Shown piece after piece: positions 1-64,000 of a stretch of DNA of 64,000 nucleotides. The position numbers and the translations under genes are program-made. The DNA is from Candidatus Melainabacteria bacterium (GTDB lineage Bacteria; Cyanobacteriota; Vampirovibrionia; Obscuribacterales; Obscuribacteraceae). Location: assembly GCA_003963305.1 (NCBI GenBank), contig RXJR01000006.1:182868-246867 (forward strand). The letters run 5' to 3'. The notes under the pieces were generated by a model. That model was not told the DNA's origin and searched no databases. It was given only the letters and a program-made list of their open reading frames with translations. Numbering within the stretch: the first letter of the stretch is position 1; every line of letters starts with the position of its first letter.

Positions 1-836
1 GCATCGAGCAGATGAAGCATGAGACAGGCATGAACAGAGCTGCAGACCAGCGCGGATTTGCAGTTGTCTATATGGAAGCACTCCCCAAGGCATTTCCAGG
101 AACATACGGACAGGTTCAATCTAATGGATGGAACTTGTCGCACGGTGCTCTTACTGAAAAGTCGTCAAGCTATGACGATTTGAACTATGTGCGGCAGGTA
201 AATAGTGAGTTGTCGCGCCAACTAAAAGTTGATCCATCGGCAAAATATATAGTCGGCTTTTCCGAAGGAGGCGGAGCAGCACAATACGTTGCGCAAAGCA
301 TGCCTCGCACATTTGCCGGCGTGGGCTCTGTGCACGGCACGCGACTGGAATCGGACCCGATACCAAAGTGGGGCGACCGCACCGCATTTATTGCTGTTCT
401 TGGCGATGACGATAACATGCTGCCAATCAGCGGCGGGCATGGGATCGGTGAAGGCTGGCGACTCATGAAAGGATTCGCCACCGTCACGATAGGCAAAGTA
501 TCTGAATCGCTACCGCTCTCCCAAAAGACGGTCTGGGCACAAGCCGATGGTTGTGGAATGCCAATCGTTACAGACAATGCCCGCAACAAAACATCCGTAT
601 ATGTGTGTCCAGGAACCAGGGTCACCGAAATCGTTCGTCACGGTGGCATGCATGCCTGGGACGGACTTGGTCAGAATCCAAAGAATCAAATTACGAAAAC
701 TCCCGACTTTGGGTGGCCGGTCATCGGAGTGCCAAACGCCAAAGAAGATACAACTAATGACGTAGTGAACGCACTTATGCCATATAGGAAGGATGGCCGC
801 GCGGTCAACATGCGACGTAACTTCTTGGAACAGTAA
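1..836 (+). CDS. PHB-depolymerase/feruloyl-esterase-like alpha/beta hydrolase (5' end outside window)
   Basis: The reading frame is open from the first bases of the window (in-frame codons begin at base 3), so the start codon lies upstream and only the C-terminal ~277 residues are visible. The family hydrolyses ester bonds of polyesters or plant-wall phenolics, usually outside the cytoplasm. Visible marks are the conserved GMN..AD..GF.V.Y block, a nucleophile elbow GFSEGG, a possible Asp in GDDDN, and a late His in RHGGMHAW, which would complete a Ser-Asp-His triad. The signal peptide expected for this family would be in the missing part. The next gene starts 4 bp after the stop, so the two are probably cotranscribed. 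The true substrate cannot be told from sequence. Confidence 0.8.
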   Translation, partial: IEQMKHETGMNRAADQRGFAVVYMEALPKAFPGTYGQVQSNGWNLSHGALTEKSSSYDDLNYVRQVNSELSRQLKVDPSAKYIVGFSEGGGAAQYVAQSMPRTFAGVGSVHGTRLESDPIPKWGDRTAFIAVLGDDDNMLPISGGHGIGEGWRLMKGFATVTIGKVSESLPLSQKTVWAQADGCGMPIVTDNARNKTSVYVCPGTRVTEIVRHGGMHAWDGLGQNPKNQITKTPDFGWPVIGVPNAKEDTTNDVVNALMPYRKDGRAVNMRRNFLEQ

Positions 837-840
837 ACTA

Positions 841-1371
841 ATGCAAAAACAATGGATCGCCTCATTCCTTATTTGCGCTTCGACATTGGCACCACACGCA
901 GTGGCAAAGAGTGTCAACGGTGTCGGCAGGGGTAAACCTCAACCGCACGTGACTAGAGAAGAAACATCCCAGGAAAGACAAGATCGTCTGGATCGAGAAA
1001 AACAAATGGAAGACGATCTCGCCGCTTACCTGGAAAGATGGAAAGCCGATCGGCAAGCACCAAGCTATACCTCAATCGCGTACTCCAACAAGACTTTTCG
1101 CTGGGGGTTCGCGTGGGGTCAAGAAACTGTAGGACGTGCCAACGTGGAAGCGAAAAGGCGTTGCGGGCCAGGGGCAGAGGTGCTGTGCTGGTCAAGAGGC
1201 ACCTCGTTTTGCGCTCTCGCTGATGGTCCGCGCAGCTACGGCGCAGCACCGGGGGAAACTTCAACGCAGGCAAAAGCTGAGGCAATCAGGCTCGCCAGCA
1301 GAATCGCACCAGGTGCAAGAATTGTCCTGGTTGTAGGCGGCAATCCTGCGACGATCACACAACCAAAATAA
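841..1371 (+). CDS. secreted DUF4189-like protein
   Basis: A 176-residue protein. I chose the ATG at 841, not an in-frame start 48 bases upstream, because residues 1-23 then form a clean signal peptide ending near VAKS. A charged linker follows, then a C-terminal domain (about residues 75-170) with the pattern YTSIAYS...G.AWG....A..EA..RCG..A.VLCW.....CALA, and an Ala-rich tail. Regularly spaced Cys and the CALA motif match the DUF4189 type of small secreted domains. Function is unknown. It directly follows the esterase gene and probably shares its transcript. Confidence 0.7.
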   Translation: MQKQWIASFLICASTLAPHAVAKSVNGVGRGKPQPHVTREETSQERQDRLDREKQMEDDLAAYLERWKADRQAPSYTSIAYSNKTFRWGFAWGQETVGRANVEAKRRCGPGAEVLCWSRGTSFCALADGPRSYGAAPGETSTQAKAEAIRLASRIAPGARIVLVVGGNPATITQPK

Positions 1372-1391
1372 TTTTCCGCCCGCCAGCATTG

Positions 1392-3785
1392 CTAGACGTT
1401 TCTAACACCGTTGCATGCAGGATAAGCTGAACAGCCATAGAACATTTTGCCGTCGTGCTTGCCACCTCTGGCAACACGCTTAATCATGCTCTGCCCACAT
1501 TTTGGACACGAGACTGGAGCAAAAGGCATATCGCCCTTGCTTGGCTTGAACCTTGGATTGACAGTCCTGGAAGAACGCCCGCAACTATCTACAGGCGTCG
1601 GGGCAATTCCTGATGAATTGGATGGAGGCGGCGGAGCCTGGCTCACCCGAGCGAATTGCGGAACAGCAGCCGAAGTAGGCGCGGTTTGGACGGCAGTGTT
1701 ATTCGATGCACCAGCGCCGGTAGGAACACTATTAACAACACGTTGTGGCTGCGCACCAGATACAGTGCCAGAGACAGCGCCAGAAATCAACGCCGCATTC
1801 CTGGCGGAATTGAAATTCAAATAATCAGTATCTTTCGGTCGCGTCTTCGGAATCTGAATTTTCAAATAAGCGAGGTCTTCTTTGTCACGGAAGTAAGCAG
1901 CATAAGCATGTGCCACTACCGGGTCTTCTTTCTTTTCACGAGCATTGATGGCGTATACAGCTTGAGTCAAATCTGAAGGACCAGACGTCAGTGTTCTACG
2001 ATAGTCACTTCCCTTTTGATCGATTTCGATCTGAATTTTTTGAAGCTCCTGTTGGTCCATATCGTTCGGCTTGGGATCATAGACAAAAGCATTCTCCAGG
2101 CTCTTTCGCCATTCAAGCAACGGCACTGAATTGTTGGCACCAAAACCCGGCACTTCCAGCACCTTCTCTTCCGTAATATCGAGCGCAGTTTCAATACCGT
2201 ATGATGCCAGTGCCGTTTGACGAGCCAAACCGACATGCCGAATCTTCGCTTTTCGAATTTCGTGACTTTCCAAATACTTCAAAAGCTGCATGCCATGACG
2301 CTTGTTCTGATACAGAGAAATCTTCAGATGTTTTTCGCGTTCGAGATTTTCCAGTTGTTTCTTCGCATCTGCAAGCGACGCCTTAACTGCTACAGCTTGA
2401 GTGATACCTGCTCTGGTGCGCCAGGCTGCAATCGACTTCTCAAATTGTTCTTTCGAATGGAAATATTTTTCGACGAAATACTTCTCTGAGCTTATTCTGC
2501 AGAAGAACAATTGTTTGAGAGCAAAACAAATTACTGAGCCCCAGACAAACCACATTTTCGGCAGTGCAAAGCCGATCGCCGCTGCTACTATCAACAATGC
2601 GATGCCAATCGCTCTCGATCTATAAATTTGAAACTTCGCTTTTTTGGCTTCGGCACTTGGAACATATTTCACAAGTGGCAATGTCGGATGAAGCTGCGAA
2701 GGATGAGGTAAGACAACCCTTTCGATGGCAGACCATGCCAGTCCCAAACTGAATGACGCCGCACCGGGATCTATGGCAGGCAAACCACGATTTGTAAAAG
2801 TTGGCAGAAACAGCAAGATGCCGAGCTTGCTTTCCATCCGGCACCATGGGCACTCGGAAGCAGCTTGTGGATACCAGTGCAAATTGTCTGAGCTACACTG
2901 AGTTACCTCAGTTTCAAGCTTGACGAGTATGTTAATCCACTCTTCCGCGTTCGGGCGGCGCTCGACGGAGGGGCTGAATGCACGTTCAAAAGCATCCGCC
3001 ACATCGCGAGGAAAATCCGCTAACGAAGCGGCTCCCGGTGGTCGAGTCATGCCAACATCGCGTATTTGCGAATAAACAAAACGGTGCTCGAAGATAGCAC
3101 GTTCCATCGGCATATCGCCTTTAGCGAACGCACCGACGAATGGATGCCTGCCCATGAAAAGCAGCTGGAAGATTACAACCGCCAGACCGAAAGCATCATG
3201 GTTAGCCGTGCGAACAATGCCGCTCAGCTTCTTGCCCTGCAGCTCGGGCGGAGTATATTCAGGCACTCCAACGCGGCAGAGAAACTTATTTGCGCCATCG
3301 ATGATTTGAAAACTATCGGCATCGATCAAAGCAACCTTGGCTTCATCAGAAATCAAAATTCCGGAGTGATTGATATCGCCAATCACACAACCGGTACGAT
3401 GCACTGACGCAACGGCGCGGCTGACATTAGCAGCCGTACGAACCAAAAATCTAAAATCAGCTTTCGGAAAATGCTTCTTTCTCGCCCCGGGCGAATAAAG
3501 TTCGAAAAGAGGCTTATGTCCGTTGACGCGCTTCATCACAAAACCGGCAAACCTGCCGTCACTGTGACGAGCTATTGCAAGCGGAAATGCAACCCAACTC
3601 GACTGTTGGGCAATCTTTCGGTTTACTATCGAAAGAATTTTGGCTTCGCGCTGTTGAATATCTGTGGATGTGTAGACCTTCAAAGCACGGTCGTCATTTT
3701 CCAGGGCAAAAACTTCCCCCTCGCCACCGCGCCCAAGACGCTTGCCGAGTCGCACATTTACTCCGTCGACGATTAGTGATGTCAT
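1392..3785 (-). CDS. Ser/Thr protein kinase of a TerY-P triad, with HhH and topoisomerase-type zinc finger
   Basis: 797 residues. The N-terminal kinase domain (about 10-290) has a glycine loop GRGGEGEV, a Lys in ALKVY, a catalytic loop IGDINHSGIL and a DAD in place of DFG. The position normally held by the metal-binding Asn of the catalytic loop is Gly here, so activity is uncertain. After the kinase come a CPWC knuckle (~315), two hydrophobic segments (~395-430), a coiled stretch, a helix-hairpin-helix-like EVPGFG segment (~550) and a Pro/Ala-rich linker. The C-terminal CPKCG...YGCSAYPAC finger is of the topoisomerase IA type. The start codon overlaps the phosphatase stop (ATGA, 3782-3785). 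The vWA-PP2C-kinase order is that of the TerY-P triads described near tellurium/stress-response loci. The HhH and zinc finger suggest nucleic-acid contact. Confidence 0.85.
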   Translation of the reverse strand: MTSLIVDGVNVRLGKRLGRGGEGEVFALENDDRALKVYTSTDIQQREAKILSIVNRKIAQQSSWVAFPLAIARHSDGRFAGFVMKRVNGHKPLFELYSPGARKKHFPKADFRFLVRTAANVSRAVASVHRTGCVIGDINHSGILISDEAKVALIDADSFQIIDGANKFLCRVGVPEYTPPELQGKKLSGIVRTANHDAFGLAVVIFQLLFMGRHPFVGAFAKGDMPMERAIFEHRFVYSQIRDVGMTRPPGAASLADFPRDVADAFERAFSPSVERRPNAEEWINILVKLETEVTQCSSDNLHWYPQAASECPWCRMESKLGILLFLPTFTNRGLPAIDPGAASFSLGLAWSAIERVVLPHPSQLHPTLPLVKYVPSAEAKKAKFQIYRSRAIGIALLIVAAAIGFALPKMWFVWGSVICFALKQLFFCRISSEKYFVEKYFHSKEQFEKSIAAWRTRAGITQAVAVKASLADAKKQLENLEREKHLKISLYQNKRHGMQLLKYLESHEIRKAKIRHVGLARQTALASYGIETALDITEEKVLEVPGFGANNSVPLLEWRKSLENAFVYDPKPNDMDQQELQKIQIEIDQKGSDYRRTLTSGPSDLTQAVYAINAREKKEDPVVAHAYAAYFRDKEDLAYLKIQIPKTRPKDTDYLNFNSARNAALISGAVSGTVSGAQPQRVVNSVPTGAGASNNTAVQTAPTSAAVPQFARVSQAPPPPSNSSGIAPTPVDSCGRSSRTVNPRFKPSKGDMPFAPVSCPKCGQSMIKRVARGGKHDGKMFYGCSAYPACNGVRNV

Positions 3786-4546
3786 TGCCGATGCACCGCC
3801 AATATCAACGTCTTGTCATCATCGGTACGAGCGTTGACCGCATCACTGTTCAAATAGTTACTGAGCTGCTGCGAGAGTTTTTGATCAAATCCTTCTGCCG
3901 CCGTAGAAATTACGGGCCGAATCATTCCATCAAAAAATGGTTTGAAGGGTTTCTGCGCCGCCATATCGAGAGCCAATCTTTCAACACCATCGGAAAAAAC
4001 CGCCAGCGCAGTAACCGGAGTATTCAGCCTTGATATAACAAGCTTCGGTTCAGGATCGTCGGTAAGGAAAAAAGTCGAGGAGGCATATTGTCCCTGACTC
4101 GGCCAACTCAAAGCAGTCCATTCATTCGTTTCACCGCAATGCGCAACAGCACTGCCATCACCGACATGGGCTACAAGCGTATTGTCCCCAGTCGAGATCA
4201 TCAATATTACCGTCGCCGCAAAATCACGCGGTTTCAAACAACGAAGTTCGGCTGCCTGCGCGATGCGCTCGCGGGCAGCATAGATCCAATTCCAGAGGTC
4301 ATCATCCGTTGGAAGTTCTGACTTGGAAAAATCAAATTGTCGGGCTTGAGTGACCAGAGTACGACATATCAAAGAGGCGCCTTCGCCGCCCATTTGCGCG
4401 CTGCCGGCACCATCTGAAACGACCGCGACTAGAGCCTTTCCACCATTAGCGCCGTACGAGCAGCTGAATGCATCCTGCCGTCGAATATTTCGTGCAACGT
4501 GTGACGTTCCACGACAAGATGCAGCTGCCCATGTCCAGCTATTCAT
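3782..4546 (-). CDS. PP2C-family protein phosphatase of the TerY-P triad
   Basis: 254 residues. PP2C phosphatases remove phosphate from Ser/Thr using two metal ions. Acidic metal-binding motifs are present: VSDGAGSA (~45), AHVGDGSA (~135), FSDGVERLAL (~185), and DDDKTL at the C-terminus. The N-terminus (RNIRRQDAF) matches the usual start of such domains. The gene begins 7 bp after the vWA stop and overlaps the kinase start by 4 bp, so translation is probably coupled. The expected role is to oppose the downstream kinase, possibly on the vWA protein or a partner it binds. Confidence 0.88.
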   Translation of the reverse strand: MNSWTWAAASCRGTSHVARNIRRQDAFSCSYGANGGKALVAVVSDGAGSAQMGGEGASLICRTLVTQARQFDFSKSELPTDDDLWNWIYAARERIAQAAELRCLKPRDFAATVILMISTGDNTLVAHVGDGSAVAHCGETNEWTALSWPSQGQYASSTFFLTDDPEPKLVISRLNTPVTALAVFSDGVERLALDMAAQKPFKPFFDGMIRPVISTAAEGFDQKLSQQLSNYLNSDAVNARTDDDKTLILAVHRQ

Positions 4547-4553
4547 TCATCAA

Positions 4554-5240
4554 CTAAACAACTACCGCCCAGCCGTTAGGTGCAACAGGGTTTGCCAGAG
4601 GAACAGGCTCACCCGGGTTCGATCGAGACACTGAACTAAGTGAAGTGGAAAGCCAGGCAAATAGATCTTTGAAAGCCAGACCTTTCAACTTCAACGGGGT
4701 TCGCACTGACAACTTGGCAAGAATGTCCATGTTTGCAGGCTCAACACCGGCGGCGTAGAACATGAATTCCTTCTTGTCTTCGCCTGAACGAATCATTTCT
4801 GCAGCTCTGCCCCAACTATCTGAAGGAGCACCATCTGTGATGAGAAAAACCCATGGTCTGTAGTAAGCAATACCATTGGACTTATAGAGTTCTTTTCTTT
4901 CACGCAGCAATTCGATACCACGTTCGATGGCGGCGCCCATCGGAGTCAACCCGTCAGCCTTGAGAGCGAGCGGATGGAAATCAGCGACGGAAGTGAACTC
5001 ATTGTGTACACGCACTTGCGGACCATAAGAGACTATGGCGATTTCTACTCGCTTAGCCGCCAGACTGTCTTCATTCAACTCGGCGCGAAACAATTGCAAC
5101 GCCTGATTGAGTTGAGTCAGTTTGTCGCCTGTCATCGAACCCGACGTGTCGAGCAATAACAAGCACGGACAGCGAGGCTCTGGATTTTCAGCGAACTCAA
5201 CGCCGCCGAAAGGCACTTGCTCAAAACTATTTTCAGACAC
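4554..5240 (-). CDS. TerY-like vWA domain protein
   Basis: 228 residues, almost all one von Willebrand A domain. The metal-ion-dependent adhesion site is complete: DTSGSM (~31-36), the Thr in LTPMG (~95) and the Asp in ITDGAPSD (~135). No signal peptide or membrane segment is seen, so it is likely cytoplasmic, as in TerY proteins. GTG is used as start; a GGGGAG ribosome-binding site lies 8 bases upstream. It heads the three-gene operon vWA-PP2C-kinase. Such vWA proteins probably serve as a metal-dependent scaffold that the kinase/phosphatase pair acts on. Confidence 0.88.
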
Positions 5241-5798
5241 GTCGATATCTCCCCAAATTACTTGAGACGTTACATAACAATAGCACGAAAAGCGCTCTAC
5301 GTCCCGTTACCAGTGTTTCATTTAACTTTTAATTGTCACCACATTTGATATCGCAACAGACCTACACGCATACACAATTTGACACCATGGCATATCCACT
5401 GCATACAGCGCGGAGTTAGATTATCGGACGAGTATCAAAGATATCGGCAGCTCTGCTCAATGCAGCCATTGCGAATTATATATCCAAAGGCGTCATTTTC
5501 GGTATTAAAAACGCACCGAATTCAGTGCGAGTTATCGGACATGCAACAGCCGTTGCAAATTTAGGCAGCGGTCTCGTAGCGGTTCAGCCGCCGTATAGTC
5601 GCGGTTTCATCTTCAGGGTAAATCCCGTGTCTTGACCTTTCAATTTTGGCTAGATTAATGAAGCCAGAACTTTCTCTGGTCGTTGATTCACTTACTAAAA
5701 ATTGACTGCTTCGGAGGACCGCCTTCCGTTGTTTTCCTGCATGCGTGGCAGCCGCCATGAGTGCACATATACCGCCGCAACTCTATTGAGGATAAATC
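5241..5798. other. intergenic region between two divergent vWA genes
   Basis: 558 bases without a convincing gene. It must hold the promoter of the TerY-P operon on its left and that of the secreted vWA gene on its right. GAGG at about 5787 is the likely ribosome-binding site of the right-hand gene. A 65-codon ORF on the minus strand (5561-5758) lacks a good ribosome-binding site and family resemblance and is not called. Confidence 0.5.
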
Positions 5799-7055
5799 AT
5801 GCACTCTCCCAAATTACTTTTACTAATACTGGGGTTGGGTACCTGTTCAACATACTTGATCTCGTCATCTATCAACTCTGAAGTAAACATGTTCCATGCC
5901 TTTGACCACTTCGAAAAAAAGGTCGATACCGCAGCCTCTGCATCGGTTCCTGTAATCGGCTCATATGACCCATCTGCTTCGATTCCCAGGGTCGACCCAT
6001 CTACTTCGATACCTTCAGTTGGTGCAGATGCTTTTTCCAGTTCGGACACTACAGAAAGCGCAGATACACCCTCTAGTTCAGATACTACAGAACGTGCATC
6101 TGACTCCAGGACATCGGATGCCGCAGTCATTGCATCCGGCTCCTCACCACTGAAACCGACTGCGGAAGACTCGACTTATAGCAAGTTAATTGCACCGTCA
6201 ATAAAATCGAAGAATGGAGAACGACCGAGCCTGGATCTAGCTTTCTGCATCGACACTACCTCGTCGATGCAAGGCGAGATAGATACGGTAAAAGCCAAAG
6301 TAAAATCTATGGTGGCTAGAATTGCGCACAGCAAAAGTCGACCGGTAGTACGCGTCGGACTGGTTGCTTATCGTGACTTTGGTGACGAATACGTAACCAG
6401 ATTTCTTGATTTTTCAAACGACATTGACGAAGTAGAAAACTCAATATCCAATCTTATGGCGGATGGAGGAGGCGATGGGCCGGAAGCGGTAGATCGGGGA
6501 CTGCGGGTGGCCATAAATGATCTTGATTGGCGCGAAGACAAAAGAACAGCAAAATTGCTCTTCCTCATAGGAGATGCACCGACCCACAACGACTCAGAGG
6601 ATGACCTGCAGGAACAGGCAAAATTCGCAGCAGCGAAAGGCATTCACATCAACACAATTGCCTGCGACGGATTAGAAGGTTATGGCGATCACGGAATTCC
6701 GCTCTACAAGAAAGTCGCTCAGCTTACGAACGGCAATTTTGAACCACTAGCTTACAATCAGCAAATTGTTGACACACATGGGCACGCCGCAACGCTCATC
6801 ACATCCGGTGGCAAATCATATGTCGTCAAATCAACGGACAAAGAAGCATGGAAGGGCGACATCAACACACTGGTAGCAAAAGGCATCGCCGCGCCAGCTC
6901 TACAGGGCGCCACGAATGGAACAATCGGAGTTCAAGGCAGCGACGCGACCTACATAACAGGTGTCAATACAGCAGGAACAGTGCGCGCGTCGAACAATCT
7001 CGACTCCGTCATGGTCAACGGTGCAGAATCACTCATGTCAAAGATGGGCTTTTAA
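5799..7055 (+). CDS. secreted vWA-domain protein with Ser/Thr-rich linker
   Basis: 418 residues. It has an N-terminal signal peptide (about 1-25), then a Ser/Thr/Asp/Ala-rich low-complexity linker (about 45-130) made of loosely repeated S-D-T-T-E-(S/R)-A and DPS-(A/T)-SIP phrases. A vWA domain follows at about 145-330. Its MIDAS motif reads DTTSSM, with Thr in place of Gly, as in the eukaryote-like vWA branch; GDAPTH supplies the late Asp. The C-terminus (330-418) is Gly/Thr-rich and unassigned. It lies next to the TerY-P operon but on the opposite strand and is exported, so it is probably a separate adhesion or surface protein. Confidence 0.75.
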   Translation: MHSPKLLLLILGLGTCSTYLISSSINSEVNMFHAFDHFEKKVDTAASASVPVIGSYDPSASIPRVDPSTSIPSVGADAFSSSDTTESADTPSSSDTTERASDSRTSDAAVIASGSSPLKPTAEDSTYSKLIAPSIKSKNGERPSLDLAFCIDTTSSMQGEIDTVKAKVKSMVARIAHSKSRPVVRVGLVAYRDFGDEYVTRFLDFSNDIDEVENSISNLMADGGGDGPEAVDRGLRVAINDLDWREDKRTAKLLFLIGDAPTHNDSEDDLQEQAKFAAAKGIHINTIACDGLEGYGDHGIPLYKKVAQLTNGNFEPLAYNQQIVDTHGHAATLITSGGKSYVVKSTDKEAWKGDINTLVAKGIAAPALQGATNGTIGVQGSDATYITGVNTAGTVRASNNLDSVMVNGAESLMSKMGF

Positions 7056-7441
7056 GTTTGTTGAGCAGTGGTTGACGAATTTTCATGGAGTGCAGCCGTC
7101 CCGGCTGCAAACTCGTTATCGAGCGGCGTCATGGAGCGCAGTCGTCCCGGCTGCAAACTCGTTATCGAGCGGCGTCATGGAGCGCAGCCGTCCCGGCTGC
7201 AAACTCGTTATCGAGCGGCGTCATGGAGCGCAGCCGTCCCGGCTGCAAAAGCATTAGCCTGCAGTCCAAACAAAAACCGACACCGTATACAGTACCAATT
7301 TCCCACCAGCAACAAGAGCATTCCACCCGGCTGCAAGCCCGACAGGCGTACCAGATTGCAAAGACTTGCTTAGCATCTGACCACCTCAGGTACGCAGTGC
7401 TATAACCTATAGGTGCAGTTACAGTTTCAAGGAGCACTGAT
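7056..7441. other. intergenic region holding a hairpin repeat array
   Basis: 386 bases between the vWA gene and hemQ. The first half is the 46-bp tandem array annotated separately. A decayed copy of its stem (ACCCGGCTGCAAG) sits near 7325. The hemQ promoter must lie in the last ~100 bases, and AAGGAGC about 10 bases before 7442 is its ribosome-binding site. Confidence 0.6.
7084..7250. repeat. 46-bp tandem repeat, ~3.6 copies, each with a perfect or near-perfect hairpin
   Basis: Copies start at 7084, 7130, 7176 and 7222. Each unit contains GCAGCCG-TCC-CGGCTGC, a 7-bp stem with a 3-base loop; the second copy has one mismatch (GCAGTCG). The period is not a multiple of three, so all three forward frames stay open through the array and produce spurious ORFs rich in SAAVPAA-like phrases. 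Confidence 0.9.
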
Positions 7442-8296
7442 ATGCGCCATCCCGACGTCCCCGAATCTCTTGAAGGCTGGTGGATTCTCCATCGCATGTT
7501 CGCATTCGACCGCCTGGCTTGGGATGAGCTGCCACAGGACGAACGTAATGAAATCGTCCGGCAGGCAACTACAGCGCTTGAGCCCTTGAAAAACGGACAA
7601 GATACAGACCTCAGTCTCGCCCAAATGGTTGGGCACAAGGCTGATTTCATGCTGACGCATTACAGCAAGAACTTCGAGGGTCTCGCCTATGCACAGATGG
7701 TGGTAGACAAGCTCAAAATTGCCGAATTCCTGACGCCAGCCACTTCATACGTCTCCATCCTGGAACTCGGACTCTATGACGCGACCGGCAAGATTCACGC
7801 AGCGCTGGCAGAAAAGGGGCTGAAACCAAACTCGGCCGAATGGATTGCTGAATTCGACGAAATGGTTCAGGCTCAGCAACACGTACCCCATAACTCCGGA
7901 CGCTTGTGGGCTCGCATCCCTCAGCGCCGTTTCGTCTGCTTCTATCCGATGGACAAAAAGCGCGGCGAAGACGTCAACTGGTACATGTTGCCATTCGCAG
8001 ACCGAGCAAAATTGATGCTAGATCACGGCAAGATCGGACGCACATATCATGGTCAGGTAACCCAGGTAATATCAGGTTCGATCGGATTCGACAACTTCGA
8101 ATGGGGCGTCGATTTGTATGCCGATGACCCACTCGTTTTCAAAAAGCTGATCTACGAAATGCGCTTCGACGAAGCCAGCGCCAAATACGGACACTTCGGC
8201 GATTTCTACTCAGGGGTTCAGTTTTCGCTCGATCAGCTACAGACTGCGCTCGATGGAACCGCTGTTCCAGCCCTGAATGTGCTGCAGCCAGCCTGA
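7442..8296 (+). CDS. hemQ: coproheme decarboxylase (HemQ/ChdC), chlorite dismutase family
   Basis: 284 residues. HemQ makes haem b from Fe-coproporphyrin III by two oxidative decarboxylations, the last step of the coproporphyrin-dependent haem pathway, in the cytoplasm. Hallmarks are seen: YPMDKKR with the catalytic Tyr168 and the Lys four residues on (172), NWYML, the haem-proximal region DHGKIGR (His195), GSIGFDNFEWGVDLY, and the closing block YEMRFDEASAKYG.FG.FY.G. The length fits two ferredoxin-like domains. ATG start with AAGGAGC just upstream. No other haem-synthesis gene is adjacent. Confidence 0.93.
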   Translation: MRHPDVPESLEGWWILHRMFAFDRLAWDELPQDERNEIVRQATTALEPLKNGQDTDLSLAQMVGHKADFMLTHYSKNFEGLAYAQMVVDKLKIAEFLTPATSYVSILELGLYDATGKIHAALAEKGLKPNSAEWIAEFDEMVQAQQHVPHNSGRLWARIPQRRFVCFYPMDKKRGEDVNWYMLPFADRAKLMLDHGKIGRTYHGQVTQVISGSIGFDNFEWGVDLYADDPLVFKKLIYEMRFDEASAKYGHFGDFYSGVQFSLDQLQTALDGTAVPALNVLQPA

Positions 8297-8518
8297 CAGA
8301 TTTAATGGGAATTTGTAGTTTGCCTACTATACAGGCGACCTATCTTCCATTAGTGTGAAGGTGCCCAAACTAATATGACGCTCTGACGAACCTTGCGGTT
8401 GGTCAAGAATCAGTTCTCTCGACGACCTTGCAGTTGTCCATGAGGCTTGAATTCCGTTACAGCAGCAGCAATAGCTGATGCGGAACGTCTGTGCGCCCAC
8501 ACCTAATTGGATTTACTA

Positions 8519-9322
8519 ATGATAAAAAAGATTCTTTTCGTGGCCGTGTTCGTGTCCACTTCGGCGCTCGCGTCTGAGCCTTGTTTCGCCCAAAAGCGCA
8601 ACGGTCTGCCACCAACGCAGATGGACAGTTTCGTTCGTCAGGCCGCAGGCAATGCCGAAAATATTTATGGCGACGAAAGCCACGAAGGACCTCCACCATT
8701 CATGTATTTCGAATACGAGAACCGCATAAACAGCGGTATCTACGACATAAGAGACAAAGGACTGACCACAGGACATGGAAGCTACATGCCCTCAGCTTGG
8801 GGTCGGGACGAGTTCCTTGGCGCCGAGTGGAGTCAGTCCGGAGCAAACGGCGGAAATCCAAATCTGGGCGGCATCGGCACAACTCAGGACCAGAACGGTA
8901 ACCCGCAAAATGGACGCATGACTCCCGCCGATTTGCCTTACAAAATCAGCAAGGGCTGGTTACAGGTCAAAGATGCCAACGGAAACGTACTGGGCTACAT
9001 GGCGCCGGGCGAGTCATATGAAGACTTTTTCTCGGGTCAGTCGGGTCATCTGTTAGCCGGCTTTCAAGATAAGACGCCGGCGCTGCTGCAACAGGTTCGA
9101 CAAACAGGACGCGGCAATTTCACAACGTCGCAAGCAACAGCTCAAGCAATCGCGCAGAACAACTCCGCCATTGCGCACGCTCGCGCACAAGCCACCGCCG
9201 CCGCACAGGCCGCCCCTGCAGAAGGACAATCAATCGCTCAAGCAAATGCATCGGGACAGGCAGCGACACAACAAACATCGACGATGCCAATGGACACAGC
9301 GCCTGGCGGCGCGACACCATAA
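8519..9322 (+). CDS. secreted protein of unknown function, Ala/Gln-rich C-terminus
   Basis: 267 residues. I use the ATG at 8519, not a TTG 12 bases upstream, because it gives a standard signal peptide (MIKKILFVAVF...PCFA). The middle (about 30-200) is polar and rich in Gly/Asn/Gln, with phrases such as YDIRDKGLTTGHGSYMPSAWGRDEF. The last 70 residues are an Ala/Gln/Thr repeat-like tail. I recognise no family. In the 222-base gap upstream, two imperfect copies (about 28 bases) of a CTCTGACGAACCTTGCGGTT-like phrase lie at 8381 and 8416. Confidence 0.6.
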   Translation: MIKKILFVAVFVSTSALASEPCFAQKRNGLPPTQMDSFVRQAAGNAENIYGDESHEGPPPFMYFEYENRINSGIYDIRDKGLTTGHGSYMPSAWGRDEFLGAEWSQSGANGGNPNLGGIGTTQDQNGNPQNGRMTPADLPYKISKGWLQVKDANGNVLGYMAPGESYEDFFSGQSGHLLAGFQDKTPALLQQVRQTGRGNFTTSQATAQAIAQNNSAIAHARAQATAAAQAAPAEGQSIAQANASGQAATQQTSTMPMDTAPGGATP

Positions 9323-9393
9323 GGCGAACCTGAGATCGGATACCATTGATACCGGTCGCGCAAAGAGCACGGCTGCAAAATGGAATCTTTTCT

Positions 9394-11046
9394 ATGCTTC
9401 AACTGATTTACCAAGATCGTCCGATCGAAAATCGCAGCGACGCATTGCACCTTGCTGGCACCGCGGGTGAAACTATCGCCTTGAAGTTTGATATTAACAG
9501 CGACGCGATCATCGATGATTTTCGCGTCACAGTTGATGTGTCAAGGTCACCCAACAGCCCTGTAGATTTTACAGATCCAGGCATCACGCAAACAGATTGG
9601 TGTGCCGAAACCTTCGTAGTAAAAACGTGGCAGTCCGCCGGAATCGGAATCTATCAAGCAGAGGCGATGCTTGTAGACGAGCTGCTCGTCAAGGATGATC
9701 GACTTGAATTGAAGGACTCATATCGCAGTAAAATTCAAAACTGGCGAGAAATTCTAAAACCGAGCAAGTTCTATAAAGGTCCGGAGATTGCCTCTCACAA
9801 AGACGCCAGAACGAAAGTTCTCGCTGGCGAGTCAAAAAAATTCTATGCGCGAATCAAAATCCCCCCACACATCAAAGAAGGACACTACAGCGCACACATT
9901 ACTTGCCAATCCGGCAAAGAAACACTGCAGACCATTCCGGTGTCGATTGACATAGCGCCAATTAGCCTGATAACGCCGCCTCACACTTTCTTTCTCTGGT
10001 ACAAAGGGCGTCTGAATCCTCGCTGTCCTCAGCACTTCGTTAGCGAAAGTCTCTTTCGATTGCAGCTGCAGGATATACGCGACCACGGCTTCAATTGCAT
10101 CTCGCTGACGGAGACAGATACATCGACGGCACAAAGAGCAATCAATATTGCGGAGGAAATAGGATTCGAAAAAATAGTACTGCCTCCACCGTTTCCAGAA
10201 CTAACGAAGTTGTGCTTCAAGAAAGCGCAGCCGATCATCTACTTGAGCGACGAATTGGACACACGGATCGAATTTCCAGGAAGTGACAGCCCTGAAGCCT
10301 TAATAGGGCATCATCAGCAAAATTGGAAACGAGCTCGAACTGTTGAAAAAGCAAAAACACTGGTTTCTCTTGTCAGTCACACCTTTACAAAAAGGCTACA
10401 GAACGAAACAGACATCGGACACTGTGCCGACATCATAAGCCTGTATCTAAATCGAAATCGAGAATTCTTCCAGTTCACCGAACAATTGCAAAATTCCACG
10501 TCGAGCCAATTCTTTTACTACTGGCAGTGTTACATGGAAAAACCAAACTTGAATCGAGTGCTGGCAGGTACATATCTGTGGAAAAGCGGCGCAGCCGGAA
10601 TTTCACCATATTGCTATCAGCACATGCCGGTTTATCCGAACTCTCCCTTCAACGACTTTGATGAGTGGGAGCCCGACTTTCACGAGGGCGGCATTAATCG
10701 CCCCTTCAAAGATCACATGACGACGTATCCAAGCCGAGACGGAATCATACCGACCCTTCAGTGGGAAGCTTTGCGAGAAGGCATAACAGACTTCAAATAC
10801 TGGTTTACTCTGCACCATTGGCTTGAAAAAGCTCTGACAAGTGAAAACAGGGAAGCTCGGGAATACGCGTCAGAAGCCAGAACACGAACAAACAAAATTC
10901 TATCGAGAATAAATTTGATCACCATCTCAATCAATAGCGAAACAGAGTTAGAACCTTACCCGAGCATTGAGCCGCATGAGTACGATCACTTCCGCAACGA
11001 GATCAGGAACGACATCGTAGCGCTGTCACGACTGCTGCACACATAG
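9394..11046 (+). CDS. DUF4091 / GH123-like putative glycoside hydrolase
   Basis: 550 residues from the ATG at 9394; an in-frame TTG at 9346 would add 16 residues that look unlike the family. The N-terminal ~180 residues look like a beta-sandwich. The middle resembles a TIM-barrel core with LSDELD, a possible acidic pair. The C-terminal part carries the telling block TYPSRDGIIPTLQWEALREGI.DF.Y, typical of DUF4091/GH123-like proteins. No signal peptide is visible. Substrate unknown; the neighbouring glycosyltransferase and polysaccharide deacetylase suggest glycan processing. Confidence 0.65.
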   Translation: MLQLIYQDRPIENRSDALHLAGTAGETIALKFDINSDAIIDDFRVTVDVSRSPNSPVDFTDPGITQTDWCAETFVVKTWQSAGIGIYQAEAMLVDELLVKDDRLELKDSYRSKIQNWREILKPSKFYKGPEIASHKDARTKVLAGESKKFYARIKIPPHIKEGHYSAHITCQSGKETLQTIPVSIDIAPISLITPPHTFFLWYKGRLNPRCPQHFVSESLFRLQLQDIRDHGFNCISLTETDTSTAQRAINIAEEIGFEKIVLPPPFPELTKLCFKKAQPIIYLSDELDTRIEFPGSDSPEALIGHHQQNWKRARTVEKAKTLVSLVSHTFTKRLQNETDIGHCADIISLYLNRNREFFQFTEQLQNSTSSQFFYYWQCYMEKPNLNRVLAGTYLWKSGAAGISPYCYQHMPVYPNSPFNDFDEWEPDFHEGGINRPFKDHMTTYPSRDGIIPTLQWEALREGITDFKYWFTLHHWLEKALTSENREAREYASEARTRTNKILSRINLITISINSETELEPYPSIEPHEYDHFRNEIRNDIVALSRLLHT

Positions 11047-11080
11047 CTGAATGCATGGCTCCTAGCCTAGCTGAATGCAT
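11044..11080. repeat. 13-base direct repeat overlapping a stop codon
   Basis: TAGCTGAATGCAT occurs exactly at 11044-11056 and 11068-11080. The first copy begins with the TAG stop codon of the upstream gene. It is one of several repeats of this kind in the window. Confidence 0.85.
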
Positions 11081-11218
11081 CGCTGCATGCGTCGCCAAAT
11101 GCGTAGCAGCCCGTCGAGGGCGCTTCAACATTGTAATAATCCGATAATGAATTGACGTAATCGTTGATTGCCTGGCGACACGGGATGATACTGTAGTGGT
11201 TCAGTTGTAATAAGCAAA

Positions 11219-12376
11219 ATGATCGACGTCGTAATCGTTGCGAAAAACGAGGAGCGGCACATAGGTGCCGTTCTCTCTGCCATTGCCGCGCAAAAGAACC
11301 TAACTGGAATAAAAACATTCGTCGTTGACAACGGATCATCTGACAACACCGTTGAAATTGCACAGAAGCACAATGCGCGTATCATCGAATGTACAGGCAC
11401 CCTCGGCAAGGCACGCAATAGCGGTATTGCGTGCGGTGACAATGCGCTCGTAGCGTTTTTAGACGCGCATTCAGTGCCTATCGAAACCTGGGGAGCAACA
11501 CTCGCAAAGGCTTTCTCCGAGCAGACCGACCTTGGTGCAGCAATGGGAAGCATCGAAAACATTTCAGAGAGACCAGGCACGGAGCTATTAGCAAAACACT
11601 CCATGTTTTCGTCGCCCGAAAGACTCTGGAAAAACACTATCAGTGGACTAAATTCACCGCTCCCCTGGATTCCCACCGGTAATTGCATGTACTCGCGCGA
11701 TGCACTGAACCAGGTGGAAGGGTTCGACGAAAATCTGTTCAGATGTGAAGACACCGATCTGTCATGGAAGATTGTGTTGCAGGGATACCAACTTGCTTAC
11801 GTGCCGGAGGCAAAAGTAACCCACTACGACCGAGCCGGAGGCACTTCATATCTGCGCAAGTACTATAACTATGGTGCCGGCGCCGCAGAACTTGCGTGCA
11901 AGTATGGACTGGAGTCCTCGCCGGTTGCAGACAAAAACTTGAGCGGTACAAAATTTCTCCTCGATGCTTGCTACAAACTCGGATTTTATTCCAGAAGAAA
12001 AACGGCGATGTCGCCCAAAATCACAAATCAGGTAGATCAAAAATTCCGCCAAAAGTTTCCCTGGCATAACGGCACTAAAATCGGATTATCATCAAGAATG
12101 ATCTACTGGTTTGTGCAAGAAAGCACCTGCATTTGCGTCAATCTTGAAACGAACTCACGCCTGGTGCTGGAAGACTTAAGTGCAGACATTTTCCACCTGC
12201 TGACACGGCAGTGCAACCGCTCCGAGATCATCGAATCAATCAGTCAACAGTTTGATATCGACAAGGAGGCAATAGCTTCAGATCTAGACGAATTGATCCA
12301 GCAGTTGATAGACAATCAAATTTTGTCAGCAAATCAGCACTCACCGAACCACTCTGAAAGCCATTTCTCAAAATAA
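11219..12376 (+). CDS. GT2 glycosyltransferase fused to a C-terminal PqqD-like domain
   Basis: 385 residues. Residues 1-~225 are a GT-A family 2 glycosyltransferase: IVAKNEE start, VVDNGSSDNT, the DxD-like DAHS (~82-85), a GN.MYSR acceptor loop and the ED-containing FRCEDTDLSWK. Residues ~295-370 match the PqqD/RRE winged-helix pattern: L..LSADIFHLLT...N.SEIIESIS..FDID...I..DLDELI..L.DNQIL. PqqD domains bind peptide substrates in RiPP pathways. The fusion suggests recruitment of a peptide or protein acceptor, but no precursor peptide is evident nearby. The last 43 bases overlap the end of the convergent deacetylase gene. Confidence 0.82.
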   Translation: MIDVVIVAKNEERHIGAVLSAIAAQKNLTGIKTFVVDNGSSDNTVEIAQKHNARIIECTGTLGKARNSGIACGDNALVAFLDAHSVPIETWGATLAKAFSEQTDLGAAMGSIENISERPGTELLAKHSMFSSPERLWKNTISGLNSPLPWIPTGNCMYSRDALNQVEGFDENLFRCEDTDLSWKIVLQGYQLAYVPEAKVTHYDRAGGTSYLRKYYNYGAGAAELACKYGLESSPVADKNLSGTKFLLDACYKLGFYSRRKTAMSPKITNQVDQKFRQKFPWHNGTKIGLSSRMIYWFVQESTCICVNLETNSRLVLEDLSADIFHLLTRQCNRSEIIESISQQFDIDKEAIASDLDELIQQLIDNQILSANQHSPNHSESHFSK

Positions 12377-13437
12377 TCACCATCACAGTCTCGAACCAAT
12401 AAACGAGGCAATTGAAAGCGGTCGGTGCCGGGCCAGATCGCTTCGGGAATGTTCGAACATGCGTATTTATATGAAAGTTGCTTCGCTATCGATACAGTTT
12501 CGGAAGTATAGTCCGCTCTTGTGCCATAAGGATAGGCAAACCCATCAATGGAGTGACCCACCACGTCCTCCAGAAATTGCTTGCTCTCCCTGAGTTCGAA
12601 GGTTTGTTCAGCGATAGACAAACGGGAGAGTACTGGATGGTTAACCGTATGAGAACCGAGTTCGATCAGACTAGACTTAGACAGCTCCACAATCTCATCA
12701 ACGGTCAATGATTGGCAAGGTGACGCAAGAGGGTTCGATCCAGCAACGGGATTCGACCCATCAGGAGGATTCAATCCGGCAAGAGATTTTAGCTCATCCA
12801 GAACTCTCGCACGCTCTCGCTCTGTTGCATCGCGCAAAAATCGGGTAACTTCGCGATAGATTTCATGTCGAGGGCCGGGGTCGTGCTCGCACAATAGATT
12901 CCAACCGCCGAGCACATTAGAGAGACCATTCAAAGATTGCCCATTAGAAGTGTTATTAGAAGCCGTGGACGACTCATTCAAATTCCACTCTCGCATCTCG
13001 CTCAAGTTTAATCTGACCTGATCCGGCAATGCAATCGCACCAAATATGATGCTTTCTACTTCACTCCACCAGAAAGGTGTGCGATGCTGGACCATCCCGG
13101 TGCTTATAAAGACTGTAGCCGGCACCTCATACTTGGTCAGAATTGGCAAAGCTGCAGTCAAATTGTCGGCATATCCATCGTCAAACGTGATCACAACTGA
13201 ATTAGTTGTGAATGCCTCTTTACCGCCATCCAGCGCAGAACAATTGAGAGCACGATATTTCTGTCTCAGAACTTCAAGATGTTCACGGAAATGTGCTGGC
13301 GCCACCGATAACAATTGAGGATCTGCATCGGTATCGCTGATTCGATGATAGAGCAACATCAAAACACGAGGAGCTTGAAGGCTGCGCAAGAATGGTGGTG
13401 CTGCCTGCATCTCGATCATTCTTGAAGGCGCTCCCAT
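12334..13437 (-). CDS. polysaccharide deacetylase (NodB homology, CE4)
   Basis: 367 residues. CE4 enzymes remove acetyl groups from GlcNAc-type polymers with a divalent metal. Seen: LMLLYHRIS start, the metal/catalytic motif TFDDGYADN (~95), the His motif ELGSHTVNHPVLS (~268) and the FAYPYGT motif (~312). An insertion of loosely repeated (P/A)-G-S-N-P phrases (~232-248) is encoded by a small internal repeat near 12720-12780. No signal peptide is visible. The 3' end overlaps the glycosyltransferase gene tail to tail by 43 bases. Confidence 0.88.
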   Translation of the reverse strand: MGAPSRMIEMQAAPPFLRSLQAPRVLMLLYHRISDTDADPQLLSVAPAHFREHLEVLRQKYRALNCSALDGGKEAFTTNSVVITFDDGYADNLTAALPILTKYEVPATVFISTGMVQHRTPFWWSEVESIIFGAIALPDQVRLNLSEMREWNLNESSTASNNTSNGQSLNGLSNVLGGWNLLCEHDPGPRHEIYREVTRFLRDATERERARVLDELKSLAGLNPPDGSNPVAGSNPLASPCQSLTVDEIVELSKSSLIELGSHTVNHPVLSRLSIAEQTFELRESKQFLEDVVGHSIDGFAYPYGTRADYTSETVSIAKQLSYKYACSNIPEAIWPGTDRFQLPRLLVRDCDGDYFEKWLSEWFGEC

Positions 13438-13569
13438 TGACTACCACAGCCGACTCAAGAGGTAATTGTCGCAGATTGCCCGCGTATAAAGTTTTTAAGA
13501 GGCGCAGAAGTCCAGACAAATTCTGTCTGATTATCACTAAAATGGTCACACTGAATTCTGGACATTATT

Positions 13570-14331
13570 ATGGAATCTAAAAACAACAAAATACTCATCT
13601 TCTCTGACGGCGCATGCTCAGGCAATCCAGGCCCAGGTGGATGGGGTGCGATAGTGCTTCTGCCAGACGGCACGGTGCATGAGCTCGGTGGCGGCAATCC
13701 ATCGACAACCAACAATCGCATGGAAATGGCGGCAGTCTTCAAGGCTTTGAGTCTACTGAATCTCGAAGAGATGCACGATATTACCGTTTACACCGATTCT
13801 GTATATCTAATAAATGGCATCACGAAGTGGATAAAAGGCTGGAAATACAGGGGATGGAAAACCTCTACAGGTGGGGATGTACTCAACCGGGACCTCTGGG
13901 AAGAACTGTCCAAACTGGTCAGCAATCTGGAGCCGTCACGTATTGCGTGGAAGTGGGTAAGAGGACACGACGGCAATCCAGGCAACGAAAGATGTGATCA
14001 GATAGCCGTTGCCTTTTCGAAAGCTAAACGCGAACCGCTCTATGTTGGCCCGGTCGACGCTTATTTCGTCGACCTCACCGAGTTACCCGAAGAACAACCA
14101 TTACCCGAGCCAAAGGGCACTGGCACCAATAATGGTGCCTCGAAGGGCGCTTACAAAACTGCCTCGGCAGGTGGTACAGCTTACTACATTAGTTATCTGA
14201 ACGGCGTTGTCGAGACTCATTCAACCTGGGCAGAATGCCAGAAACGGGTGCATGGAAAACCCGCCAAATTCAAAAAGGTCAAATCAAAACAAGAAGAGCT
14301 GGACACCCTTAAAGGATGGGGTGCCGGCTAA
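13570..14331 (+). CDS. rnhA: ribonuclease HI with C-terminal hybrid-binding (viroplasmin-type) domain
   Basis: 253 residues. RNase HI cuts the RNA strand of RNA-DNA hybrids. The catalytic domain (1-150) has all four acidic residues: Asp13 (FSDGACSGNPGPGG), Glu52 (NNRMEM), Asp76 (YTDSVY) and Asp143, plus His133 in RGHDGNPGNE. After a Pro/Gly-rich linker, residues ~203-250 form a small domain (AYYISYL.GVVETHSTWAEC..RV.GK.AKFKKVKS..E) like the RNase H1 hybrid-binding domain, which normally sits at the N-terminus. The gene ends 2 bp from the convergent regulator gene. Confidence 0.93.
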   Translation: MESKNNKILIFSDGACSGNPGPGGWGAIVLLPDGTVHELGGGNPSTTNNRMEMAAVFKALSLLNLEEMHDITVYTDSVYLINGITKWIKGWKYRGWKTSTGGDVLNRDLWEELSKLVSNLEPSRIAWKWVRGHDGNPGNERCDQIAVAFSKAKREPLYVGPVDAYFVDLTELPEEQPLPEPKGTGTNNGASKGAYKTASAGGTAYYISYLNGVVETHSTWAECQKRVHGKPAKFKKVKSKQEELDTLKGWGAG

Positions 14332-14333
14332 AT

Positions 14334-15068
14334 CTACCAGGCTTGATCTTCCCAATCAGTTAGTTCAGCACGGTTTATCAGACCGCGCCGAAAGGCTATG
14401 TTTAGAGCACGACAGCGATGATTGTATTCATCTTCGTCTGAAGCTCCTTTACTGGAAATACCGAACTTTGTGTACAAACATTTAAGACGAGCTTGGACTG
14501 CCTTCTCAGTGATATACAAACGCTTCGCGGTAGCTTTATCAGTAAACCCGAGTGCGATACAAATCAGCACCTCAAATTCAGCTTCGGTCAATCCAGTAGC
14601 ACCACTTTCGGTGCGGCGAATAATTCTCTGAATGCGCGGATGAATCCAGCAGTCACCACTCAGAACGGCCTTAGTAGCGTCAATGACTTGCTGATCTGTG
14701 GAATCCTTCAAAACATATCCAAATGCGCCATCCGGAGGAACAAGCTTCCATAGCTTGCGCACGAATATTTCATCAGAATGATTGGATAAGATTATTACGC
14801 CCGTCTGAGGCATTTCCTTCAATATCTGTTCGGCCGATTTGATTCCAGAAAGCACCGGCATCTCGATATCGAGAAAAACAAGCGGTGGCTTATGCTCTCG
14901 AACAAGCTCAAGCGCGCGTTGACCATCAGCCGCCTCATAAAATGGTGAAAGCGATTCAAGGTTTTTCGAGAGCAACTCTCTCAGCCAGACACGCTCCCGC
15001 TCCTGATCGTCGGCTATTACAATGCCCAATAGAGAACGCTCCGAAGTTAGCGAGACAACCTTATACAT
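14334..15068 (-). CDS. NarL/LuxR-type response regulator (paralog of the one at 51609)
   Basis: 244 residues. The receiver domain (~13-135) has the acidic pair IADD (~20) and the phosphoacceptor Asp67 in VFLDIEMP, followed by LSN and a Lys in YVLKDS. The C-terminal helix-turn-helix (~165-215) reads LTEAEFEVLICIALGFTDKATAKRLYITEKAVQARLKCLYTKFGI, a LuxR/GerE fold. A tail (RCRALNIAFRRGLINRAEL) is shared almost word for word with the regulator at 51609. It starts 1 bp after the GTPase stop. It probably responds to the tandem-module kinase upstream and may bind the TGGGGT-NN-ACCCYA sites. Confidence 0.9.
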   Translation of the reverse strand: MYKVVSLTSERSLLGIVIADDQERERVWLRELLSKNLESLSPFYEAADGQRALELVREHKPPLVFLDIEMPVLSGIKSAEQILKEMPQTGVIILSNHSDEIFVRKLWKLVPPDGAFGYVLKDSTDQQVIDATKAVLSGDCWIHPRIQRIIRRTESGATGLTEAEFEVLICIALGFTDKATAKRLYITEKAVQARLKCLYTKFGISSKGASDEDEYNHRCRALNIAFRRGLINRAELTDWEDQAW

Positions 15069-15069
15069 G

Positions 15070-15651
15070 TCATTGTAACCTGTTTAAAATCTGCTTACTA
15101 ATCTGCTTGAGCGTAGTGAAGACTCCAGGTCCCGTAGAAGCAATGGATTCAAAGGAAACCACTTTACCTGTTGGATTCAAATCACTCTCCATCATCTCAA
15201 GACTCATAGCACTTGTGAGATCCCGTTTGTTGTATTGCAACACATAGGGAACTGACTGTAACGATAAGCCATAGCTTTCAAGATTCTCTTTCATGTTTTC
15301 TAGAGCATCGATATTTTCCTGACGTCTGACGATATCAGAGTCAGCCACGAAAATAATTCCGTCGGCGCCGTTTAAAATAAGCTTGCGGCTGGCGTTGTAT
15401 TCAACCTGTCCGGGAACTGTATACATCGAAAAGCGTGTTTTGAAACCTTGAACGGTGCCCAGGTCTAATCCAAAATAGTCAAAGAACAGCGTTCGTTCAG
15501 TCTCAGTAGCAAGACTGATAAAATCTCCGCGCGTCTGAGGCGCCAGCTGACTGTATATAAACTTCAAGTTTGCGGTTTTGCCACCAAGACCGGTGCCATA
15601 ATAAACGATCTTACAGTTAATTTCTCTAGTGAACAGATTTATCATTGCCAT
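15070..15651 (-). CDS. MglA/Ras-like small GTPase
   Basis: 193 residues. Small GTPases switch between GTP and GDP forms to control partners. Seen: the P-loop GTGLGGKT (19-26), the switch-II-like YTVPGQVEY (77-85), NKRD for guanine recognition (141-144) and SIASTGPGV as the final G box. This is the bacterial MglA branch (polarity/motility regulators). No MglB/Roadblock partner gene is next to it. It is followed within 1 bp by the response regulator and preceded, after a 156-base gap holding an operator-like palindrome, by the histidine kinase, so it may be a signalling component of that system. Confidence 0.88.
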   Translation of the reverse strand: MAMINLFTREINCKIVYYGTGLGGKTANLKFIYSQLAPQTRGDFISLATETERTLFFDYFGLDLGTVQGFKTRFSMYTVPGQVEYNASRKLILNGADGIIFVADSDIVRRQENIDALENMKENLESYGLSLQSVPYVLQYNKRDLTSAMSLEMMESDLNPTGKVVSFESIASTGPGVFTTLKQISKQILNRLQ

Positions 15652-15785
15652 GGTTAATCCTCGTGCTGCAACGCAGCAGTGAGCCGCCGCCCGCGCTGCT
15701 GCGGTCAGAGACTAGCTATTGAACTCCACTACTGCAATTATTTCACCTTCGAAATAAGCACGGTATGTGGTGCCTCTTAAAACTC

Positions 15786-15805
15786 ACCTGGGGTCCACCC
15801 TAACC
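15786..15805. promoter_or_regulatory. operator-like palindrome A, upstream of the GTPase-regulator pair
   Basis: ACCTGGGGTCCACCCTAACC. The core TGGGGT-NN-ACCCTA matches three other sites in this window. It begins 2 bases past the kinase stop codon and lies about 134 bases before the GTPase start, where a promoter for the two downstream genes would be. Confidence 0.6.
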
Positions 15806-15807
15806 AG

Positions 15808-17439
15808 TCAACCGGAAAGAAGTTGAATACAGATAGAAACTTTGGTGCCAGTTGGAAACGACATAGCACTTGTCCAATTGACTTCAGCGCCGATTGCTGA
15901 AGCACGCTCGCGAATATTCTTCAGCCCACGCGACAAGGTATTACGCGTGTCTCGAATGCCGCGTCCATTATCCTCTATCGAAACAATCAAGCTGCCGGCT
16001 CTTTCTTCTACGAGAACAGTTGTATGAGTCGCGCCGGAATGTTTCTCGATGTTGTTGAGGGCTTCCTGGGTAACACGATATATGGCGAATTTTGCCTCGT
16101 CTGAAATTTCAATGCGATCACGCTGAAGATTCGAATAGACAATTGCTTCTATCAAACTGGCGCGGCGAAATCTGTCGACAAGAGCCTGGATAGATGGAAT
16201 CAAGCCTGCCTCGGTCAACAATCGCGGATGCAGATCAGACATCACCGCACTGACGCCAGCAGCAATTAACTCCATTCTCCCAGTCACATCTTGAACCACT
16301 AATTGATCGCCTAAGTTGCCAGCGAGAAGCACAATATTTTCCAGGCGAGGAAGAATGAATCGATCAATCTCATCTGAAATATTCTTGCGTTCGGCGCCGA
16401 CCGCCAGGCTTTCAAAAAGCGCTCTGTCTCGGTTAATCAAACGAGCCCACTCGTCTTTAGCGTGCGCGAGAATAATATCTAATTCGGATAGTCTCGCTTG
16501 AGACAATTCATCAACATCGAACTCTTCACTAGCCATCACAGGCGATGCTTCCTCAGATATCGAAATCACCAGGTCGTTTGGAAACTGGTCGCGAGCCCCC
16601 AGTGAATCAAGTTGCACGCTAGCCCCGGCAAGAGAGCACCAGGCTTCAAATGCGTCAAAATCTGCTCTCTCCGCAGTAATCCACTGTGCGGAGGAAACGA
16701 GCTTATCGGCACAGCGAATCGTGATAACACTTTGGTCGTTGATACGCTGATATTGGATCATAAGCATGTCATTTTCGGATTCGACAAACATCTTCAAAAG
16801 CGCTTGAATGGCGCGATACACACAGAGTTGCTGCAGTCTGGATAATTGACATTCTTCAGCTTGTTCAAAGAACAAAATAAGACGTCCGCACCGCCTCATG
16901 TAACGCTTGCAGATATTGTCGATGGCTGGAAGCAACCCTAACTCTTCCAGATCTACTGGATGCAACTCGCCCAGCAAATCACGAAAGGCTGAGATGGATT
17001 GATGAACCTCGTCCACCAGAGCAGCGCAACTCGATGCAGCGGCGCTGGATGCAGCAGCATTGGATTCAGCGACGTTGGATGCAGCGCTGCCGGGTAAGCC
17101 CAGGTTTGGCGTACCGCCAGTTTGGGCTTGAACAGAGCGAATCAAACGTGCCAGCAATGGCAAACTCTCATCGTGCAATTCTTTTGCAACCCGATGTCGC
17201 TCTGCTTCAACAGCTGCAAACTCAAATTCAAATTGAATCATACGAGCTTCTGCATTCCAACGCGAACCAATATGACGGGCACGCGCCGCTATAGCAGATT
17301 TACTCGTCGCAGAGGTCGGCGGTGCCTGACTCTCAGCCAACGAAGAGCTTATCCTGGTTCGCACCAAAAGAGCCGAATACTCCGCCCATAATTTTTTCAT
17401 CGTCAAAAGCGATTGCAGTCGCGGCGGAAGTGCGACCAT
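15808..17439 (-). CDS. sensor histidine kinase with two HisKA_3/HATPase modules of complementary degeneracy
   Basis: 543 residues from the ATG at 17439. An upstream in-frame start at 17604 is possible, but the added 55 residues look non-coding and would run through a perfect palindrome; an ATG at 17400 is another choice. Module 1 has ERHRVAKELHDE with the phospho-acceptor His89, but its ATPase part lacks the N-box Asn and the Gly-rich G box. Module 2 has ERKNISDEIDRF, where the His is replaced by Asp, yet keeps a full ATPase: TQEALNNIEKHSG, EDNGRGI, GLKNIRERA. So His and ATP site sit in different modules. No membrane segment or sensor domain is visible, so it is likely cytoplasmic. An Ala/Ser-rich linker (~115-137) is encoded by short repeats. 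Confidence 0.85.
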   Translation of the reverse strand: MVALPPRLQSLLTMKKLWAEYSALLVRTRISSSLAESQAPPTSATSKSAIAARARHIGSRWNAEARMIQFEFEFAAVEAERHRVAKELHDESLPLLARLIRSVQAQTGGTPNLGLPGSAASNVAESNAAASSAAASSCAALVDEVHQSISAFRDLLGELHPVDLEELGLLPAIDNICKRYMRRCGRLILFFEQAEECQLSRLQQLCVYRAIQALLKMFVESENDMLMIQYQRINDQSVITIRCADKLVSSAQWITAERADFDAFEAWCSLAGASVQLDSLGARDQFPNDLVISISEEASPVMASEEFDVDELSQARLSELDIILAHAKDEWARLINRDRALFESLAVGAERKNISDEIDRFILPRLENIVLLAGNLGDQLVVQDVTGRMELIAAGVSAVMSDLHPRLLTEAGLIPSIQALVDRFRRASLIEAIVYSNLQRDRIEISDEAKFAIYRVTQEALNNIEKHSGATHTTVLVEERAGSLIVSIEDNGRGIRDTRNTLSRGLKNIRERASAIGAEVNWTSAMSFPTGTKVSICIQLLSG

Positions 17440-17555
17440 CGAAGTTTGCTCACATTGCAAGGGGCGCTGCAAACGTCGCCTCCAATCACCCACCAATGCC
17501 AATTCGATTCTCTCACAAGACGGCAAGCTGTGAACTGGGAGGGCAAGCAGGAGGC

Positions 17556-17575
17556 ACCTGGGGTTCACCCCAGGT
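17556..17575. promoter_or_regulatory. operator-like palindrome B, upstream of the tandem-module kinase
   Basis: ACCTGGGGTTCACCCCAGGT is a perfect inverted repeat: two 9-base arms around a 2-base centre. It is the best of the four TGGGGT-NN-ACCCYA sites. It lies about 117 bases before the preferred kinase start and about 125 bases before the divergent DJ-1/PfpI gene, so it could serve either. Confidence 0.7.
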
Positions 17576-17699
17576 CGCCATAGACCAGCTACGGCCTTGC
17601 ACAACGACCAGGAAACGGCGACTTAGCGAACCTGGACCTTAACCTATAATGGAATAATCTGGTAAACGGAACAATCTGGCGGCGACAATCGACACAGAC

Positions 17700-18302
17700 A
17701 TGCAATTTCAGATTCTCCTTTTCGACGGCTTTGAAGAAATGGATGTCTTCGGCGTTTTCGAACCGCTGAGAATGGCTGATTTGCAGGTCAAGCTGGTCAG
17801 CCTTCACCCGAAAGAATATGTCACCGGCTTTTACGGCACCCGCGTCATTCCTGACACATTGCTGGATGTAACCAATGCGCCGGATGTATTAATCGTGCCA
17901 GGCGGTGGGTGGATAAATCAATCACCGGCTGGAGCCTGGGCAGAGTCGGAAAAAGGAACCATACTGGCGGCACTCCAGCAGTTCAGTCAGGAGGGATGCA
18001 TTCTCGCTTCCGTCTGCGCTGGGGCGATGTTGCTTGCCAAAGCAGGATTGCTCACAGACCGGGCTGCTACCACTAATCTGTCTTTGCTGGACGAGCTGTG
18101 GCAAGAGCAAGTGAACGTCATACAAGCGAGAGTTGTTGACGACGGCGACATTATCACCGCAGGCGGTATCACCAGCAGCCTCGACCTCGGCGTCTGGTTG
18201 GTACAACGTTTTCTTGGTGCAGACAAAGCGTTAGAAGTTTCGCGCAAGCTGGAATTTGAACCGCGTGGTTGCGTTTGGCAACAAAGCAAGTCAAATCACT
18301 GA
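17700..18302 (+). CDS. DJ-1/PfpI family protein
   Basis: 200 residues, one DJ-1/PfpI glutamine-amidotransferase-like domain. Seen: LLFDGFEEMDVFG near the start with the conserved Glu, IVPGGG (~65-70), and the nucleophile elbow ASVCAGAMLLAKAGLL with Cys106. ITAGGITSSLDLG near the C-terminus is typical of the isonitrile-hydratase-like subgroup. Members include chaperones, deglycases and hydratases, so the reaction is not settled. A short imperfect repeat, GGAA(T/C)AATCTGG, occurs twice in the upstream gap (17640-17680). Confidence 0.85.
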   Translation: MQFQILLFDGFEEMDVFGVFEPLRMADLQVKLVSLHPKEYVTGFYGTRVIPDTLLDVTNAPDVLIVPGGGWINQSPAGAWAESEKGTILAALQQFSQEGCILASVCAGAMLLAKAGLLTDRAATTNLSLLDELWQEQVNVIQARVVDDGDIITAGGITSSLDLGVWLVQRFLGADKALEVSRKLEFEPRGCVWQQSKSNH

Positions 18303-18409
18303 TTGGTCCACTACTGTTCGTAGTGCTCAAGCAGGTGCCGGACTGGATGCAAAATTCCAAATTCCGGGAATGAAACAATTTACCTTGACCCAGGCGGCGG
18401 AGAAAATCA

Positions 18410-19018
18410 ATGAGCGAATCATGGTCAGCCCTAACGCACAGTGCCGAATCCGCGGCGCGTGGTGGCAAATACAACGAGGCAAAAGAGTTTTACAAGCAGG
18501 CGATGGCAGACGCAGACTCACGGCATGACTTGCTCCAGGCTTACTACACAAGATGCAACTATGCAGCTCTGCTGAGACTTTTAGAAGAGTATGCAGAGGC
18601 TGAACAACTGTTGCGGGTAGCGACCCAAATGCGGCACGACTATCCGCAACAATTGGCGCTAGATCCAGTCACCCCCTTGACCGACCTGGAAAGAATTCTA
18701 GTGAAGCAAAATAGATTGGCCGACCTGGAGCAAGTTCATCGTGCGGATGCGGACCGAATGTTCAACACCTACGGAAGAGACTCGCACGAATTCAAAATGA
18801 GTCTGATGAATCTTGCTACGACCTACGGCACTCATTTTAAGGACATGGATAGGTGTAGAGCATATTTTCGAGAAATTCTTGACTGGTCGAAAACTGCAGA
18901 ACCAATCACGCGAAAAATGATCTACATGCATTATGACAAGGTGCTGCGTTCCGCCGGACTCAATGCGGAAGCAGATCTGGCGCAGCAAGAACTGGCAGCC
19001 TTGCAACAAACCAACTAG
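18410..19018 (+). CDS. TPR-repeat protein
   Basis: 202 residues of helical tetratricopeptide-like repeats: AESAARGGKYNEAKEFYKQAM, NYAALLRLLEEYAEAEQLL, and later LATTYG....D...CRAYF. TPR folds bind other proteins. No signal peptide or membrane segment. GGAG lies about 10 bases before the ATG. It resembles the TPR part of the protein at 21447 in general style. Partner unknown. Confidence 0.75.
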   Translation: MSESWSALTHSAESAARGGKYNEAKEFYKQAMADADSRHDLLQAYYTRCNYAALLRLLEEYAEAEQLLRVATQMRHDYPQQLALDPVTPLTDLERILVKQNRLADLEQVHRADADRMFNTYGRDSHEFKMSLMNLATTYGTHFKDMDRCRAYFREILDWSKTAEPITRKMIYMHYDKVLRSAGLNAEADLAQQELAALQQTN

Positions 19019-19432
19019 ACGCCTCTTGTTAATTGCCAGTCAAATTTGAAAGTCATGTCTAATGTAATGACTTCAGCGAGCTAGGTAAGGGTGAGCACAC
19101 ATTGCTGTGTTCCTTGCAAACCGCTGCAGTTCGGCCCATTACTTACACCCCTGAAGCCCAGTGACGAAACCGAACTCAACGAGTCGACACATCGCACTTG
19201 ATACGGTGCGTTTTTAGAGCACAAGCCACTTCACATTCACTTCACATAGGCGCCAAAGCATTGATGCCCAAGGGTTTTCGGACGCCCTCAATCCTTTCGA
19301 GCGAAATCTTACAAAACGACCAAACGGTGCAGAATCTCAAAATGTATAGCCGATCACTATAAAGATATAGCAATCACCAAAGGCACTGTTGATCAACAAT
19401 AATGACGCTCTTGTCTCCTCAGGTATTACGTT
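19019..19432. other. intergenic region, nothing recognised
   Basis: 414 bases between the TPR gene and the zinc-ribbon gene. I see no ORF with a ribosome-binding site, no tRNA and no strong hairpin. Confidence 0.5.
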
Positions 19433-19735
19433 ATGTCCAATATCGATAAAATTCTGAATTGCTGCCATTGCAACTCCGCCTTTGTGTTCACGAGTGGCGA
19501 GCAAGACTTCTTCAAGGCCAAAGGTCTTACGAACGAGCCAAAACGTTGTCCTAACTGTCGAATCTTGGTTAGAGTTCAACGCAGCGGAAAAGACGTAGGT
19601 ACAACGGCCGAAGTCGCCTGTGCAGACTGCGGAAGCCAAACTAGAGTGCCTTTCCAGCCGAAAGGTTATAGACCGGTCTACTGTAGTGCCTGCCTCAGAA
19701 CCAGAAAAGACGACCTGGCAGTTGCAAACGTCTGA
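19433..19735 (+). CDS. two-domain zinc-ribbon protein
   Basis: 100 residues. The first half, CCHCNSAFVFTSGEQDFF.AKGL.NEPKRCPNCR, is a CxxC...CxxC zinc ribbon of the type often annotated as a probable zinc-binding domain. The second half, CADCGSQTRVPFQPKGYRPVYCSACL, is a second ribbon of the CxxC-x(n)-CxxC type. The pair is common in cyanobacteria-related and candidate-phylum genomes; function unknown. After the stop a GAAACTAG repeat (19734, 19749) overlaps the stop codon. Confidence 0.82.
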   Translation: MSNIDKILNCCHCNSAFVFTSGEQDFFKAKGLTNEPKRCPNCRILVRVQRSGKDVGTTAEVACADCGSQTRVPFQPKGYRPVYCSACLRTRKDDLAVANV

Positions 19736-20076
19736 AACTAGCAAGACCGAAACTAGTAGACCCCCCAGCCACGCCGCGGTTCACTTCAATTACGAATTGC
19801 TGCACGCCGTGCAGACCTAATGACAATCCCCATCACCGGAACCTGACCCGGAGGATGGGGATTCGTGTATTACTGACCCGCCCCCTTTAGCGACTCCAGC
19901 AATGAGAAGCTCAAGATGTTAGACCCGACCTGGAAATTAGTCTGCTACGCCCAAAACTGACAACGATTCTGTTAACTGGTTGTTATTTAGCACCTCCATA
20001 CTCCTTGCCATAGACCTCTCAATGACAAAAGGTCGTGGACGTCGCCGATTCTAATGGCATCCAAGGAGCAAGCAAG
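19736..20076. other. intergenic region with a terminator-like hairpin
   Basis: 341 bases. It holds the hairpin listed at 19825-19863 and the ribosome-binding site (AAGGAG, ~20063) of the next gene. Nothing else is recognised. Confidence 0.5.
19825..19863 (+). terminator. hairpin, possible terminator of the zinc-ribbon gene
   Basis: AATCCCCATC (19825-19834) pairs perfectly with GATGGGGATT (19854-19863). The 19-base loop can itself pair CCGG with CCGG. No T-run follows, so Rho-independent termination is uncertain. Confidence 0.5.
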
Positions 20077-20925
20077 ATGAGACAGTTCGATAAACAACCA
20101 GCCGCTCAAGTTGACGACCTCGCGCAGAAGGTAACAGAGCAAGTTTCGAAAGGTCAACTCGACAGTGCATACGCAATGATGAAAACGGAGTTGCACGCTG
20201 AGTTTTCTACGATGCCTCTAGAAGAAAAACGTCAAACATGGAACGCCCTCTCGCAAAAACTAGAGGACAATGGCGTACTGCCAAAGCTTGCCGCCGCATG
20301 GTTAGCTGATCTGAGTCATGAATTTCCAAAAGGCACTGATGTTTCGTTCACAAAGAGTCAGTTGGACTCAATTGCAAAAAATGCGCTCGATCCGTTCTAC
20401 TCAGGCTTTGCAAGCGAAATGTCCAAACAGTTCGATGTAGCCTCGAGACTGGGAAAAGACGACAATAAAATTGATGCCAGTGAAGTTGCGTCCTTCAAAG
20501 ATCGACAATTACAGGCAAGTTCCGAGAAATTTGCAGAGAACGTCGTAAAAAACGTCGAAAAGTATGCGGCAACCTCTCCCACAGAAGCTTACACGTACTT
20601 GTCTTCAGTCATCTTCGATAGAACAAAACGTGAAACCCCAGAAGAAGAAGCTGCGACATGGAAAAACATTGACGAAAAATTGAACGCCAAAGGTTTGATA
20701 CCAAAACTTTCAATGGGCTTTCTTGATGCCAATTTCCATGATAATCCTGTGACGCAATCGCAAATGGCAAGCATTGAGAAAGGCAGCCCCAACCTGTTGA
20801 CGAAAGAATTAACGGGCTTCATTGTCGATGCATTCCCCAAAATTGGCACGGTTGACTATCGCTTAGACGAAATATCAGCAGCAGAGCGGAAGCTTTACAC
20901 GCAAAAGCTCAGCGATAAACAGTAG
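20077..20925 (+). CDS. helical protein of unknown function with internal duplication and an EF-hand-like loop
   Basis: 282 residues. The ATG at 20077 is chosen over one at 20035 because AAGGAG sits 8 bases before it. The protein is mostly helical and charged, with no signal peptide. Two halves share the same plan (AY.MM/Y.YLSSV, then EE...W..(L/I)..KL...G..PKL), which suggests duplication. KDDNKIDASEV (~128-138) resembles an EF-hand calcium loop. No family recognised. Confidence 0.65.
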   Translation: MRQFDKQPAAQVDDLAQKVTEQVSKGQLDSAYAMMKTELHAEFSTMPLEEKRQTWNALSQKLEDNGVLPKLAAAWLADLSHEFPKGTDVSFTKSQLDSIAKNALDPFYSGFASEMSKQFDVASRLGKDDNKIDASEVASFKDRQLQASSEKFAENVVKNVEKYAATSPTEAYTYLSSVIFDRTKRETPEEEAATWKNIDEKLNAKGLIPKLSMGFLDANFHDNPVTQSQMASIEKGSPNLLTKELTGFIVDAFPKIGTVDYRLDEISAAERKLYTQKLSDKQ

Positions 20926-21446
20926 ACTTCGCAAAGGTTTCGGGTACCGGCGGCACCATTGAAATTCAATGGTGCCTGTCCGTTTGTCCAGACACTTATT
21001 TGCGACACGCACTACATTCAGTACTAAAATCGAAAGAAAAATTTGAGCTGTCATTAAGATATGACAGAAAGACAACTGAAGGGTATTCCTCGACAACCGG
21101 GGGAAATGTTTTAGCCGAAACCCAAAAACTGTTTAAACCGCCGTCTAACGCCCGACTCTCCAACAGAACAGCGTCGGAATAGAGTGGGAACATTAAACGA
21201 GCAGCCAAATGACAAGGACAGGCTTGAATAAAAGCACTCAAATTTGTAGGAGGCGATGCACTAAAAATCAACTTCCGGGGAATATATAGATCGTGCCCGA
21301 CTGCCCATCGACCGAGCCCAAGTGTCCGATTTTGTGTTTTTTACTGTCAGCTCAAAGGAAAATTCGATATAACTGGCGGTTCGAAGATTCCGAGTCTTTG
21401 AGCTGACTGGTCGTATACTGATTAAAGTGGCTATATTTTGGAACCT
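20926..21446. other. intergenic region with a perfect hairpin
   Basis: 521 bases. The hairpin at 20952-20976 is the only clear element. ORFs here are short and lack ribosome-binding sites. The promoter of the next gene is presumably in the last 100 bases. Confidence 0.45.
20952..20976 (+). terminator. perfect 12-bp inverted repeat with 1-base centre
   Basis: GGCACCATTGAA (20952-20963) and TTCAATGGTGCC (20965-20976) are exact inverted repeats around a single A, 26 bases after a stop codon. As RNA it would form a strong stem with a few loop bases. It is followed by TGTCCGTTTGTCC, only weakly T-rich. Terminator or mRNA 3'-end stabiliser is most likely; a protein-binding site is the alternative. 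Confidence 0.5.
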
Positions 21447-22199
21447 ATGGAAGAGTCCTGGCAAACCTACAAAACCCTGGGAGAACGGGCTACCGGTTCT
21501 TTGAACTACCCATATGCCGAGGCGATGTGGGCTATGGCCGTCCTTATCGCTGAAGAATTCGGGGAAAAAGACCCTCGGTACTGCTTTTCCATAGACTGGC
21601 TCAGCCATGTTCTTCTCAAGCAACAAAAATACGCCCTGGCGGAAAGATTTCTCAGCCGCTCCTGGCGCTTGAAGACCAAAGTGTTAGGCTCGAGCCAGCT
21701 GGAGTTAGCCAGAACTTTGAATACTATTGCCGAGCTGTACTACCTGCAAGGCAAGTTTGCCGATGCGGAACAGATCTGCCGACGCGTTTATGAAGTGTAT
21801 GTCCAACAATACGGACCAGACCATCCGAATACCCAGACGGCTCTCAGCAACGCCACTTTGCTGGAGCAGACCAATGCCGCTCGCAATGCGGCGGCTGCCG
21901 CCTCGGCACAGGTAGCGGCAGGAGTACAGGCACAAGCTCAACCGGTCGGAGTCGGCACACACGCACAAGCCGTTCAATCGGCTTCTTCAGGCTATCCCAC
22001 AGTACAAGCAGCCCAACAACAATCTCAACAGGTAGCGCAACCTGTCGCACCAACCCGGCCTCAACCAATTAAACCAACCAGTGAAAGGCGAAAACTAGAC
22101 GTCTGCGAAAGCTGCGGACAACCGATCGAGGGTGAAGAGTGCGTGCGCTGTACCAGCACAACATTGCGAGTCTATCGTATGGACGAAAGACTGACCTGA
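21447..22199 (+). CDS. TPR protein with C-terminal zinc ribbon
   Basis: 250 residues from the ATG at 21447 (a TTG lies 9 bases upstream). Residues ~10-140 are Sel1/kinesin-light-chain-like TPRs (LA.RTLNTIAELYYLQGKFADAEQICRRVYEVY...YGPDHPNTQTALSN). An Ala/Gln-rich linker (~140-210) follows. The C-terminus has a small zinc ribbon CESCGQPIEGEECVRC. No export signal. Probably a protein-binding adaptor; partner unknown. Confidence 0.75.
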   Translation: MEESWQTYKTLGERATGSLNYPYAEAMWAMAVLIAEEFGEKDPRYCFSIDWLSHVLLKQQKYALAERFLSRSWRLKTKVLGSSQLELARTLNTIAELYYLQGKFADAEQICRRVYEVYVQQYGPDHPNTQTALSNATLLEQTNAARNAAAAASAQVAAGVQAQAQPVGVGTHAQAVQSASSGYPTVQAAQQQSQQVAQPVAPTRPQPIKPTSERRKLDVCESCGQPIEGEECVRCTSTTLRVYRMDERLT

Positions 22200-22302
22200 G
22201 ATGCAGCACTGCATTTAGTATCACAACAGTCGGCAGCAATCGAGCACCTGCACAGTCGCAACGGATGAGCACACTACCGTTCGTACTTACGCTAAACGCC
22301 AT

Positions 22303-22689
22303 CTACTGATTAATCATAAACGTTGCGAAGTCAGCAAAAAAGGTCATCAAAGCCTCTTTGTGATCCGAAAATTCAGGCACGCAATTAAGTGCTTCCGTCA
22401 TGTTGTGCATCCAGGCGTCACGCTCCGGCACACCAATACGAAAAGGCAAATGCCTGGCTCGCATGCGCGGATGACCACGCTCATTGCTATAGGTCGTGGC
22501 GCCGCCGGTTCTCTGAATCAGAAACAGCGTCAGCTTCCTCTTAGCATCGGTCAGATCAGCCGGGTACATGGGACGTAGCAGCTTATCTTGCTCGATCCGA
22601 GAATAAAACTCATCGACGAGCTTGTAATATGGTGCTGTATCGCCAAGTTCTTGGTATATATGTGCGATTGGGTCTATCATGCGCCACAT
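22303..22689 (-). CDS. group II truncated haemoglobin
   Basis: 128 residues. Truncated haemoglobins bind O2 or NO with a 2-over-2 helical fold. Seen: a short pre-A helix, the FY pair of the B helix (~28-29), the signature RGHPRMRARHLPFRIG with proximal His80, and Trp93 at position G8, typical of group II (TrHbO-like). Start could also be the ATG three codons on (22680). It lies alone, divergent from the S4 gene, and probably serves O2/NO handling. Confidence 0.9.
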   Translation of the reverse strand: MWRMIDPIAHIYQELGDTAPYYKLVDEFYSRIEQDKLLRPMYPADLTDAKRKLTLFLIQRTGGATTYSNERGHPRMRARHLPFRIGVPERDAWMHNMTEALNCVPEFSDHKEALMTFFADFATFMINQ

Positions 22690-22740
22690 TCTAACGCATT
22701 GGCGCTCTGGGACCCTGAAAGCTCGGCTCTAGACTAAATA

Positions 22741-22959
22741 TTGGTAACGCACGTGGACGACAAACAACCGATCAGGCTGGATCAATTTCTAAAACTTGTC
22801 AATGCAGTTGGTTCAGGAGGCGAAGCTAAACATCTCGTGCAAAGCGGATTAGTGCGCGTCAACAATGAGGTCGAAACACGTCGCGGACGAAAGCTCACAA
22901 ATGGTGATGTTGTGCGGCTTACCGATACTGACTACGTTGTGAATATAGAGCAGCAATAG
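22741..22959 (+). CDS. S4-domain RNA-binding protein (YaaA/RlbA-like)
   Basis: 72 residues, one S4 domain: IRLDQFLKLVNAVGSGGEAKHLVQSGLVRVNNEVETRRGRKL.NGDVV. Such small proteins bind structured RNA, often ribosomal. The start is TTG at 22741, and a GTG at 22753 is possible. The last 13 bases including the TAG stop are repeated 21 bases downstream. Confidence 0.82.
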   Translation: MVTHVDDKQPIRLDQFLKLVNAVGSGGEAKHLVQSGLVRVNNEVETRRGRKLTNGDVVRLTDTDYVVNIEQQ

Positions 22960-22980
22960 CATATGCCAGAGCAGCAATAG
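22947..22980. repeat. 13-base direct repeat overlapping a stop codon
   Basis: AGAGCAGCAATAG occurs exactly at 22947-22959 and 22968-22980. The first copy ends in the TAG stop of the S4 gene. Confidence 0.85.
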
Positions 22981-23302
22981 TATTGTATATGGTGCATGAG
23001 CGAGCGACACTCGCCTCGCTCGCAGAATGCAGTCACACTTGCAATCAAGACCCAGTGGGTCAAGTCCAAATACGATGCGTCATCTGAGGACCGGCAAACG
23101 TCACACGCTAACCTGTTTGTGGCGAAGCCTTTTCTAGAAGCTTAAGCGCACTAGAATTAAATCCTCTCCTCTTGTCTCGCTAAAAGAGCGGGAGAGCGCC
23201 CACAAAGTTCCGAAACCTAAAGCCGAGCAGCCGCCAACGAAATCTTAGACTGTAAGCCAGGGTCTGGAATTTGGGAATGAAATGGGTTACATATGGTAAG
23301 CA
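22960..23302. other. intergenic region with hairpins
   Basis: 343 bases. GAGCGAG (22998-23004) pairs with CTCGCTC (23015-23021). GACCCA-G-TGGGTC (23049-23061) is a short palindrome with its arms in the opposite order to the TGGGGT operator, so I do not group it there. No gene seen. Confidence 0.45.
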
Positions 23303-24172
23303 ATGAGCGAACGAACCAGAGCGAGTATTATGCAAACTAGAACATTCGGACAAACTGGCGAAATGGTACCAATCATCGGGCAAGGTACATGGAAGTTTCC
23401 CACTGATAAGAATGAGTTCGACGGAGCTGTCAAAGCGCTCCGCCATGGGTTTGAGTTGGGAATGACCCATATCGACACAGCTGAGATGTATAAGTCCGAA
23501 GACGTGGTCGGTCAAGCCATCAGAAACATCCCAAGAGAAAAGCTTTTTATCGTCAGTAAGGTAATGCCGTCAAACGCCAGCTTTCACGGCACAATTGAAG
23601 CGTGCGAGCAATCATTGAAGCGACTTGGAACAGACTATCTTGACTGCTATTTGCTGCACTGGCGCGGCTCGATTCCATTAAAAGAGACCATCAAGGGGTT
23701 GGAAAAGCTGATTGACGACGGAAAAATCCGCTCCATGGGCGTCAGTAACTTCGACGTCTATGACATGGAAGAAGCGCTTGGAATCGCCACCCATCCCATT
23801 GCTTGCAACCAAATTCTCTACAATATCTTTACGCGCGGGCCGGAGCGGCAGCTCATGCCCCTATGCGCCGCCAAAAAGATTGCCATAGTAGCGTACACAC
23901 CATTTGGTGAAAAAACCGTTCCGCCTAAAGGCACCGAGGGTGGTGATGTTCTGCACGAAATAGCCGCTAAGCATGGCACCACGGTCAGACAAGTGTTGCT
24001 CGCCTTCACAGTGCGCGACCACAACGTTTTTACAATCCCCAAAGCCGCCAAAGAGAACCACGTCAGCGAAAATGCCGGAGCAGCAGACATCGTTCTAACC
24101 GAAGACGACATCAAGAAAATCGACCACGCATTCCCTGCTCCAAAAAATCCTGTCTCGCTGGAAATGAATTAG
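23303..24172 (+). CDS. aldo/keto reductase
   Basis: 289 residues, one TIM barrel. NADPH-dependent carbonyl reduction is the family reaction. Catalytic tetrad: Asp and Tyr in HIDTAEMY (~53-60), Lys in IVSKV (~84) and His in YLLHW (~118). The coenzyme-binding tail is TIPKAAKENHVSENA (~247-261). The start could also be the ATG at 23330. The MFS gene begins 6 bases after the stop, so the pair may import and reduce a sugar or similar carbonyl compound; substrate unknown. Confidence 0.9.
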   Translation: MSERTRASIMQTRTFGQTGEMVPIIGQGTWKFPTDKNEFDGAVKALRHGFELGMTHIDTAEMYKSEDVVGQAIRNIPREKLFIVSKVMPSNASFHGTIEACEQSLKRLGTDYLDCYLLHWRGSIPLKETIKGLEKLIDDGKIRSMGVSNFDVYDMEEALGIATHPIACNQILYNIFTRGPERQLMPLCAAKKIAIVAYTPFGEKTVPPKGTEGGDVLHEIAAKHGTTVRQVLLAFTVRDHNVFTIPKAAKENHVSENAGAADIVLTEDDIKKIDHAFPAPKNPVSLEMN

Positions 24173-24178
24173 CAACTG

Positions 24179-25516
24179 ATGATTAAACCGCGCCTGAGCT
24201 TCTGGCAGATCTGGAATATGAATTTCGGATTCTTGGGAATTCAGTTCGGGTGGGGTCTTCAGTTAGCCAATATGAGCGCCATTTACACCAAGCTTGGTGC
24301 ATCGCCCGACAGCATTCCCATACTCTGGTTGGCAGGTCCGATTACTGGATTGCTTGTTCAGCCCCTGATTGGAGCCATGAGCGATAGGACCTGGAACAAG
24401 CTGGGCAGGCGTAAACCATACTTTCTCGTCGGAGCGATACTGGCAAGCATTGCTCTCTTCCTGATGCCTGATTCGCCCGCTCTATGGGCAGCGGCGTCGC
24501 TGCTCTGGATTCTCGACGCCAGCATAAACATCAGCATGGAGCCTTTCCGGGCATTTGTTTCAGACAAGTTGAACAGCGATCAGAGCACGACCGGCTTTAT
24601 CATGCAGAGTTTCTTCATTGGCATCGGCGCTACACTGGCAAACGCTCTGCCGCTGATATTCAGCAATCTGGGCATGAAAGGACTGGCCTCAAACGGAGTG
24701 CCACTAACCGTGGTGCTATCATTCCGCATCGGAGCGGCTATGTTTCTCTTGTGCGTACTCTGGACTATTTTTTCGTCATCCGAATATCCGCCCGAAGATA
24801 TGGAAGAGTTCAATCGAAAACGGGCTCAAAATCCAGGGTTTGGCGGACTCGTCAAAGAAGTCGTGCAAGAAATTCCTCAAGCCGTAAAAGAAATGCCAAC
24901 CACTATGAAACAACTGGCTCTGGTGCAGATTTTTACATGGCTTGGTTTGTTTTGCATGTGGATGTTCTTTGGACTGACCACCGCTTATCACGTTTTCAAC
25001 GCGCCTGATGCCAAATCAGAGTTATTCGATAAAGGCATCGAATGGGCGGGATGGTGCTTTGCCATCTATTCGATTGTCTGCTTCATCGTCGCCTTTGTCT
25101 TTCCGAAACTGGCTGAGCTAACAAGCCGAAAACTCTTGCACGGTGTGTCGCTTGTGCTGGGCGGGCTGAGCCTGATCTCAGTCTATTTCATTCATGACCC
25201 AGCCACACTCCAATTTTCTATGATCGGCGTAGGCATAGCCTGGGCATCTATTCTTTCCATGCCCTATGCAATACTCGCCGGAGCCATTCCAGCGGACCGA
25301 ACTGGCGTTTATATGGGCGTTTTCAACTTCTTTATAGTGATTCCGGAGATTATCGCCTCACTCTGCTTTCAACCGCTAGTCAAGAATGTCTTTCACGACA
25401 ATCCACTTTATGTGGTCATCATGGGCGGTGTGTCAATGCTGCTCGCAGCAGCACTGGTAACGCGCGTTCAAGACAATGCGCCAAAAACAATGGCTTCGGT
25501 TTCTGCCGGTCACTGA
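24179..25516 (+). CDS. MFS transporter, SLC45/maltose-sucrose-like
   Basis: 445 residues with about 12 membrane segments. The N-terminal FLGIQFGWGLQLANMSAIY and the loop GAMSDRTWNKLGRRKPYFLVGAI after TM2 are typical of the sugar:cation branch related to plant sucrose and SLC45 carriers. DASINISMEPFRAFVSDKL follows TM4. It probably imports a disaccharide or glycoside. Its operon partner is the aldo/keto reductase. The stop codon forms the start of a 23-bp tandem array. Confidence 0.85.
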   Translation: MIKPRLSFWQIWNMNFGFLGIQFGWGLQLANMSAIYTKLGASPDSIPILWLAGPITGLLVQPLIGAMSDRTWNKLGRRKPYFLVGAILASIALFLMPDSPALWAAASLLWILDASINISMEPFRAFVSDKLNSDQSTTGFIMQSFFIGIGATLANALPLIFSNLGMKGLASNGVPLTVVLSFRIGAAMFLLCVLWTIFSSSEYPPEDMEEFNRKRAQNPGFGGLVKEVVQEIPQAVKEMPTTMKQLALVQIFTWLGLFCMWMFFGLTTAYHVFNAPDAKSELFDKGIEWAGWCFAIYSIVCFIVAFVFPKLAELTSRKLLHGVSLVLGGLSLISVYFIHDPATLQFSMIGVGIAWASILSMPYAILAGAIPADRTGVYMGVFNFFIVIPEIIASLCFQPLVKNVFHDNPLYVVIMGGVSMLLAAALVTRVQDNAPKTMASVSAGH

Positions 25517-25698
25517 AGCTTACGTATTGAAGGACTCGTAGCTTACGTCTCGAAAAACCTATAGCTTACAGCTCGAAAGACCTATAGCTTAAGTCTCGAA
25601 AGACTTATAGCTCACGTCTCGAAAGACTTATAGCTCACGTCTCGAAAGACTTATAGCTTAAGTCTCGAAAGACTTGTAGCTTAAGTCTCGAAAAACTT
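25515..25698. repeat. 23-bp tandem repeat, 8 copies
   Basis: The unit is close to ATAGCTTAAGTCTCGAAAGA plus CTT. Copies start at 25515, 25538 and every 23 bases to 25676, with 0-7 differences, the outermost being most diverged. The array begins inside the MFS stop codon and ends inside the coding 3' end of the convergent GlcG-like gene, whose last residues (FFET) and stop lie in the final copy. There are no unique spacers, so it is not CRISPR. Confidence 0.92.
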
Positions 25699-26100
25699 TT
25701 TGCCGGCGTGGGCAACAGCCGTGTCTTGCTCGCCGGTTCCGCCGCTGACTCCGAGCCCACCCACAACTTTGCCGTTTTTCAACAACGGCACGCCACCAGC
25801 AAACAACATAATGCGTCCATGATTAGAGTTGTGAATACCGTAAAACTGTTTTCCGGGCTGAGACTCTTTTCCCAGATCTTCTGTGGAAATGTCGAAACAG
25901 CGCGCAGTGAAAGCCTTACTGATAGAAATATCAATGCTGCCAAGCCAGGCATTATCCATTCTGATATGTGCGACTAAATTTCCACCGGCATCGACAACAG
26001 CTATGTTCATCGGCTGTTTGATGTCAATTGCTTTCCGCTCGCAAATGTCGATGACGGCGCGAGCTTCAGCGAGTGAAATGGTTTCAATAGTATTAGTCAT
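25681..26100 (-). CDS. GlcG/HbpS-type (DUF336) protein
   Basis: 139 residues. The ATG at 26100 has GAGG 6 bases upstream and is preferred to a TTG at 26112. The sequence IETISLAEARAVID.CE..A.......NIAVVDAGG.LVA..RMD.AW..SI.IS..KAFTA and the C-terminal GGVPL..NG.VVGG.GVSGG.GEQD are diagnostic. The family binds small molecules, haem or cobalamin in some cases, and occurs in glycolate and propanediol loci. Role here unknown. It lies 67 bases after the M28 peptidase gene and may share its transcript. Its 3' end is formed by a tandem repeat. Confidence 0.88.
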   Translation of the reverse strand: MTNTIETISLAEARAVIDICERKAIDIKQPMNIAVVDAGGNLVAHIRMDNAWLGSIDISISKAFTARCFDISTEDLGKESQPGKQFYGIHNSNHGRIMLFAGGVPLLKNGKVVGGLGVSGGTGEQDTAVAHAGKKFFET

Positions 26101-26167
26101 TGGTTGCCTCAAGAGGATGGGGAAAATATTTTACAGCCTCAGAGCACGCCGGGTGTTCAGTCCAGTT

Positions 26168-27139
26168 TCAACTGTTACTCAACTCGCGAATCACCTCGGC
26201 AATACCGACGACAACTCGCGCAAGGCTGTCATAATCGACCTTATCGGGAGTGTCTTCTTTGGTGTGATAATGAGGATAACGATAAAAAGCTGTATCCGTA
26301 ATCATCAATGCGGGATAGTCATACTTCCAGAAGGCAGCATGATCTGAGTAGGCAACGCCGCGAATTGACTCGGGCACAGCCACTTTCTCACAAGGAAAGT
26401 GCGTCGCTTTTCGGAAAAGTTTCGTAAAACGATTGAGCAATCTTCGCGACTTCATGTTTGACACGAAGGCGATGAAATCACCTTGCTTCGGATAAACAAG
26501 TCCAAAAACATCATGGGGGAATGACTGGCTGCCTGGAGCGTCCGAATAGTATCCCATCGTCTCCATCGACAACATGGCAATAACCTTTTCAGCACGCTCG
26601 TGGCAAACGTTGGCGTATTGCTGAGCGCCCCAGTCATCGGTTCCGAAAAACGGTGGCTCCTCATTAGTAAAAGCAATAAACCGGATTGTTCGCTTGGACT
26701 CGAACTTAGCCAGCAACCGCGCCAGCTCTAACAAAGCCCCGACACCACTGCCATTGTCATTCGCAGCTGGGCAATCATAGACTGAGTCGTAGTGAGCCCC
26801 GAGAATAATGATCTCTTGAGGTTTCTCCGTGCCTTTCAACTCAGCGATGATGTTACGCGTACAAACTTTGTTCAGCACAGTCGTAGTGGCGTCACCACTG
26901 CCGCCAACAGACGTGGAAACATGCGCCATGAAATCTTGTTGGCTGCGGTTGTAATTAAACTCAGCCAGGCACTGCTCGATATACTGTGCAGCTTTCTCCA
27001 AGCCATCGGGATTGCTAGTTAAGCTGCGAGCTCCAATAATTCCTGCCAGCATCAAAATATGGGCACGCAGTTTCGCGCTGACCAGATTTTCTGATGTGCT
27101 CAACGGAGCCAGGGATTCACGACGAGATTTCTGAGCCAT
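26168..27139 (-). CDS. M28-family zinc aminopeptidase
   Basis: 323 residues from the ATG at 27139. Two zinc ions are bound in this family. Motifs: [20 protein letters not shown] (His and bridging Asp), NEEPPFFG (catalytic Glu), [14 protein letters not shown] and [15 protein letters not shown] (final His). No signal peptide is visible, so a cytoplasmic aminopeptidase is likely, though many relatives are secreted. The start overlaps the RidA gene end by 23 bases, giving tight coupling. Confidence 0.9.
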
Positions 27140-27521
27140 TAGCGATTGCCTCTGCTTCAATTTCGACCAACATATCCGGCGAAATCAGTTTTGCTACCTC
27201 GACCATCGAAGTAGCAGGACGAATTTCACGAAAGAACTCTCCATGCGCTTTTCCAACTTCCTCCCAATGGGAAATATTGGTTACATAAATCCGCGTTCTG
27301 ACGACATCCGACATACTGCCACCAAGGGCGGTGAGAGCAGATTGAATGTTTTTTAGAATTTGAACAGTTTGGGCATAGGAATCGCCGACGCCGACTATTT
27401 TTCCATCAGAATCAGTAGCAGTGGTTCCTGATACATGTATGGTATTACCCACGCGAACAGCTCTGGAATAGCCCACAATAGGCTCCCACTTAGTGCCGGT
27501 TGAATGATTCTGCCGCTTCAT
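27117..27521 (-). CDS. RidA/YjgF/YER057c-family protein
   Basis: 134 residues from the ATG at 27521; a TTG 36 bases upstream is less likely. RidA proteins hydrolyse reactive enamine/imine intermediates. Seen: [17 protein letters not shown], the conserved Gln/Asn region [30 protein letters not shown], and the late [12 protein letters not shown]. The canonical Arg of ..R.(Y/V) is present. It is first in a run RidA, M28 peptidase, GlcG-like, all on the minus strand. Confidence 0.9.
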
Positions 27522-27667
27522 TTGCACGTCTTCTCTTGTAGCTCCTGGTGGAGTCAATCCCCATGACCAGATTCAAGTCAATGGGGTCACCGCAACAGAT
27601 TATAGTTGTCCGGAGCGGGCAAAGTCTGACAGTAAAGATTTCGGTATCGATTTCGCAAAAGTGCTTA

Positions 27668-28111
27668 CTATTTCTTGCGTCCGATCTGAGCGACAGCAGC
27701 CGCGGCGAGACCGCCCAGGATATAGAGACCAACTGTCGTTACGGCAGTAGACCTGGTTCGCTTTGTCAGAAGAGCAGCGTCTTTGCCCAGACCGACTTTC
27801 TCCGGCATGGTCACCACGCCTACACCAGCCATTAGACCAACATTCACACCCTTGAACCATGCACCGAACCCGGGTTTCGCCCCGACGCCACTATACATAA
27901 GGGTGTTCGAAACAATATCAGTGACCAGAGCATATTTCTTCAATGTGGAACCTGATGGTGGCTCCAGCCCAAACGCCGTCATCACTTTGGAAACGCCGCG
28001 CATGCCCAATATATCCAATCGCGGTGCTTCCGGCTGCGATTTGCGCACCAATTCATGAGCTACAGTCAGCACACAGGCTCCAGCTAATCCATTAATCAAG
28101 GCTCTGATCAT
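27668..28111 (-). CDS. membrane protein of unknown function
   Basis: 147 residues with hydrophobic Gly/Ala-rich segments at about 4-18, 65-105 and 125-143. Phrases: INGLAGACVLTVAHELVRK, SNTLMYSGVGA, GLYILGGLAAAAVAQIGRKK. Ends in a basic tail, so the C-terminus is probably cytoplasmic. I recognise no family. It starts 214 bases beyond the transporter gene end, on the same strand. Confidence 0.65.
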   Translation of the reverse strand: MIRALINGLAGACVLTVAHELVRKSQPEAPRLDILGMRGVSKVMTAFGLEPPSGSTLKKYALVTDIVSNTLMYSGVGAKPGFGAWFKGVNVGLMAGVGVVTMPEKVGLGKDAALLTKRTRSTAVTTVGLYILGGLAAAAVAQIGRKK

Positions 28112-28325
28112 GTTTTTAATTCCAATTTGGGTTTCTATTGAGTGTATTTCTCATCCAGACGAGAGATAAGAGTGAAAGTTTCACTGATCCATGTAAACGA
28201 GATGCACGTGGAAGTCCTGACAGTTGTAGACAACATCGCTTGACTATTCCGCCCGCCTCGCCCTCTATATTACGCTGTTTTGACAGGTCAAGATTCAAGC
28301 CCTATAGAATTGAATTAGTCACGAT

Positions 28326-29615
28326 TCACCGAAAGATCATTAAAGAAACCCATAACGCTGCAGATGATACTAAAAGCAATACCGGAGTAATAAACAACCC
28401 GATTTTAAAGAATGCGAAAGCGCTCAGATGCGCCCCTTTCTTTCGCGCCGTTGAGATCACCAGCATGGTAGCAAGAGAGCCGGCCACAGTCAGATTAGGA
28501 CCGAGGTTGCAACCCAGCAGAGCACCATACTGAGCGGCTATAGGAGCATGCGAATGACCGAGAACAGAAATTGCCAGCAGTGCCATAGGAATATTATTAA
28601 TGACGTTGCTGCCCAGGGCGGCACCAAAAGCGGTGACTAAAATTTGCATAAACGGATTGGTGCCAAGCGTATTCAACTGTGCTGCGGCAAATTCTGACAG
28701 ACCCAAATTCTCAACGCCTCGAATGACCACGAAAAGCCCAGCCACAAAAGGAAAGAGCGACCAGGGAATATCTTTCGACAATATCGAAAAATCAAGTTGT
28801 CTGCGAACTATTCCCACCGCGCCCAGCAACACACACCCCAAAGATGCAATCACATATGGTTGCACCCGAAAAATCGAGCCGGCAAAATAACCAATTAGAA
28901 CAAGCAGGAAAACAACTAAAGAAGCCCGGAAATATACGACATCTTTAACGGCTGACTTCGGGTCTGGAAGCTCACCCGCATCAAAAGCAGCAGGAAGATC
29001 CATTTTGAACACGAGCAACAACAGCAGATAATTCGTTAATAAAGCCACAATTTGAGGCAAAATCATCACAATTGAAAACCGTGCAAAGTCATAGTGAAAC
29101 GCACTCTGAAACAGCAAATTAGTTAGATTGCTGACCGGCAAAAGCAAAGAGCCTGTGTTCGATACAAAAACACAGGCAACCAGAAAAGCTGTCGATTTCA
29201 AATTCAAGTGTCGAACGAAAGACAGTACGACTGGTGTCAAAATTATGGCCGTTGTGTCCAACGAGAGCAGCGCTGTCGTAGCTCCACCGAGAAGGAAGAC
29301 ATTAAGGTAAAGCCTTGTGCCACTGCCTTTTGACATTCTTGTGGTGTGCAAAGCGGCCCACTCGAAAAATCCAGCTTTATCCAACAAACCGGAAAAAAGA
29401 CAAAGCGCCAGTAGAAAAACTAGAACGCTTGAACCGTCAGATATCGTTTGCACCGCCTGACTGACATTTTCCAGACCCAGTAAAAGCATGAGAGAACCGC
29501 CCAGCACAGTCGCCCACGACTCATCCATACCGCGCGGCTTCGTCAGCACCAGAACAAGCGTGAGAGCAAATACTGAGAGGGTTACGACCAGGTGAAGATT
29601 TGCCGGAATTACCAT
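28326..29615 (-). CDS. ArsB/NhaD-type ion transporter
   Basis: 429 residues from the ATG at 29615 (a GTG at 29636 is possible). About 11-12 membrane segments. The motif blocks LLSLDTTAIILTPVV and VFVSNTGSLLLPVSNLTNLL are those of arsenite-pump ArsB and related ion-transporter-superfamily carriers, and NVINNIPMALL appears again in the second half. The substrate could be arsenite, Na+ or a dicarboxylate. No arsenic regulator or reductase lies nearby, so I do not call it arsB. Confidence 0.82.
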   Translation of the reverse strand: MVIPANLHLVVTLSVFALTLVLVLTKPRGMDESWATVLGGSLMLLLGLENVSQAVQTISDGSSVLVFLLALCLFSGLLDKAGFFEWAALHTTRMSKGSGTRLYLNVFLLGGATTALLSLDTTAIILTPVVLSFVRHLNLKSTAFLVACVFVSNTGSLLLPVSNLTNLLFQSAFHYDFARFSIVMILPQIVALLTNYLLLLLVFKMDLPAAFDAGELPDPKSAVKDVVYFRASLVVFLLVLIGYFAGSIFRVQPYVIASLGCVLLGAVGIVRRQLDFSILSKDIPWSLFPFVAGLFVVIRGVENLGLSEFAAAQLNTLGTNPFMQILVTAFGAALGSNVINNIPMALLAISVLGHSHAPIAAQYGALLGCNLGPNLTVAGSLATMLVISTARKKGAHLSAFAFFKIGLFITPVLLLVSSAALWVSLMIFR

Positions 29616-29750
29616 TACAGCTCGCAAAATCTCCACAAAGTATCACCAAAGTACTGATGATACAAACTGATCCAAGATGTCACAGTAGGCGTCTCAATGG
29701 CGGCAGTTTATAGCGGTCTTTGCGATAATTGTTGAGATCGAAGGGAAACT

Positions 29751-30401
29751 ATGAACGAAATTCAGTACATTAACTGGTGGATTGGCGAGAACCGCACCAG
29801 AGAATCAAAAGATTTGAACATCGGCGGAATCACTGTACGCGTCAACAAGGACGTGTTCTCGCCGGATCCTGAGATGACTAACTCATCATTGATTCTGTTG
29901 AAAAGTCTGCCCGACCTGGAAGGCAAATCGGTGCTCGATATCGGCACAGGTTGCGGAGTGCTTGCCGTATATGCAGCGCTGAACGGTGCCTCGAGAGTTA
30001 CGGCGTTAGATATCGACCCGAACGCCATTGCCAACACGGCCGAAAACGTCGAGCGTCTCGGACTTCAAAATATCGTCGAAGTGGTGCAGGCGAATCTGTT
30101 CGACGGAGTGACAAAGCGCTACGACCTGATCGTCGCCAATTTGCCCATTTTGGGCGCAGTCTGGAACGACCTGACCGGTCCGGTCTCGAAAGTGTACGAA
30201 CGCTTCCTCAGTGAGTATGATCGTTATCTCGAGCATCCCAATGGACGAGTACTTATGGGCTTCGCTTCTTTCGGCGACCTCGATAGCATTCTCGGCATGA
30301 TCTCCGCCGCCCCATATTTAGTGTCAAAAAAATCTGAAACCAAATTTGGTGTGGAGTGGTTCGTCTTTGAATTCAGCGCCCTGCCTGACCAAGCCAACTG
30401 A
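29751..30401 (+). CDS. SAM-dependent methyltransferase (HemK/small-methyltransferase type)
   Basis: 216 residues, Rossmann methyltransferase. The SAM site is VLDIGTGCGVLAVYAAL (~61-77), the acidic end of strand 2 is ALDIDPNAI, and the NPPY-like catalytic motif is altered to NLPI (~130). NPPY-type motifs point to N-methylation of amide or base; the altered form leaves the target open. An N-terminal segment (FSPDPEMTNSS) resembles the PrmC-type loop. Divergent from the ArsB-like gene. Confidence 0.83.
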   Translation: MNEIQYINWWIGENRTRESKDLNIGGITVRVNKDVFSPDPEMTNSSLILLKSLPDLEGKSVLDIGTGCGVLAVYAALNGASRVTALDIDPNAIANTAENVERLGLQNIVEVVQANLFDGVTKRYDLIVANLPILGAVWNDLTGPVSKVYERFLSEYDRYLEHPNGRVLMGFASFGDLDSILGMISAAPYLVSKKSETKFGVEWFVFEFSALPDQAN

Positions 30402-30405
30402 CTCG

Positions 30406-30876
30406 TTAGAGTCCCTCTAAAAAACGCTCCTCGTAGATAGCACTGTATGCAAATTGACCTTCGACACATTTGTTCGGTTGCAGCCGCAACAAGGTCTTTC
30501 GAGCCCGTGATGACACATACGGGTTCTCGTCATCGCACAGTTTTTCCAGCAACTCACTGTCTATATTGTGATTCTCAGCCATGGAGTAGCGCACATCGGG
30601 AGACTCATCCTGGAGAAGGAAGCGCAAAACATCGATGGGTGTGCGGGGATTTTCGGAAACGGCGCAGCGCACATCAGAATCGAGATGCATCGCCAGCCTT
30701 ACGAGCGTGCGGACTTCAACGTTTCGATGCTCGGCGACACGCTCGAGAAGGAAAGCAGGAAGAACATCACAAAGCTCGTGCAGAACCTCACCCGTGGTAT
30801 TCGGGTTGTGCACGAGAGCCCACTGGATCTTGTTTGGAATAGCGGAAACAGGCTCGCCAGCAGAGTCTTTATTCAT
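30406..30876 (-). CDS. LRV-repeat (leucine-rich repeat variant) protein
   Basis: 156 residues built of about five ~24-residue repeats of the form (V/A)-(A/S)-E-(H/N)-x-N/R-(V/T)-x-x-x-(V/L)-L-x-x-L-x-x-D-x-(S/N)-x-x-V-R. LRV repeats form a HEAT-like right-handed solenoid used for protein binding; in some nitrogen-fixer proteins they go with an Fe-S cluster, but no Cys cluster is seen here. The final repeat (LCDDENPYVSSRARKTL) is nearly the same as that of the divergent paralog at 31257. Confidence 0.8.
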   Translation of the reverse strand: MNKDSAGEPVSAIPNKIQWALVHNPNTTGEVLHELCDVLPAFLLERVAEHRNVEVRTLVRLAMHLDSDVRCAVSENPRTPIDVLRFLLQDESPDVRYSMAENHNIDSELLEKLCDDENPYVSSRARKTLLRLQPNKCVEGQFAYSAIYEERFLEGL

Positions 30877-31256
30877 ATCATTATCTAACCCGTGAGAAAT
30901 GGGTAACAGAGCGGGTTCGCGGACTGACCCGTTTTACTAACATAGCTGAAATAGCGCGCAGCTGGAGTAGGGAAGACCCATAATCTTATAGAGGATCTCT
31001 TAGATGTACTCTTCATCAAGTGATTCGCCAGTAGTCCCTGAAAAGACGATTGGAAAGATGAGCTCCGTCGCCAAAATTGTTCGTAGGGACAAGTGGACGA
31101 TTAAAAACCGCCGCCACGCAGCCAAACAGGGAATTGCCTATACGGATTTATAGGCGTTCCTAACGGGATCAGCATTACATTTCGGTAATAATTGTTATAG
31201 ACCTGGCAAAGGCTCATTGCAGTTCTAGGCATTAATCTCGAGGCAGCACCTGTTGG
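30877..31256. other. region between divergent LRV paralogs
   Basis: 380 bases. It contains a likely small gene (31004-31153) and must hold the start regions of both LRV genes. An imperfect inverted phrase, ACCCGTGAGAAATGGGT, lies near 30889. Confidence 0.5.
31004..31153 (+). CDS. possible small basic protein, 49 residues
   Basis: ATG at 31004 with GAGG nine bases upstream; stop TAG at 31151-31153. The N-terminal third is Ser-rich and acidic-neutral, the rest strongly basic (IVRRDKWTIKNRRHAAKQG). No family recognised. It lies between two LRV paralogs in the orientation of the right-hand one. The good ribosome-binding site and biased composition are the only support. Confidence 0.4.
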   Translation: MYSSSSDSPVVPEKTIGKMSSVAKIVRRDKWTIKNRRHAAKQGIAYTDL

Positions 31257-31847
31257 ATGGTCCGACAAAGCGCTGAAGCCGGTATGACTGAAACAGAAGA
31301 GCAGGATTACGACCTATCATTCGCCTACTGTTTCCGTTGGGATAGCCCAGAGCAGCACATAAGGGAGGCATTGAAAGTTTTGTTGTTCAATAGCGTGGCA
31401 GAGAAACCTGCACTTAAGTCGGGCGAAAGAGATTCGAAGAAAGCCGTACAAGAAGAGGCGGCTCGAATTAGATGGTTGCTGGCAATAAATCCAAACACGC
31501 CCCCTCCGGTTCTTGAGCATCTGGCCAGGGACCAGTCTCCAGTCTTGCTCGAGCGCATCGCCGAAAACCCCCGTACGCACGTTACGACGCTGGCAAAGCT
31601 GTCGACCCACGGACATCCACAGGTTCGGGCGTCAGTGGCAGAGAATCCTACTCTATCTATAAAGACCATCTGGCGCCTGGCTAAAGACGAGAATCCAGAC
31701 GTGCGCCACAGACTGGCCGAGAGCTACACGATTCCGGTGGCTGTTCTGCGCGTGCTCTGCGAGGATGAAAACCCGTACGTGGCTTTCCGCGCCCAGCACA
31801 CAATGAAGCGCATCATGGCTGAGGTCGACCACCTGCGCACTGCCTGA
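31257..31847 (+). CDS. LRV-repeat protein, paralog of the divergent gene
   Basis: 196 residues; a start at the internal ATG (31284) is also possible. After an acidic N-terminus come LRV repeats from about residue 75: INPNTPPPVLEHLARDQSPVLLERIAENPRTHVTTLAKLS, then VRASVAENPTLSIKTIWRLAKDENPDVRHRLAESYTIPVAVLRVLCEDENPYVAFRAQ. Same repeat plan and same C-terminal block as the protein at 30406. Probably a solenoid that binds another protein. Confidence 0.8.
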   Translation: MVRQSAEAGMTETEEQDYDLSFAYCFRWDSPEQHIREALKVLLFNSVAEKPALKSGERDSKKAVQEEAARIRWLLAINPNTPPPVLEHLARDQSPVLLERIAENPRTHVTTLAKLSTHGHPQVRASVAENPTLSIKTIWRLAKDENPDVRHRLAESYTIPVAVLRVLCEDENPYVAFRAQHTMKRIMAEVDHLRTA

Positions 31848-31870
31848 TTAAATCGCCTGGGCATTTAATC
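31846..31870 (+). terminator. hairpin overlapping the LRV stop codon
   Basis: GATTAAAT (31846-31853) pairs exactly with ATTTAATC (31863-31870) around a 9-base loop. The first arm includes the last two bases of the TGA stop. The stem is AT-rich and the T-run weak, so termination is only possible. Confidence 0.4.
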
Positions 31871-31917
31871 AATAAGTCTTTGACGCGAGCGCAATTGATG
31901 CGGGGCTGCCTGCTCAA

Positions 31918-32736
31918 TCAAATATAGGTTTTGATGCGTGCTCGCAGCATGCGGTTTATTTCCGCCTGAATCTGCCCTTCAACGTACCGGGTATGCTGCC
32001 GTGCCGTGTCAACCAGAGCGTCCCGGTCGCCGCTTGTGTCTTCCCACGGTGTAGGTTTCAGCATCGTCATCTTCCATTTCACAGGCAGTGAGCCGAGATT
32101 GGCAGGAAAAGGAAACCACGGAAAAAATGGCGTGACAGGGAACGACGGCAGGCTGAGGAGCTTGGAGAGAGTTTCCACGTTTAAGAGCGTGGGAGAAGCT
32201 TCATCACAACCAATCGTAGCCACAGGGTAGATGGGCGCACCGGACTCGAAGGCGGGCAGTAAGCGCGACCAATCGAACTCTCGCACGCGGTATCGCTCCG
32301 AAAAGGGTTTGCCTGTGGCAGGCAGTCCTTCGGGAAATACAGCTACCAGCTCGCCTTTCGAGAAGAGATACTTCAAATTCGTCGACGACCAGGGCACGAA
32401 TCCAACTTGAAGCAGAAAGGCATGAACACGATCGTCTTCAATCCAGTCCATATCGGCTACAACAGTCAGACGTCTGGGACTCTCCTGACTCATCAATGCA
32501 TACATGAGCATGAAAGCGGGCCAGGGAATCAATCCGTTTGAATTACCTACAATGAGCGCTGGACCTTGCTTCGGAAGCAAGTCCAGACCTATAGACTGTA
32601 CCCGCCACCAATCTTTATAGAGGAAATGCAGGAACGGTTCTATGGCAGCAAGACGCCGCAAGTCGAACCCGAAGTGATTGTCGCAATGACGAGTATTCTT
32701 TATATAGTTGCGATAAGTCTGAACGAAATTCGGCAC
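31918..32736 (-). CDS. PlsC-like acyltransferase paralog with altered active-site motif
   Basis: 272 residues. Its whole length parallels the acyltransferase just upstream (32749-33633). Where the paralog has NHSGLLPLD, this one reads NSNGLIPWP: the catalytic His is Ser66 and the Asp is Pro. The FPEG substrate motif (FPEGLPATGKPFSERYR) is intact. It may be inactive as an acyltransferase and act as a regulator or partner, or bind lipid. It starts 12 bases after the paralog's stop, in one operon. Confidence 0.8.
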   Translation of the reverse strand: MPNFVQTYRNYIKNTRHCDNHFGFDLRRLAAIEPFLHFLYKDWWRVQSIGLDLLPKQGPALIVGNSNGLIPWPAFMLMYALMSQESPRRLTVVADMDWIEDDRVHAFLLQVGFVPWSSTNLKYLFSKGELVAVFPEGLPATGKPFSERYRVREFDWSRLLPAFESGAPIYPVATIGCDEASPTLLNVETLSKLLSLPSFPVTPFFPWFPFPANLGSLPVKWKMTMLKPTPWEDTSGDRDALVDTARQHTRYVEGQIQAEINRMLRARIKTYI

Positions 32737-32748
32737 GTTCTGCTCCTG

Positions 32749-33633
32749 CTACTGGGCGTCAGGCTCCCAACCGGTAAATAAAGACTTGCGCTCACGGAGA
32801 AGCTTGTTCAGATCGCGTTGAATATCGTACTGGATTTCGCGAGCGATCTTCAAAACGAGTTTTTTGTCGTTTGCCTTCTCCGGCGGATAACCGAGATCGA
32901 TCGGCTTGTGAATGTTGATCAACCAGTGCACAGGCAGTGGAATGAACATATTTGGAAAAGGCATCCACGGGAAAGTAGGCGTCACGGGGAAGAACGGCAT
33001 TTTCAGGAGTCGGCCGACAGCCTTCAAATTGACGAAATTTGGAAAAATCTCGTCACCACCTACAGTGGCAACAGGAATTATCGGCGTTTGCGTAGAGATG
33101 GCCAGTTGCACGAAACCGGGGTGGAAATCCAGCAATCGGTACCGCTCAGGAAAGGCTTTACCAACGCCTCTCAGCCCTTCGGGATAAACGCCAACCAACT
33201 CATCGCGGTCGAGAAGCTTCTTAGCATTCTCGAGAGTGGCACGAACTTGCCCTGTCTCCGAGATCCACTGTCCCATGCTTGGAATGGAGAAGAACCAGTC
33301 TGTAACCAGATAACGGATGCGTCTTGGCGACTGATGAGCATTACACATCGCCATTGTAATCATCGCGCCGTCGAGTGGCAGAAGACCAGAATGATTTCCA
33401 ATCAAAAGGGCTCGACCGTTCTCTGGAATGTTATCGATACCGCGACAATCAACCTTGAAGTAGTCTTCATAGCAGAAGCGAAAGATTGGTTCCCAGCGCG
33501 CAAAAGTCTCGAGCTTGAAGCCAAACTCGTCGTCGAGACCGTAGTAGCGACTGAAGTAGTCTGGATTTCTTTTCTCGAGCGCCTTGAGTGGGTCTACAAG
33601 ACCTAGCGTTTTAAGATTCGTCCAAGTAGCCAT
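32749..33633 (-). CDS. lysophospholipid/glycerolipid acyltransferase (PlsC superfamily)
   Basis: 294 residues. The family transfers acyl groups to glycerolipids at the membrane. Active-site block IGNHSGLLPLDGAM with His81 and Asp88, an unusual spacing for HX4D but common in the diacylglycerol-acyltransferase-like subgroup. The substrate motif is VYPEGLRGVGKAFPERYR (~150), followed by PIIPVATVGGDEIFP. No clear signal peptide. Its start overlaps the end of the small membrane-protein gene by 31 bases, and the degenerate paralog follows. Confidence 0.87.
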   Translation of the reverse strand: MATWTNLKTLGLVDPLKALEKRNPDYFSRYYGLDDEFGFKLETFARWEPIFRFCYEDYFKVDCRGIDNIPENGRALLIGNHSGLLPLDGAMITMAMCNAHQSPRRIRYLVTDWFFSIPSMGQWISETGQVRATLENAKKLLDRDELVGVYPEGLRGVGKAFPERYRLLDFHPGFVQLAISTQTPIIPVATVGGDEIFPNFVNLKAVGRLLKMPFFPVTPTFPWMPFPNMFIPLPVHWLINIHKPIDLGYPPEKANDKKLVLKIAREIQYDIQRDLNKLLRERKSLFTGWEPDAQ

Positions 33634-33788
33634 AGGAAGCCCAACACTCCTGGTCCGAATGAAAGAAAGAGCACAAATTTTTTCAGAGCCCCCTTAGCAA
33701 GAACGCGAAACTTCTCGCGTTTGCTTTCATGGCATTCTTCGCTCTCATCCGTAGTTGCGTCGTCAGTTGTAGTATCAAAATCTTGCAT
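33603..33788 (-). CDS. small single-span membrane protein
   Basis: 61 residues from the ATG at 33788, chosen for the AAGGAAG site upstream. The N-terminal 30 residues are acidic and polar (TTTDDATTDESEE). One membrane helix lies near the C-terminus (FVLFLSFGPGVLGFLWLLG), with a basic tail. It heads the acyltransferase operon and overlaps the next gene by 31 bases, so it may anchor or regulate those enzymes. Confidence 0.65.
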   Translation of the reverse strand: MQDFDTTTDDATTDESEECHESKREKFRVLAKGALKKFVLFLSFGPGVLGFLWLLGRILKR

Positions 33789-33994
33789 GCTTACACTTCC
33801 TTGTCGGTGGACAGGACTCCTCTTCGTCAACTGAGCCAGTTGAGCGCATATGAAGCACAGTATAGAGTGAACAGGACCTCGCTATCCACCTGCATAGAGG
33901 CTCTCCTTAAGAAACATTTACTGTTAACCAGGCGACCTCATTCCTGGCGGAGCGCTGGTGCGATAATGTGCGCGTTACCGGTTGGAGTTAAGAC

Positions 33995-34315
33995 ATGCAG
34001 CCCGATTTGAACAAAATGATGCAGGAAATGGCGAAAGCGCAGCAAGGAATGCTGAAAGTTCAGCAAGAACTTGCCAATGCGACTGTCGAAGGATCCGCCG
34101 GCGGTGGTGCTGTAACAGTCAAATGCAGCGGTTCTATGGAATTCAAAAGCGTCAAAATCAAGCCCGAAGCGGTCGACCCGAGCGACGTAGGTACACTTGA
34201 AGATTTAGTCTTGATGGCAATCAAAGACGCCTGCCTGAAAGCACAACAGCTGGGTGAGCAGAAGATGAAACCCGCCCTTGGCAACATTAAAATGCCACCA
34301 GGACTCGGTTTCTAA
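33995..34315 (+). CDS. ybaB: YbaB/EbfC nucleoid-associated protein
   Basis: 106 residues, the usual length. YbaB binds DNA as a dimer and is nearly always next to recR, as here. Seen: MQPDLNKMMQEMAKAQQGMLKVQQELAN, then VEGSAGGGAVTVKCSG and the closing MKPALG....PGL. GGAG precedes the ATG. A 20-bp tandem array separates it from recR. Confidence 0.95.
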   Translation: MQPDLNKMMQEMAKAQQGMLKVQQELANATVEGSAGGGAVTVKCSGSMEFKSVKIKPEAVDPSDVGTLEDLVLMAIKDACLKAQQLGEQKMKPALGNIKMPPGLGF

Positions 34316-34320
34316 AAAAA

Positions 34321-34432
34321 CTAGATTAGCGGACGTGGCGCTTGATGAGCGTACACGGCGCTAGATTAGCGGACATCGAACTCGATGAGCGGACGCGGCG
34401 CTTGATTAGCAGACATTGCGCTTGATTAGCAG
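34321..34432. repeat. 20-bp tandem repeat, 5.6 copies
   Basis: Units such as CTAGATTAGCGGACGTGGCG start at 34321, 34341, 34361, 34381, 34401 and (partial) 34421, with 2-8 differences each. The array begins 5 bases after the ybaB stop and lies between ybaB and recR. Confidence 0.88.
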
Positions 34433-34510
34433 CTTACCTCGCAGTTGAGTCGCGACGAGACACGTTTTTTAGATAAACTATGAGTAGGTTTATCAACTAA
34501 CTGGACTGGG

Positions 34511-35107
34511 ATGTTTTTCACTCCGCCGCTGGCAAAACTGATCGAAGAATTCCAGAAATTTCCCGGTGTCGGGCCAAAGTCTGCTCAACGCATGGCGTTC
34601 TATGTGCTCAACATGAACTACGACTCCGTGCAAAATCTGGCCTTTGCCATCACTGATGCGAAGGACAAAGTCAAAAATTGCAGTAAGTGCTTTCATCTCT
34701 CATCGAACGATCCATGCGAAATTTGCGTTAGCGATAAACGTGACCGCAGCAAAATATGCGTGGTCGCAGAGGCTCGGGATGTGATAGCGCTCGAACGAAC
34801 CCGTGAATATAAAGGCAGCTATCACGTGCTAACTGGCTTAATCTCACCACTAGATGGTAAAGGTCCTGAGCATCTGAGCATTCGAGAGTTAGTCAATCGT
34901 GTTCACGACGACAATGCCGAGGAAGTCATTCTTGCCATCAACCCCACTATCGAAGGGGATGCGACCGTTCTCTATCTAAACCACTTGCTGAAACCTCTGG
35001 GTACCAAAATCACCCGCATTGCCTTTGGATTGCCAGTTGGAGCCGATCTCGAATACGCAGACGACTCGACACTGTCTAAAGCCATGGAAGGTCGGCGAGA
35101 AGTATAA
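34511..35107 (+). CDS. recR: recombination protein RecR
   Basis: 198 residues, the standard length. RecR works with RecF/RecO to load RecA at gaps. Seen: the N-terminal helix-hairpin-helix FPGVGPKSAQRMAFYVL, the four-Cys zinc finger CSKCFHLSSNDPCEIC (~58-73), a Toprim domain starting ICVVAEARDVIALERT, and the closing IAFGLPVGADLEYADDSTL with a basic tail. Follows ybaB, the usual order. Confidence 0.97.
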   Translation: MFFTPPLAKLIEEFQKFPGVGPKSAQRMAFYVLNMNYDSVQNLAFAITDAKDKVKNCSKCFHLSSNDPCEICVSDKRDRSKICVVAEARDVIALERTREYKGSYHVLTGLISPLDGKGPEHLSIRELVNRVHDDNAEEVILAINPTIEGDATVLYLNHLLKPLGTKITRIAFGLPVGADLEYADDSTLSKAMEGRREV

Positions 35108-35135
35108 GCACCAAATACAATACCAGGCCAAAGTC

Positions 35136-35864
35136 GTGCTATCAGTATATCGATTTAAAACACCACCGAGCCAATGCCAATATTTGGCAGACCGAAACTG
35201 GCAACTGGAGTACGAAATCGTAGCCATGCTGTCGGCGAAAGAGTACGAACAGAAGATCAATCAAGGGTGGAGGAAATTCGGTTCTGCTCTTTTCCGACCA
35301 CAGTGTCACGGTTGTACGGCTTGCGAATCGCTGCGAGTATTGGTGAACGAATTCAAACCGAACCGCAACCAGAGACGCGTAACCAAAGCCAATCAAGAAA
35401 CCGAGCTACGCATAGTCAACCCCTCACTCACCAAAGAAAAGATCGAGCTTTATATCCGCCATCACGAGCATCATACTGAAACAAAAGGTTGGCCAAAGCG
35501 AGAGAACTCGCCGGCCCAGACAATTAGCTCAATGATCAAAAATCCATTTCAAATGCAGGAATGGCAGTATTACCGCGACGGCAAGCTAATCGGAGTAAGT
35601 TATATCGACCCGCTGCCCCTGGGCTATTCAGGCGTCTACTTTTACTACGATCCTGACTACAGATTTTTGTCTCCAGGCACCTGGATAGTTCTTTCAATGA
35701 TCGAACAAGCAAAAATAGACCAGAAGCCTTACGTCTATCTGGGCTACTATGTGCAAAATTGCGGGTCGATGGAGTACAAAGCAAAATTCGACCCGCATGA
35801 AGTGCTAACTCAAGACGGACGCTGGGTTCCTCACGTCAGCACAAAGGCAGACACGCAGACCTGA
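35136..35864 (+). CDS. bpt: aminoacyl-tRNA:protein transferase (Bpt/ATE family)
   Basis: 242 residues from a GTG at 35136. A longer ORF starting within recR is unlikely: family members begin shortly before the PS.C.YL.DR motif seen here. The enzyme moves Leu (Bpt) or Arg (Ate) from tRNA to N-terminal acidic residues, marking proteins for ClpS/ClpAP-type decay. Seen: SQCQYLADRNWQLEYE, GWRKFGSALFRPQCHGCTACESLRVLVNEFKPNRNQRR, and the later VSYIDPLPLGYSGVYFYYDPDY and YVYLGYYVQNCGSMEYKAKFDP. Follows recR by 28 bases. Confidence 0.9.
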   Translation: MLSVYRFKTPPSQCQYLADRNWQLEYEIVAMLSAKEYEQKINQGWRKFGSALFRPQCHGCTACESLRVLVNEFKPNRNQRRVTKANQETELRIVNPSLTKEKIELYIRHHEHHTETKGWPKRENSPAQTISSMIKNPFQMQEWQYYRDGKLIGVSYIDPLPLGYSGVYFYYDPDYRFLSPGTWIVLSMIEQAKIDQKPYVYLGYYVQNCGSMEYKAKFDPHEVLTQDGRWVPHVSTKADTQT

Positions 35865-35897
35865 ACGAGTTCTATGCTTTAACGAGTTCTATGCTTT
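35864..35897. repeat. 17-bp perfect tandem duplication at two convergent stop codons
   Basis: AACGAGTTCTATGCTTT occurs at 35864-35880 and 35881-35897. The first copy begins with the last base of the bpt TGA stop; the second contains the dxs stop (CTA at 35889-35891 on the plus strand). Confidence 0.9.
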
Positions 35898-37841
35898 GAC
35901 GAAGTCGATTACGAATTGAGCAACCTTGGAAGGACTCAAACCACACTCATCCAGCAAAACTTGTCTGGCTCCGTGTTCGATGAATTTATCTTCGAGGGCA
36001 ATCACGGCGATTTCAGCTTGCTTGACTTTCGGATTTTTCACTCTTTGTTGAGCAGCCCACTCCAGAATCGCAGCTCCAAAGCCGCCCGAAGTGCAACCTT
36101 CCTCGAGAGTGAAGATCTTATTTTGCTGATTCTGTACAAATTGAATAAGCAACTCAGCATCCAGCGGTTTTGCCGAACGGGCGCTGACAATAGTGGCATC
36201 GACCCCAGCTGCCTGTAGAATCGGCAACGCAGCTCTGGCCGTTTCAACAGTGGCACCGTAAGCCATCAAAACTGCAGTTGTGCCTGCCGCGCCTTGATGC
36301 ACCACTTCCCACTTATCAAAATCGATCAGCTCGAAAGCTCCCGCATCGTCTGGCTCCACAGCCTTGTCTCTGGGGAATCTGATCGCCACTGGTCCATCGG
36401 CTTTCTTCACCGCGGTGTAGACCATGTTGCGAAGTTCACGAGTATTTCTCGGTGCCAATACTCTCAAGTTCGGAATACTGCGCATGAAAGAGATGTCGAA
36501 AACACCCTGGTGGGTTTCTCCATCTTCAACCAGACCACCTCGGTCGATTCCAAAAATGACCGGCAGGTTCATTATGGCAACGTCATGAATAACCTGGTCG
36601 ATGGCCCGCTGCAGGAACGTCGAATAGATCGAAACCACCGGCTTCAAGCCAGCTTTCGCCATCCCACCTGCCATGGTGACCGCATGCTGTTCACATATTG
36701 CGACATCAAAAAAGCGATCTGGAAACAGAGTTCCAAATTTCACTAATCCGCTGCCTTCAGCTGTAGCTGGTGTTATTGCCACCATATTCGGTTCTTGTTC
36801 AGCAATTTCGATGAGCGCTTGAGTGAACACATCGGAGTAGGTTTTAGCCTTAGCTTTTGCAGGCTGCGATGGCTCCACTTTCTCGCTCAAAGGCGGTTCC
36901 AGACTGAATGCCGCTACACCGTGAAACTTGATCGAATCCTTTTCGGCAGGCTCGTAACCTTTGCCTTTTTGCGTGATGATATGAATGATTTGAGGACTGT
37001 TCAAATCCTTCACTTTGTTGAAAGCGTCAATTACTGCACCGACATTATGACCGTCGATCGGACCGGAGTAATTGACACCAAGTTTTTCAAACACAATTCC
37101 CGGCGTATCGAAGCGCTCTTTGGCTTGCTTCTTCACCGACATGATCATTTCCCAAACAGCCGGCGTCAACTGGGCTCTATCCAGTCTGCCTTCTATCTGG
37201 TCAAGCTTTTCTTTTATGTCTTGATAGAAGAACGTTTCTTTGATGCGCTTCATGTATTGCGAGAAACCGCCTACATTGGCGCTGATTGACATTTCATTGT
37301 CATTCAAAATAATCAAAACGTTTCGCTGAATGTGTCCAAGATGGTTGATCGCTTCCAGCGCCATACCGCCAGTCAGACCGCCATCGCCAATTACGGCTAT
37401 TACTTTATGATCTTGCTTGAGATGATCGCGCGCAATCGCCATTCCTACGGCCAGCGAAATCGACGTAGAGCTGTGCCCAGCAACAAACGCGTCATGTTCG
37501 CTCTCTAGCGGACTTACGAAACCACTCAATCCTTTATGTTGGCGCAAAGTCTTGAATTGCTCACGACGTCCAGTCAGCATTTTATGAACGTAACATTGGT
37601 GACCGACGTCCCATAAAATCGTATCTTTGGGAGTCTGAAAAATGCGGTGCAAACCCAGCGTAATTTCAACGATGCCGAGATTGGATGCTAAATGCCCGCC
37701 AGTTTTGGAGAGATTGTTGATCACTTCTCGACGAATTTCTTCTGCCAGCGACTGGAGTTGATCGACAGACAAACTTTTAAGTTCTGCCGGACTGAGAATG
37801 GCATCGAGAAACGACGTGGGCGGCTTTTCTAGTGTGTACAT
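35889..37841 (-). CDS. dxs: 1-deoxy-D-xylulose-5-phosphate synthase
   Basis: 650 residues, full length. Dxs condenses pyruvate and glyceraldehyde-3-phosphate with thiamine diphosphate, the first step of the MEP isoprenoid pathway. Seen: SKTGGHLASNLG, WDVGHQCYVHKMLTGR, the ThDP site GDGGLTGGMALEAIN....LIILNDNEMSIS, the CEQHAVTMAGGMA block (~395) and the DRGGLVEDGETHQGVFD loop. Domain order is N-terminal ThDP, central Pyr, C-terminal transketolase. It stands alone; the divergent region upstream presumably holds its promoter. Confidence 0.97.
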   Translation of the reverse strand: MYTLEKPPTSFLDAILSPAELKSLSVDQLQSLAEEIRREVINNLSKTGGHLASNLGIVEITLGLHRIFQTPKDTILWDVGHQCYVHKMLTGRREQFKTLRQHKGLSGFVSPLESEHDAFVAGHSSTSISLAVGMAIARDHLKQDHKVIAVIGDGGLTGGMALEAINHLGHIQRNVLIILNDNEMSISANVGGFSQYMKRIKETFFYQDIKEKLDQIEGRLDRAQLTPAVWEMIMSVKKQAKERFDTPGIVFEKLGVNYSGPIDGHNVGAVIDAFNKVKDLNSPQIIHIITQKGKGYEPAEKDSIKFHGVAAFSLEPPLSEKVEPSQPAKAKAKTYSDVFTQALIEIAEQEPNMVAITPATAEGSGLVKFGTLFPDRFFDVAICEQHAVTMAGGMAKAGLKPVVSIYSTFLQRAIDQVIHDVAIMNLPVIFGIDRGGLVEDGETHQGVFDISFMRSIPNLRVLAPRNTRELRNMVYTAVKKADGPVAIRFPRDKAVEPDDAGAFELIDFDKWEVVHQGAAGTTAVLMAYGATVETARAALPILQAAGVDATIVSARSAKPLDAELLIQFVQNQQNKIFTLEEGCTSGGFGAAILEWAAQQRVKNPKVKQAEIAVIALEDKFIEHGARQVLLDECGLSPSKVAQFVIDFVKA

Positions 37842-38267
37842 AGACTGCCGGGGGTCCCTATATAAGAGTTGATTAGAGTCAATAATATCAACCTGTATCT
37901 GGCATTAGCTTAATAAATTCAAGCATTTTGCAATTCAAATTGGCGTTTACGGGCGCCTGTAACGGTTTCCGCCGAAAACCGTGGTTGAAAAGAGTTTACG
38001 CCCGGTTAACGATCTGGTTACGAACCACGACAAACAACCAACATTGAGGTCGTCAGTAACGCTTCTCCCCGCTCCAACCAGACGAAAACGGGTTCGGAAA
38101 AGCGCTCAGGTCAATTTTTCAGCTTCTGGTTCTTCATGATTTTAAACATTAGGACAAGTCGCCGCGGGCACTGTATGTGATACCACAACAGGCTCACTGT
38201 AAGAATTAGTTCAATTAGTTCAACTGCGATCTCTTCATGAATGACAATCGGCACGCCGTCCAATTAA
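37842..38267. other. intergenic region upstream of dxs
   Basis: 426 bases with no gene seen. ACGGTTT (37964-37970) pairs with AAACCGT (37976-37982) in a small hairpin. The AT-rich stretch 37855-37930 (TTGACT and TATATA on the minus strand) is the likely dxs promoter area, but I cannot fix -35/-10 boxes. Confidence 0.4.
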
Positions 38268-38468
38268 TCACCAGACGTCTTCTTCATGACGCAAGAAGTG
38301 TGTGACTATACCGCCGACAATACATATCGAGCCGGCAATGAGCATAAACATGCTCGTGATATTGGTAATCGCCACGTCGGCATCTGCCATTCCATTCTTG
38401 AGCAGGACTGAAACGCCTATAAAAATGCAGCCCAGTAAAACAACTGAAGCCGGCAACCACTTTTTCAT
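38268..38468 (-). CDS. small two-span membrane protein
   Basis: 66 residues: a basic start (MKKWLP), membrane helix 1 (ASVVLLGCIFIGVSVLL), a short polar loop with Asp residues, helix 2 (ITSMFMLIAGSICIVGGIVTHFL) and an acidic tail. GGAG lies 8 bases before the ATG. No family recognised. Confidence 0.65.
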   Translation of the reverse strand: MKKWLPASVVLLGCIFIGVSVLLKNGMADADVAITNITSMFMLIAGSICIVGGIVTHFLRHEEDVW

Positions 38469-38817
38469 CGTATTCGCTCCATTGTTTGGAACGCCGAATC
38501 ACTCGGCAGCCTATCATCTCTTACTGTACCGCCGGATATCGGCAGCCGATCATTTCTAACCGTACCGCCGCGTCGGCAGCCTATCATCTCTTACCGTACC
38601 GCCGGATGTCGGCAGCCTATCATCTCTTACCGTACCGCCGGATGTCGGCACCCACATCTCTTACTCTAACACCGACTGTCTACTAATCAATGGCTAAGAC
38701 ACCGACAGGTTCGGCATGTCGGTAGAAATTACCAGCAACCTGACAGGCGACGCATATATAATCGGCCACGTGGTATCTAAGATGTAAGTGCCCTTGACCC
38801 GGACGGAAGGAGATCTA
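38469..38817. other. intergenic region dominated by a minisatellite
   Basis: 349 bases between the small membrane gene and a secreted-protein gene. Bases 38503-38680 are the 36-bp array. AAGGAG about six bases before 38818 is a strong ribosome-binding site. Confidence 0.6.
38503..38680. repeat. 36-bp tandem repeat, ~5 copies
   Basis: Units like TCGGCAGCCTATCATCTCTT followed by ACCGTACCGCCGGATG start at 38503, 38539, 38573, 38609 and 38645; one unit is 34 bases. The period is a multiple of three, so an artefactual open frame runs through it. Each unit has ACCG...CCGG(A/T)-rich half-palindromes. It lies 140 bases upstream of a secreted-protein gene. Confidence 0.9.
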
Positions 38818-39663
38818 ATGGTTCGCAAATATTTCGGACAAAGCTTGCTTATGATGGCCTGCAGTTTGGGACTTCTCACGCCTGTTTTAGCTGCAGCAGG
38901 TTCGGCGGGCAATCCAACCGAGTCAGCAAGCGCAGCAAACTTGGCATCGGGGACGACCACCAACGCAACTGCTCCTTCAACGACAAGTACGTCCATAATC
39001 AGTCAGGCAACCGTTCCCACGGTCCCAACTACCAATGCCGCGAGCCCGGTGCCCCAGACGACATCGACTTCTACGGCTTCGACTACTTCGACTTCTAACT
39101 CCAGTTCAACTTCGAATGCATCGACGTCTTCGTCAGCACCCGCAGCATCCGCACAGCCTGCGACACCTTCTGGATCCACTGATGCGAAAGCGACCCAGAA
39201 ACCATCCATGGGCAATTGGCCTTCCAGCTGGGTAACTAAGAAGGATGAACCTGTAGACACGACGAATTACAAGCAAACTTACAAAAATGCAGTGCACTCC
39301 GAATGCATATTGATCGCTGAGTATCTCGGATATCAAAAAAATCCAGACGTCAAATTCAACCAGCCCATTCAGGCGGACTACAAAATTGTCCGAATACTCA
39401 AAGGACCTCCGCTAAATAAGCGCCTTCCGATCAAGTACGAATTTCATGATCACTCAAATCCACCAACGCCTCCGGGTTGGAAATTCAGCGAGAAAGAGAT
39501 GCCTGCTGTTGGCAGTCAATGGTTGATATTTATCGAGCACGCAGTTCCCCACAACGGACAATTCGAGACATATGAAGGAAACTGGGGCCGGCAGCCAGCT
39601 TCGGAAGACAACCTGAACAAAGTCTATGAACTCTTGCAGAATCAAGGCGAGACTGGATACTAA
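38818..39663 (+). CDS. secreted protein with Ser/Thr-rich linker
   Basis: 281 residues; the ATG at 38818 has AAGGAG six bases upstream. Signal peptide 1-~25 (FGQSLLMMACSLGLLTPVLA), then a Ser/Thr/Ala-rich linker (~30-125) likely exposed outside. The C-terminal globular domain (~140-281) contains SECILIAEYLGY, ADYKIVRILKGPP, and SQWLIFIEHAVP..GQFETYEGNWGR, a plan seen in small secreted beta-domains. Function unknown. Confidence 0.68.
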   Translation: MVRKYFGQSLLMMACSLGLLTPVLAAAGSAGNPTESASAANLASGTTTNATAPSTTSTSIISQATVPTVPTTNAASPVPQTTSTSTASTTSTSNSSSTSNASTSSSAPAASAQPATPSGSTDAKATQKPSMGNWPSSWVTKKDEPVDTTNYKQTYKNAVHSECILIAEYLGYQKNPDVKFNQPIQADYKIVRILKGPPLNKRLPIKYEFHDHSNPPTPPGWKFSEKEMPAVGSQWLIFIEHAVPHNGQFETYEGNWGRQPASEDNLNKVYELLQNQGETGY

Positions 39664-39709
39664 AACTCGCGATTGAAAACTGAAAAAATTCAGGTATTAA
39701 AACTCGCGA
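39661..39709. repeat. 12-base direct repeat including a stop codon
   Basis: TAAAACTCGCGA occurs at 39661-39672, starting with the TAA stop, and again at 39698-39709. Confidence 0.8.
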
Positions 39710-39852
39710 ATGTAACTAACTCGAATCGCCGGTAAGCTAAGCTCGTTAGCTTTTCGGGACTTTCCAACCTGGTAGCTCTTCAATATCTGCAGAATATATT
39801 TTCAACTCCATCGCTCTCGTCAAGAGCGATTGCAGATCAACACCGACTTGAA

Positions 39853-40932
39853 GTGCTGCTTCGCAAGACCCCGTCTGGGAGCCGAAAAGCAAGCGCTGCA
39901 GTTGTCGCTACAGGAATCTTCGTCAGCGTTTTTGCCTTTACCGTCGCTTGCTTTTTCCAATGGAAACATGAATCTAAACTGCACAGCTTGCCGCTAGCTT
40001 GCCGCGATTCTGTAGAAAAGCTCGACACGTATTTGCGCGGCAATGACGATCCCGATTGCGTCATGCTCGGCTCGTCAGTATTTCTCGTGCCCGCAGTTTA
40101 TTGTGAAGAACATCGGCTCGGACACACACTGGTTGCGCGAGAAGCAGATGCTGACCTGGCAAAGCGTTTGATTCGTTGTAATCAAGCGCCGGAACTGCAA
40201 AGACAACTGACCCGGCGACTGCAAAAACCGATATCCGTAGTCAATCTTGCTGTGGCCGGTTCAAATGTGTCTGATTATCTGGCGGAAATCAAAGCCATGC
40301 ATGAGGCCGGACACAAGCCTAAACTTGTAATATGCGGACTGGGTGTGCGCGATTTCGTCCAATCATTTTTCAGAATGGACGCACAGAACAACCCAGCGGC
40401 AAAATTACTCAGAGCTGACGCAGCACAAAATGATTTAGACGAGCGAGCACTGAGCGATCTGCGAGAAGAAATCGCAACCTGCATTTTCAGCGAGCCCCGC
40501 AAGCTATTAGGTTCAATTCAAGCCAGTTTGACGAACAACGCACCCGTCATGCTCGTACCGAAAACGGATGAACAAGTCAAAGCAAAACTGATTGAAACAC
40601 TTACAGATGCTCCAAAACACGGGGCTTTCGTAGAAGGACAGCTGGCATCGTACAACGAGCTATTGCGTTATTGTCACGAACAGTCCATTCCTCTAATGAT
40701 CGCAGAAGTACCTAAACGGGGCGGCTGGTCTGGAATTGTAGACGAGGCAACAAAGCAGCGACTCAAGGCGGAGATCGTAAATCAGTGCAAATCGTATAAT
40801 ATTCCTTACTGCAATGTGGGAATGGGATACGACTACTCTGATTTCACCGATGATATCCATCCGAACGAAAAGGGCGGCGTTAAGCTTTTCGACAAAGTGG
40901 CAGCAGCTGTCGTAGAGCGCGGTTTTCTATAA
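39853..40932 (+). CDS. SGNH-hydrolase-like membrane-anchored protein
   Basis: 359 residues, GTG start. A membrane anchor lies at ~13-35. The rest follows an SGNH/GDSL plan: block I CVMLGSSVFLVP (the Ser is in GSS), block II-like NLAVAGSNVSDYL, block III-like ICGLGVRDF and block V DDIHPNEKGG with the Asp-His pair. Such extracytoplasmic SGNH proteins often acetylate or deacetylate cell-surface polymers (AlgX/DltD style). It is first of three closely spaced genes (1-bp and 16-bp gaps) that end at a terminator. Confidence 0.72.
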   Translation: MLLRKTPSGSRKASAAVVATGIFVSVFAFTVACFFQWKHESKLHSLPLACRDSVEKLDTYLRGNDDPDCVMLGSSVFLVPAVYCEEHRLGHTLVAREADADLAKRLIRCNQAPELQRQLTRRLQKPISVVNLAVAGSNVSDYLAEIKAMHEAGHKPKLVICGLGVRDFVQSFFRMDAQNNPAAKLLRADAAQNDLDERALSDLREEIATCIFSEPRKLLGSIQASLTNNAPVMLVPKTDEQVKAKLIETLTDAPKHGAFVEGQLASYNELLRYCHEQSIPLMIAEVPKRGGWSGIVDEATKQRLKAEIVNQCKSYNIPYCNVGMGYDYSDFTDDIHPNEKGGVKLFDKVAAAVVERGFL

Positions 40933-40933
40933 A

Positions 40934-42217
40934 GTGCGACTGACAATTTTTCTTCTAGTAATGACTCTCGGGGTCGCTGTAACACCGGCGCGCGCCGATG
41001 ATTCACAGACGGAGGTCTCCATCAGCAAAGCGATTGTTGATGGGTTTGCGGTCAATGGACCCACAAGCATCCAGCTAGATCAACTTGAAAAAGATGCATT
41101 TTCGCATTCATATTCCCACGACACCAATGAACAGCGCATCTGTCGACTCGAACATTTTGTTTTCGGAAAACAAAGCACGGGCGATTTATCGAAACGGTAC
41201 AACAAATTACGGACAGCGTTATCTCCACGAGCAGCAGATCAGCCGACAACGCAAGACGGAAAGACACCGGGCACCTCCGCATCCAACACCTCCACACCGG
41301 GCACCTCCGCATCCAGGACCGGCGCGGACCCTGCCAGCACAGCATCCATCAGCGCCGCCCCACCTAAAGTCTATGAATTTCCAACGTTCTTTCCGAAGCG
41401 TGAAGAGGCGCCACCGCCCGCGGAGACACCACGGAAGCACATGGGTTTGATCGACATCATGAACCGCGGCATTGACAGTTACAACGCCCACAAATACAGC
41501 AACGCAGAGGACGATTTCGAGGAGTGTTGCGCCATGGCACCTGGTATGTCCAGGTGTTTCGCCTACCTGGCCATCACCAAAATGCAACTAAACTTGAGAC
41601 AAGCAGCAATCGACGCATTCAGAACTTCGTTCATGCTCGATCCCTTCGGAACCTACGGAAGATACGCAAAATCATGCCTGATAGTGCTTGCCGGGGATGA
41701 GGCGATGAGAAAGCGTCCACCCGTAGATTCAAAAGAAATTCTCGATATTGCCATGAAAAATATCGATAAACAATCAGCCGACATAAGCGGACGACATCAA
41801 ACCCAAGCCTCTCAGATTGCGGGTTCGCGCATCGGCTATCGGCAAGACTACTCGATGATTGATTCGAGAATACAATCAAATAACGCACGCATCGAAGGTA
41901 CACTGCGAGCAGCGCACACGGTTGAATCGGCGAACAACCTGAAACATATGCTTGCGGTCAAGAAGATGCCAGGAGACGCCAACTTACGTGCATGGGGAAC
42001 AACGTTGACAACACGGTACTACGGGAACGAAACTTATTTGAACGCACCGTACTATATTCCAAAAGAAAGACCGATGGAGCTGAAAGCGATCGTACAATCA
42101 TTACAATCGGTGCACAATAAACCCAAACCAGCACCGCGAAGGGACCACAACGTAAAATCTTCCCCCGGTAAACACTCCTCCGCACCGAAGTCAGGACACG
42201 CCAGAAAACATCAGTAA
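40934..42217 (+). CDS. secreted TPR-like protein
   Basis: 427 residues, GTG start 1 bp after the SGNH gene stop. Signal peptide 1-~21 (LLVMTLGVAVTPARA). A linker carries a duplicated phrase (TPGTSAS-N/R-T) at ~112-127. The middle (~175-255) is two TPR units: MNRGIDSYNAHKYSNAEDDFEECCAMAP and CFAYLAITKMQLNLRQAAIDAFRTSFMLDP. The C-terminus is basic. Probably an envelope scaffold that acts with its operon neighbours. Confidence 0.72.
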   Translation: MRLTIFLLVMTLGVAVTPARADDSQTEVSISKAIVDGFAVNGPTSIQLDQLEKDAFSHSYSHDTNEQRICRLEHFVFGKQSTGDLSKRYNKLRTALSPRAADQPTTQDGKTPGTSASNTSTPGTSASRTGADPASTASISAAPPKVYEFPTFFPKREEAPPPAETPRKHMGLIDIMNRGIDSYNAHKYSNAEDDFEECCAMAPGMSRCFAYLAITKMQLNLRQAAIDAFRTSFMLDPFGTYGRYAKSCLIVLAGDEAMRKRPPVDSKEILDIAMKNIDKQSADISGRHQTQASQIAGSRIGYRQDYSMIDSRIQSNNARIEGTLRAAHTVESANNLKHMLAVKKMPGDANLRAWGTTLTTRYYGNETYLNAPYYIPKERPMELKAIVQSLQSVHNKPKPAPRRDHNVKSSPGKHSSAPKSGHARKHQ

Positions 42218-42233
42218 CTAACGAGGCCAGGCA

Positions 42234-43028
42234 ATGCGTCGCATAAAACAAGTTTTTCTCGTTGCAGTATGCACAGTAACGTGCGCGCATTTGATAGAAC
42301 CGGCATTTGCACAAGACAACAATGCCGTCGATGCTCGCGCACAAAGTGCAATCAAAATCACCAGAGATTGCAATGAGTTCACCGCAAAAGTGGATCAACT
42401 AATCGCGCAAAATGACGCGGTAACAGCTCAAACAAATCGACTGAATGGAACGGCTAAGCGATTCCAATCTAAAGTTGCTCCGACAATCAAGCCACTGAAG
42501 GGCGCTCAGCTTGCCCAGGCAAAGAAGATGTATCAGTCAGACTTGAACCAGTTCGCCAGCCACGTTGCAGCCTACCAGGAACACAATGCCAACGTGCGGC
42601 AGCACTATGGTGAGTGCGCAGCAAGCAAAGCCGCCTACGAAAGAAATAAGAACTCCTACATGCTTCACTGCAAAGAATTCCACATTGAAGATCTTCCGCC
42701 GCCGCACGTCTGCGTGACCATGGAAGAAGCTATGACGAACTCGACAGAAGCAGCCGGAAGACTTAAAAGTTCTGTCAAAAAACTTGTCGACTCGCAAATC
42801 GAGCTGATGAAGACGGAATCTCGCTTGAGTGCAGCAATAGCAAACAGCGCAAATGTCGATAAAGACGTTCGCAAGCAACACGAACTAAATCTGAAGGAAC
42901 AGGAACTCGCGGTCGAATTTGCGCAACTACAGGAAGAACATAAGCAGCTTGAGATGGAAAAGCGCACGTTGAACGCCTCAGGAGTCAAAACCATCGTGCC
43001 AACCGTAAAAGCTCGCATTCGCAAGTAA
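42234..43028 (+). CDS. secreted coiled-coil protein
   Basis: 264 residues. Signal peptide 1-26 (VFLVAVCTVTCAHLIEPAFA). The body is almost all helical with heptad-like spacing, notably ~195-245 (HELNLKEQELAVEFAQLQEEHKQLEMEKRTL), and a Cys-containing middle (C..F....LPPPHVC). Third gene of the operon starting at 39853. No enzyme motif. Confidence 0.7.
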   Translation: MRRIKQVFLVAVCTVTCAHLIEPAFAQDNNAVDARAQSAIKITRDCNEFTAKVDQLIAQNDAVTAQTNRLNGTAKRFQSKVAPTIKPLKGAQLAQAKKMYQSDLNQFASHVAAYQEHNANVRQHYGECAASKAAYERNKNSYMLHCKEFHIEDLPPPHVCVTMEEAMTNSTEAAGRLKSSVKKLVDSQIELMKTESRLSAAIANSANVDKDVRKQHELNLKEQELAVEFAQLQEEHKQLEMEKRTLNASGVKTIVPTVKARIRK

Positions 43029-43077
43029 CCACCAGACGATCACCAAGTGATCACCTTGTGACAAACGAAAGTAACCA
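43023..43077. repeat. 9-base direct repeat including a stop codon, with GATCACC repeats between
   Basis: AAGTAACCA occurs at 43023-43031 (contains the TAA stop) and 43069-43077. GATCACC occurs twice between them. Confidence 0.6.
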
Positions 43078-43088
43078 ACAAGTGACAA

Positions 43089-43122
43089 AACCGCCGGTTT
43101 CCCGACGGTTCTGTTGCTTTTT
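43089..43122. terminator. terminator between convergent genes
   Basis: AACCGCCGG (43089-43097) pairs with CCGACGGTT (43102-43110) with one mismatch. A T-run (GCTTTTT) ends at 43122 on the plus strand. It serves the 39853-43028 operon and, being near-symmetrical, may also serve the minus-strand gene ending at 43143. Confidence 0.75.
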
Positions 43123-43142
43123 CCAACTTACAGTCCAGGCAA

Positions 43143-45722
43143 CTATGCTGCTGGTGGGCTAATAACTCGATAAGCATGCCCTTTGAAGATGAGCGCGACT
43201 TCTCTGCCAACTGACAGATATTTCGAGATACCCGGCGTGTTGTGAATCAAATCGAAGTACTCTTTGCTGCCGAACTGAATCGTTACAGCCTTCGGTGCTG
43301 AACCTTCAGAGTACGTCGAATCAACCCAAACACCGTTGCGCAAGTAGAATGTCTTGTCTTCAATTGACTTGATCGCGGCTGATTCCTCATCTTTTGCCAT
43401 AGCAACAACATCAGTATTCTTCAGCTTGTTCACGGCCTTGGAATTCACTACCGCGACTTTACCACTGTCACCATATGCTCCTGCTTTCTTTTCGACAACC
43501 ATGGAGTGGGTCGATCTGAAGTCCCGTTCGTATGGCATGTAATCATACAATTCCGCGTGAGTACGAGAGCCGGCGAAGTGCACGCTTTTAGCCAGGCTCG
43601 ATTCTGGCATCCAAACGGGCGAGGCAGCGGGAGGAGGCGGAATCATGCCTGTCTCGGACATCAAGCGACCAGCAACCAGCGTACCGCGAATGTGGGATTC
43701 ACTGGCGGATTGCCGCGGGGAAGCGAAACCTTTAGCACCGCCGCCTCCCGGTACGGCTCCGATGAAGTCTAGTCCATTACGCATGCGACGCATGACATTA
43801 ACATCTTCACGACGCATCGGCATTGGACGATTGATTGCAGTGCCGTGACCTTCGCTTGGATCTGTGACAAGAAACGATGTGTAATTCGAGATGATGCCGT
43901 ATTTCTTTGACAAAGCGACGATTTCATCGACGACTTCTTTGCTGTCACCATTGTCCTGAGCTACTTCAGTCAAGTGTCCAATTCGTCTCATTGCCCACAA
44001 TCTAGGCAAGTAAGTGTGATCGGCCGAATTGCTTTCGAAGTTGAGCGGGAACGAGTAAGCTTTCGCAACGCCGTTCACTTTTCCAGTTAAGTTGACTGTG
44101 GCTTTGGCACCATTTTTGTATTTACCCAGCAACAGTACCTGCGATCCTGCGAAAATATCCTTCACTTCGCGAGGGTAAACATCCTTCACGGTGATGCCGT
44201 CATAAGCAATCGAAACGTTGCTCAGAACAGGGCTTTTGATTTTTTGATAGAAGCCTGAAAGAGCAGTCTCAAGATTTTCCGATGGTTCGACATACTGGGC
44301 GGAGCCATGATGTTCTTCAGCAAGCTTGTTCAAAAGTTTGGTGTTCACATCGTAGCCGACACCAAAATCAAAGATTCTGGTATCACGCTTTGGAGCGATT
44401 GATTTGAGCAAAGTCGAAACATTTGTTTCACCTACAGTGGGCTCACCATCAGTCATCAGAACACAATACGCAGGTCTGTCGCTGACTTGATTGAGCATCG
44501 TCAGACCAGTGTGCATTGCATCACTGATATTCGTTCCGCCACGAGCTTCAAGATCATCGATAAAAGCGGCGGCAGCCTTCTTATTTTCAGGAGTGGCTGG
44601 AACGACTTGCGGCTTGAATGATTCAACGTCAGTAGCGAACTGAACGATGCTGAATTTGTCAACCGGTGAAAGTGCATCCACAATGTACTTGAGCGCTTTT
44701 TTGGTCTGAACTATTTTGTCGCCTTGCATCGAACCAGAGGTGTCAGCAACAAGAACAATGTCCTTGCCGATCACTTCTTTGCTCTGTACAGGTGGTGTCA
44801 ACGTCAGCAAGAAATAACCATCTTCACCTTCGTTTTTATGTGTCAGTAAGTTTGCAGCCAGGTCCTTGTTAGACACGCTGTAATACAGCAAGAAATCTTT
44901 GTCTGGAATGGAGTTATGCGCCAACATCGTTACTTTGGCTTGATTGTTATCTGAACGATTCGATGAAATTGTGTGAGTAGGCGACCAGATGGTACGCAAT
45001 CCCTGCTTGCTGTTCAATTTCGCGTCAATCTTCACTTCATCGATTGGTTCACTTTCACCTTCTGCCTTTAGCGGAAAACGATATTTCAACATTCCATTTT
45101 CGGCATGCAAAATCTGCGTATATTCGAGTTCGACTTTCTTTGTGCCGTGAGCAGGAATCGGAAAAATTCGAGCGCGCACAGTCTTATAGTCAGCGTATTC
45201 AAGCAACCCCGGATCGACCATACTACGAACAATTTGCTCGTACTGAGTGCGCGCCTCTTGAGCTTCGAGAATCTTACCCTCAACAGGCTTGCCATCTATA
45301 TGCAACGAAAATGAGCTGAAGGTAGTGTCTTCAGGCAAAGGAAACAGATAAGTTCCTGCCAGATTTCGATCGGTGTCATTCGAAAATGTCTGCGTAATGT
45401 ATGTTTTAGCAACCTGGTCGGTGATATCGACCTTAATCTGTTCAGATTGCATGTGCAAACCAAACGAGACACCGCCCTTCAAGATCGGACGAGGGCCAGG
45501 AGTCGGAATCGGAGGAGTAACAGGTCTGCCCGGGTGCGGGTTCACAGGATGAACCGGACGGACAGGGGGGATGGGAGCGGGAACCGGTGTCATCGGAGGC
45601 ATGAGCAGAGCGCCTCCGGACACAGCAGAATCGATGACAATAAAACCAGATGCTTGCGACATCGGCGATAAAAGAATCGTGGCTGCTAGAGACAACGCTG
45701 ATGCAAGAGCCAGTCGTTTCAT
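43143..45722 (-). CDS. secreted VIT-vWA (inter-alpha-trypsin-inhibitor-like) protein
   Basis: 859 residues. Signal peptide 1-24; a Pro-rich linker (~40-80, PVRPVHPVNPHPGRP). A VIT domain (~85-215) has TQTFSNDTDRNLAGTYLFPLPEDTTFSSFSL and VPGLLEYAD-like text (MVDPGLLEYADYKTVRARIFPIP). A vWA domain (~320-495) has DTSGSM..DK, GGTNIS and MTDGEPTVGE, a full MIDAS. A C-terminal part (~650-859) is unassigned. GAGG precedes the ATG. Probably an envelope adhesin or scaffold. An operator-like palindrome shared with the two kinase loci lies 191 bases upstream. Confidence 0.88.
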   Translation of the reverse strand: MKRLALASALSLAATILLSPMSQASGFIVIDSAVSGGALLMPPMTPVPAPIPPVRPVHPVNPHPGRPVTPPIPTPGPRPILKGGVSFGLHMQSEQIKVDITDQVAKTYITQTFSNDTDRNLAGTYLFPLPEDTTFSSFSLHIDGKPVEGKILEAQEARTQYEQIVRSMVDPGLLEYADYKTVRARIFPIPAHGTKKVELEYTQILHAENGMLKYRFPLKAEGESEPIDEVKIDAKLNSKQGLRTIWSPTHTISSNRSDNNQAKVTMLAHNSIPDKDFLLYYSVSNKDLAANLLTHKNEGEDGYFLLTLTPPVQSKEVIGKDIVLVADTSGSMQGDKIVQTKKALKYIVDALSPVDKFSIVQFATDVESFKPQVVPATPENKKAAAAFIDDLEARGGTNISDAMHTGLTMLNQVSDRPAYCVLMTDGEPTVGETNVSTLLKSIAPKRDTRIFDFGVGYDVNTKLLNKLAEEHHGSAQYVEPSENLETALSGFYQKIKSPVLSNVSIAYDGITVKDVYPREVKDIFAGSQVLLLGKYKNGAKATVNLTGKVNGVAKAYSFPLNFESNSADHTYLPRLWAMRRIGHLTEVAQDNGDSKEVVDEIVALSKKYGIISNYTSFLVTDPSEGHGTAINRPMPMRREDVNVMRRMRNGLDFIGAVPGGGGAKGFASPRQSASESHIRGTLVAGRLMSETGMIPPPPAASPVWMPESSLAKSVHFAGSRTHAELYDYMPYERDFRSTHSMVVEKKAGAYGDSGKVAVVNSKAVNKLKNTDVVAMAKDEESAAIKSIEDKTFYLRNGVWVDSTYSEGSAPKAVTIQFGSKEYFDLIHNTPGISKYLSVGREVALIFKGHAYRVISPPAA

Positions 45723-46106
45723 ATTTCGTCCTCTTCATAAGTGCCAGTAAGCAAAGCGATCGTCTGTTCAGTAACAACAGCTTGAATCTCGTTTTTAGTA
45801 GTAAATGCCAGCGAAAAGATCGAGCCTGACTACTATTCGAGACGATCACAGGTTGCCTAGTGATAGGTTACTGCCAGCGTCGCCCACTTACTGCCGTCAA
45901 AACATGCAAGAAATTCTGGGGTATACCCTAGAGTAATCCGAATTTGCCCGCAGACTGTACACACCTGGTGCAATGAATTGGCCGGCAGACTAAGACACCG
46001 GGTGCAATAGAGGTCGCACAGCCTGTACATACCTGGACCAAGACTCCAGGCTCTTTGATTGATGAGCCTGGAGTCTAAGGTTGGCGGTAACTTCCTGCGA
46101 GCTTAA
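45723..46106. other. upstream region of the VIT-vWA gene
   Basis: 384 bases. It contains palindrome C (45914-45933). A near-duplicate phrase, CAGACTGTACACACCTGGTGCAA and a diverged copy, appears around 45953 and 46020. No gene seen. Confidence 0.5.
45914..45933. promoter_or_regulatory. operator-like palindrome C, upstream of VIT-vWA
   Basis: TTCTGGGGTATACCCTAGAG. The core TGGGGT-AT-ACCCTA matches sites A, B and D. Confidence 0.6.
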
Positions 46107-46376
46107 CTAGTCTCCAGCCGCGAATTCTTTCTTGCCTAGCATTTCATCACGCTTCGGGTCTTCTTCCGTATAAAAGGGAGTCAAACTGTCGGCCTCGTCA
46201 TTCTTGCAATTTGGACAGACGACATGGTCCGTATCGCCGCTCTCCACCTTGAACTGAAATTGGCACTTCTGGCAAAGATAGTCACCCGGACGAGTAAGAT
46301 TGGCGCGCTGAGCACTAGTTGCATTGACAGGTAGTTCATCCTTTTCAAAGCCGATGTTGTTTTCTGGCGTGAGCAT
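46107..46376 (-). CDS. small zinc-ribbon protein
   Basis: 89 residues: a polar N-terminus, then YLCQKCQFQFKVESGDTDHVVCPNCKNDEADSLTPFY, a CxxC-x(18)-CxxC ribbon of FmdB/rubredoxin-like style, and an acidic tail. No export signal. Function unknown; perhaps a metal or nucleic-acid-binding accessory. Confidence 0.75.
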   Translation of the reverse strand: MLTPENNIGFEKDELPVNATSAQRANLTRPGDYLCQKCQFQFKVESGDTDHVVCPNCKNDEADSLTPFYTEEDPKRDEMLGKKEFAAGD

Positions 46377-46686
46377 TGCGTAGCCTCCATTTGCGTGTCA
46401 GTCTAGATGGCAGCCATCGGCTAAAAGTTCCCGCAGAGTTCAAGCTAAGAGCGAGCAACAAGATCGCTTCATTTTGTACGCCAAAAATGCCTCGGGGAAG
46501 TGTGGAAGGAACCCGAAGCATTCTTAGTTTGTGTGCGTTTTGTGTTCATCAATTCATTCTGCAGTTCTGACTGACAATAAATTGTCTTTGTTCCCAGGAA
46601 CCATGTTCAATGATCGAAAACATCAAAGCCTGGGTACGTACAGCTAAGAACGTATGGACTGTCAAGAAAACACCAGGAGAATGTCA
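46377..46686. other. intergenic region, nothing recognised
   Basis: 310 bases between a zinc-ribbon gene and an unknown gene. The ribosome-binding site (GGAG) at its right end is the only element I can place. Confidence 0.45.
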
Positions 46687-47850
46687 ATGGGTTCATCGTA
46701 TTCAAACATTCACGTCAAATCAAAAGCGGCACAACAAGTAACACATACATTGAAACGAATACCAGCGATGTTGCCTGCCTATGTTGCTGAAAACTCAAAT
46801 AATTGGTTCAGCATTTTTCCGGAAGAGGTTGAATACAGTACTTTCCGTCAACTATGCAAAGCTCTGTCGGCAGAAACAAAGTCTAGTTGCATCGGACTCA
46901 CCGTGCACGATAGCGATGTTCTTCAATACGTAATCTGCGAGAAAGGAAAAATTGTCGACGAATACAACTCATGGCCTGAGTATTTTGATGATGGCGATGC
47001 CCAGCCAATGGGAGCCAAGGAGAATGTATTGTGCAGGTATTGCCTGAACAGTTCAGACGGAAAAAATTTAATGGACATACTGCACAATCGCGGTATTGCG
47101 CTGGATGGCCAAAGCAAAGCAGAAGAGCTCGCCAAACACTTCGGAATTGATACAAACCAGGTACATTTTAGTTTCTCGTCCATCGCCGCCACAAAATCGT
47201 TGCAGTTCACCGCCAAGTTTATCGAAGCAACGGGCGAGTACACAAATGAAGAGAGCGGGGAACAAACAGGACCGCCCATTCTTGTTGATTACATTACTTA
47301 TACAAGAAAAAATTGTACTGATGATTACGAGTTGAAGGAGTGCGAAAAAGAATGGAAGGCGGCAGCAAAAGCAGACACAGTTGAGATGCAACTCGATCGA
47401 GGCGCGTCTCTGTGCGACTCCTATGAGTCCAGTGGGCGTATGACTATGGTATGCAACAACGGTGGTGCGAGTCAGGGTGTGAAGATTCGCATTACAGGTG
47501 GTGCAATTGATAGAGGTCTGTTAGAAGATTGGAGTGTGAAACTGATTCCAATTCCAATTGGACTCCTACGCGAATGCAAACTACCTCTTGTTGAACCTGG
47601 TGTCCTTCAAGCCGAATGCTCTGAGCTTTCGTTTGATCGGCAAATAAATATCGAGTTTGACGCGAAAGCAAATGCAATCGGGACGGACTCATTCACTATA
47701 GAAGTTCATCCGCTCCAGAAGGACGGTCAATCGAGCTATAGACATGAGTTCTGGGTTGCAGTACGCGATGACCTGAACGTTTCTCTGGAAGGAGCGAGCA
47801 TGGAAACAATTCGAAAACTCATGCAGCTCCCCAAAAAAGTGCGCAATTAA
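46687..47850 (+). CDS. protein of unknown function with N-terminal HDSDVL...EYNS domain
   Basis: 387 residues. The ATG at 46687 has GGAG 6-8 bases upstream; ATGs at 46681 and 46654 are alternatives. The N-terminal ~150 residues contain WFSIFPEEVEYS, CIGLTVHDSDVLQYVICEKGKIVDEYNSWPEYFDD, a pattern I recall from uncharacterised bacterial proteins but cannot name. The C-terminal ~150 residues look like a beta-rich domain (VKIRITGGAIDRGLLEDW, VEPGVLQAECSELSF). No signal peptide. Function unknown. Confidence 0.65.
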   Translation: MGSSYSNIHVKSKAAQQVTHTLKRIPAMLPAYVAENSNNWFSIFPEEVEYSTFRQLCKALSAETKSSCIGLTVHDSDVLQYVICEKGKIVDEYNSWPEYFDDGDAQPMGAKENVLCRYCLNSSDGKNLMDILHNRGIALDGQSKAEELAKHFGIDTNQVHFSFSSIAATKSLQFTAKFIEATGEYTNEESGEQTGPPILVDYITYTRKNCTDDYELKECEKEWKAAAKADTVEMQLDRGASLCDSYESSGRMTMVCNNGGASQGVKIRITGGAIDRGLLEDWSVKLIPIPIGLLRECKLPLVEPGVLQAECSELSFDRQINIEFDAKANAIGTDSFTIEVHPLQKDGQSSYRHEFWVAVRDDLNVSLEGASMETIRKLMQLPKKVRN

Positions 47851-47933
47851 TGAAAGAAATGAGCACTCGCTCCCTTACAGGAACCAGTGCTCAATTTCGG
47901 TTGGGGAACCGAAACCTTGTACGCGTTCAGCAG

Positions 47934-49046
47934 CTACATTGCCGAAGAGCTGATCGCTACGCTTGCCGGGGCGTCAAGCTGCAAGTTGAATGCATCGCCC
48001 GACCCTACATTGACATTGTCACCTTTTCGCAGCAAAAGACTTTCCGCAACTCCAATGCCGGTTCCTAATCCCAGCCCAGCAATAGCGCCGCGTCCAGCAC
48101 CTCTTCCGCCTCCGGCAATAGCACCAATCACGGTGCCTATAACTGCGCCTGATCCAGCACCTATTGCTCCATGAATCGCAGCTTTTTCTATTTTTTGTTT
48201 AGTGGTTTCGCCTCTAAAAACATCACTCTGTGCGCCTGAGGCAAGATGAAACTTTCCAAGATCGCCGACGATGTGCGCAGTAATTGGCGTTTCAACACCG
48301 TCTGGTGTTCGCAATCGAGTGAACTTCAAACCAAGATTACCGGAATGCGACATTCTCGCTCCAGGTACTGCTGTTGTTACCTGACCGATAAGCAATGAAC
48401 CCGCAGGAATTTCACTATTACCCAGGTTTATGGGCTGCGCAAGACTAGCTTCAACCTTGTCACCGACGCGCGAAACGCCGCTAGAAAGCGCCGTATTAAC
48501 GGTAACTGGCATCATCATGCCAGCAGGAATATAAGCGATGCGCCCCTGTTTGTAGTATGGGAATGAGCCAGAAGACGTAGTGGTTGTGCCGGCTTCACCA
48601 ACGCTTGGCTTATCACCACCAGTCAAACTGGCTATATAACGATTCACCGAACCGGAATTTTTCAATGATGCCTTCAAACCTGCTGCCCACTTGTTAGCGA
48701 GTGCAGCAGTGGTTAATCCCTGTTTCTTAGCGCTGGCTGCATCTGGTGTGGCTATATAGAATCCACCCAGGGTGAGCACAGGCTGACCATTCACATAAGT
48801 AACCTTGACTGAGTTTGGAGACCTATCGGTGGACGCAACCAGTGCATTGTCCAAATTTCTCTGCATTGTTGCCGTTCGCTGTGTGGCAGTCTGTCCACCT
48901 GCACCTGACGACACACTGAATGCCGGTGCCCCGGCAATTCTAACTGCAGTATCTGCCATCGCCGGCAGTATCGCACCCGTGGCCAGCTGAGAGGTCAAAA
49001 CAGCGGCCAAAATAAGATTCTTCGGACGGCAAAGTGGAGAAAGCAT
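47934..49046 (-). CDS. secreted protein with VirB10/TrbI-like barrel and glycine-zipper tail
   Basis: 370 residues. Signal peptide 1-~31 (LILAAVLTSQLATGAILPAMA). A middle domain (~165-275), YIPAGMMMPVTVNTALSSGVSRVGDKVEASLAQPI.LG.SEIPAGSLLIGQVT, resembles the beta-barrel of VirB10/TrbI-type proteins. It is followed by a glycine-zipper helix pair (~295-340, GAIGAGSGAVIGTVIGAIAGGGRGAGRGAIAG) that could insert into or span a membrane. No other secretion genes are near. Function unknown. Confidence 0.68.
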   Translation of the reverse strand: MLSPLCRPKNLILAAVLTSQLATGAILPAMADTAVRIAGAPAFSVSSGAGGQTATQRTATMQRNLDNALVASTDRSPNSVKVTYVNGQPVLTLGGFYIATPDAASAKKQGLTTAALANKWAAGLKASLKNSGSVNRYIASLTGGDKPSVGEAGTTTTSSGSFPYYKQGRIAYIPAGMMMPVTVNTALSSGVSRVGDKVEASLAQPINLGNSEIPAGSLLIGQVTTAVPGARMSHSGNLGLKFTRLRTPDGVETPITAHIVGDLGKFHLASGAQSDVFRGETTKQKIEKAAIHGAIGAGSGAVIGTVIGAIAGGGRGAGRGAIAGLGLGTGIGVAESLLLRKGDNVNVGSGDAFNLQLDAPASVAISSSAM

Positions 49047-49155
49047 GGTGGGACGTCCTCTTTTCTAGTACATGCATAAATCGACGCTGGAGAACCCCAA
49101 GTGTTTCCGCCAACGCCAAATTGATTTTCCCGACATCATGACAGCCTTCTTAAGC

Positions 49156-49527
49156 CTAGGCTGATTTCAACTCATCATCATGGTGAGAGAAGGCAGCCAC
49201 GTTCTCGTCTTCAGGAGTAGATGGCTTAGCTCCCAACTTATCCGCTAGCTCTTGAGCTTTATCAGCATTAAGCGGTGACTGATCTTTGGAGATTGTTTCC
49301 TGACCACGGTTCCCACTGTCTTCGTAACTCGTTTCCTCGTCACGGGTCTTCGTGTTCTCGGAACCCACCTTCGACAACTGATTCTTTTCGTCATCAAGAG
49401 TCTTCATTGCGTCACCAGACGTCAATTCAGTCAAAATCCCATCGAAATTTTGCCAGACATCGCGGCCCTGCTTGGACGACCCGAAAACAAAACCTAATAG
49501 GGCTCCCACACAAAACGATCTGAACAT
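49156..49527 (-). CDS. YtxH-like membrane-anchored protein
   Basis: 123 residues from the ATG at 49527 with GGAGG upstream. One short N-terminal membrane helix with Gly motif (FCVGALLGFVFGSSKQGRDVW) as in YtxH/GvpP-like stress proteins, then a polar, highly charged tail (Glu/Asp/Lys/Ser). Such proteins are often stress- or desiccation-linked; here this is only inference. Confidence 0.6.
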   Translation of the reverse strand: MFRSFCVGALLGFVFGSSKQGRDVWQNFDGILTELTSGDAMKTLDDEKNQLSKVGSENTKTRDEETSYEDSGNRGQETISKDQSPLNADKAQELADKLGAKPSTPEDENVAAFSHHDDELKSA

Positions 49528-49657
49528 CACCTCTACCTCCAAATATATGTACTGGCATTTCGGGAACTAGCCTAGCGAGGTTGAGCCGCATGCTATGACC
49601 TTCTAACCTGCTCTGACGGCGCATTTTTGATGCAAAATGTTCCACACCCTGCGCCAT

Positions 49658-49677
49658 CTTTGGGGTTTACCCCAGCC
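49658..49677. promoter_or_regulatory. operator-like palindrome D, upstream of the CHASE2 kinase operon
   Basis: CTTTGGGGTTTACCCCAGCC. The core TGGGGT-TT-ACCCCA matches sites A-C and ends 60 bases before the kinase start. Confidence 0.65.
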
Positions 49678-49737
49678 ATTTGCCGAAAAAGCTAAGCTAG
49701 ACTACTCTTGGAGCAGAGAGATGTTCCGAGGAAAACA

Positions 49738-51609
49738 ATGAGGCTATCGCTGGCGCCCGCTAAACGCCTGCTTCCCGCCGGACTAAAAGTACACGGACGC
49801 GACGGACTCCTGTTCCAACGCCTGTTTTGGGGTGCCATGGCAGGCTGTCTGGCGACATTGCTCCTGGCAGAATCGCCCATCCTGGAATCGATGGAACTTA
49901 GCATGCTCGAGTGGCGGTACAAAGTGGCGGACAAGATCTCAACAATTTTTCCAAAGCAAAAGAAATCGCAAGATATATGTCTTGTGAATTTCGATGATTT
50001 ATCGCAATTCGATATGGGTGTAGCGCGCTTCAACGACAGCGCCTCTCAGGAGAAGCTAGCAGAGGCACTCAAGGTAATTGAAAGCGGGCAACCGACGATG
50101 GTTGTGCTCGATCTTGACTTGCGAGGCGCCACCAATCCCGAACTCATCTCTACCATCAAGCGGTTTCGCAACGTCATAGTGGCACTGTTCGGCAGCCTCG
50201 AAGGAAGCACCGAATTGCCAGCCGCCGAATTTCTTTCACATGCAGCCTCATATGGTTATGACGAACTGATTCACGAGCAAAACGGGCTGGTCTGCCGCTT
50301 GCCCATAAATTATCGCGGCATCGACAATAATACTGAAGGATTCACAGCCGAAGGGCTGGCACCGGTTCCTTCGCTCACCGAGGCGGTGATCGACTACTAT
50401 CGGCGCGTCAAAGGCGTCGGTCCGCCCAGCCAATTCTTTTCGGTCCCTTCAGACCAACCTTTATATATGAGTTACCGGCGCATCGATTATCCGACTATTT
50501 CCCTGCGAGATACGGTGCAGCCTGATTTCGACCCATCTATGTTTCGCGACCGCATCGTCATCGTCGGTTCGACGTTCACTCAACGTCACAATGATGTGAA
50601 GAAGAAGAGCCCGTTTCAAGAGTCCGTGCCGGACATAAACCTGCATGCCGACGCCATTTCTACACTCCTTAACGACGACGTGATTTACAGTTTTCCGAAA
50701 AATATCTCACACCACCTGTTGCTTCTTATTGGTGCCGCATTTGGTGCAGTTGCTTCCATTCTGCCGCTTGGCATGAGAACCGCGGCCTATCTGTTCACCT
50801 CAATGAGCCTGGTCGTAGTGGCTCAGCTGGCATTCCAGGTCTTCCATCTCGCTCTGCCGACCGCCTCACCACTGGCGGTGCTGACACTGGGATTCAGCCT
50901 GGGCACATTCATTTACCTGGACACGGACTTGAGGCAAAGAAACAGAGAGTTAGCCCAGGCACGCGAGTCGATGCAGGTGCGCGCCGAAGAGGAACGCCAG
51001 CGCATTGCTGAAGACTTGCATGACGAAACCCTGCCGGCGCTATCTTCCGTAGCGCGCATGGCCGATCGGCTCGCCCACGAGCTCGAAGACAATCCTGTGC
51101 CCAGTCTGATGCGTGAGAAGCTGGACCATGCTGTTGTTGAGATGCGTCGCGTTATAAACGATTTGCATCCGTCTGTTCTTGAGACCATGGGCTTCAAACC
51201 GGCCATCGAGAATCTTGTCGCCATTTGCGCCCGAGAGACGGGCATTGAAAGCAATTTCGAAGATGGAGATGGGCGCTCAGACTACAACATGACCAATTTC
51301 ACCAAGCTGCAACTTTACAGAATCGTCCAGGAGAGTCTTAACAACGTCCAGAAACACTCGGGTGCCTCGATAGTAGAACTAAATATCCGTGAAAATGACG
51401 GTTATCTTTTCATCGTTGTGACGGACAATGGAAAAGGTATCAATTTTAAGGCTATTCGTAAGGATGCCCACGGGCTGCTCAACGTTCGCCAGAGAGCACA
51501 ATTAGTTGGCGCTATAGTCGAATGGAAAAAGCCAGAAAAATATCCCACAGGAACCGAATTGAGGCTTAAGATACCAGTCGTAGAAACTCCAACCACGGGT
51601 GAAGCTTGA
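49738..51609 (+). CDS. CHASE2-domain sensor histidine kinase (HisKA_3)
   Basis: 623 residues. The ATG at 49738 has GAGG upstream; a TTG at 49708 is less likely. Order: TM1 (~28-45), CHASE2 extracytoplasmic sensor (~55-315; LDLDLRGATNPELI, DRIVIVGSTF and PDINLHADAISTLL are typical), three TM segments (~325-395), HisKA_3 with EEERQRIAEDLHDE (His428), and HATPase (VQESLNNVQKHSG, VTDNGKGI, GLLNVRQRA). It senses an outside signal, phosphorylates itself and passes phosphate to the next gene product. Stop and next start overlap (TGATG). Confidence 0.92.
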   Translation: MRLSLAPAKRLLPAGLKVHGRDGLLFQRLFWGAMAGCLATLLLAESPILESMELSMLEWRYKVADKISTIFPKQKKSQDICLVNFDDLSQFDMGVARFNDSASQEKLAEALKVIESGQPTMVVLDLDLRGATNPELISTIKRFRNVIVALFGSLEGSTELPAAEFLSHAASYGYDELIHEQNGLVCRLPINYRGIDNNTEGFTAEGLAPVPSLTEAVIDYYRRVKGVGPPSQFFSVPSDQPLYMSYRRIDYPTISLRDTVQPDFDPSMFRDRIVIVGSTFTQRHNDVKKKSPFQESVPDINLHADAISTLLNDDVIYSFPKNISHHLLLLIGAAFGAVASILPLGMRTAAYLFTSMSLVVVAQLAFQVFHLALPTASPLAVLTLGFSLGTFIYLDTDLRQRNRELAQARESMQVRAEEERQRIAEDLHDETLPALSSVARMADRLAHELEDNPVPSLMREKLDHAVVEMRRVINDLHPSVLETMGFKPAIENLVAICARETGIESNFEDGDGRSDYNMTNFTKLQLYRIVQESLNNVQKHSGASIVELNIRENDGYLFIVVTDNGKGINFKAIRKDAHGLLNVRQRAQLVGAIVEWKKPEKYPTGTELRLKIPVVETPTTGEA

Positions 51610-52331
51610 TGACGATTATGATCGTTGATGATGAAGAAAGAGACAGAATGTGGCTTAAGAACCTTCTGGTTCAGAACTTTCCGTCGGATCAACCCATCCA
51701 TGAAGCTCACGACGGGCAGCAAGCCGTTGACATGGCACTGAAAATCAAGCCCAATCTGGTCTTTCTCGACATCAAAATGCCGAACCTGTCGGGTATCAAA
51801 GCGGCAGAGGCGATTTTACAGAAGCTGCCGGAGACCGGCGTAATCATGCTCTCAAACTTTTCCGACGAGGTTTACGTCAGACAGTTATGGAAGATTGTGC
51901 CTCCAAACGGCGTTTTCGGTTACGTCCTCAAGAACGCCTCGAACGAGCAAGTCGTGGAAGCTGCAAAAGCCGTCATGTCCGGCGATTGCTGGATACATCC
52001 GGGTATCGCCCGCGTCATTCAACGCACCCAGAACCGCGCCACCAGTTTGACAAGCGCAGAATATGAAGCCCTGGTCTGCATCGCTCTGGGTATGACCGAC
52101 CATGCCATCGCCAAACGACTCTATTTGACGGAGAAGGCGGTTCAATCACGCTTGAAGTCTTTATACGCAAAATTGGGAATTCCAGGTCGCGGCGAATCAC
52201 ACGAAAGTGAATTCAATCAGCGCTGCCGAGCCTGCTATGTCGCCACTCGCCGCGGATTAATCAACCAGACGGAGTTGGACGATTGGGAATCAAAACTCGA
52301 CGAAAAGAAAGGGGGGCCTGCTCAGGTCTAG
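51609..52331 (+). CDS. NarL/LuxR-type response regulator (paralog of the one at 14334)
   Basis: 240 residues. Receiver with IVDDEERD (acidic pair at 7-8) and phosphoacceptor Asp54 in VFLDIKMP. LuxR-type helix-turn-helix (~155-205): LTSAEYEALVCIALGMTDHAIAKRLYLTEKAVQSRLKSLYAKLGI. The tail RCRACYVATRRGLINQTELDDWE matches the 14334 protein closely. Its start overlaps the kinase stop by 1 base, and the downstream secreted protein gene starts 5 bases after it. Likely the cognate regulator of the CHASE2 kinase and a candidate binder of the TGGGGT-NN-ACCCYA sites. Confidence 0.93.
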   Translation: MTIMIVDDEERDRMWLKNLLVQNFPSDQPIHEAHDGQQAVDMALKIKPNLVFLDIKMPNLSGIKAAEAILQKLPETGVIMLSNFSDEVYVRQLWKIVPPNGVFGYVLKNASNEQVVEAAKAVMSGDCWIHPGIARVIQRTQNRATSLTSAEYEALVCIALGMTDHAIAKRLYLTEKAVQSRLKSLYAKLGIPGRGESHESEFNQRCRACYVATRRGLINQTELDDWESKLDEKKGGPAQV

Positions 52332-52336
52332 GTTAG

Positions 52337-53950
52337 ATGAACACACTCAGGAAATGGACACCGATCTCATGCGCGCTGCTTTCCATAGCAGCATATTCCG
52401 TTGCCATTACCTGCGGTGCCGATGCGCAATCAGAGATGAAACCGATGCTCTCCAAAGTAGCACCGCATAGAGTGGCAAGCGCGATTCCATCTCCGCAATC
52501 GGGAATCAAGCTGATCGAATACATCTCTCAGCGCATGCACACACTCAAGGGGTCGTTGATTGCGGCAAAGACTGCCACATATTCGGCTGCCCCGCAAGAG
52601 AAAAGTCAGGGTCCAACCAATCCGATTCTGGCGCTCCGCCCGCCATCCAACAATTATATTGCAGGCAGAGAATTAGATCGAGACTCGAGCGCAGACAAAA
52701 GCTCAAACGAAGAGCAGAAGCGACGCAAAGCAGAAGAATCCCGAACAGACAAATCTGCAGCCGGCGACGATTTCTATGGCTATCAACCAGTAAATTCAGG
52801 ACGTCGAGCCACCCTGGCTTCAGCCCAGACAAACGCGGCTAAGAAAGATTATCCTGCATCGACGCGAGAAAGAGACTCACAAGCTGCGGTTTTCGGAAGA
52901 ATGGCAAATGGACCTCTAGCCAGGTCATTAGCCAATCTCGGCGGTGCCCTGCAGGGCGTGGACAACATTCAGCGCGCCGCTGAAGGGGGTAAAGACGTCG
53001 GACTCAAAATGAAGGCAAAAGCGCCTCGCGCCGAAGCGTCTTATCAAATTGCCAGCAACAAGACTGCGGCGGGTGTTTGGGAGCGAGGGCAGCTCATACC
53101 TCAACAAAGTGCAAGTAGTTCTGTAAATGCGAAGGAAGGTCGAGCCGGTAATGCAGCTGGTGCGGCAGGTGCCGGTGGAAGTGTCGTCGCTGATGCAGTC
53201 ACACAAGAGCCGAAGGCACCGCCCATGCCACCAGCGTACTACCGCACGAACTATCAGCGCGTGCCCGGATCAATGATGAGCAAAGGCATCAGCATTGCTG
53301 CCGAGAGCGCACCAACGAGCTCGACTGCTGGCGCGAATATCCGCGATTACAGAACTGCGCCTACGACAATCGCGTCGGCAAACGTTCCATCTGCTTCACC
53401 GGTAATGGCGCCGGCGGCGCAAGGAGTGCTGATTCCACCACCACCTTCAGTCAGCGAAGCGGCTTCGAACAGCCACTTCAATGCCATACAAAAACAAAAA
53501 ACAGAAATCGCGTTGCTTCCGCCCAATGTAATTACCGGTATCCCACTGGTTCGCCTGGGCAGCTCGGCGTTCGACGCCAACAGAGCGCTTACGTCGATCA
53601 AAGGCAATAAGCTCAAGCAACAATCGATCGGCGGCTGGACAGTATATGTATTGCATAAAGCCAACTCAGTCGATCCCGCCATGCAAGTTTATGTACGTCA
53701 CGGTCTCGTAGAAGCTTTGAGGATTTTCGATAATGCATTTATAGCGCCGGATTTCGGAGTGCATTTAAATGACGACGTTTCCACAGTCAAAGCAAAGTTT
53801 GGTGAACCAGCATTCATGCAAGATGAGCCTGAATGCCCATCAGCGAAAAACTATGTGTACCCTATCAGCCAGGTGAGCTTCGAACTGACGAGAGCGAGCA
53901 ATTCACCAAGTCCAAAAGTTGTCAGCGTGCTTATTTTCACGGTCAAATAA
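52337..53950 (+). CDS. large secreted low-complexity protein in the CHASE2 kinase operon
   Basis: 537 residues. Signal peptide 1-~31 (CALLSIAAYSVAITCGADA). Residues ~85-380 are polar, Ala/Ser/Pro-rich and probably disordered. A C-terminal globular domain (~395-537) reads GIPLVRLGSSAFDANRALTSIKGNKLKQQSIGGWTVYVLH, then VYVRHGLVEALRIFDNAFIAPDFGVHLNDDVSTVKAKFGEP, which resembles small secreted repeat domains. It may be an output or accessory sensor of the adjacent two-component system. Diverged copies of CGGTCAA(A/T)TAAC(G) lie at the stop and ~40 bases on. Confidence 0.7.
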   Translation: MNTLRKWTPISCALLSIAAYSVAITCGADAQSEMKPMLSKVAPHRVASAIPSPQSGIKLIEYISQRMHTLKGSLIAAKTATYSAAPQEKSQGPTNPILALRPPSNNYIAGRELDRDSSADKSSNEEQKRRKAEESRTDKSAAGDDFYGYQPVNSGRRATLASAQTNAAKKDYPASTRERDSQAAVFGRMANGPLARSLANLGGALQGVDNIQRAAEGGKDVGLKMKAKAPRAEASYQIASNKTAAGVWERGQLIPQQSASSSVNAKEGRAGNAAGAAGAGGSVVADAVTQEPKAPPMPPAYYRTNYQRVPGSMMSKGISIAAESAPTSSTAGANIRDYRTAPTTIASANVPSASPVMAPAAQGVLIPPPPSVSEAASNSHFNAIQKQKTEIALLPPNVITGIPLVRLGSSAFDANRALTSIKGNKLKQQSIGGWTVYVLHKANSVDPAMQVYVRHGLVEALRIFDNAFIAPDFGVHLNDDVSTVKAKFGEPAFMQDEPECPSAKNYVYPISQVSFELTRASNSPSPKVVSVLIFTVK

Positions 53951-54105
53951 ACGTTTTCATGCTCACTGAACGCATTCGCGGTCAATTAACAGCTTTCAAG
54001 TAGCCTAATTAATGCTCAGCAAACACGGGTGTCGCCTTGCAATTGGCGTTCGACTTGGGTTAGGATCAGTATATAGATAATCCAATTGCGAGCGCTTCTC
54101 AGCCC

Positions 54106-56817
54106 GTGCTTCAGACGTATCAGCCGCTTTATCTGAAGTACCGACCTCAGTCTCTGGCAGACCTGGTCGGTCAAAAATCTGTTGCGCAAACTTTGACCAA
54201 CGCAATAGATCACAGTCGCATCTCCCATGCATATCTTTTCACCGGTCCAAGAGGAACAGGGAAAACCTCCTCGGCGCGAATTCTCGCCAAATCGCTCAAT
54301 TGCGAAGCGGGTCCAACAGCCACGCCGTGCCTGACATGCGCATCGTGCCTGGAAATCAAAGCTGGCAACTCACCTTCTGTATTCGAGCTTGACGCCGCCT
54401 CGAACAACAGCGTAGACGACGCCCGCTCATTGATAGAGCGAGCCCCACTTGTGGCACAGGGCGGTCGTTACAAGCTCTATATCATCGACGAATGCCACAT
54501 GCTCACGAAAGAAGCATTCAATGCCCTTCTGAAGACCATCGAAGAGCCACCACCGATGGTGGTATTCATTCTGGCAACGACGGAAGAGCACAAGGTTCCA
54601 CCAACCATCATCAGCCGCTGCCAACGCTTGATGTTCAAACTGGTCAATCAGAAAGAACTGGTGGCACATTTGCGTCATATTTCGACGCTGGAAGAGATTA
54701 ATATACTTGACGAAGCCCTGGAATTGATCGCCAGAAGATCCGGCGGAGGGCTTAGAGACGCGCTTGGTCTGCTCGATCAAGCCAGCCTGCTCTCCACGAA
54801 AGAAAAACCTGTAGAGGTTAACGACTTGCTGCTTCTTCTCGGCGCAGTACATGAAGATATACTGTTGCAAATCAGTACAGCCGTACAAAATCGGGATGGT
54901 CAGGCTGTTTTAGCTGCTGCGAACACTCTTCTCATGGAAGGTCGTGAGCCGGCAATTCTTGTACTGGAACTGGCGAAACACTTCCTGAATCTAACTAAAG
55001 CATCATATGTGAATGAGACAGGCAGCCTCACAGCAGAGTCGTTGAATACGTTGGTGCTGGGGTCACCTTCATACTTACAGGCGCTCGTTTCACAAGCCAA
55101 AAATTTTGACCGTGCCGAATTGGCATTGATGGTCGAGTATCTCGATAAGCTCGAACAGACGTGCAGGCGCTCCAGCCAGCCGGTTCTGAGCGTGGAGATG
55201 GGTTTACTGGCCCTGTGCCACCGACACGATATGACTTTTGTTCGAGATCTCGATGCCCGCCTCAAGACGCTCGAAAGTGTGATGGCTGACGACATCGCCC
55301 GGGGACCGGTAACAGGAGTGGCGCGACCAGCTGCGCCAGCCACTTCAAATGCAGGACCAACTTCACATGCAGCACCACCATCGGCCCCTCGACCGAACGT
55401 CGGCACTCACGCTGCTGTGCCATCGCACACGCAACCTCGAACCGAGAGTGCGCCGGCTCACGTTCAGTCAGACCACAGACCAAGCCCCAGTCACACTCCA
55501 GCAGCCGCTCATGCACCTGCTATGGGAACCCATGCTCATGGTGCCGCGGCCGACGCCCGCCCAAGTCACCAGTCATCGACACCAAAAGCGGTGCCGGGAA
55601 AATCCGAACGTCATACGGAGCACTCTGCTCCAGTTGAGAAGGCACCGGCTCCGACAACGACAGTTTCAAACAAAATCAATGAAATGATGGCAGCAGCCGG
55701 ATTCGGAGCGCCATCGACAAGCAGTTTCAAAAGCGGCAGCGGAAGCAGCAGCAGCAGCAGCAGTAGCAGTAGTGGGGACAAAGCCAGGTCCTCAGGCTTT
55801 CCAGCGCCGGCAGCAAAAGTGCCGATGGAGGCTCCGCCGGGAGACAGCTCATACGACGACGTCGAACCCGAAGAGCAGACTAGAATTGCAACACCAGTAA
55901 TACGCCCACCCGTGGAAGAACCCAGCCTGGAAGTGCTCGAAGCACAAGGCGACGTCATCGCCGAAATCGATGATTACGATATTCTTCCGAAGCCAATTTC
56001 AGCCCCTGCACAAGAACCACTACCTCTCGCAGCGCCTCCGATAAACACCCCACCCGCTTCTGCTTCAGAAGATGAAGAAGAGGAAGAGGAGGAGGAAGAA
56101 GAAGCACCAATTGAATCGGATGACTATGACGACGGAATTCCGCCAGCGCCTATTGTTGTTGAAGATCCGGCACTGAAATCTCAAGCCGCAGCAGCCCAAC
56201 CGACGATAAACGAATCAACACCATCGCGGACAGCGGCAGCACCATCGGCGCCAGCCACCTCATCCGCACCAGCTGCGACACCACCATCGGGCGGTGAAGA
56301 TATCGATCAATTCTGGTCTGAAGTAAAAGAGAACTTGCAGAAGCGCCACTTACCGACTTTCAGTATAGTCAGCGTTCATGCCTTTCCTGTCGCGCTGGAC
56401 AACGGCGACTTAGTGCTCGGCGTGCGCAAAGAGTATTTCCAAAAGCAACTGGAAACCAAGATCGACCATCTGAAAGCCGCCTGTGCAGCCGCATCCGGAC
56501 GCACAATGAATGTGCGCATAAAAGTCATTGCAGATAATGCCCCTGCCCCCGCAGCCGCATCCAAAGCTCCAGCAGCGCGTCCGAAAGAAACACGGTCAGC
56601 CCCGGCAGATTCAGAGGAAGGAGAGAGTAGGGCGCCAAACTCTCCTCCAGCTGCCAATCAAAGCACTGCGCAAAGTAGCTCCAATGCCAGGCAGCCTGAA
56701 GGGCAGAGCCCCGTTCGAACCTCACACTCAAGCCATATCGAGTCGCGCGTCGGCGGCAATCTGATTAATGAGGCTTATAAACTTTTTGAAGGACCAGGCT
56801 CCCGCCTGATCGGCTAA
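54106..56817 (+). CDS. dnaX: DNA polymerase III subunit gamma/tau
   Basis: 903 residues, long for the family (about 550-700). The clamp-loader ATPase makes up the first ~370: YLKYRPQSLADLVGQ, Walker A GPRGTGKTSSARILAK, the four-Cys zinc module CEAGPTATPCLTCASC, Walker B YIIDECHML and sensor LATTEEHKVP. The extra length is a disordered linker (~390-730) with poly-Ser (AGC repeats, 55737-55772) and a run of Glu codons (56070-56103). A C-terminal tau-like domain follows (~725-800, DQFWSEVKENLQKRHLPTFSIVSVHAFP). GTG start. No convincing slippery site for programmed frameshifting was seen. Confidence 0.95.
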   Translation: MLQTYQPLYLKYRPQSLADLVGQKSVAQTLTNAIDHSRISHAYLFTGPRGTGKTSSARILAKSLNCEAGPTATPCLTCASCLEIKAGNSPSVFELDAASNNSVDDARSLIERAPLVAQGGRYKLYIIDECHMLTKEAFNALLKTIEEPPPMVVFILATTEEHKVPPTIISRCQRLMFKLVNQKELVAHLRHISTLEEINILDEALELIARRSGGGLRDALGLLDQASLLSTKEKPVEVNDLLLLLGAVHEDILLQISTAVQNRDGQAVLAAANTLLMEGREPAILVLELAKHFLNLTKASYVNETGSLTAESLNTLVLGSPSYLQALVSQAKNFDRAELALMVEYLDKLEQTCRRSSQPVLSVEMGLLALCHRHDMTFVRDLDARLKTLESVMADDIARGPVTGVARPAAPATSNAGPTSHAAPPSAPRPNVGTHAAVPSHTQPRTESAPAHVQSDHRPSPSHTPAAAHAPAMGTHAHGAAADARPSHQSSTPKAVPGKSERHTEHSAPVEKAPAPTTTVSNKINEMMAAAGFGAPSTSSFKSGSGSSSSSSSSSSGDKARSSGFPAPAAKVPMEAPPGDSSYDDVEPEEQTRIATPVIRPPVEEPSLEVLEAQGDVIAEIDDYDILPKPISAPAQEPLPLAAPPINTPPASASEDEEEEEEEEEEAPIESDDYDDGIPPAPIVVEDPALKSQAAAAQPTINESTPSRTAAAPSAPATSSAPAATPPSGGEDIDQFWSEVKENLQKRHLPTFSIVSVHAFPVALDNGDLVLGVRKEYFQKQLETKIDHLKAACAAASGRTMNVRIKVIADNAPAPAAASKAPAARPKETRSAPADSEEGESRAPNSPPAANQSTAQSSSNARQPEGQSPVRTSHSSHIESRVGGNLINEAYKLFEGPGSRLIG
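55737..55772 (+). repeat. AGC/AGT trinucleotide run inside dnaX
   Basis: About a dozen Ser codons (mostly AGC, then AGT) in a row code for the poly-Ser stretch of the linker, a spot prone to slippage but in frame. Confidence 0.75.
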
Positions 56818-56845
56818 ACAAGTTTCGAAGCTTCAGCAGTATTCT

Positions 56846-57136
56846 TCAGCGAATCTCGAAGCGAGCAGCGCTCAATTCAGACCCCGACTCCGCCTCTTGT
56901 GAATCGGCCCAACTGACCTCCACCGATGAAACATCAGCGTGCGCAGGACCTTCCTTGCACCAGTCAATTAACGCCTCCACGACGGCTCGGTCGCCAAGAG
57001 CACAAGCCTCCACAGACCCGTCCTTCAAATTACGCACCCAACCGCGAAGCCCAAGGGCGTCTGCCTTTTCGCGCGTGCTCCAGCGATAGCCAACGCCCTG
57101 CACTCGACCCTTTATCAGAAGTATTGCTTTTGCCAT
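56846..57136 (-). CDS. acyP: acylphosphatase
   Basis: 96 residues from the ATG at 57136, the usual length for the family; a longer start at 57199 is unlikely. The enzyme hydrolyses acyl phosphates. Seen: GRVQGVGYRWSTREKADALGLRGWVRNLKDGSVEACALG, with the phosphate-binding loop Arg (in GVGYR) and the catalytic Asn (in VRNL). Convergent with dnaX (28 bases apart). Confidence 0.94.
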   Translation of the reverse strand: MAKAILLIKGRVQGVGYRWSTREKADALGLRGWVRNLKDGSVEACALGDRAVVEALIDWCKEGPAHADVSSVEVSWADSQEAESGSELSAARFEIR

Positions 57137-57278
57137 ATGCCAAATATTGAACTGCTTTGGTCCAAAATCAGCAATAGATCCTTGGTGCAAACGATGCAAT
57201 CCGTGGCATGAAACAGATAAGATATGGGGAGGGCTATACTTTCCATAGCACTCGTTTCCAGTCGGTCAATGAGCTGAC

Positions 57279-59495
57279 GTGGAGACTTACTCGGACAACG
57301 CGCCATCGATGATGACAGACGACGGAACACAGACGAAAAATCAAGATAAAGAGCGCGTTATTGCGGCAATCGCCGCTTTGAAAGCACAAGGCTCGGACAT
57401 TAATCCATACACCGTATCAGGCGAAGCGCAGGTTCCGAGATCGACGCTCTATCGCGATCCGGAGTTGATGGATTTAATTTATCGTGAACGCAATGGCGAT
57501 GACAGCAGCCAGATGTCCAACGACGAAATCCAGAGCAAAATCGCTGAATTGGAAGAAGCCAACGAGGCGCTCAACGAACAAATCTGGGACCTCGAAAAAC
57601 AGCTCGAAGCAATGACAAAAGCGAAGCAAGACGCTTACGTTCAGGGTTTTCAGGCAGGTATCGAAGAAGCGGCAAGACGACTCGCCGCCAGTACAAACGC
57701 CGAGACAACCGGGTCACGCCCGGCAATTCAGGTGGAAACGCCGGTTGACGAGGTGCAACCAGCCTCGCACACAGCCACAACATTTGAACCAACCCCGGTA
57801 GGCGTGGCCCTTGGCGAAGTCGATTATGAGTACAGCGACCCGACGATGTCGTCCTCGTCGGCATCGGCTCCGACTAGTTTGTCCTCATCGCCAGAGCCAC
57901 CCGAATCTTCAACTGCAGCGGCACCAACTGCTCGAGTTATTGCAGAAAGCGGCAAGCAAACCTCAAAACCGATCGAAGAAAGCACCGGCGACTATGAACC
58001 ACTCAGTGACAGTCACATAGCCGGCGACTTTCACTTCGATAACTCACTCATGGCTGACAATGAGGACAGTTACAGCATAGAAAACAAGTTATCTGCATCA
58101 CCGCCGGAACCCAAACCTGCAACATTGACAGCTGAATTGCCCACCGTGCCCAATTCAAGCACAGCGGCTCAGGCAAAAGCAGCGAAAGATCCCGAAGAAA
58201 CCGGCGAGCATGACATTTTCGACGACATCGAATCGTTGGTTAGCGAACAACGCGAAACGCCAGCGCCTGCGCCAGCATCGACCAAAGCAGCTGCCGATAT
58301 GGACTTCAGCCTGGCCAGTGAAAACCCCGAACCAGAACCCCAGCCTCGCAAAAAGAAGAATTTTCCCGATATCGACTTTGGTCTATCATCCGAGCCTGAA
58401 ACAAATGGCGGCGAACATCACCAGGAGGCGATGCCCGCAGGTGCAGTGCAGACCGCACCGCGCCCGCCCGAACCGCAGCCGGCAGCCGTGGCGGCAGCAG
58501 CGGAAGAAGGTGCTGTCAGCCAGCTAACGCGCGATCCGGAGGGCATTTACAACATCGCCCGGTCCGGCCCGACCGTCAGCAGTAGCGCCTACAACCCTCT
58601 GGTCGAGTTGTCCTGGAAAGATCTTCAGACCGTCTATAACTTCAGCGTTGCCTCTCTTAAGGACTACGCCAAACCGGGCTTTGGCAGCGAACCCGGCTCA
58701 TTGGGCGGAACCAACTTTGCCGACTCCTCCACCCAGCAGCCCAAAGCCGCCCCACAGCCGAAACAACCGGCACCAAAGCATGAAGAGCGATATATGGAAC
58801 CGCCCGACCCGATGGGTCAGGATCCACGGCGCACCGGAGATCGCTTGCAGGCGCTCTCAGACCCCCGCAATCTGCTCGACTCAGAACCAATCGTCGACCT
58901 TGATGCACTGGATATTTTCGACGATCTGGACGATTACGTCGATCTCGACAAAATCGAAGTTATTGAAGACGTGGTTGCCAAGCCCAAGGCAGAAGAGCCA
59001 TCCATGGGCGGCGACGAGTTGCGAGAGCTGATTAAGGGTCGCATCAAACAAGCGGCAGAAATGCCCAACGAGCCAGCCACGCCGCGCATGACCACTCCGC
59101 CCCAGCAGGGCAAAGATGATGCCAAGGGCGCCGCACCAGCTGGTGGAGCGCGCAACAAGTTCATCGGCGGTGCCAAAGCCGGTCAAGAACCACCGCCGAC
59201 CACTCCAAGCTTCGTAGTCAAGCAAATTCCTCCTGAAATTCGCAAAGCTTGCATGATTTTGGGTCTTAAACCAGAAGACGCTACACAAAAGTCGGTTATC
59301 GAAGCCTGGAAGAAACAGATTGCCTCACCAGGCGTCCATCCCGACCTGGGCGGCGATACCGAAGCAGCCGTCTACCTGAATACTGCGAAAGACCAGCTGG
59401 TTCGCTGGCTAGACCAGCAGGCGCCCAAACTTGGTAAGAAGTTCGGGCAGGCTAAACCAGAGCCCCCTCGTCCGCCCAAAAAAGACGACGACTGA
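57279..59495 (+). CDS. HTH and J-domain protein with long acidic linker
   Basis: 738 residues, GTG start (ATG at 57309 possible). N-terminal helix-turn-helix (~25-75: RVIAAIAALKAQGSDINPYTVSGEAQVPRSTLYR) like KfrA/TnpC-type DNA-binding domains. A coiled coil (~80-130) and a long Pro/Ser/Glu linker follow. The C-terminus (~650-725) is J-domain-like: CMILGLKPEDATQKSVIEAWKKQI.....HPDLGGDTEAAVYLNTAKDQLVRWL, with an intact HPD motif that in J proteins triggers Hsp70 ATP hydrolysis. An acidic segment DLDALDIFDDLDDYVDLDKIEVIED sits at ~545-570. Role unknown; it may link DNA binding to an Hsp70 partner. Confidence 0.78.
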   Translation: METYSDNAPSMMTDDGTQTKNQDKERVIAAIAALKAQGSDINPYTVSGEAQVPRSTLYRDPELMDLIYRERNGDDSSQMSNDEIQSKIAELEEANEALNEQIWDLEKQLEAMTKAKQDAYVQGFQAGIEEAARRLAASTNAETTGSRPAIQVETPVDEVQPASHTATTFEPTPVGVALGEVDYEYSDPTMSSSSASAPTSLSSSPEPPESSTAAAPTARVIAESGKQTSKPIEESTGDYEPLSDSHIAGDFHFDNSLMADNEDSYSIENKLSASPPEPKPATLTAELPTVPNSSTAAQAKAAKDPEETGEHDIFDDIESLVSEQRETPAPAPASTKAAADMDFSLASENPEPEPQPRKKKNFPDIDFGLSSEPETNGGEHHQEAMPAGAVQTAPRPPEPQPAAVAAAAEEGAVSQLTRDPEGIYNIARSGPTVSSSAYNPLVELSWKDLQTVYNFSVASLKDYAKPGFGSEPGSLGGTNFADSSTQQPKAAPQPKQPAPKHEERYMEPPDPMGQDPRRTGDRLQALSDPRNLLDSEPIVDLDALDIFDDLDDYVDLDKIEVIEDVVAKPKAEEPSMGGDELRELIKGRIKQAAEMPNEPATPRMTTPPQQGKDDAKGAAPAGGARNKFIGGAKAGQEPPPTTPSFVVKQIPPEIRKACMILGLKPEDATQKSVIEAWKKQIASPGVHPDLGGDTEAAVYLNTAKDQLVRWLDQQAPKLGKKFGQAKPEPPRPPKKDDD

Positions 59496-59741
59496 GTGTA
59501 ACGAAACCAGTGAAACCAAGAGACGTTTGCTTCCTCCGAAAGCGGCTCGGTGGATCAACCTGCTTATAATTGATGCGAATCAATCGCCGTGTAATTGGTA
59601 TTTGATTCAGTCGATCCGCCCGGACTTTTGCCTCAACTGAGCAGTTGTTTAGAAGCGAATCGGCGAGCGTGGATTCCGAGGACTGCCAACGCAGCACGCT
59701 ACAGACTCAAACCGCCCTCGGTTTGCAAAGGAAAAAAACTA

Positions 59742-61121
59742 ATGGCCAAACCAGTGGTCGCAATCGTTGGTCGCCCCAACGTCGGCAAATCTACATTCTT
59801 CAATCGCTGCATCGGTGCTCGACACGCAATCGTCGACGACAGCCCCGGCGTCACACGTGACCGCCTCTATAGAGAAACCGACTGGGCTGGTCGCCAATTT
59901 CTGCTCGTAGATACAGGCGGCGTCATTCCCAATAGTTCCGAATCAATTCAAAACGAAGTCTTCGATCAAGTCACACTGGCGGTTGACGAAGCCGACGTAA
60001 TCATTTTCATGGTCGATGGAAAAACAGGAATATCAGGCGCGGACGAAGAAGTGGCCAACCTTCTGCGCCGCAGCAAGAAGCCGATTATCGTAGCCGTGAA
60101 CAAAATCGACGAGCCTAAAGAGCAGCCTAATGCCATGGAATTTTATGGACTTGGGCTCGGAGACCCGCATACACTCTCGGCTATGAGAGGAAGTGGTGGA
60201 GTCGGTGATTTGCTCGATAAGGTAGTGTCTCTATTTCCTCCCGAGACACGCAAATCCGTCGACCTGGACAATCTCTCACAAAATGGCGAAGCAGCCGAAG
60301 AAGAAGAGGAGCAAGGACCGCTCTCGCTCGCCATCGTGGGCAGACCAAACGTCGGTAAGTCTTCACTCGTAAATGTACTCGTAGGAACAAACCGCAGCAT
60401 CGTCTCCAATGTGCCGGGCACCACGCGCGATGCTATTGACTCGCAAATAAAGTTTCAGGGGAAAGAATATATACTCGTCGACACCGCAGGAATTCGCCGA
60501 AAATCGCGGGTAGACTACGGCATTGAGGCATTTGCCGTAGTGCGTTCACTGCGAGCCCTGGAACGAGCAGATGTCGTAATTTTGATCTTAGATGCGACGC
60601 AAGAAATTTCAGACCAAGATCAAAAAATCGCCGGCAAAATCGACGAAGCAGGTAGAGCCTGCGTGATCGTCGTCAACAAGTGGGATTTAATCGACGAGAA
60701 AACTTCCAAGCTGATGAAACAGTTCACTGAAAACGTGCGCTCAGAGTTGCGCAGCATCGCCTTCTCGGAAGTTATTTTCACAAGCGCAATCAACAAGCAG
60801 CGCGTCACCAAGATTATCGAAGCAGCAGATCGCGCACACGCAATGACCAAGAAGCGAATTGGAACCGGGCTTCTCAACCAGATCGTCAATGAATCTGTGG
60901 CCCTCGTTCCACCACCGTCATCCAAACGAGGCAAGCGCTTAAAAGTGTATTACACGACGCAAGTATCGACCGCGCCACCAACATTCATACTGTTCGCCAA
61001 TGACGACAAACTGATGACAAAAAATTATGAGGCGTATTTAGAAAGAAAGTTGAGAGAGGCGTTTGGTTTCGAAGGAACGCCGATTAGAATAGTGACCAGA
61101 GCAAAGAAAGACAATCGCTGA
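59742..61121 (+). CDS. der: ribosome-assembly GTPase Der (EngA)
   Basis: 459 residues from the ATG at 59742, which has AAAGGA upstream; a longer in-frame ORF from 59595 has no support. Two tandem GTPase domains, each with GRPNVGKS (~8-15 and ~196-203), DT(G/A)G switch II, and NKID / NKWD. The C-terminal KH-like domain is at ~370-450. Der is essential for 50S subunit maturation. Heads a four-gene run der, plsY, htrA, regulator. Confidence 0.96.
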   Translation: MAKPVVAIVGRPNVGKSTFFNRCIGARHAIVDDSPGVTRDRLYRETDWAGRQFLLVDTGGVIPNSSESIQNEVFDQVTLAVDEADVIIFMVDGKTGISGADEEVANLLRRSKKPIIVAVNKIDEPKEQPNAMEFYGLGLGDPHTLSAMRGSGGVGDLLDKVVSLFPPETRKSVDLDNLSQNGEAAEEEEEQGPLSLAIVGRPNVGKSSLVNVLVGTNRSIVSNVPGTTRDAIDSQIKFQGKEYILVDTAGIRRKSRVDYGIEAFAVVRSLRALERADVVILILDATQEISDQDQKIAGKIDEAGRACVIVVNKWDLIDEKTSKLMKQFTENVRSELRSIAFSEVIFTSAINKQRVTKIIEAADRAHAMTKKRIGTGLLNQIVNESVALVPPPSSKRGKRLKVYYTTQVSTAPPTFILFANDDKLMTKNYEAYLERKLREAFGFEGTPIRIVTRAKKDNR

Positions 61122-61134
61122 GAGGACGATTTTC

Positions 61135-61830
61135 GTGATAGGGGCGCTGCTGCTTATAATCTGTGGCTACGTCATGGGATCGATTCCTACGGGCTTCTGG
61201 CTGATCAAGGCTCTGAAAGGAATCGACATTCGTCAGTTCGGCAGCGGCTCGACAGGCGCCACCAACGTCTGGCGCGCGGCTGGTCCAGCAGCCGGAATCT
61301 TCACGTTTTTCTTCGACACGATCAAAGGCTACATTCCCGTAGCAGCGGCAGTCTATCTCGACACACACGGCTACGAATCGGAATGGGCTTTCGCCTACCC
61401 GCATCTGGTACCGTCTATAGTGGCAGCGGCGGCCCTTGTCGGCCACAGCAGATCCGTGTTTTTGAAATTCTCAGGCGGTAAGAGCGCCGCGACCGGACTG
61501 GGTACTCTTTTGGCTCTCAGCCCCATGGGTGGCTTATGCACTTTCCTGACCTGGATGCTTATTGTTAAACTGAGCGGATATATCTCTTTAGCATCGATAC
61601 TGGGAGTTGGCTCGTGCCCATTCTGGTTTTATGCTTTCCACGCGTCAGTTCCCGCCATCGGCTATTGCATCTTCGGCTTTATCTACGTGACTTACAGGCA
61701 CAAAGCGAACATACAACGTATGCTTAAAGGAACGGAACCTAAAATCACAGACAAGAAAAAAGTTGACACGACTGAAACATCAAGCAAGTTACCTGACACC
61801 ACATCTAGCACTACCGAATCAACTACCTGA
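61135..61830 (+). CDS. plsY: acyl-phosphate:glycerol-3-phosphate acyltransferase PlsY
   Basis: 231 residues, GTG start 13 bases after der. PlsY makes lysophosphatidic acid from acyl phosphate and glycerol-3-phosphate in the membrane. Five or so membrane helices; motifs GSIPTGFWL, IDIRQFGSGSTGATNVWR, GHSRSVFLKFSGGKSAATGLG. The C-terminal ~30 residues are a polar Thr/Lys-rich tail beyond the usual end. Confidence 0.95.
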   Translation: MIGALLLIICGYVMGSIPTGFWLIKALKGIDIRQFGSGSTGATNVWRAAGPAAGIFTFFFDTIKGYIPVAAAVYLDTHGYESEWAFAYPHLVPSIVAAAALVGHSRSVFLKFSGGKSAATGLGTLLALSPMGGLCTFLTWMLIVKLSGYISLASILGVGSCPFWFYAFHASVPAIGYCIFGFIYVTYRHKANIQRMLKGTEPKITDKKKVDTTETSSKLPDTTSSTTESTT

Positions 61831-61832
61831 CC

Positions 61833-63173
61833 ATGAAAAAATCTGTTTCTAGAACTTCAATTGCTATCGCAATTCTCACGATCGCGCTTGGTTTACCAGG
61901 CATGGCGCTACCTGATGGAACGGCGAAATCCTCGACTGGAACGTCGAAATCCTCGACCGGAACGTCGAAATCCTCGTCCGGAACGGCAAAATCCTCGTCT
62001 GGAGCGGCAAAATCCGCCGCCACAGCAGAATCCAAGCCAGCCGGAAATTCTGGCAACGGCGCCCAGAAAGCCGCGGGCTCCAGCGCTGAAAGCAAATCGA
62101 CAGCTACTAAAACTGCTGTCTCGGCAGCAAAACGAGCGGTCAATGCCGCGAAAGCAGCCGAATCAGCAGCGCAAGCTGCAGTTGCCGTTCATATGACGCC
62201 GGAAGAAACCGAAAATATCCGTATATACAAACAAGCAAACCGGGCCGTCGTAAACATCTCCAGCCAGACGACAGCCGAAGACGTCTACCTCAATCTCGTG
62301 CCCAAGGAAGGCTTCGGCTCGGGAACGATTATTTCAAGCGACGGATACATCCTCACCAACAACCACGTCATTAACGGAGCCACGAGCGTGCGTGTGACGC
62401 TCTTCGACGGCTCGAGCTATCCAGCCACACTGGTCGGCGACGATCCTCCTAACGACCTGGCTGTGATCAAAATCAACGTCCCGCCGGGCATGAAACTCAC
62501 CACCATTGCCTTCGGTGACTCATCCAATCTGGAAGTCGGACGCCGCGTGCTCGCTATCGGTAATCCGTTCGGCTACGACAGAACAATGTCTTCGGGAATT
62601 ATCTCAAGCCTCGGTCGAACGCTTAGAACCGAGAAAGGAAGATTGATCAAAGGCATAATTCAGACTGACGCCGCCATCAATCCCGGCAATTCAGGCGGTC
62701 CGCTGCTTAACTCAGCAGGACAGATGATTGGCATAACCACTGCAATCTTCAGCAATACAGGTTCTTCAACCGGCATCGGTCTGGCGATTCCCATCAATAT
62801 AGCCAAACGAATTGTGCCCGAACTGATTGCCCACCACGGCGTCAGCCGTCCGGACCTGGGCATCGAACTGTACGAACGCACAGACAAGGGACTGAGAATT
62901 ATCCGACTGGACCCGAACGGTCCGGCTGCAATTGCTGGATTGAGCGGTCCCAAACTGGTAATTTATAAGGACGGCGATTTTGTCTTCAGAAGCATAGATC
63001 GCAGTCTGGCTGACATTATCACCGGTATCGACGGTACTCCCGTCAAAACACTCGATGATTTGCTCTCATATGTAGAGCAGAAGAAAGCTGGTCAAGTGGT
63101 TACACTGACTGTATTGCGCTCAGGGAAGAGCGTCAAAATTCCAGTAAAATTGTCACTCGTAAGTTCAGCATAG
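61833..63173 (+). CDS. HtrA-family serine protease with PDZ domain
   Basis: 446 residues, 2 bases after plsY. Signal peptide 1-~27. An Ala/Ser/Lys-rich linker follows, beginning with a ~7-residue repeat (AKSSTG/TSKSSTG, 4-5 copies, ~30-60). Trypsin-like domain (~135-325): His in TNNHVI, Asp in NDLAVIKI, Ser in GNSGGPLL; the GFGSGTIISSDGYILTNNHV and IQTDAAINPGNSGGP blocks are classic. One PDZ domain (~335-440). HtrA proteases clear damaged envelope proteins. It sits between lipid synthesis and a response regulator. Confidence 0.93.
   Translation: MKKSVSRTSIAIAILTIALGLPGMALPDGTAKSSTGTSKSSTGTSKSSSGTAKSSSGAAKSAATAESKPAGNSGNGAQKAAGSSAESKSTATKTAVSAAKRAVNAAKAAESAAQAAVAVHMTPEETENIRIYKQANRAVVNISSQTTAEDVYLNLVPKEGFGSGTIISSDGYILTNNHVINGATSVRVTLFDGSSYPATLVGDDPPNDLAVIKINVPPGMKLTTIAFGDSSNLEVGRRVLAIGNPFGYDRTMSSGIISSLGRTLRTEKGRLIKGIIQTDAAINPGNSGGPLLNSAGQMIGITTAIFSNTGSSTGIGLAIPINIAKRIVPELIAHHGVSRPDLGIELYERTDKGLRIIRLDPNGPAAIAGLSGPKLVIYKDGDFVFRSIDRSLADIITGIDGTPVKTLDDLLSYVEQKKAGQVVTLTVLRSGKSVKIPVKLSLVSSA
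61920..62018 (+). repeat. 21-bp in-frame repeat inside the HtrA linker
   Basis: Four to five copies of a 21-bp unit close to ACGTCGAAATCCTCGACCGG plus A, giving TSKSSTG heptads. The period keeps frame. Confidence 0.85.
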
Positions 63174-63194
63174 GCTGCGGCCACGGAGAGAAAA

Positions 63195-63914
63195 TTGTCA
63201 AGGATTCTCGTAATAGACGATGATCAAGCCATCGCCGAGTTGGTAAAAGTCAACCTGGAGCTGCTCGGGCATCAGGTCACTACAGCCAACGACGGTATCA
63301 AGGGATTGGCTCTCGCCCAACAGAATAGACCGGACCTGGTCGTACTCGACGTGATGATGCCTGACCTGGACGGTTTTACCGTCTGCCAGCGTCTTCGCCA
63401 GAACCCCACCACTCATCCGATCCCAGTTTTGATGCTCACCGCCCTCGGCATGACCAAAGACAAAGTGACAGGCTTTGATTCCGGCGCCGACGATTACCTG
63501 GTCAAACCTTTCGAAATTCCTGAACTGCAGGTGCGCATCAGAGCCCTGCTGCGCCGCTCCGGCTCCGTGCCGCAGTCGTCAACTCTGCCGGAAATTTTGC
63601 ACGCAGGTGAAATAACGCTAATCCCAGAAAATCTGCAGGCGAAGGTAAAAGAGCGCATCGTCAAATTGACACCGACAGAGTTCGAAATTCTGCATTGCTT
63701 GATGCAACACCACGGTCAAACCGTTTCCACCGGCAAATTGCTGGAAGAAGTCTGGGGCTACTCGCCCGATGATGACGTGGATACAATCCGCGTACATATC
63801 AGACATTTGCGCACTCGTTTGGAAACATCAGATCGCAAATACATCAAAACAGTCTATGGCGGTGGCTACCAGCTCATTTCTGACGGATTCGAGAGAGCCG
63901 CCGGCGAAGCCTGA
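63195..63914 (+). CDS. OmpR-type response regulator resembling cyanobacterial RpaA
   Basis: 239 residues, TTG start with GGAGAG upstream, 21 bases after the protease. Receiver: [23 protein letters not shown], phosphoacceptor Asp52, [28 protein letters not shown]. Winged helix: [55 protein letters not shown]...[13 protein letters not shown]. Text such as [15 protein letters not shown] between the domains and the whole winged-helix block match, from memory, cyanobacterial RpaA (the circadian/phycobilisome regulator). No sensor kinase is adjacent. Confidence 0.9.
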
Positions 63915-63937
63915 GCACCACCAGTAGTATCCGAACA

Positions 63938-63970
63938 GACACGGTGCAAACACTCACCGTGTCTTTATTT
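63938..63970 (+). terminator. Rho-independent terminator of the der-plsY-htrA-regulator operon
   Basis: GACACGGTG (63938-63946) and CACCGTGTC (63955-63963) form a perfect 9-bp stem with an 8-base loop, followed by TTTATTT. It lies 24 bases after the regulator stop. Confidence 0.88.
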
Positions 63971-64000
63971 GTTGGTGCAATAAGTAAAGCCCCCAGTAAA

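Follow-up and report, generated by a model that had tools for sequence, protein, structure and literature searches.

The window analysed here, a stretch of 64,000 nucleotides from a Candidatus Melainabacteria bacterium, contains one minus-strand gene that encodes two DHp-CA kinase cores, and its product is likely a HisKA_3 histidine kinase of the split-duty kind, whose single chain combines two modules that are obligately complementary. In the mechanism that we favour, the CA domain of module 2 would use ATP to phosphorylate His89 of module 1 while the DHp regions of both modules are paired, either inside a single chain or across two, and the phosphorylated module 1 would in turn pass the phosphate to the LuxR-type regulator encoded two genes downstream. 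Since the enzyme resides only in module 2 and the His only in module 1, the DHp heterodimer would have to act across two protomers; a handedness of phosphotransfer across protomers is known from DesK. The gene and its elements are as follows.

15808..17472, minus strand: gene of the predicted split-duty histidine kinase in its probable full length, read from the TTG, about 554 amino acids
16885..17214, minus strand: module 1 DHp region, residues 76-185; HisKA_3 match, His in 14/14; His89 codon at 17173-17175
16549..16872, minus strand: degenerate CA domain of module 1, residues 190-297; the model still shows the fold, N and G boxes are gone
16405..16506, minus strand: linker, residues 312-345; in the alignment with L015 and L019 it matches the post-membrane helix encoded by the stand-alone module 2 gene
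16150..16404, minus strand: module 2 DHp-like region, residues 346-430; Asp359 (codon 16363-16365) replaces the His
15820..16107, minus strand: module 2 intact CA domain, residues 445-540; Pfam HATPase_c, Z 17.4 to the VraS CA domain, motifs invariant in 13/13

Positions 15808-17439 of the minus strand form an open frame of 543 amino acids with an ATG at 17439. The true start is probably the TTG at 17472, which would add 11 residues to the ATG frame; we prefer it because a GGAGG sequence (17479-17483, just upstream of 17472) and the peptide ahead of the ATG, LQRPLQCEQ, are conserved in the three related genomes compared (the window, G034 and G033). The start codon behind the GGAGG is TTG in the window and in G034, and GTG, one codon earlier, in G033.

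Fourteen genomes, all from one GTDB family, carry the gene; the search covered 50 genomes in the family and 382 in the class. Searches of the class (382 genomes) and the phylum (386) yielded no copies beyond these 14, and matches to the module 1 profile outside the family were weak, with E-values of 4e-16 or worse. A contig scan with the window protein returned a single relative, SZAS-4, a MAG of the cyanobacterial phylum that is also the nearest named one. The fused copies comprise 12 open frames, one of them cut by a contig end.

The preliminary description, made from the window alone, held that module 1 keeps the His (ELHDE) and has lost the ATP-site Asn and the G box, whereas module 2 has a full ATP site and Asp at the position of the His. 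Both motif readings are confirmed. His89 lies within ERHRVAKELHDE (ELHDE), and the His is present in module 1 of all 14 genomes, a count for which our set of ordinary kinases, picked by a His-requiring pattern, provides no control of retention frequency. LHDE, R98 and R101 are likewise invariant in module 1 (14/14). The equivalent site in module 2 of the window protein reads ERKNISDEIDR, with Asp359 instead of His; among the 13 sequences spanning the relevant region, out of 14 genomes, this position is D, N, E or S and never His, and the Asp is not itself conserved. The ATP site of module 2 is complete, with EALNNIEKH (NNxxKH), EDNGRG (DNGxG) and SRGLKNIRERA (RGLK), and its N, G1 and G2 motif residues are invariant in 13/13. 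Correspondingly, the module 1 site is degenerate (QALLKMF, CADKLV, without a glycine-rich G2 box) and in the window protein its boxes have lost the Asn as well as the two Gly. The Pfam assignments follow the same division: in the window protein HisKA_3 matches only at residues 80-99 and HATPase_c, above cutoff, only at residues 452-539, and the module 1 CA region of this protein has no Pfam HATPase match. In the window, the HisKA_3 match of module 1 (PF07730, 6.3e-05) scores 23.9 bits, just short of the cutoff of 24.0; in L016 it lies above the cutoff. The expectation that orthologues would share this layout was borne out as well: among 14 module 1 and 13 module 2 sequences no copy has both motifs in both modules, and His and an intact ATP site occur together in one DHp-CA module in none of the copies examined.

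Judged by sequence comparison, the rate of conservation tracks the duty of each domain. The mean pairwise identity is 0.65 for DHp1, the highest in the protein, 0.40 for CA1, 0.37 for DHp2 and 0.52 for CA2, and it reaches 0.82 in the N2 box of module 2. The CA domain of module 1 carries invariant or near-invariant residues, e.g. W267, A273 and a DK pair, and the Asp of its G1 box is seemingly retained (ADK/VDK) in most copies. Because these residues are kept, the domain is not simply decaying and may still bind something. In genome G022, the N-box position of module 1 is occupied by an Asn, the other ATP-site motifs being absent. HisKA_3 kinases have a described DxxxQ phosphatase motif (PMC3510030, PMC5231405), which is widespread among them though not found in all; in module 1 the position of its Gln (H+5) is Pro94, which is invariant (HDExLP), and the motif is absent. 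As the usual HisKA_3 Gln is thus replaced by Pro, the sequence suggests a weak phosphatase activity. In addition, the window protein contains an Ala/Ser-rich low-complexity insert (17041-17121, minus strand, residues about 107-133) in the loop joining the two DHp1 helices; most relatives have about 26 residues fewer here.

Structure prediction is in line with the domain reading. In the single-chain model of the full protein (pLDDT 73.5), one DHp-CA unit follows another, and their elements are arranged in the same order. The preliminary description had taken the first half for a kinase module, and module 1 modelled alone indeed folds as DHp-CA (pLDDT 80.3), with Z-scores of 12-14 to domains of DosS, VraS and DesK and a best Z of 13.8; module 2 matches the CA domain of VraS with the Z of 17.4 given above. 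Both halves are thus predicted to adopt the DHp-CA fold; the models are single chains, and the pairing of the modules lies outside their reach.

The profiles of module 1 and module 2 are homologous (E 1.9e-14), and in the tree the module 1 sequences form one clade and the module 2 sequences another, with support of 100/100 and 100/99. Because each module forms one fully supported clade, the two lineages appear to have separated once, before the divergence of these genomes. The duplication proposed in the preliminary description remains the likely origin, but the claim that the duties were then split within one chain needs revision. In G016 (locus L015) and G027 (locus L019) the modules are encoded by separate, overlapping genes, each with a ribosome binding site of its own and with the same division of motifs; Pfam detects HisKA_3 in the first gene alone and HATPase_c in the second alone. 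Because the separate genes already show it, the division of duties is, by this comparison, independent of residing in one chain. In L015 the start of the second gene lies within a TTGA overlap preceded by GGAGG, and in L019 within a ATGCGTAA overlap preceded by GGGGGAG. Each separate-gene protein starts with hydrophobic N-terminal segments; such segments are absent from 11 of the 12 fused frames, and the twelfth (G025) has a marginal one. Pfam found no HAMP domain in the separate genes, where one had been suspected.

These features suggest a history in which the gene of a membrane HisKA_3 kinase would have been duplicated into two adjacent, translationally coupled genes, which would then have divided the work between them; fusion and loss of the membrane segments would have followed in the lineage of the window, perhaps more than once. 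Fusion was thus probably a later step than the division of labour. The split-to-fused direction rests mainly on architecture, and the trees leave the number and direction of fusions unsettled: the separate-gene forms sit among the fused ones and are not clearly basal, and the GTPase plus regulator weakly reject one clade of all fused forms (p 0.029), whereas all four proteins do not reject it (p 0.26). The placement of the separate forms among the fused ones would also suit the reverse history of the same enzyme, with the fused chain first and a split into two genes occurring twice. However, membrane segments and a coupled start would then have had to arise separately in each half, and the homology between gene 1 and gene 2 of L015 extends through the membrane-proximal region, as expected from the duplication of a membrane kinase gene; we therefore regard the reverse order as unlikely.

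Downstream of the kinase gene lie the two further genes of the operon, and paralogues of kinase and regulator are found elsewhere in the window.

15070..15651, minus strand: MglA-type small GTPase; MglA structures matched by phmmer at 1.7e-68; found in every operon copy
14334..15068, minus strand: NarL/LuxR-type response regulator, probable phosphate recipient by synteny; Response_reg and GerE domains
49708-51609, plus strand: paralogous CHASE2-HisKA_3 histidine kinase with both duties in one module
51606-52331, plus strand: LuxR-type regulator of the CHASE2 kinase; the pair (49708-52331) lies 32 kb from the operon

The order of kinase, MglA-type GTPase and LuxR-type regulator is kept wherever the contig allows. 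The operon GTPase retains the P-loop, TVPGQ (PM3) and NKRD motifs, and analogy with MglA in polarity systems suggests that it may gate or read the kinase. It is a paralogue of the family-wide MglA; besides this slow-evolving family-wide copy (G000:C1:563573-564148) and the operon copy, many genomes contain further ones. In the operon regulator the phospho-acceptor Asp is intact, and the DD, FLDIEMP, S/T and K motifs are kept in all operon copies. This regulator is a paralogue of the one linked to the near family-wide CHASE2 kinase, and the CHASE2 kinase-regulator pair likely represents its parental type. Moreover, two lone regulators, L104 (4467-5381, minus strand) and L105 (5855-6553, plus strand), are about 77% and 66% identical to the operon regulator. 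No kinase or GTPase lies beside them in the G014 and G028 loci inspected, and they are possibly remnants or orphans.

The operon and the CHASE2 pair have a palindrome in common, YTRGGGTNNACCCYAR, of which the 7.48 Mb genome contains four exact copies, all within this window; the reversed control pattern has no copies in the same 7.48 Mb.

15788..15803, no strand: palindrome CTGGGGTCCACCCTAA, between the kinase and GTPase genes
17558..17573, no strand: palindrome CTGGGGTTCACCCCAG, upstream of the kinase gene
49660..49675, no strand: palindrome copy upstream of the paralogous CHASE2 kinase and its regulator
45916-45931, no strand: palindrome copy about 190 bases upstream of a VIT/vWA-like gene

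The palindrome core is found between kinase and GTPase in 10 of 14 genomes, including the window, and upstream of the kinase in five. The palindrome TRGGGTNNACCCYA, located at the operon and at its paralogue, is a good operator candidate for one or both regulators. The gene downstream of the fourth copy (43143-45722, minus strand) encodes a long secreted protein that was judged VIT/vWA-like by eye and is a possible target of the system.

Of the proposed complementary degeneracy, the pattern itself stands, being kept in 14 genomes, and service of the His by the other module is its most probable explanation. It is improbable that another kinase, such as the CHASE2 paralogue 32 kb away, phosphorylates the module 1 His and that the two-module protein is not itself a kinase but a regulatory heterodimer partner in the manner of RetS/GacS. 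Kinases of the RetS type, with another kinase as their target, have been described (PMC4866733), and the CHASE2 kinase-regulator pair, nearly family-wide, shares its palindrome with the operon. However, module 2 keeps all ATP-site motifs in 13/13, which would be needless in a purely regulatory partner, and a dedicated regulator is linked in every copy. We give little credence to a version in which module 2 phosphorylates a substrate without module 1, the latter being a passive platform for dimerisation or docking whose His is unused: HisKA_3 DHp regions do also serve dimerisation and regulator binding, and the module 1 CA domain has lost its ATP motifs, but His, LHDE, R98 and R101 are invariant in 14/14 while the module 2 equivalent drifts between D, N, E and S, and the receiver residues of the regulator are intact.

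An artefact, i.e. a frame error, a chimera or a decaying pseudogene, is hardly conceivable. The assemblies are metagenome-derived, and the two-gene forms could be read as frameshifts; yet the frames are open in the 12 fused copies (the one interrupted copy ends with its contig), the three-gene order is fixed, and the two-gene junctions have a start/stop overlap, a ribosome binding site and hydrophobic segments of their own, none of which is expected of a frameshift. The conserved motif pattern already refutes this reading. Taken together, we lean towards a wider view of the split-duty kinase, namely that a DHp-type (non-CheA) kinase was duplicated and, through complementary losses, turned into an obligate pair, that it exists as two coupled membrane genes or as one soluble chain, fused possibly more than once, that it forms a three-gene unit with an MglA GTPase, and that the fused protein would be a natural heterodimer within a single chain, its sequence fixing which way the phosphate is transferred.

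By its motifs, the system belongs to the split kinases, the acceptor and the catalytic site lying on different modules or proteins. In Mycobacterium tuberculosis, Rv0600c/Rv0601c act with one regulator, TcrA, the ATP site being in one protein and the His coming from the neighbouring gene; this is one kinase broken into two domains, unlike the two duplicated DHp-CA modules described here. Acceptor and catalytic duties likewise reside on different polypeptides, neither of which works alone, in the CheA3/CheA4 split kinase of Rhodobacter sphaeroides (PMC3591291). That pair is, however, of the CheA type: its His is carried by an HPt (P1) domain of its own, and entire domains are missing, whereas here two full DHp-CA modules with complementary degeneracy are present, mostly in one chain. 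Hik36/Hik43 of Synechocystis, from the same phylum, also split the duties between two proteins (PMC7656254), but they are of the CheA/PilL type rather than HisKA_3, their genes are far apart, and they are not fused. Pfam detected neither an Hpt nor a CheW domain in the window protein or the separate-gene forms, but HisKA_3 and HATPase_c instead. Since 3.66% of HisKA proteins were counted as lacking a HATPase domain (PMC3591291), further split kinases may exist.

The DHp-CA fold and the HisKA_3 motif are shared with DesK, VraS, LiaS and NarX, the group that contains the best structural matches of both modules; these kinases, however, combine both duties and DxxxQ in a single module, where DxxxP is found here. 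The operon GTPase is homologous to MglA (E 1.7e-68) with the motifs kept, but it is linked to a kinase and a LuxR-type regulator and is the paralogue, not the family-wide MglA itself. In the open literature searched, outside which most subscription papers lie, we found no HisKA_3 pair of full modules with complementary losses that occurs both as two genes and as one chain. The split kinases that we found there are of the CheA type, and the present system is best called a new variant of split kinase. As a rule, a histidine kinase is a homodimer whose copies each combine both duties, and this obscures the direction of phosphorylation between protomers as well as the evolution of the two sites. 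In the present system the duties are separated within one fold and both two-gene and one-chain forms are kept, so that handedness, the need for DHp pairing and the sequence of duplication, division and fusion become testable with few point mutants; moreover, the linkage of a soluble kinase to an MglA-type GTPase is a combination that invites study.
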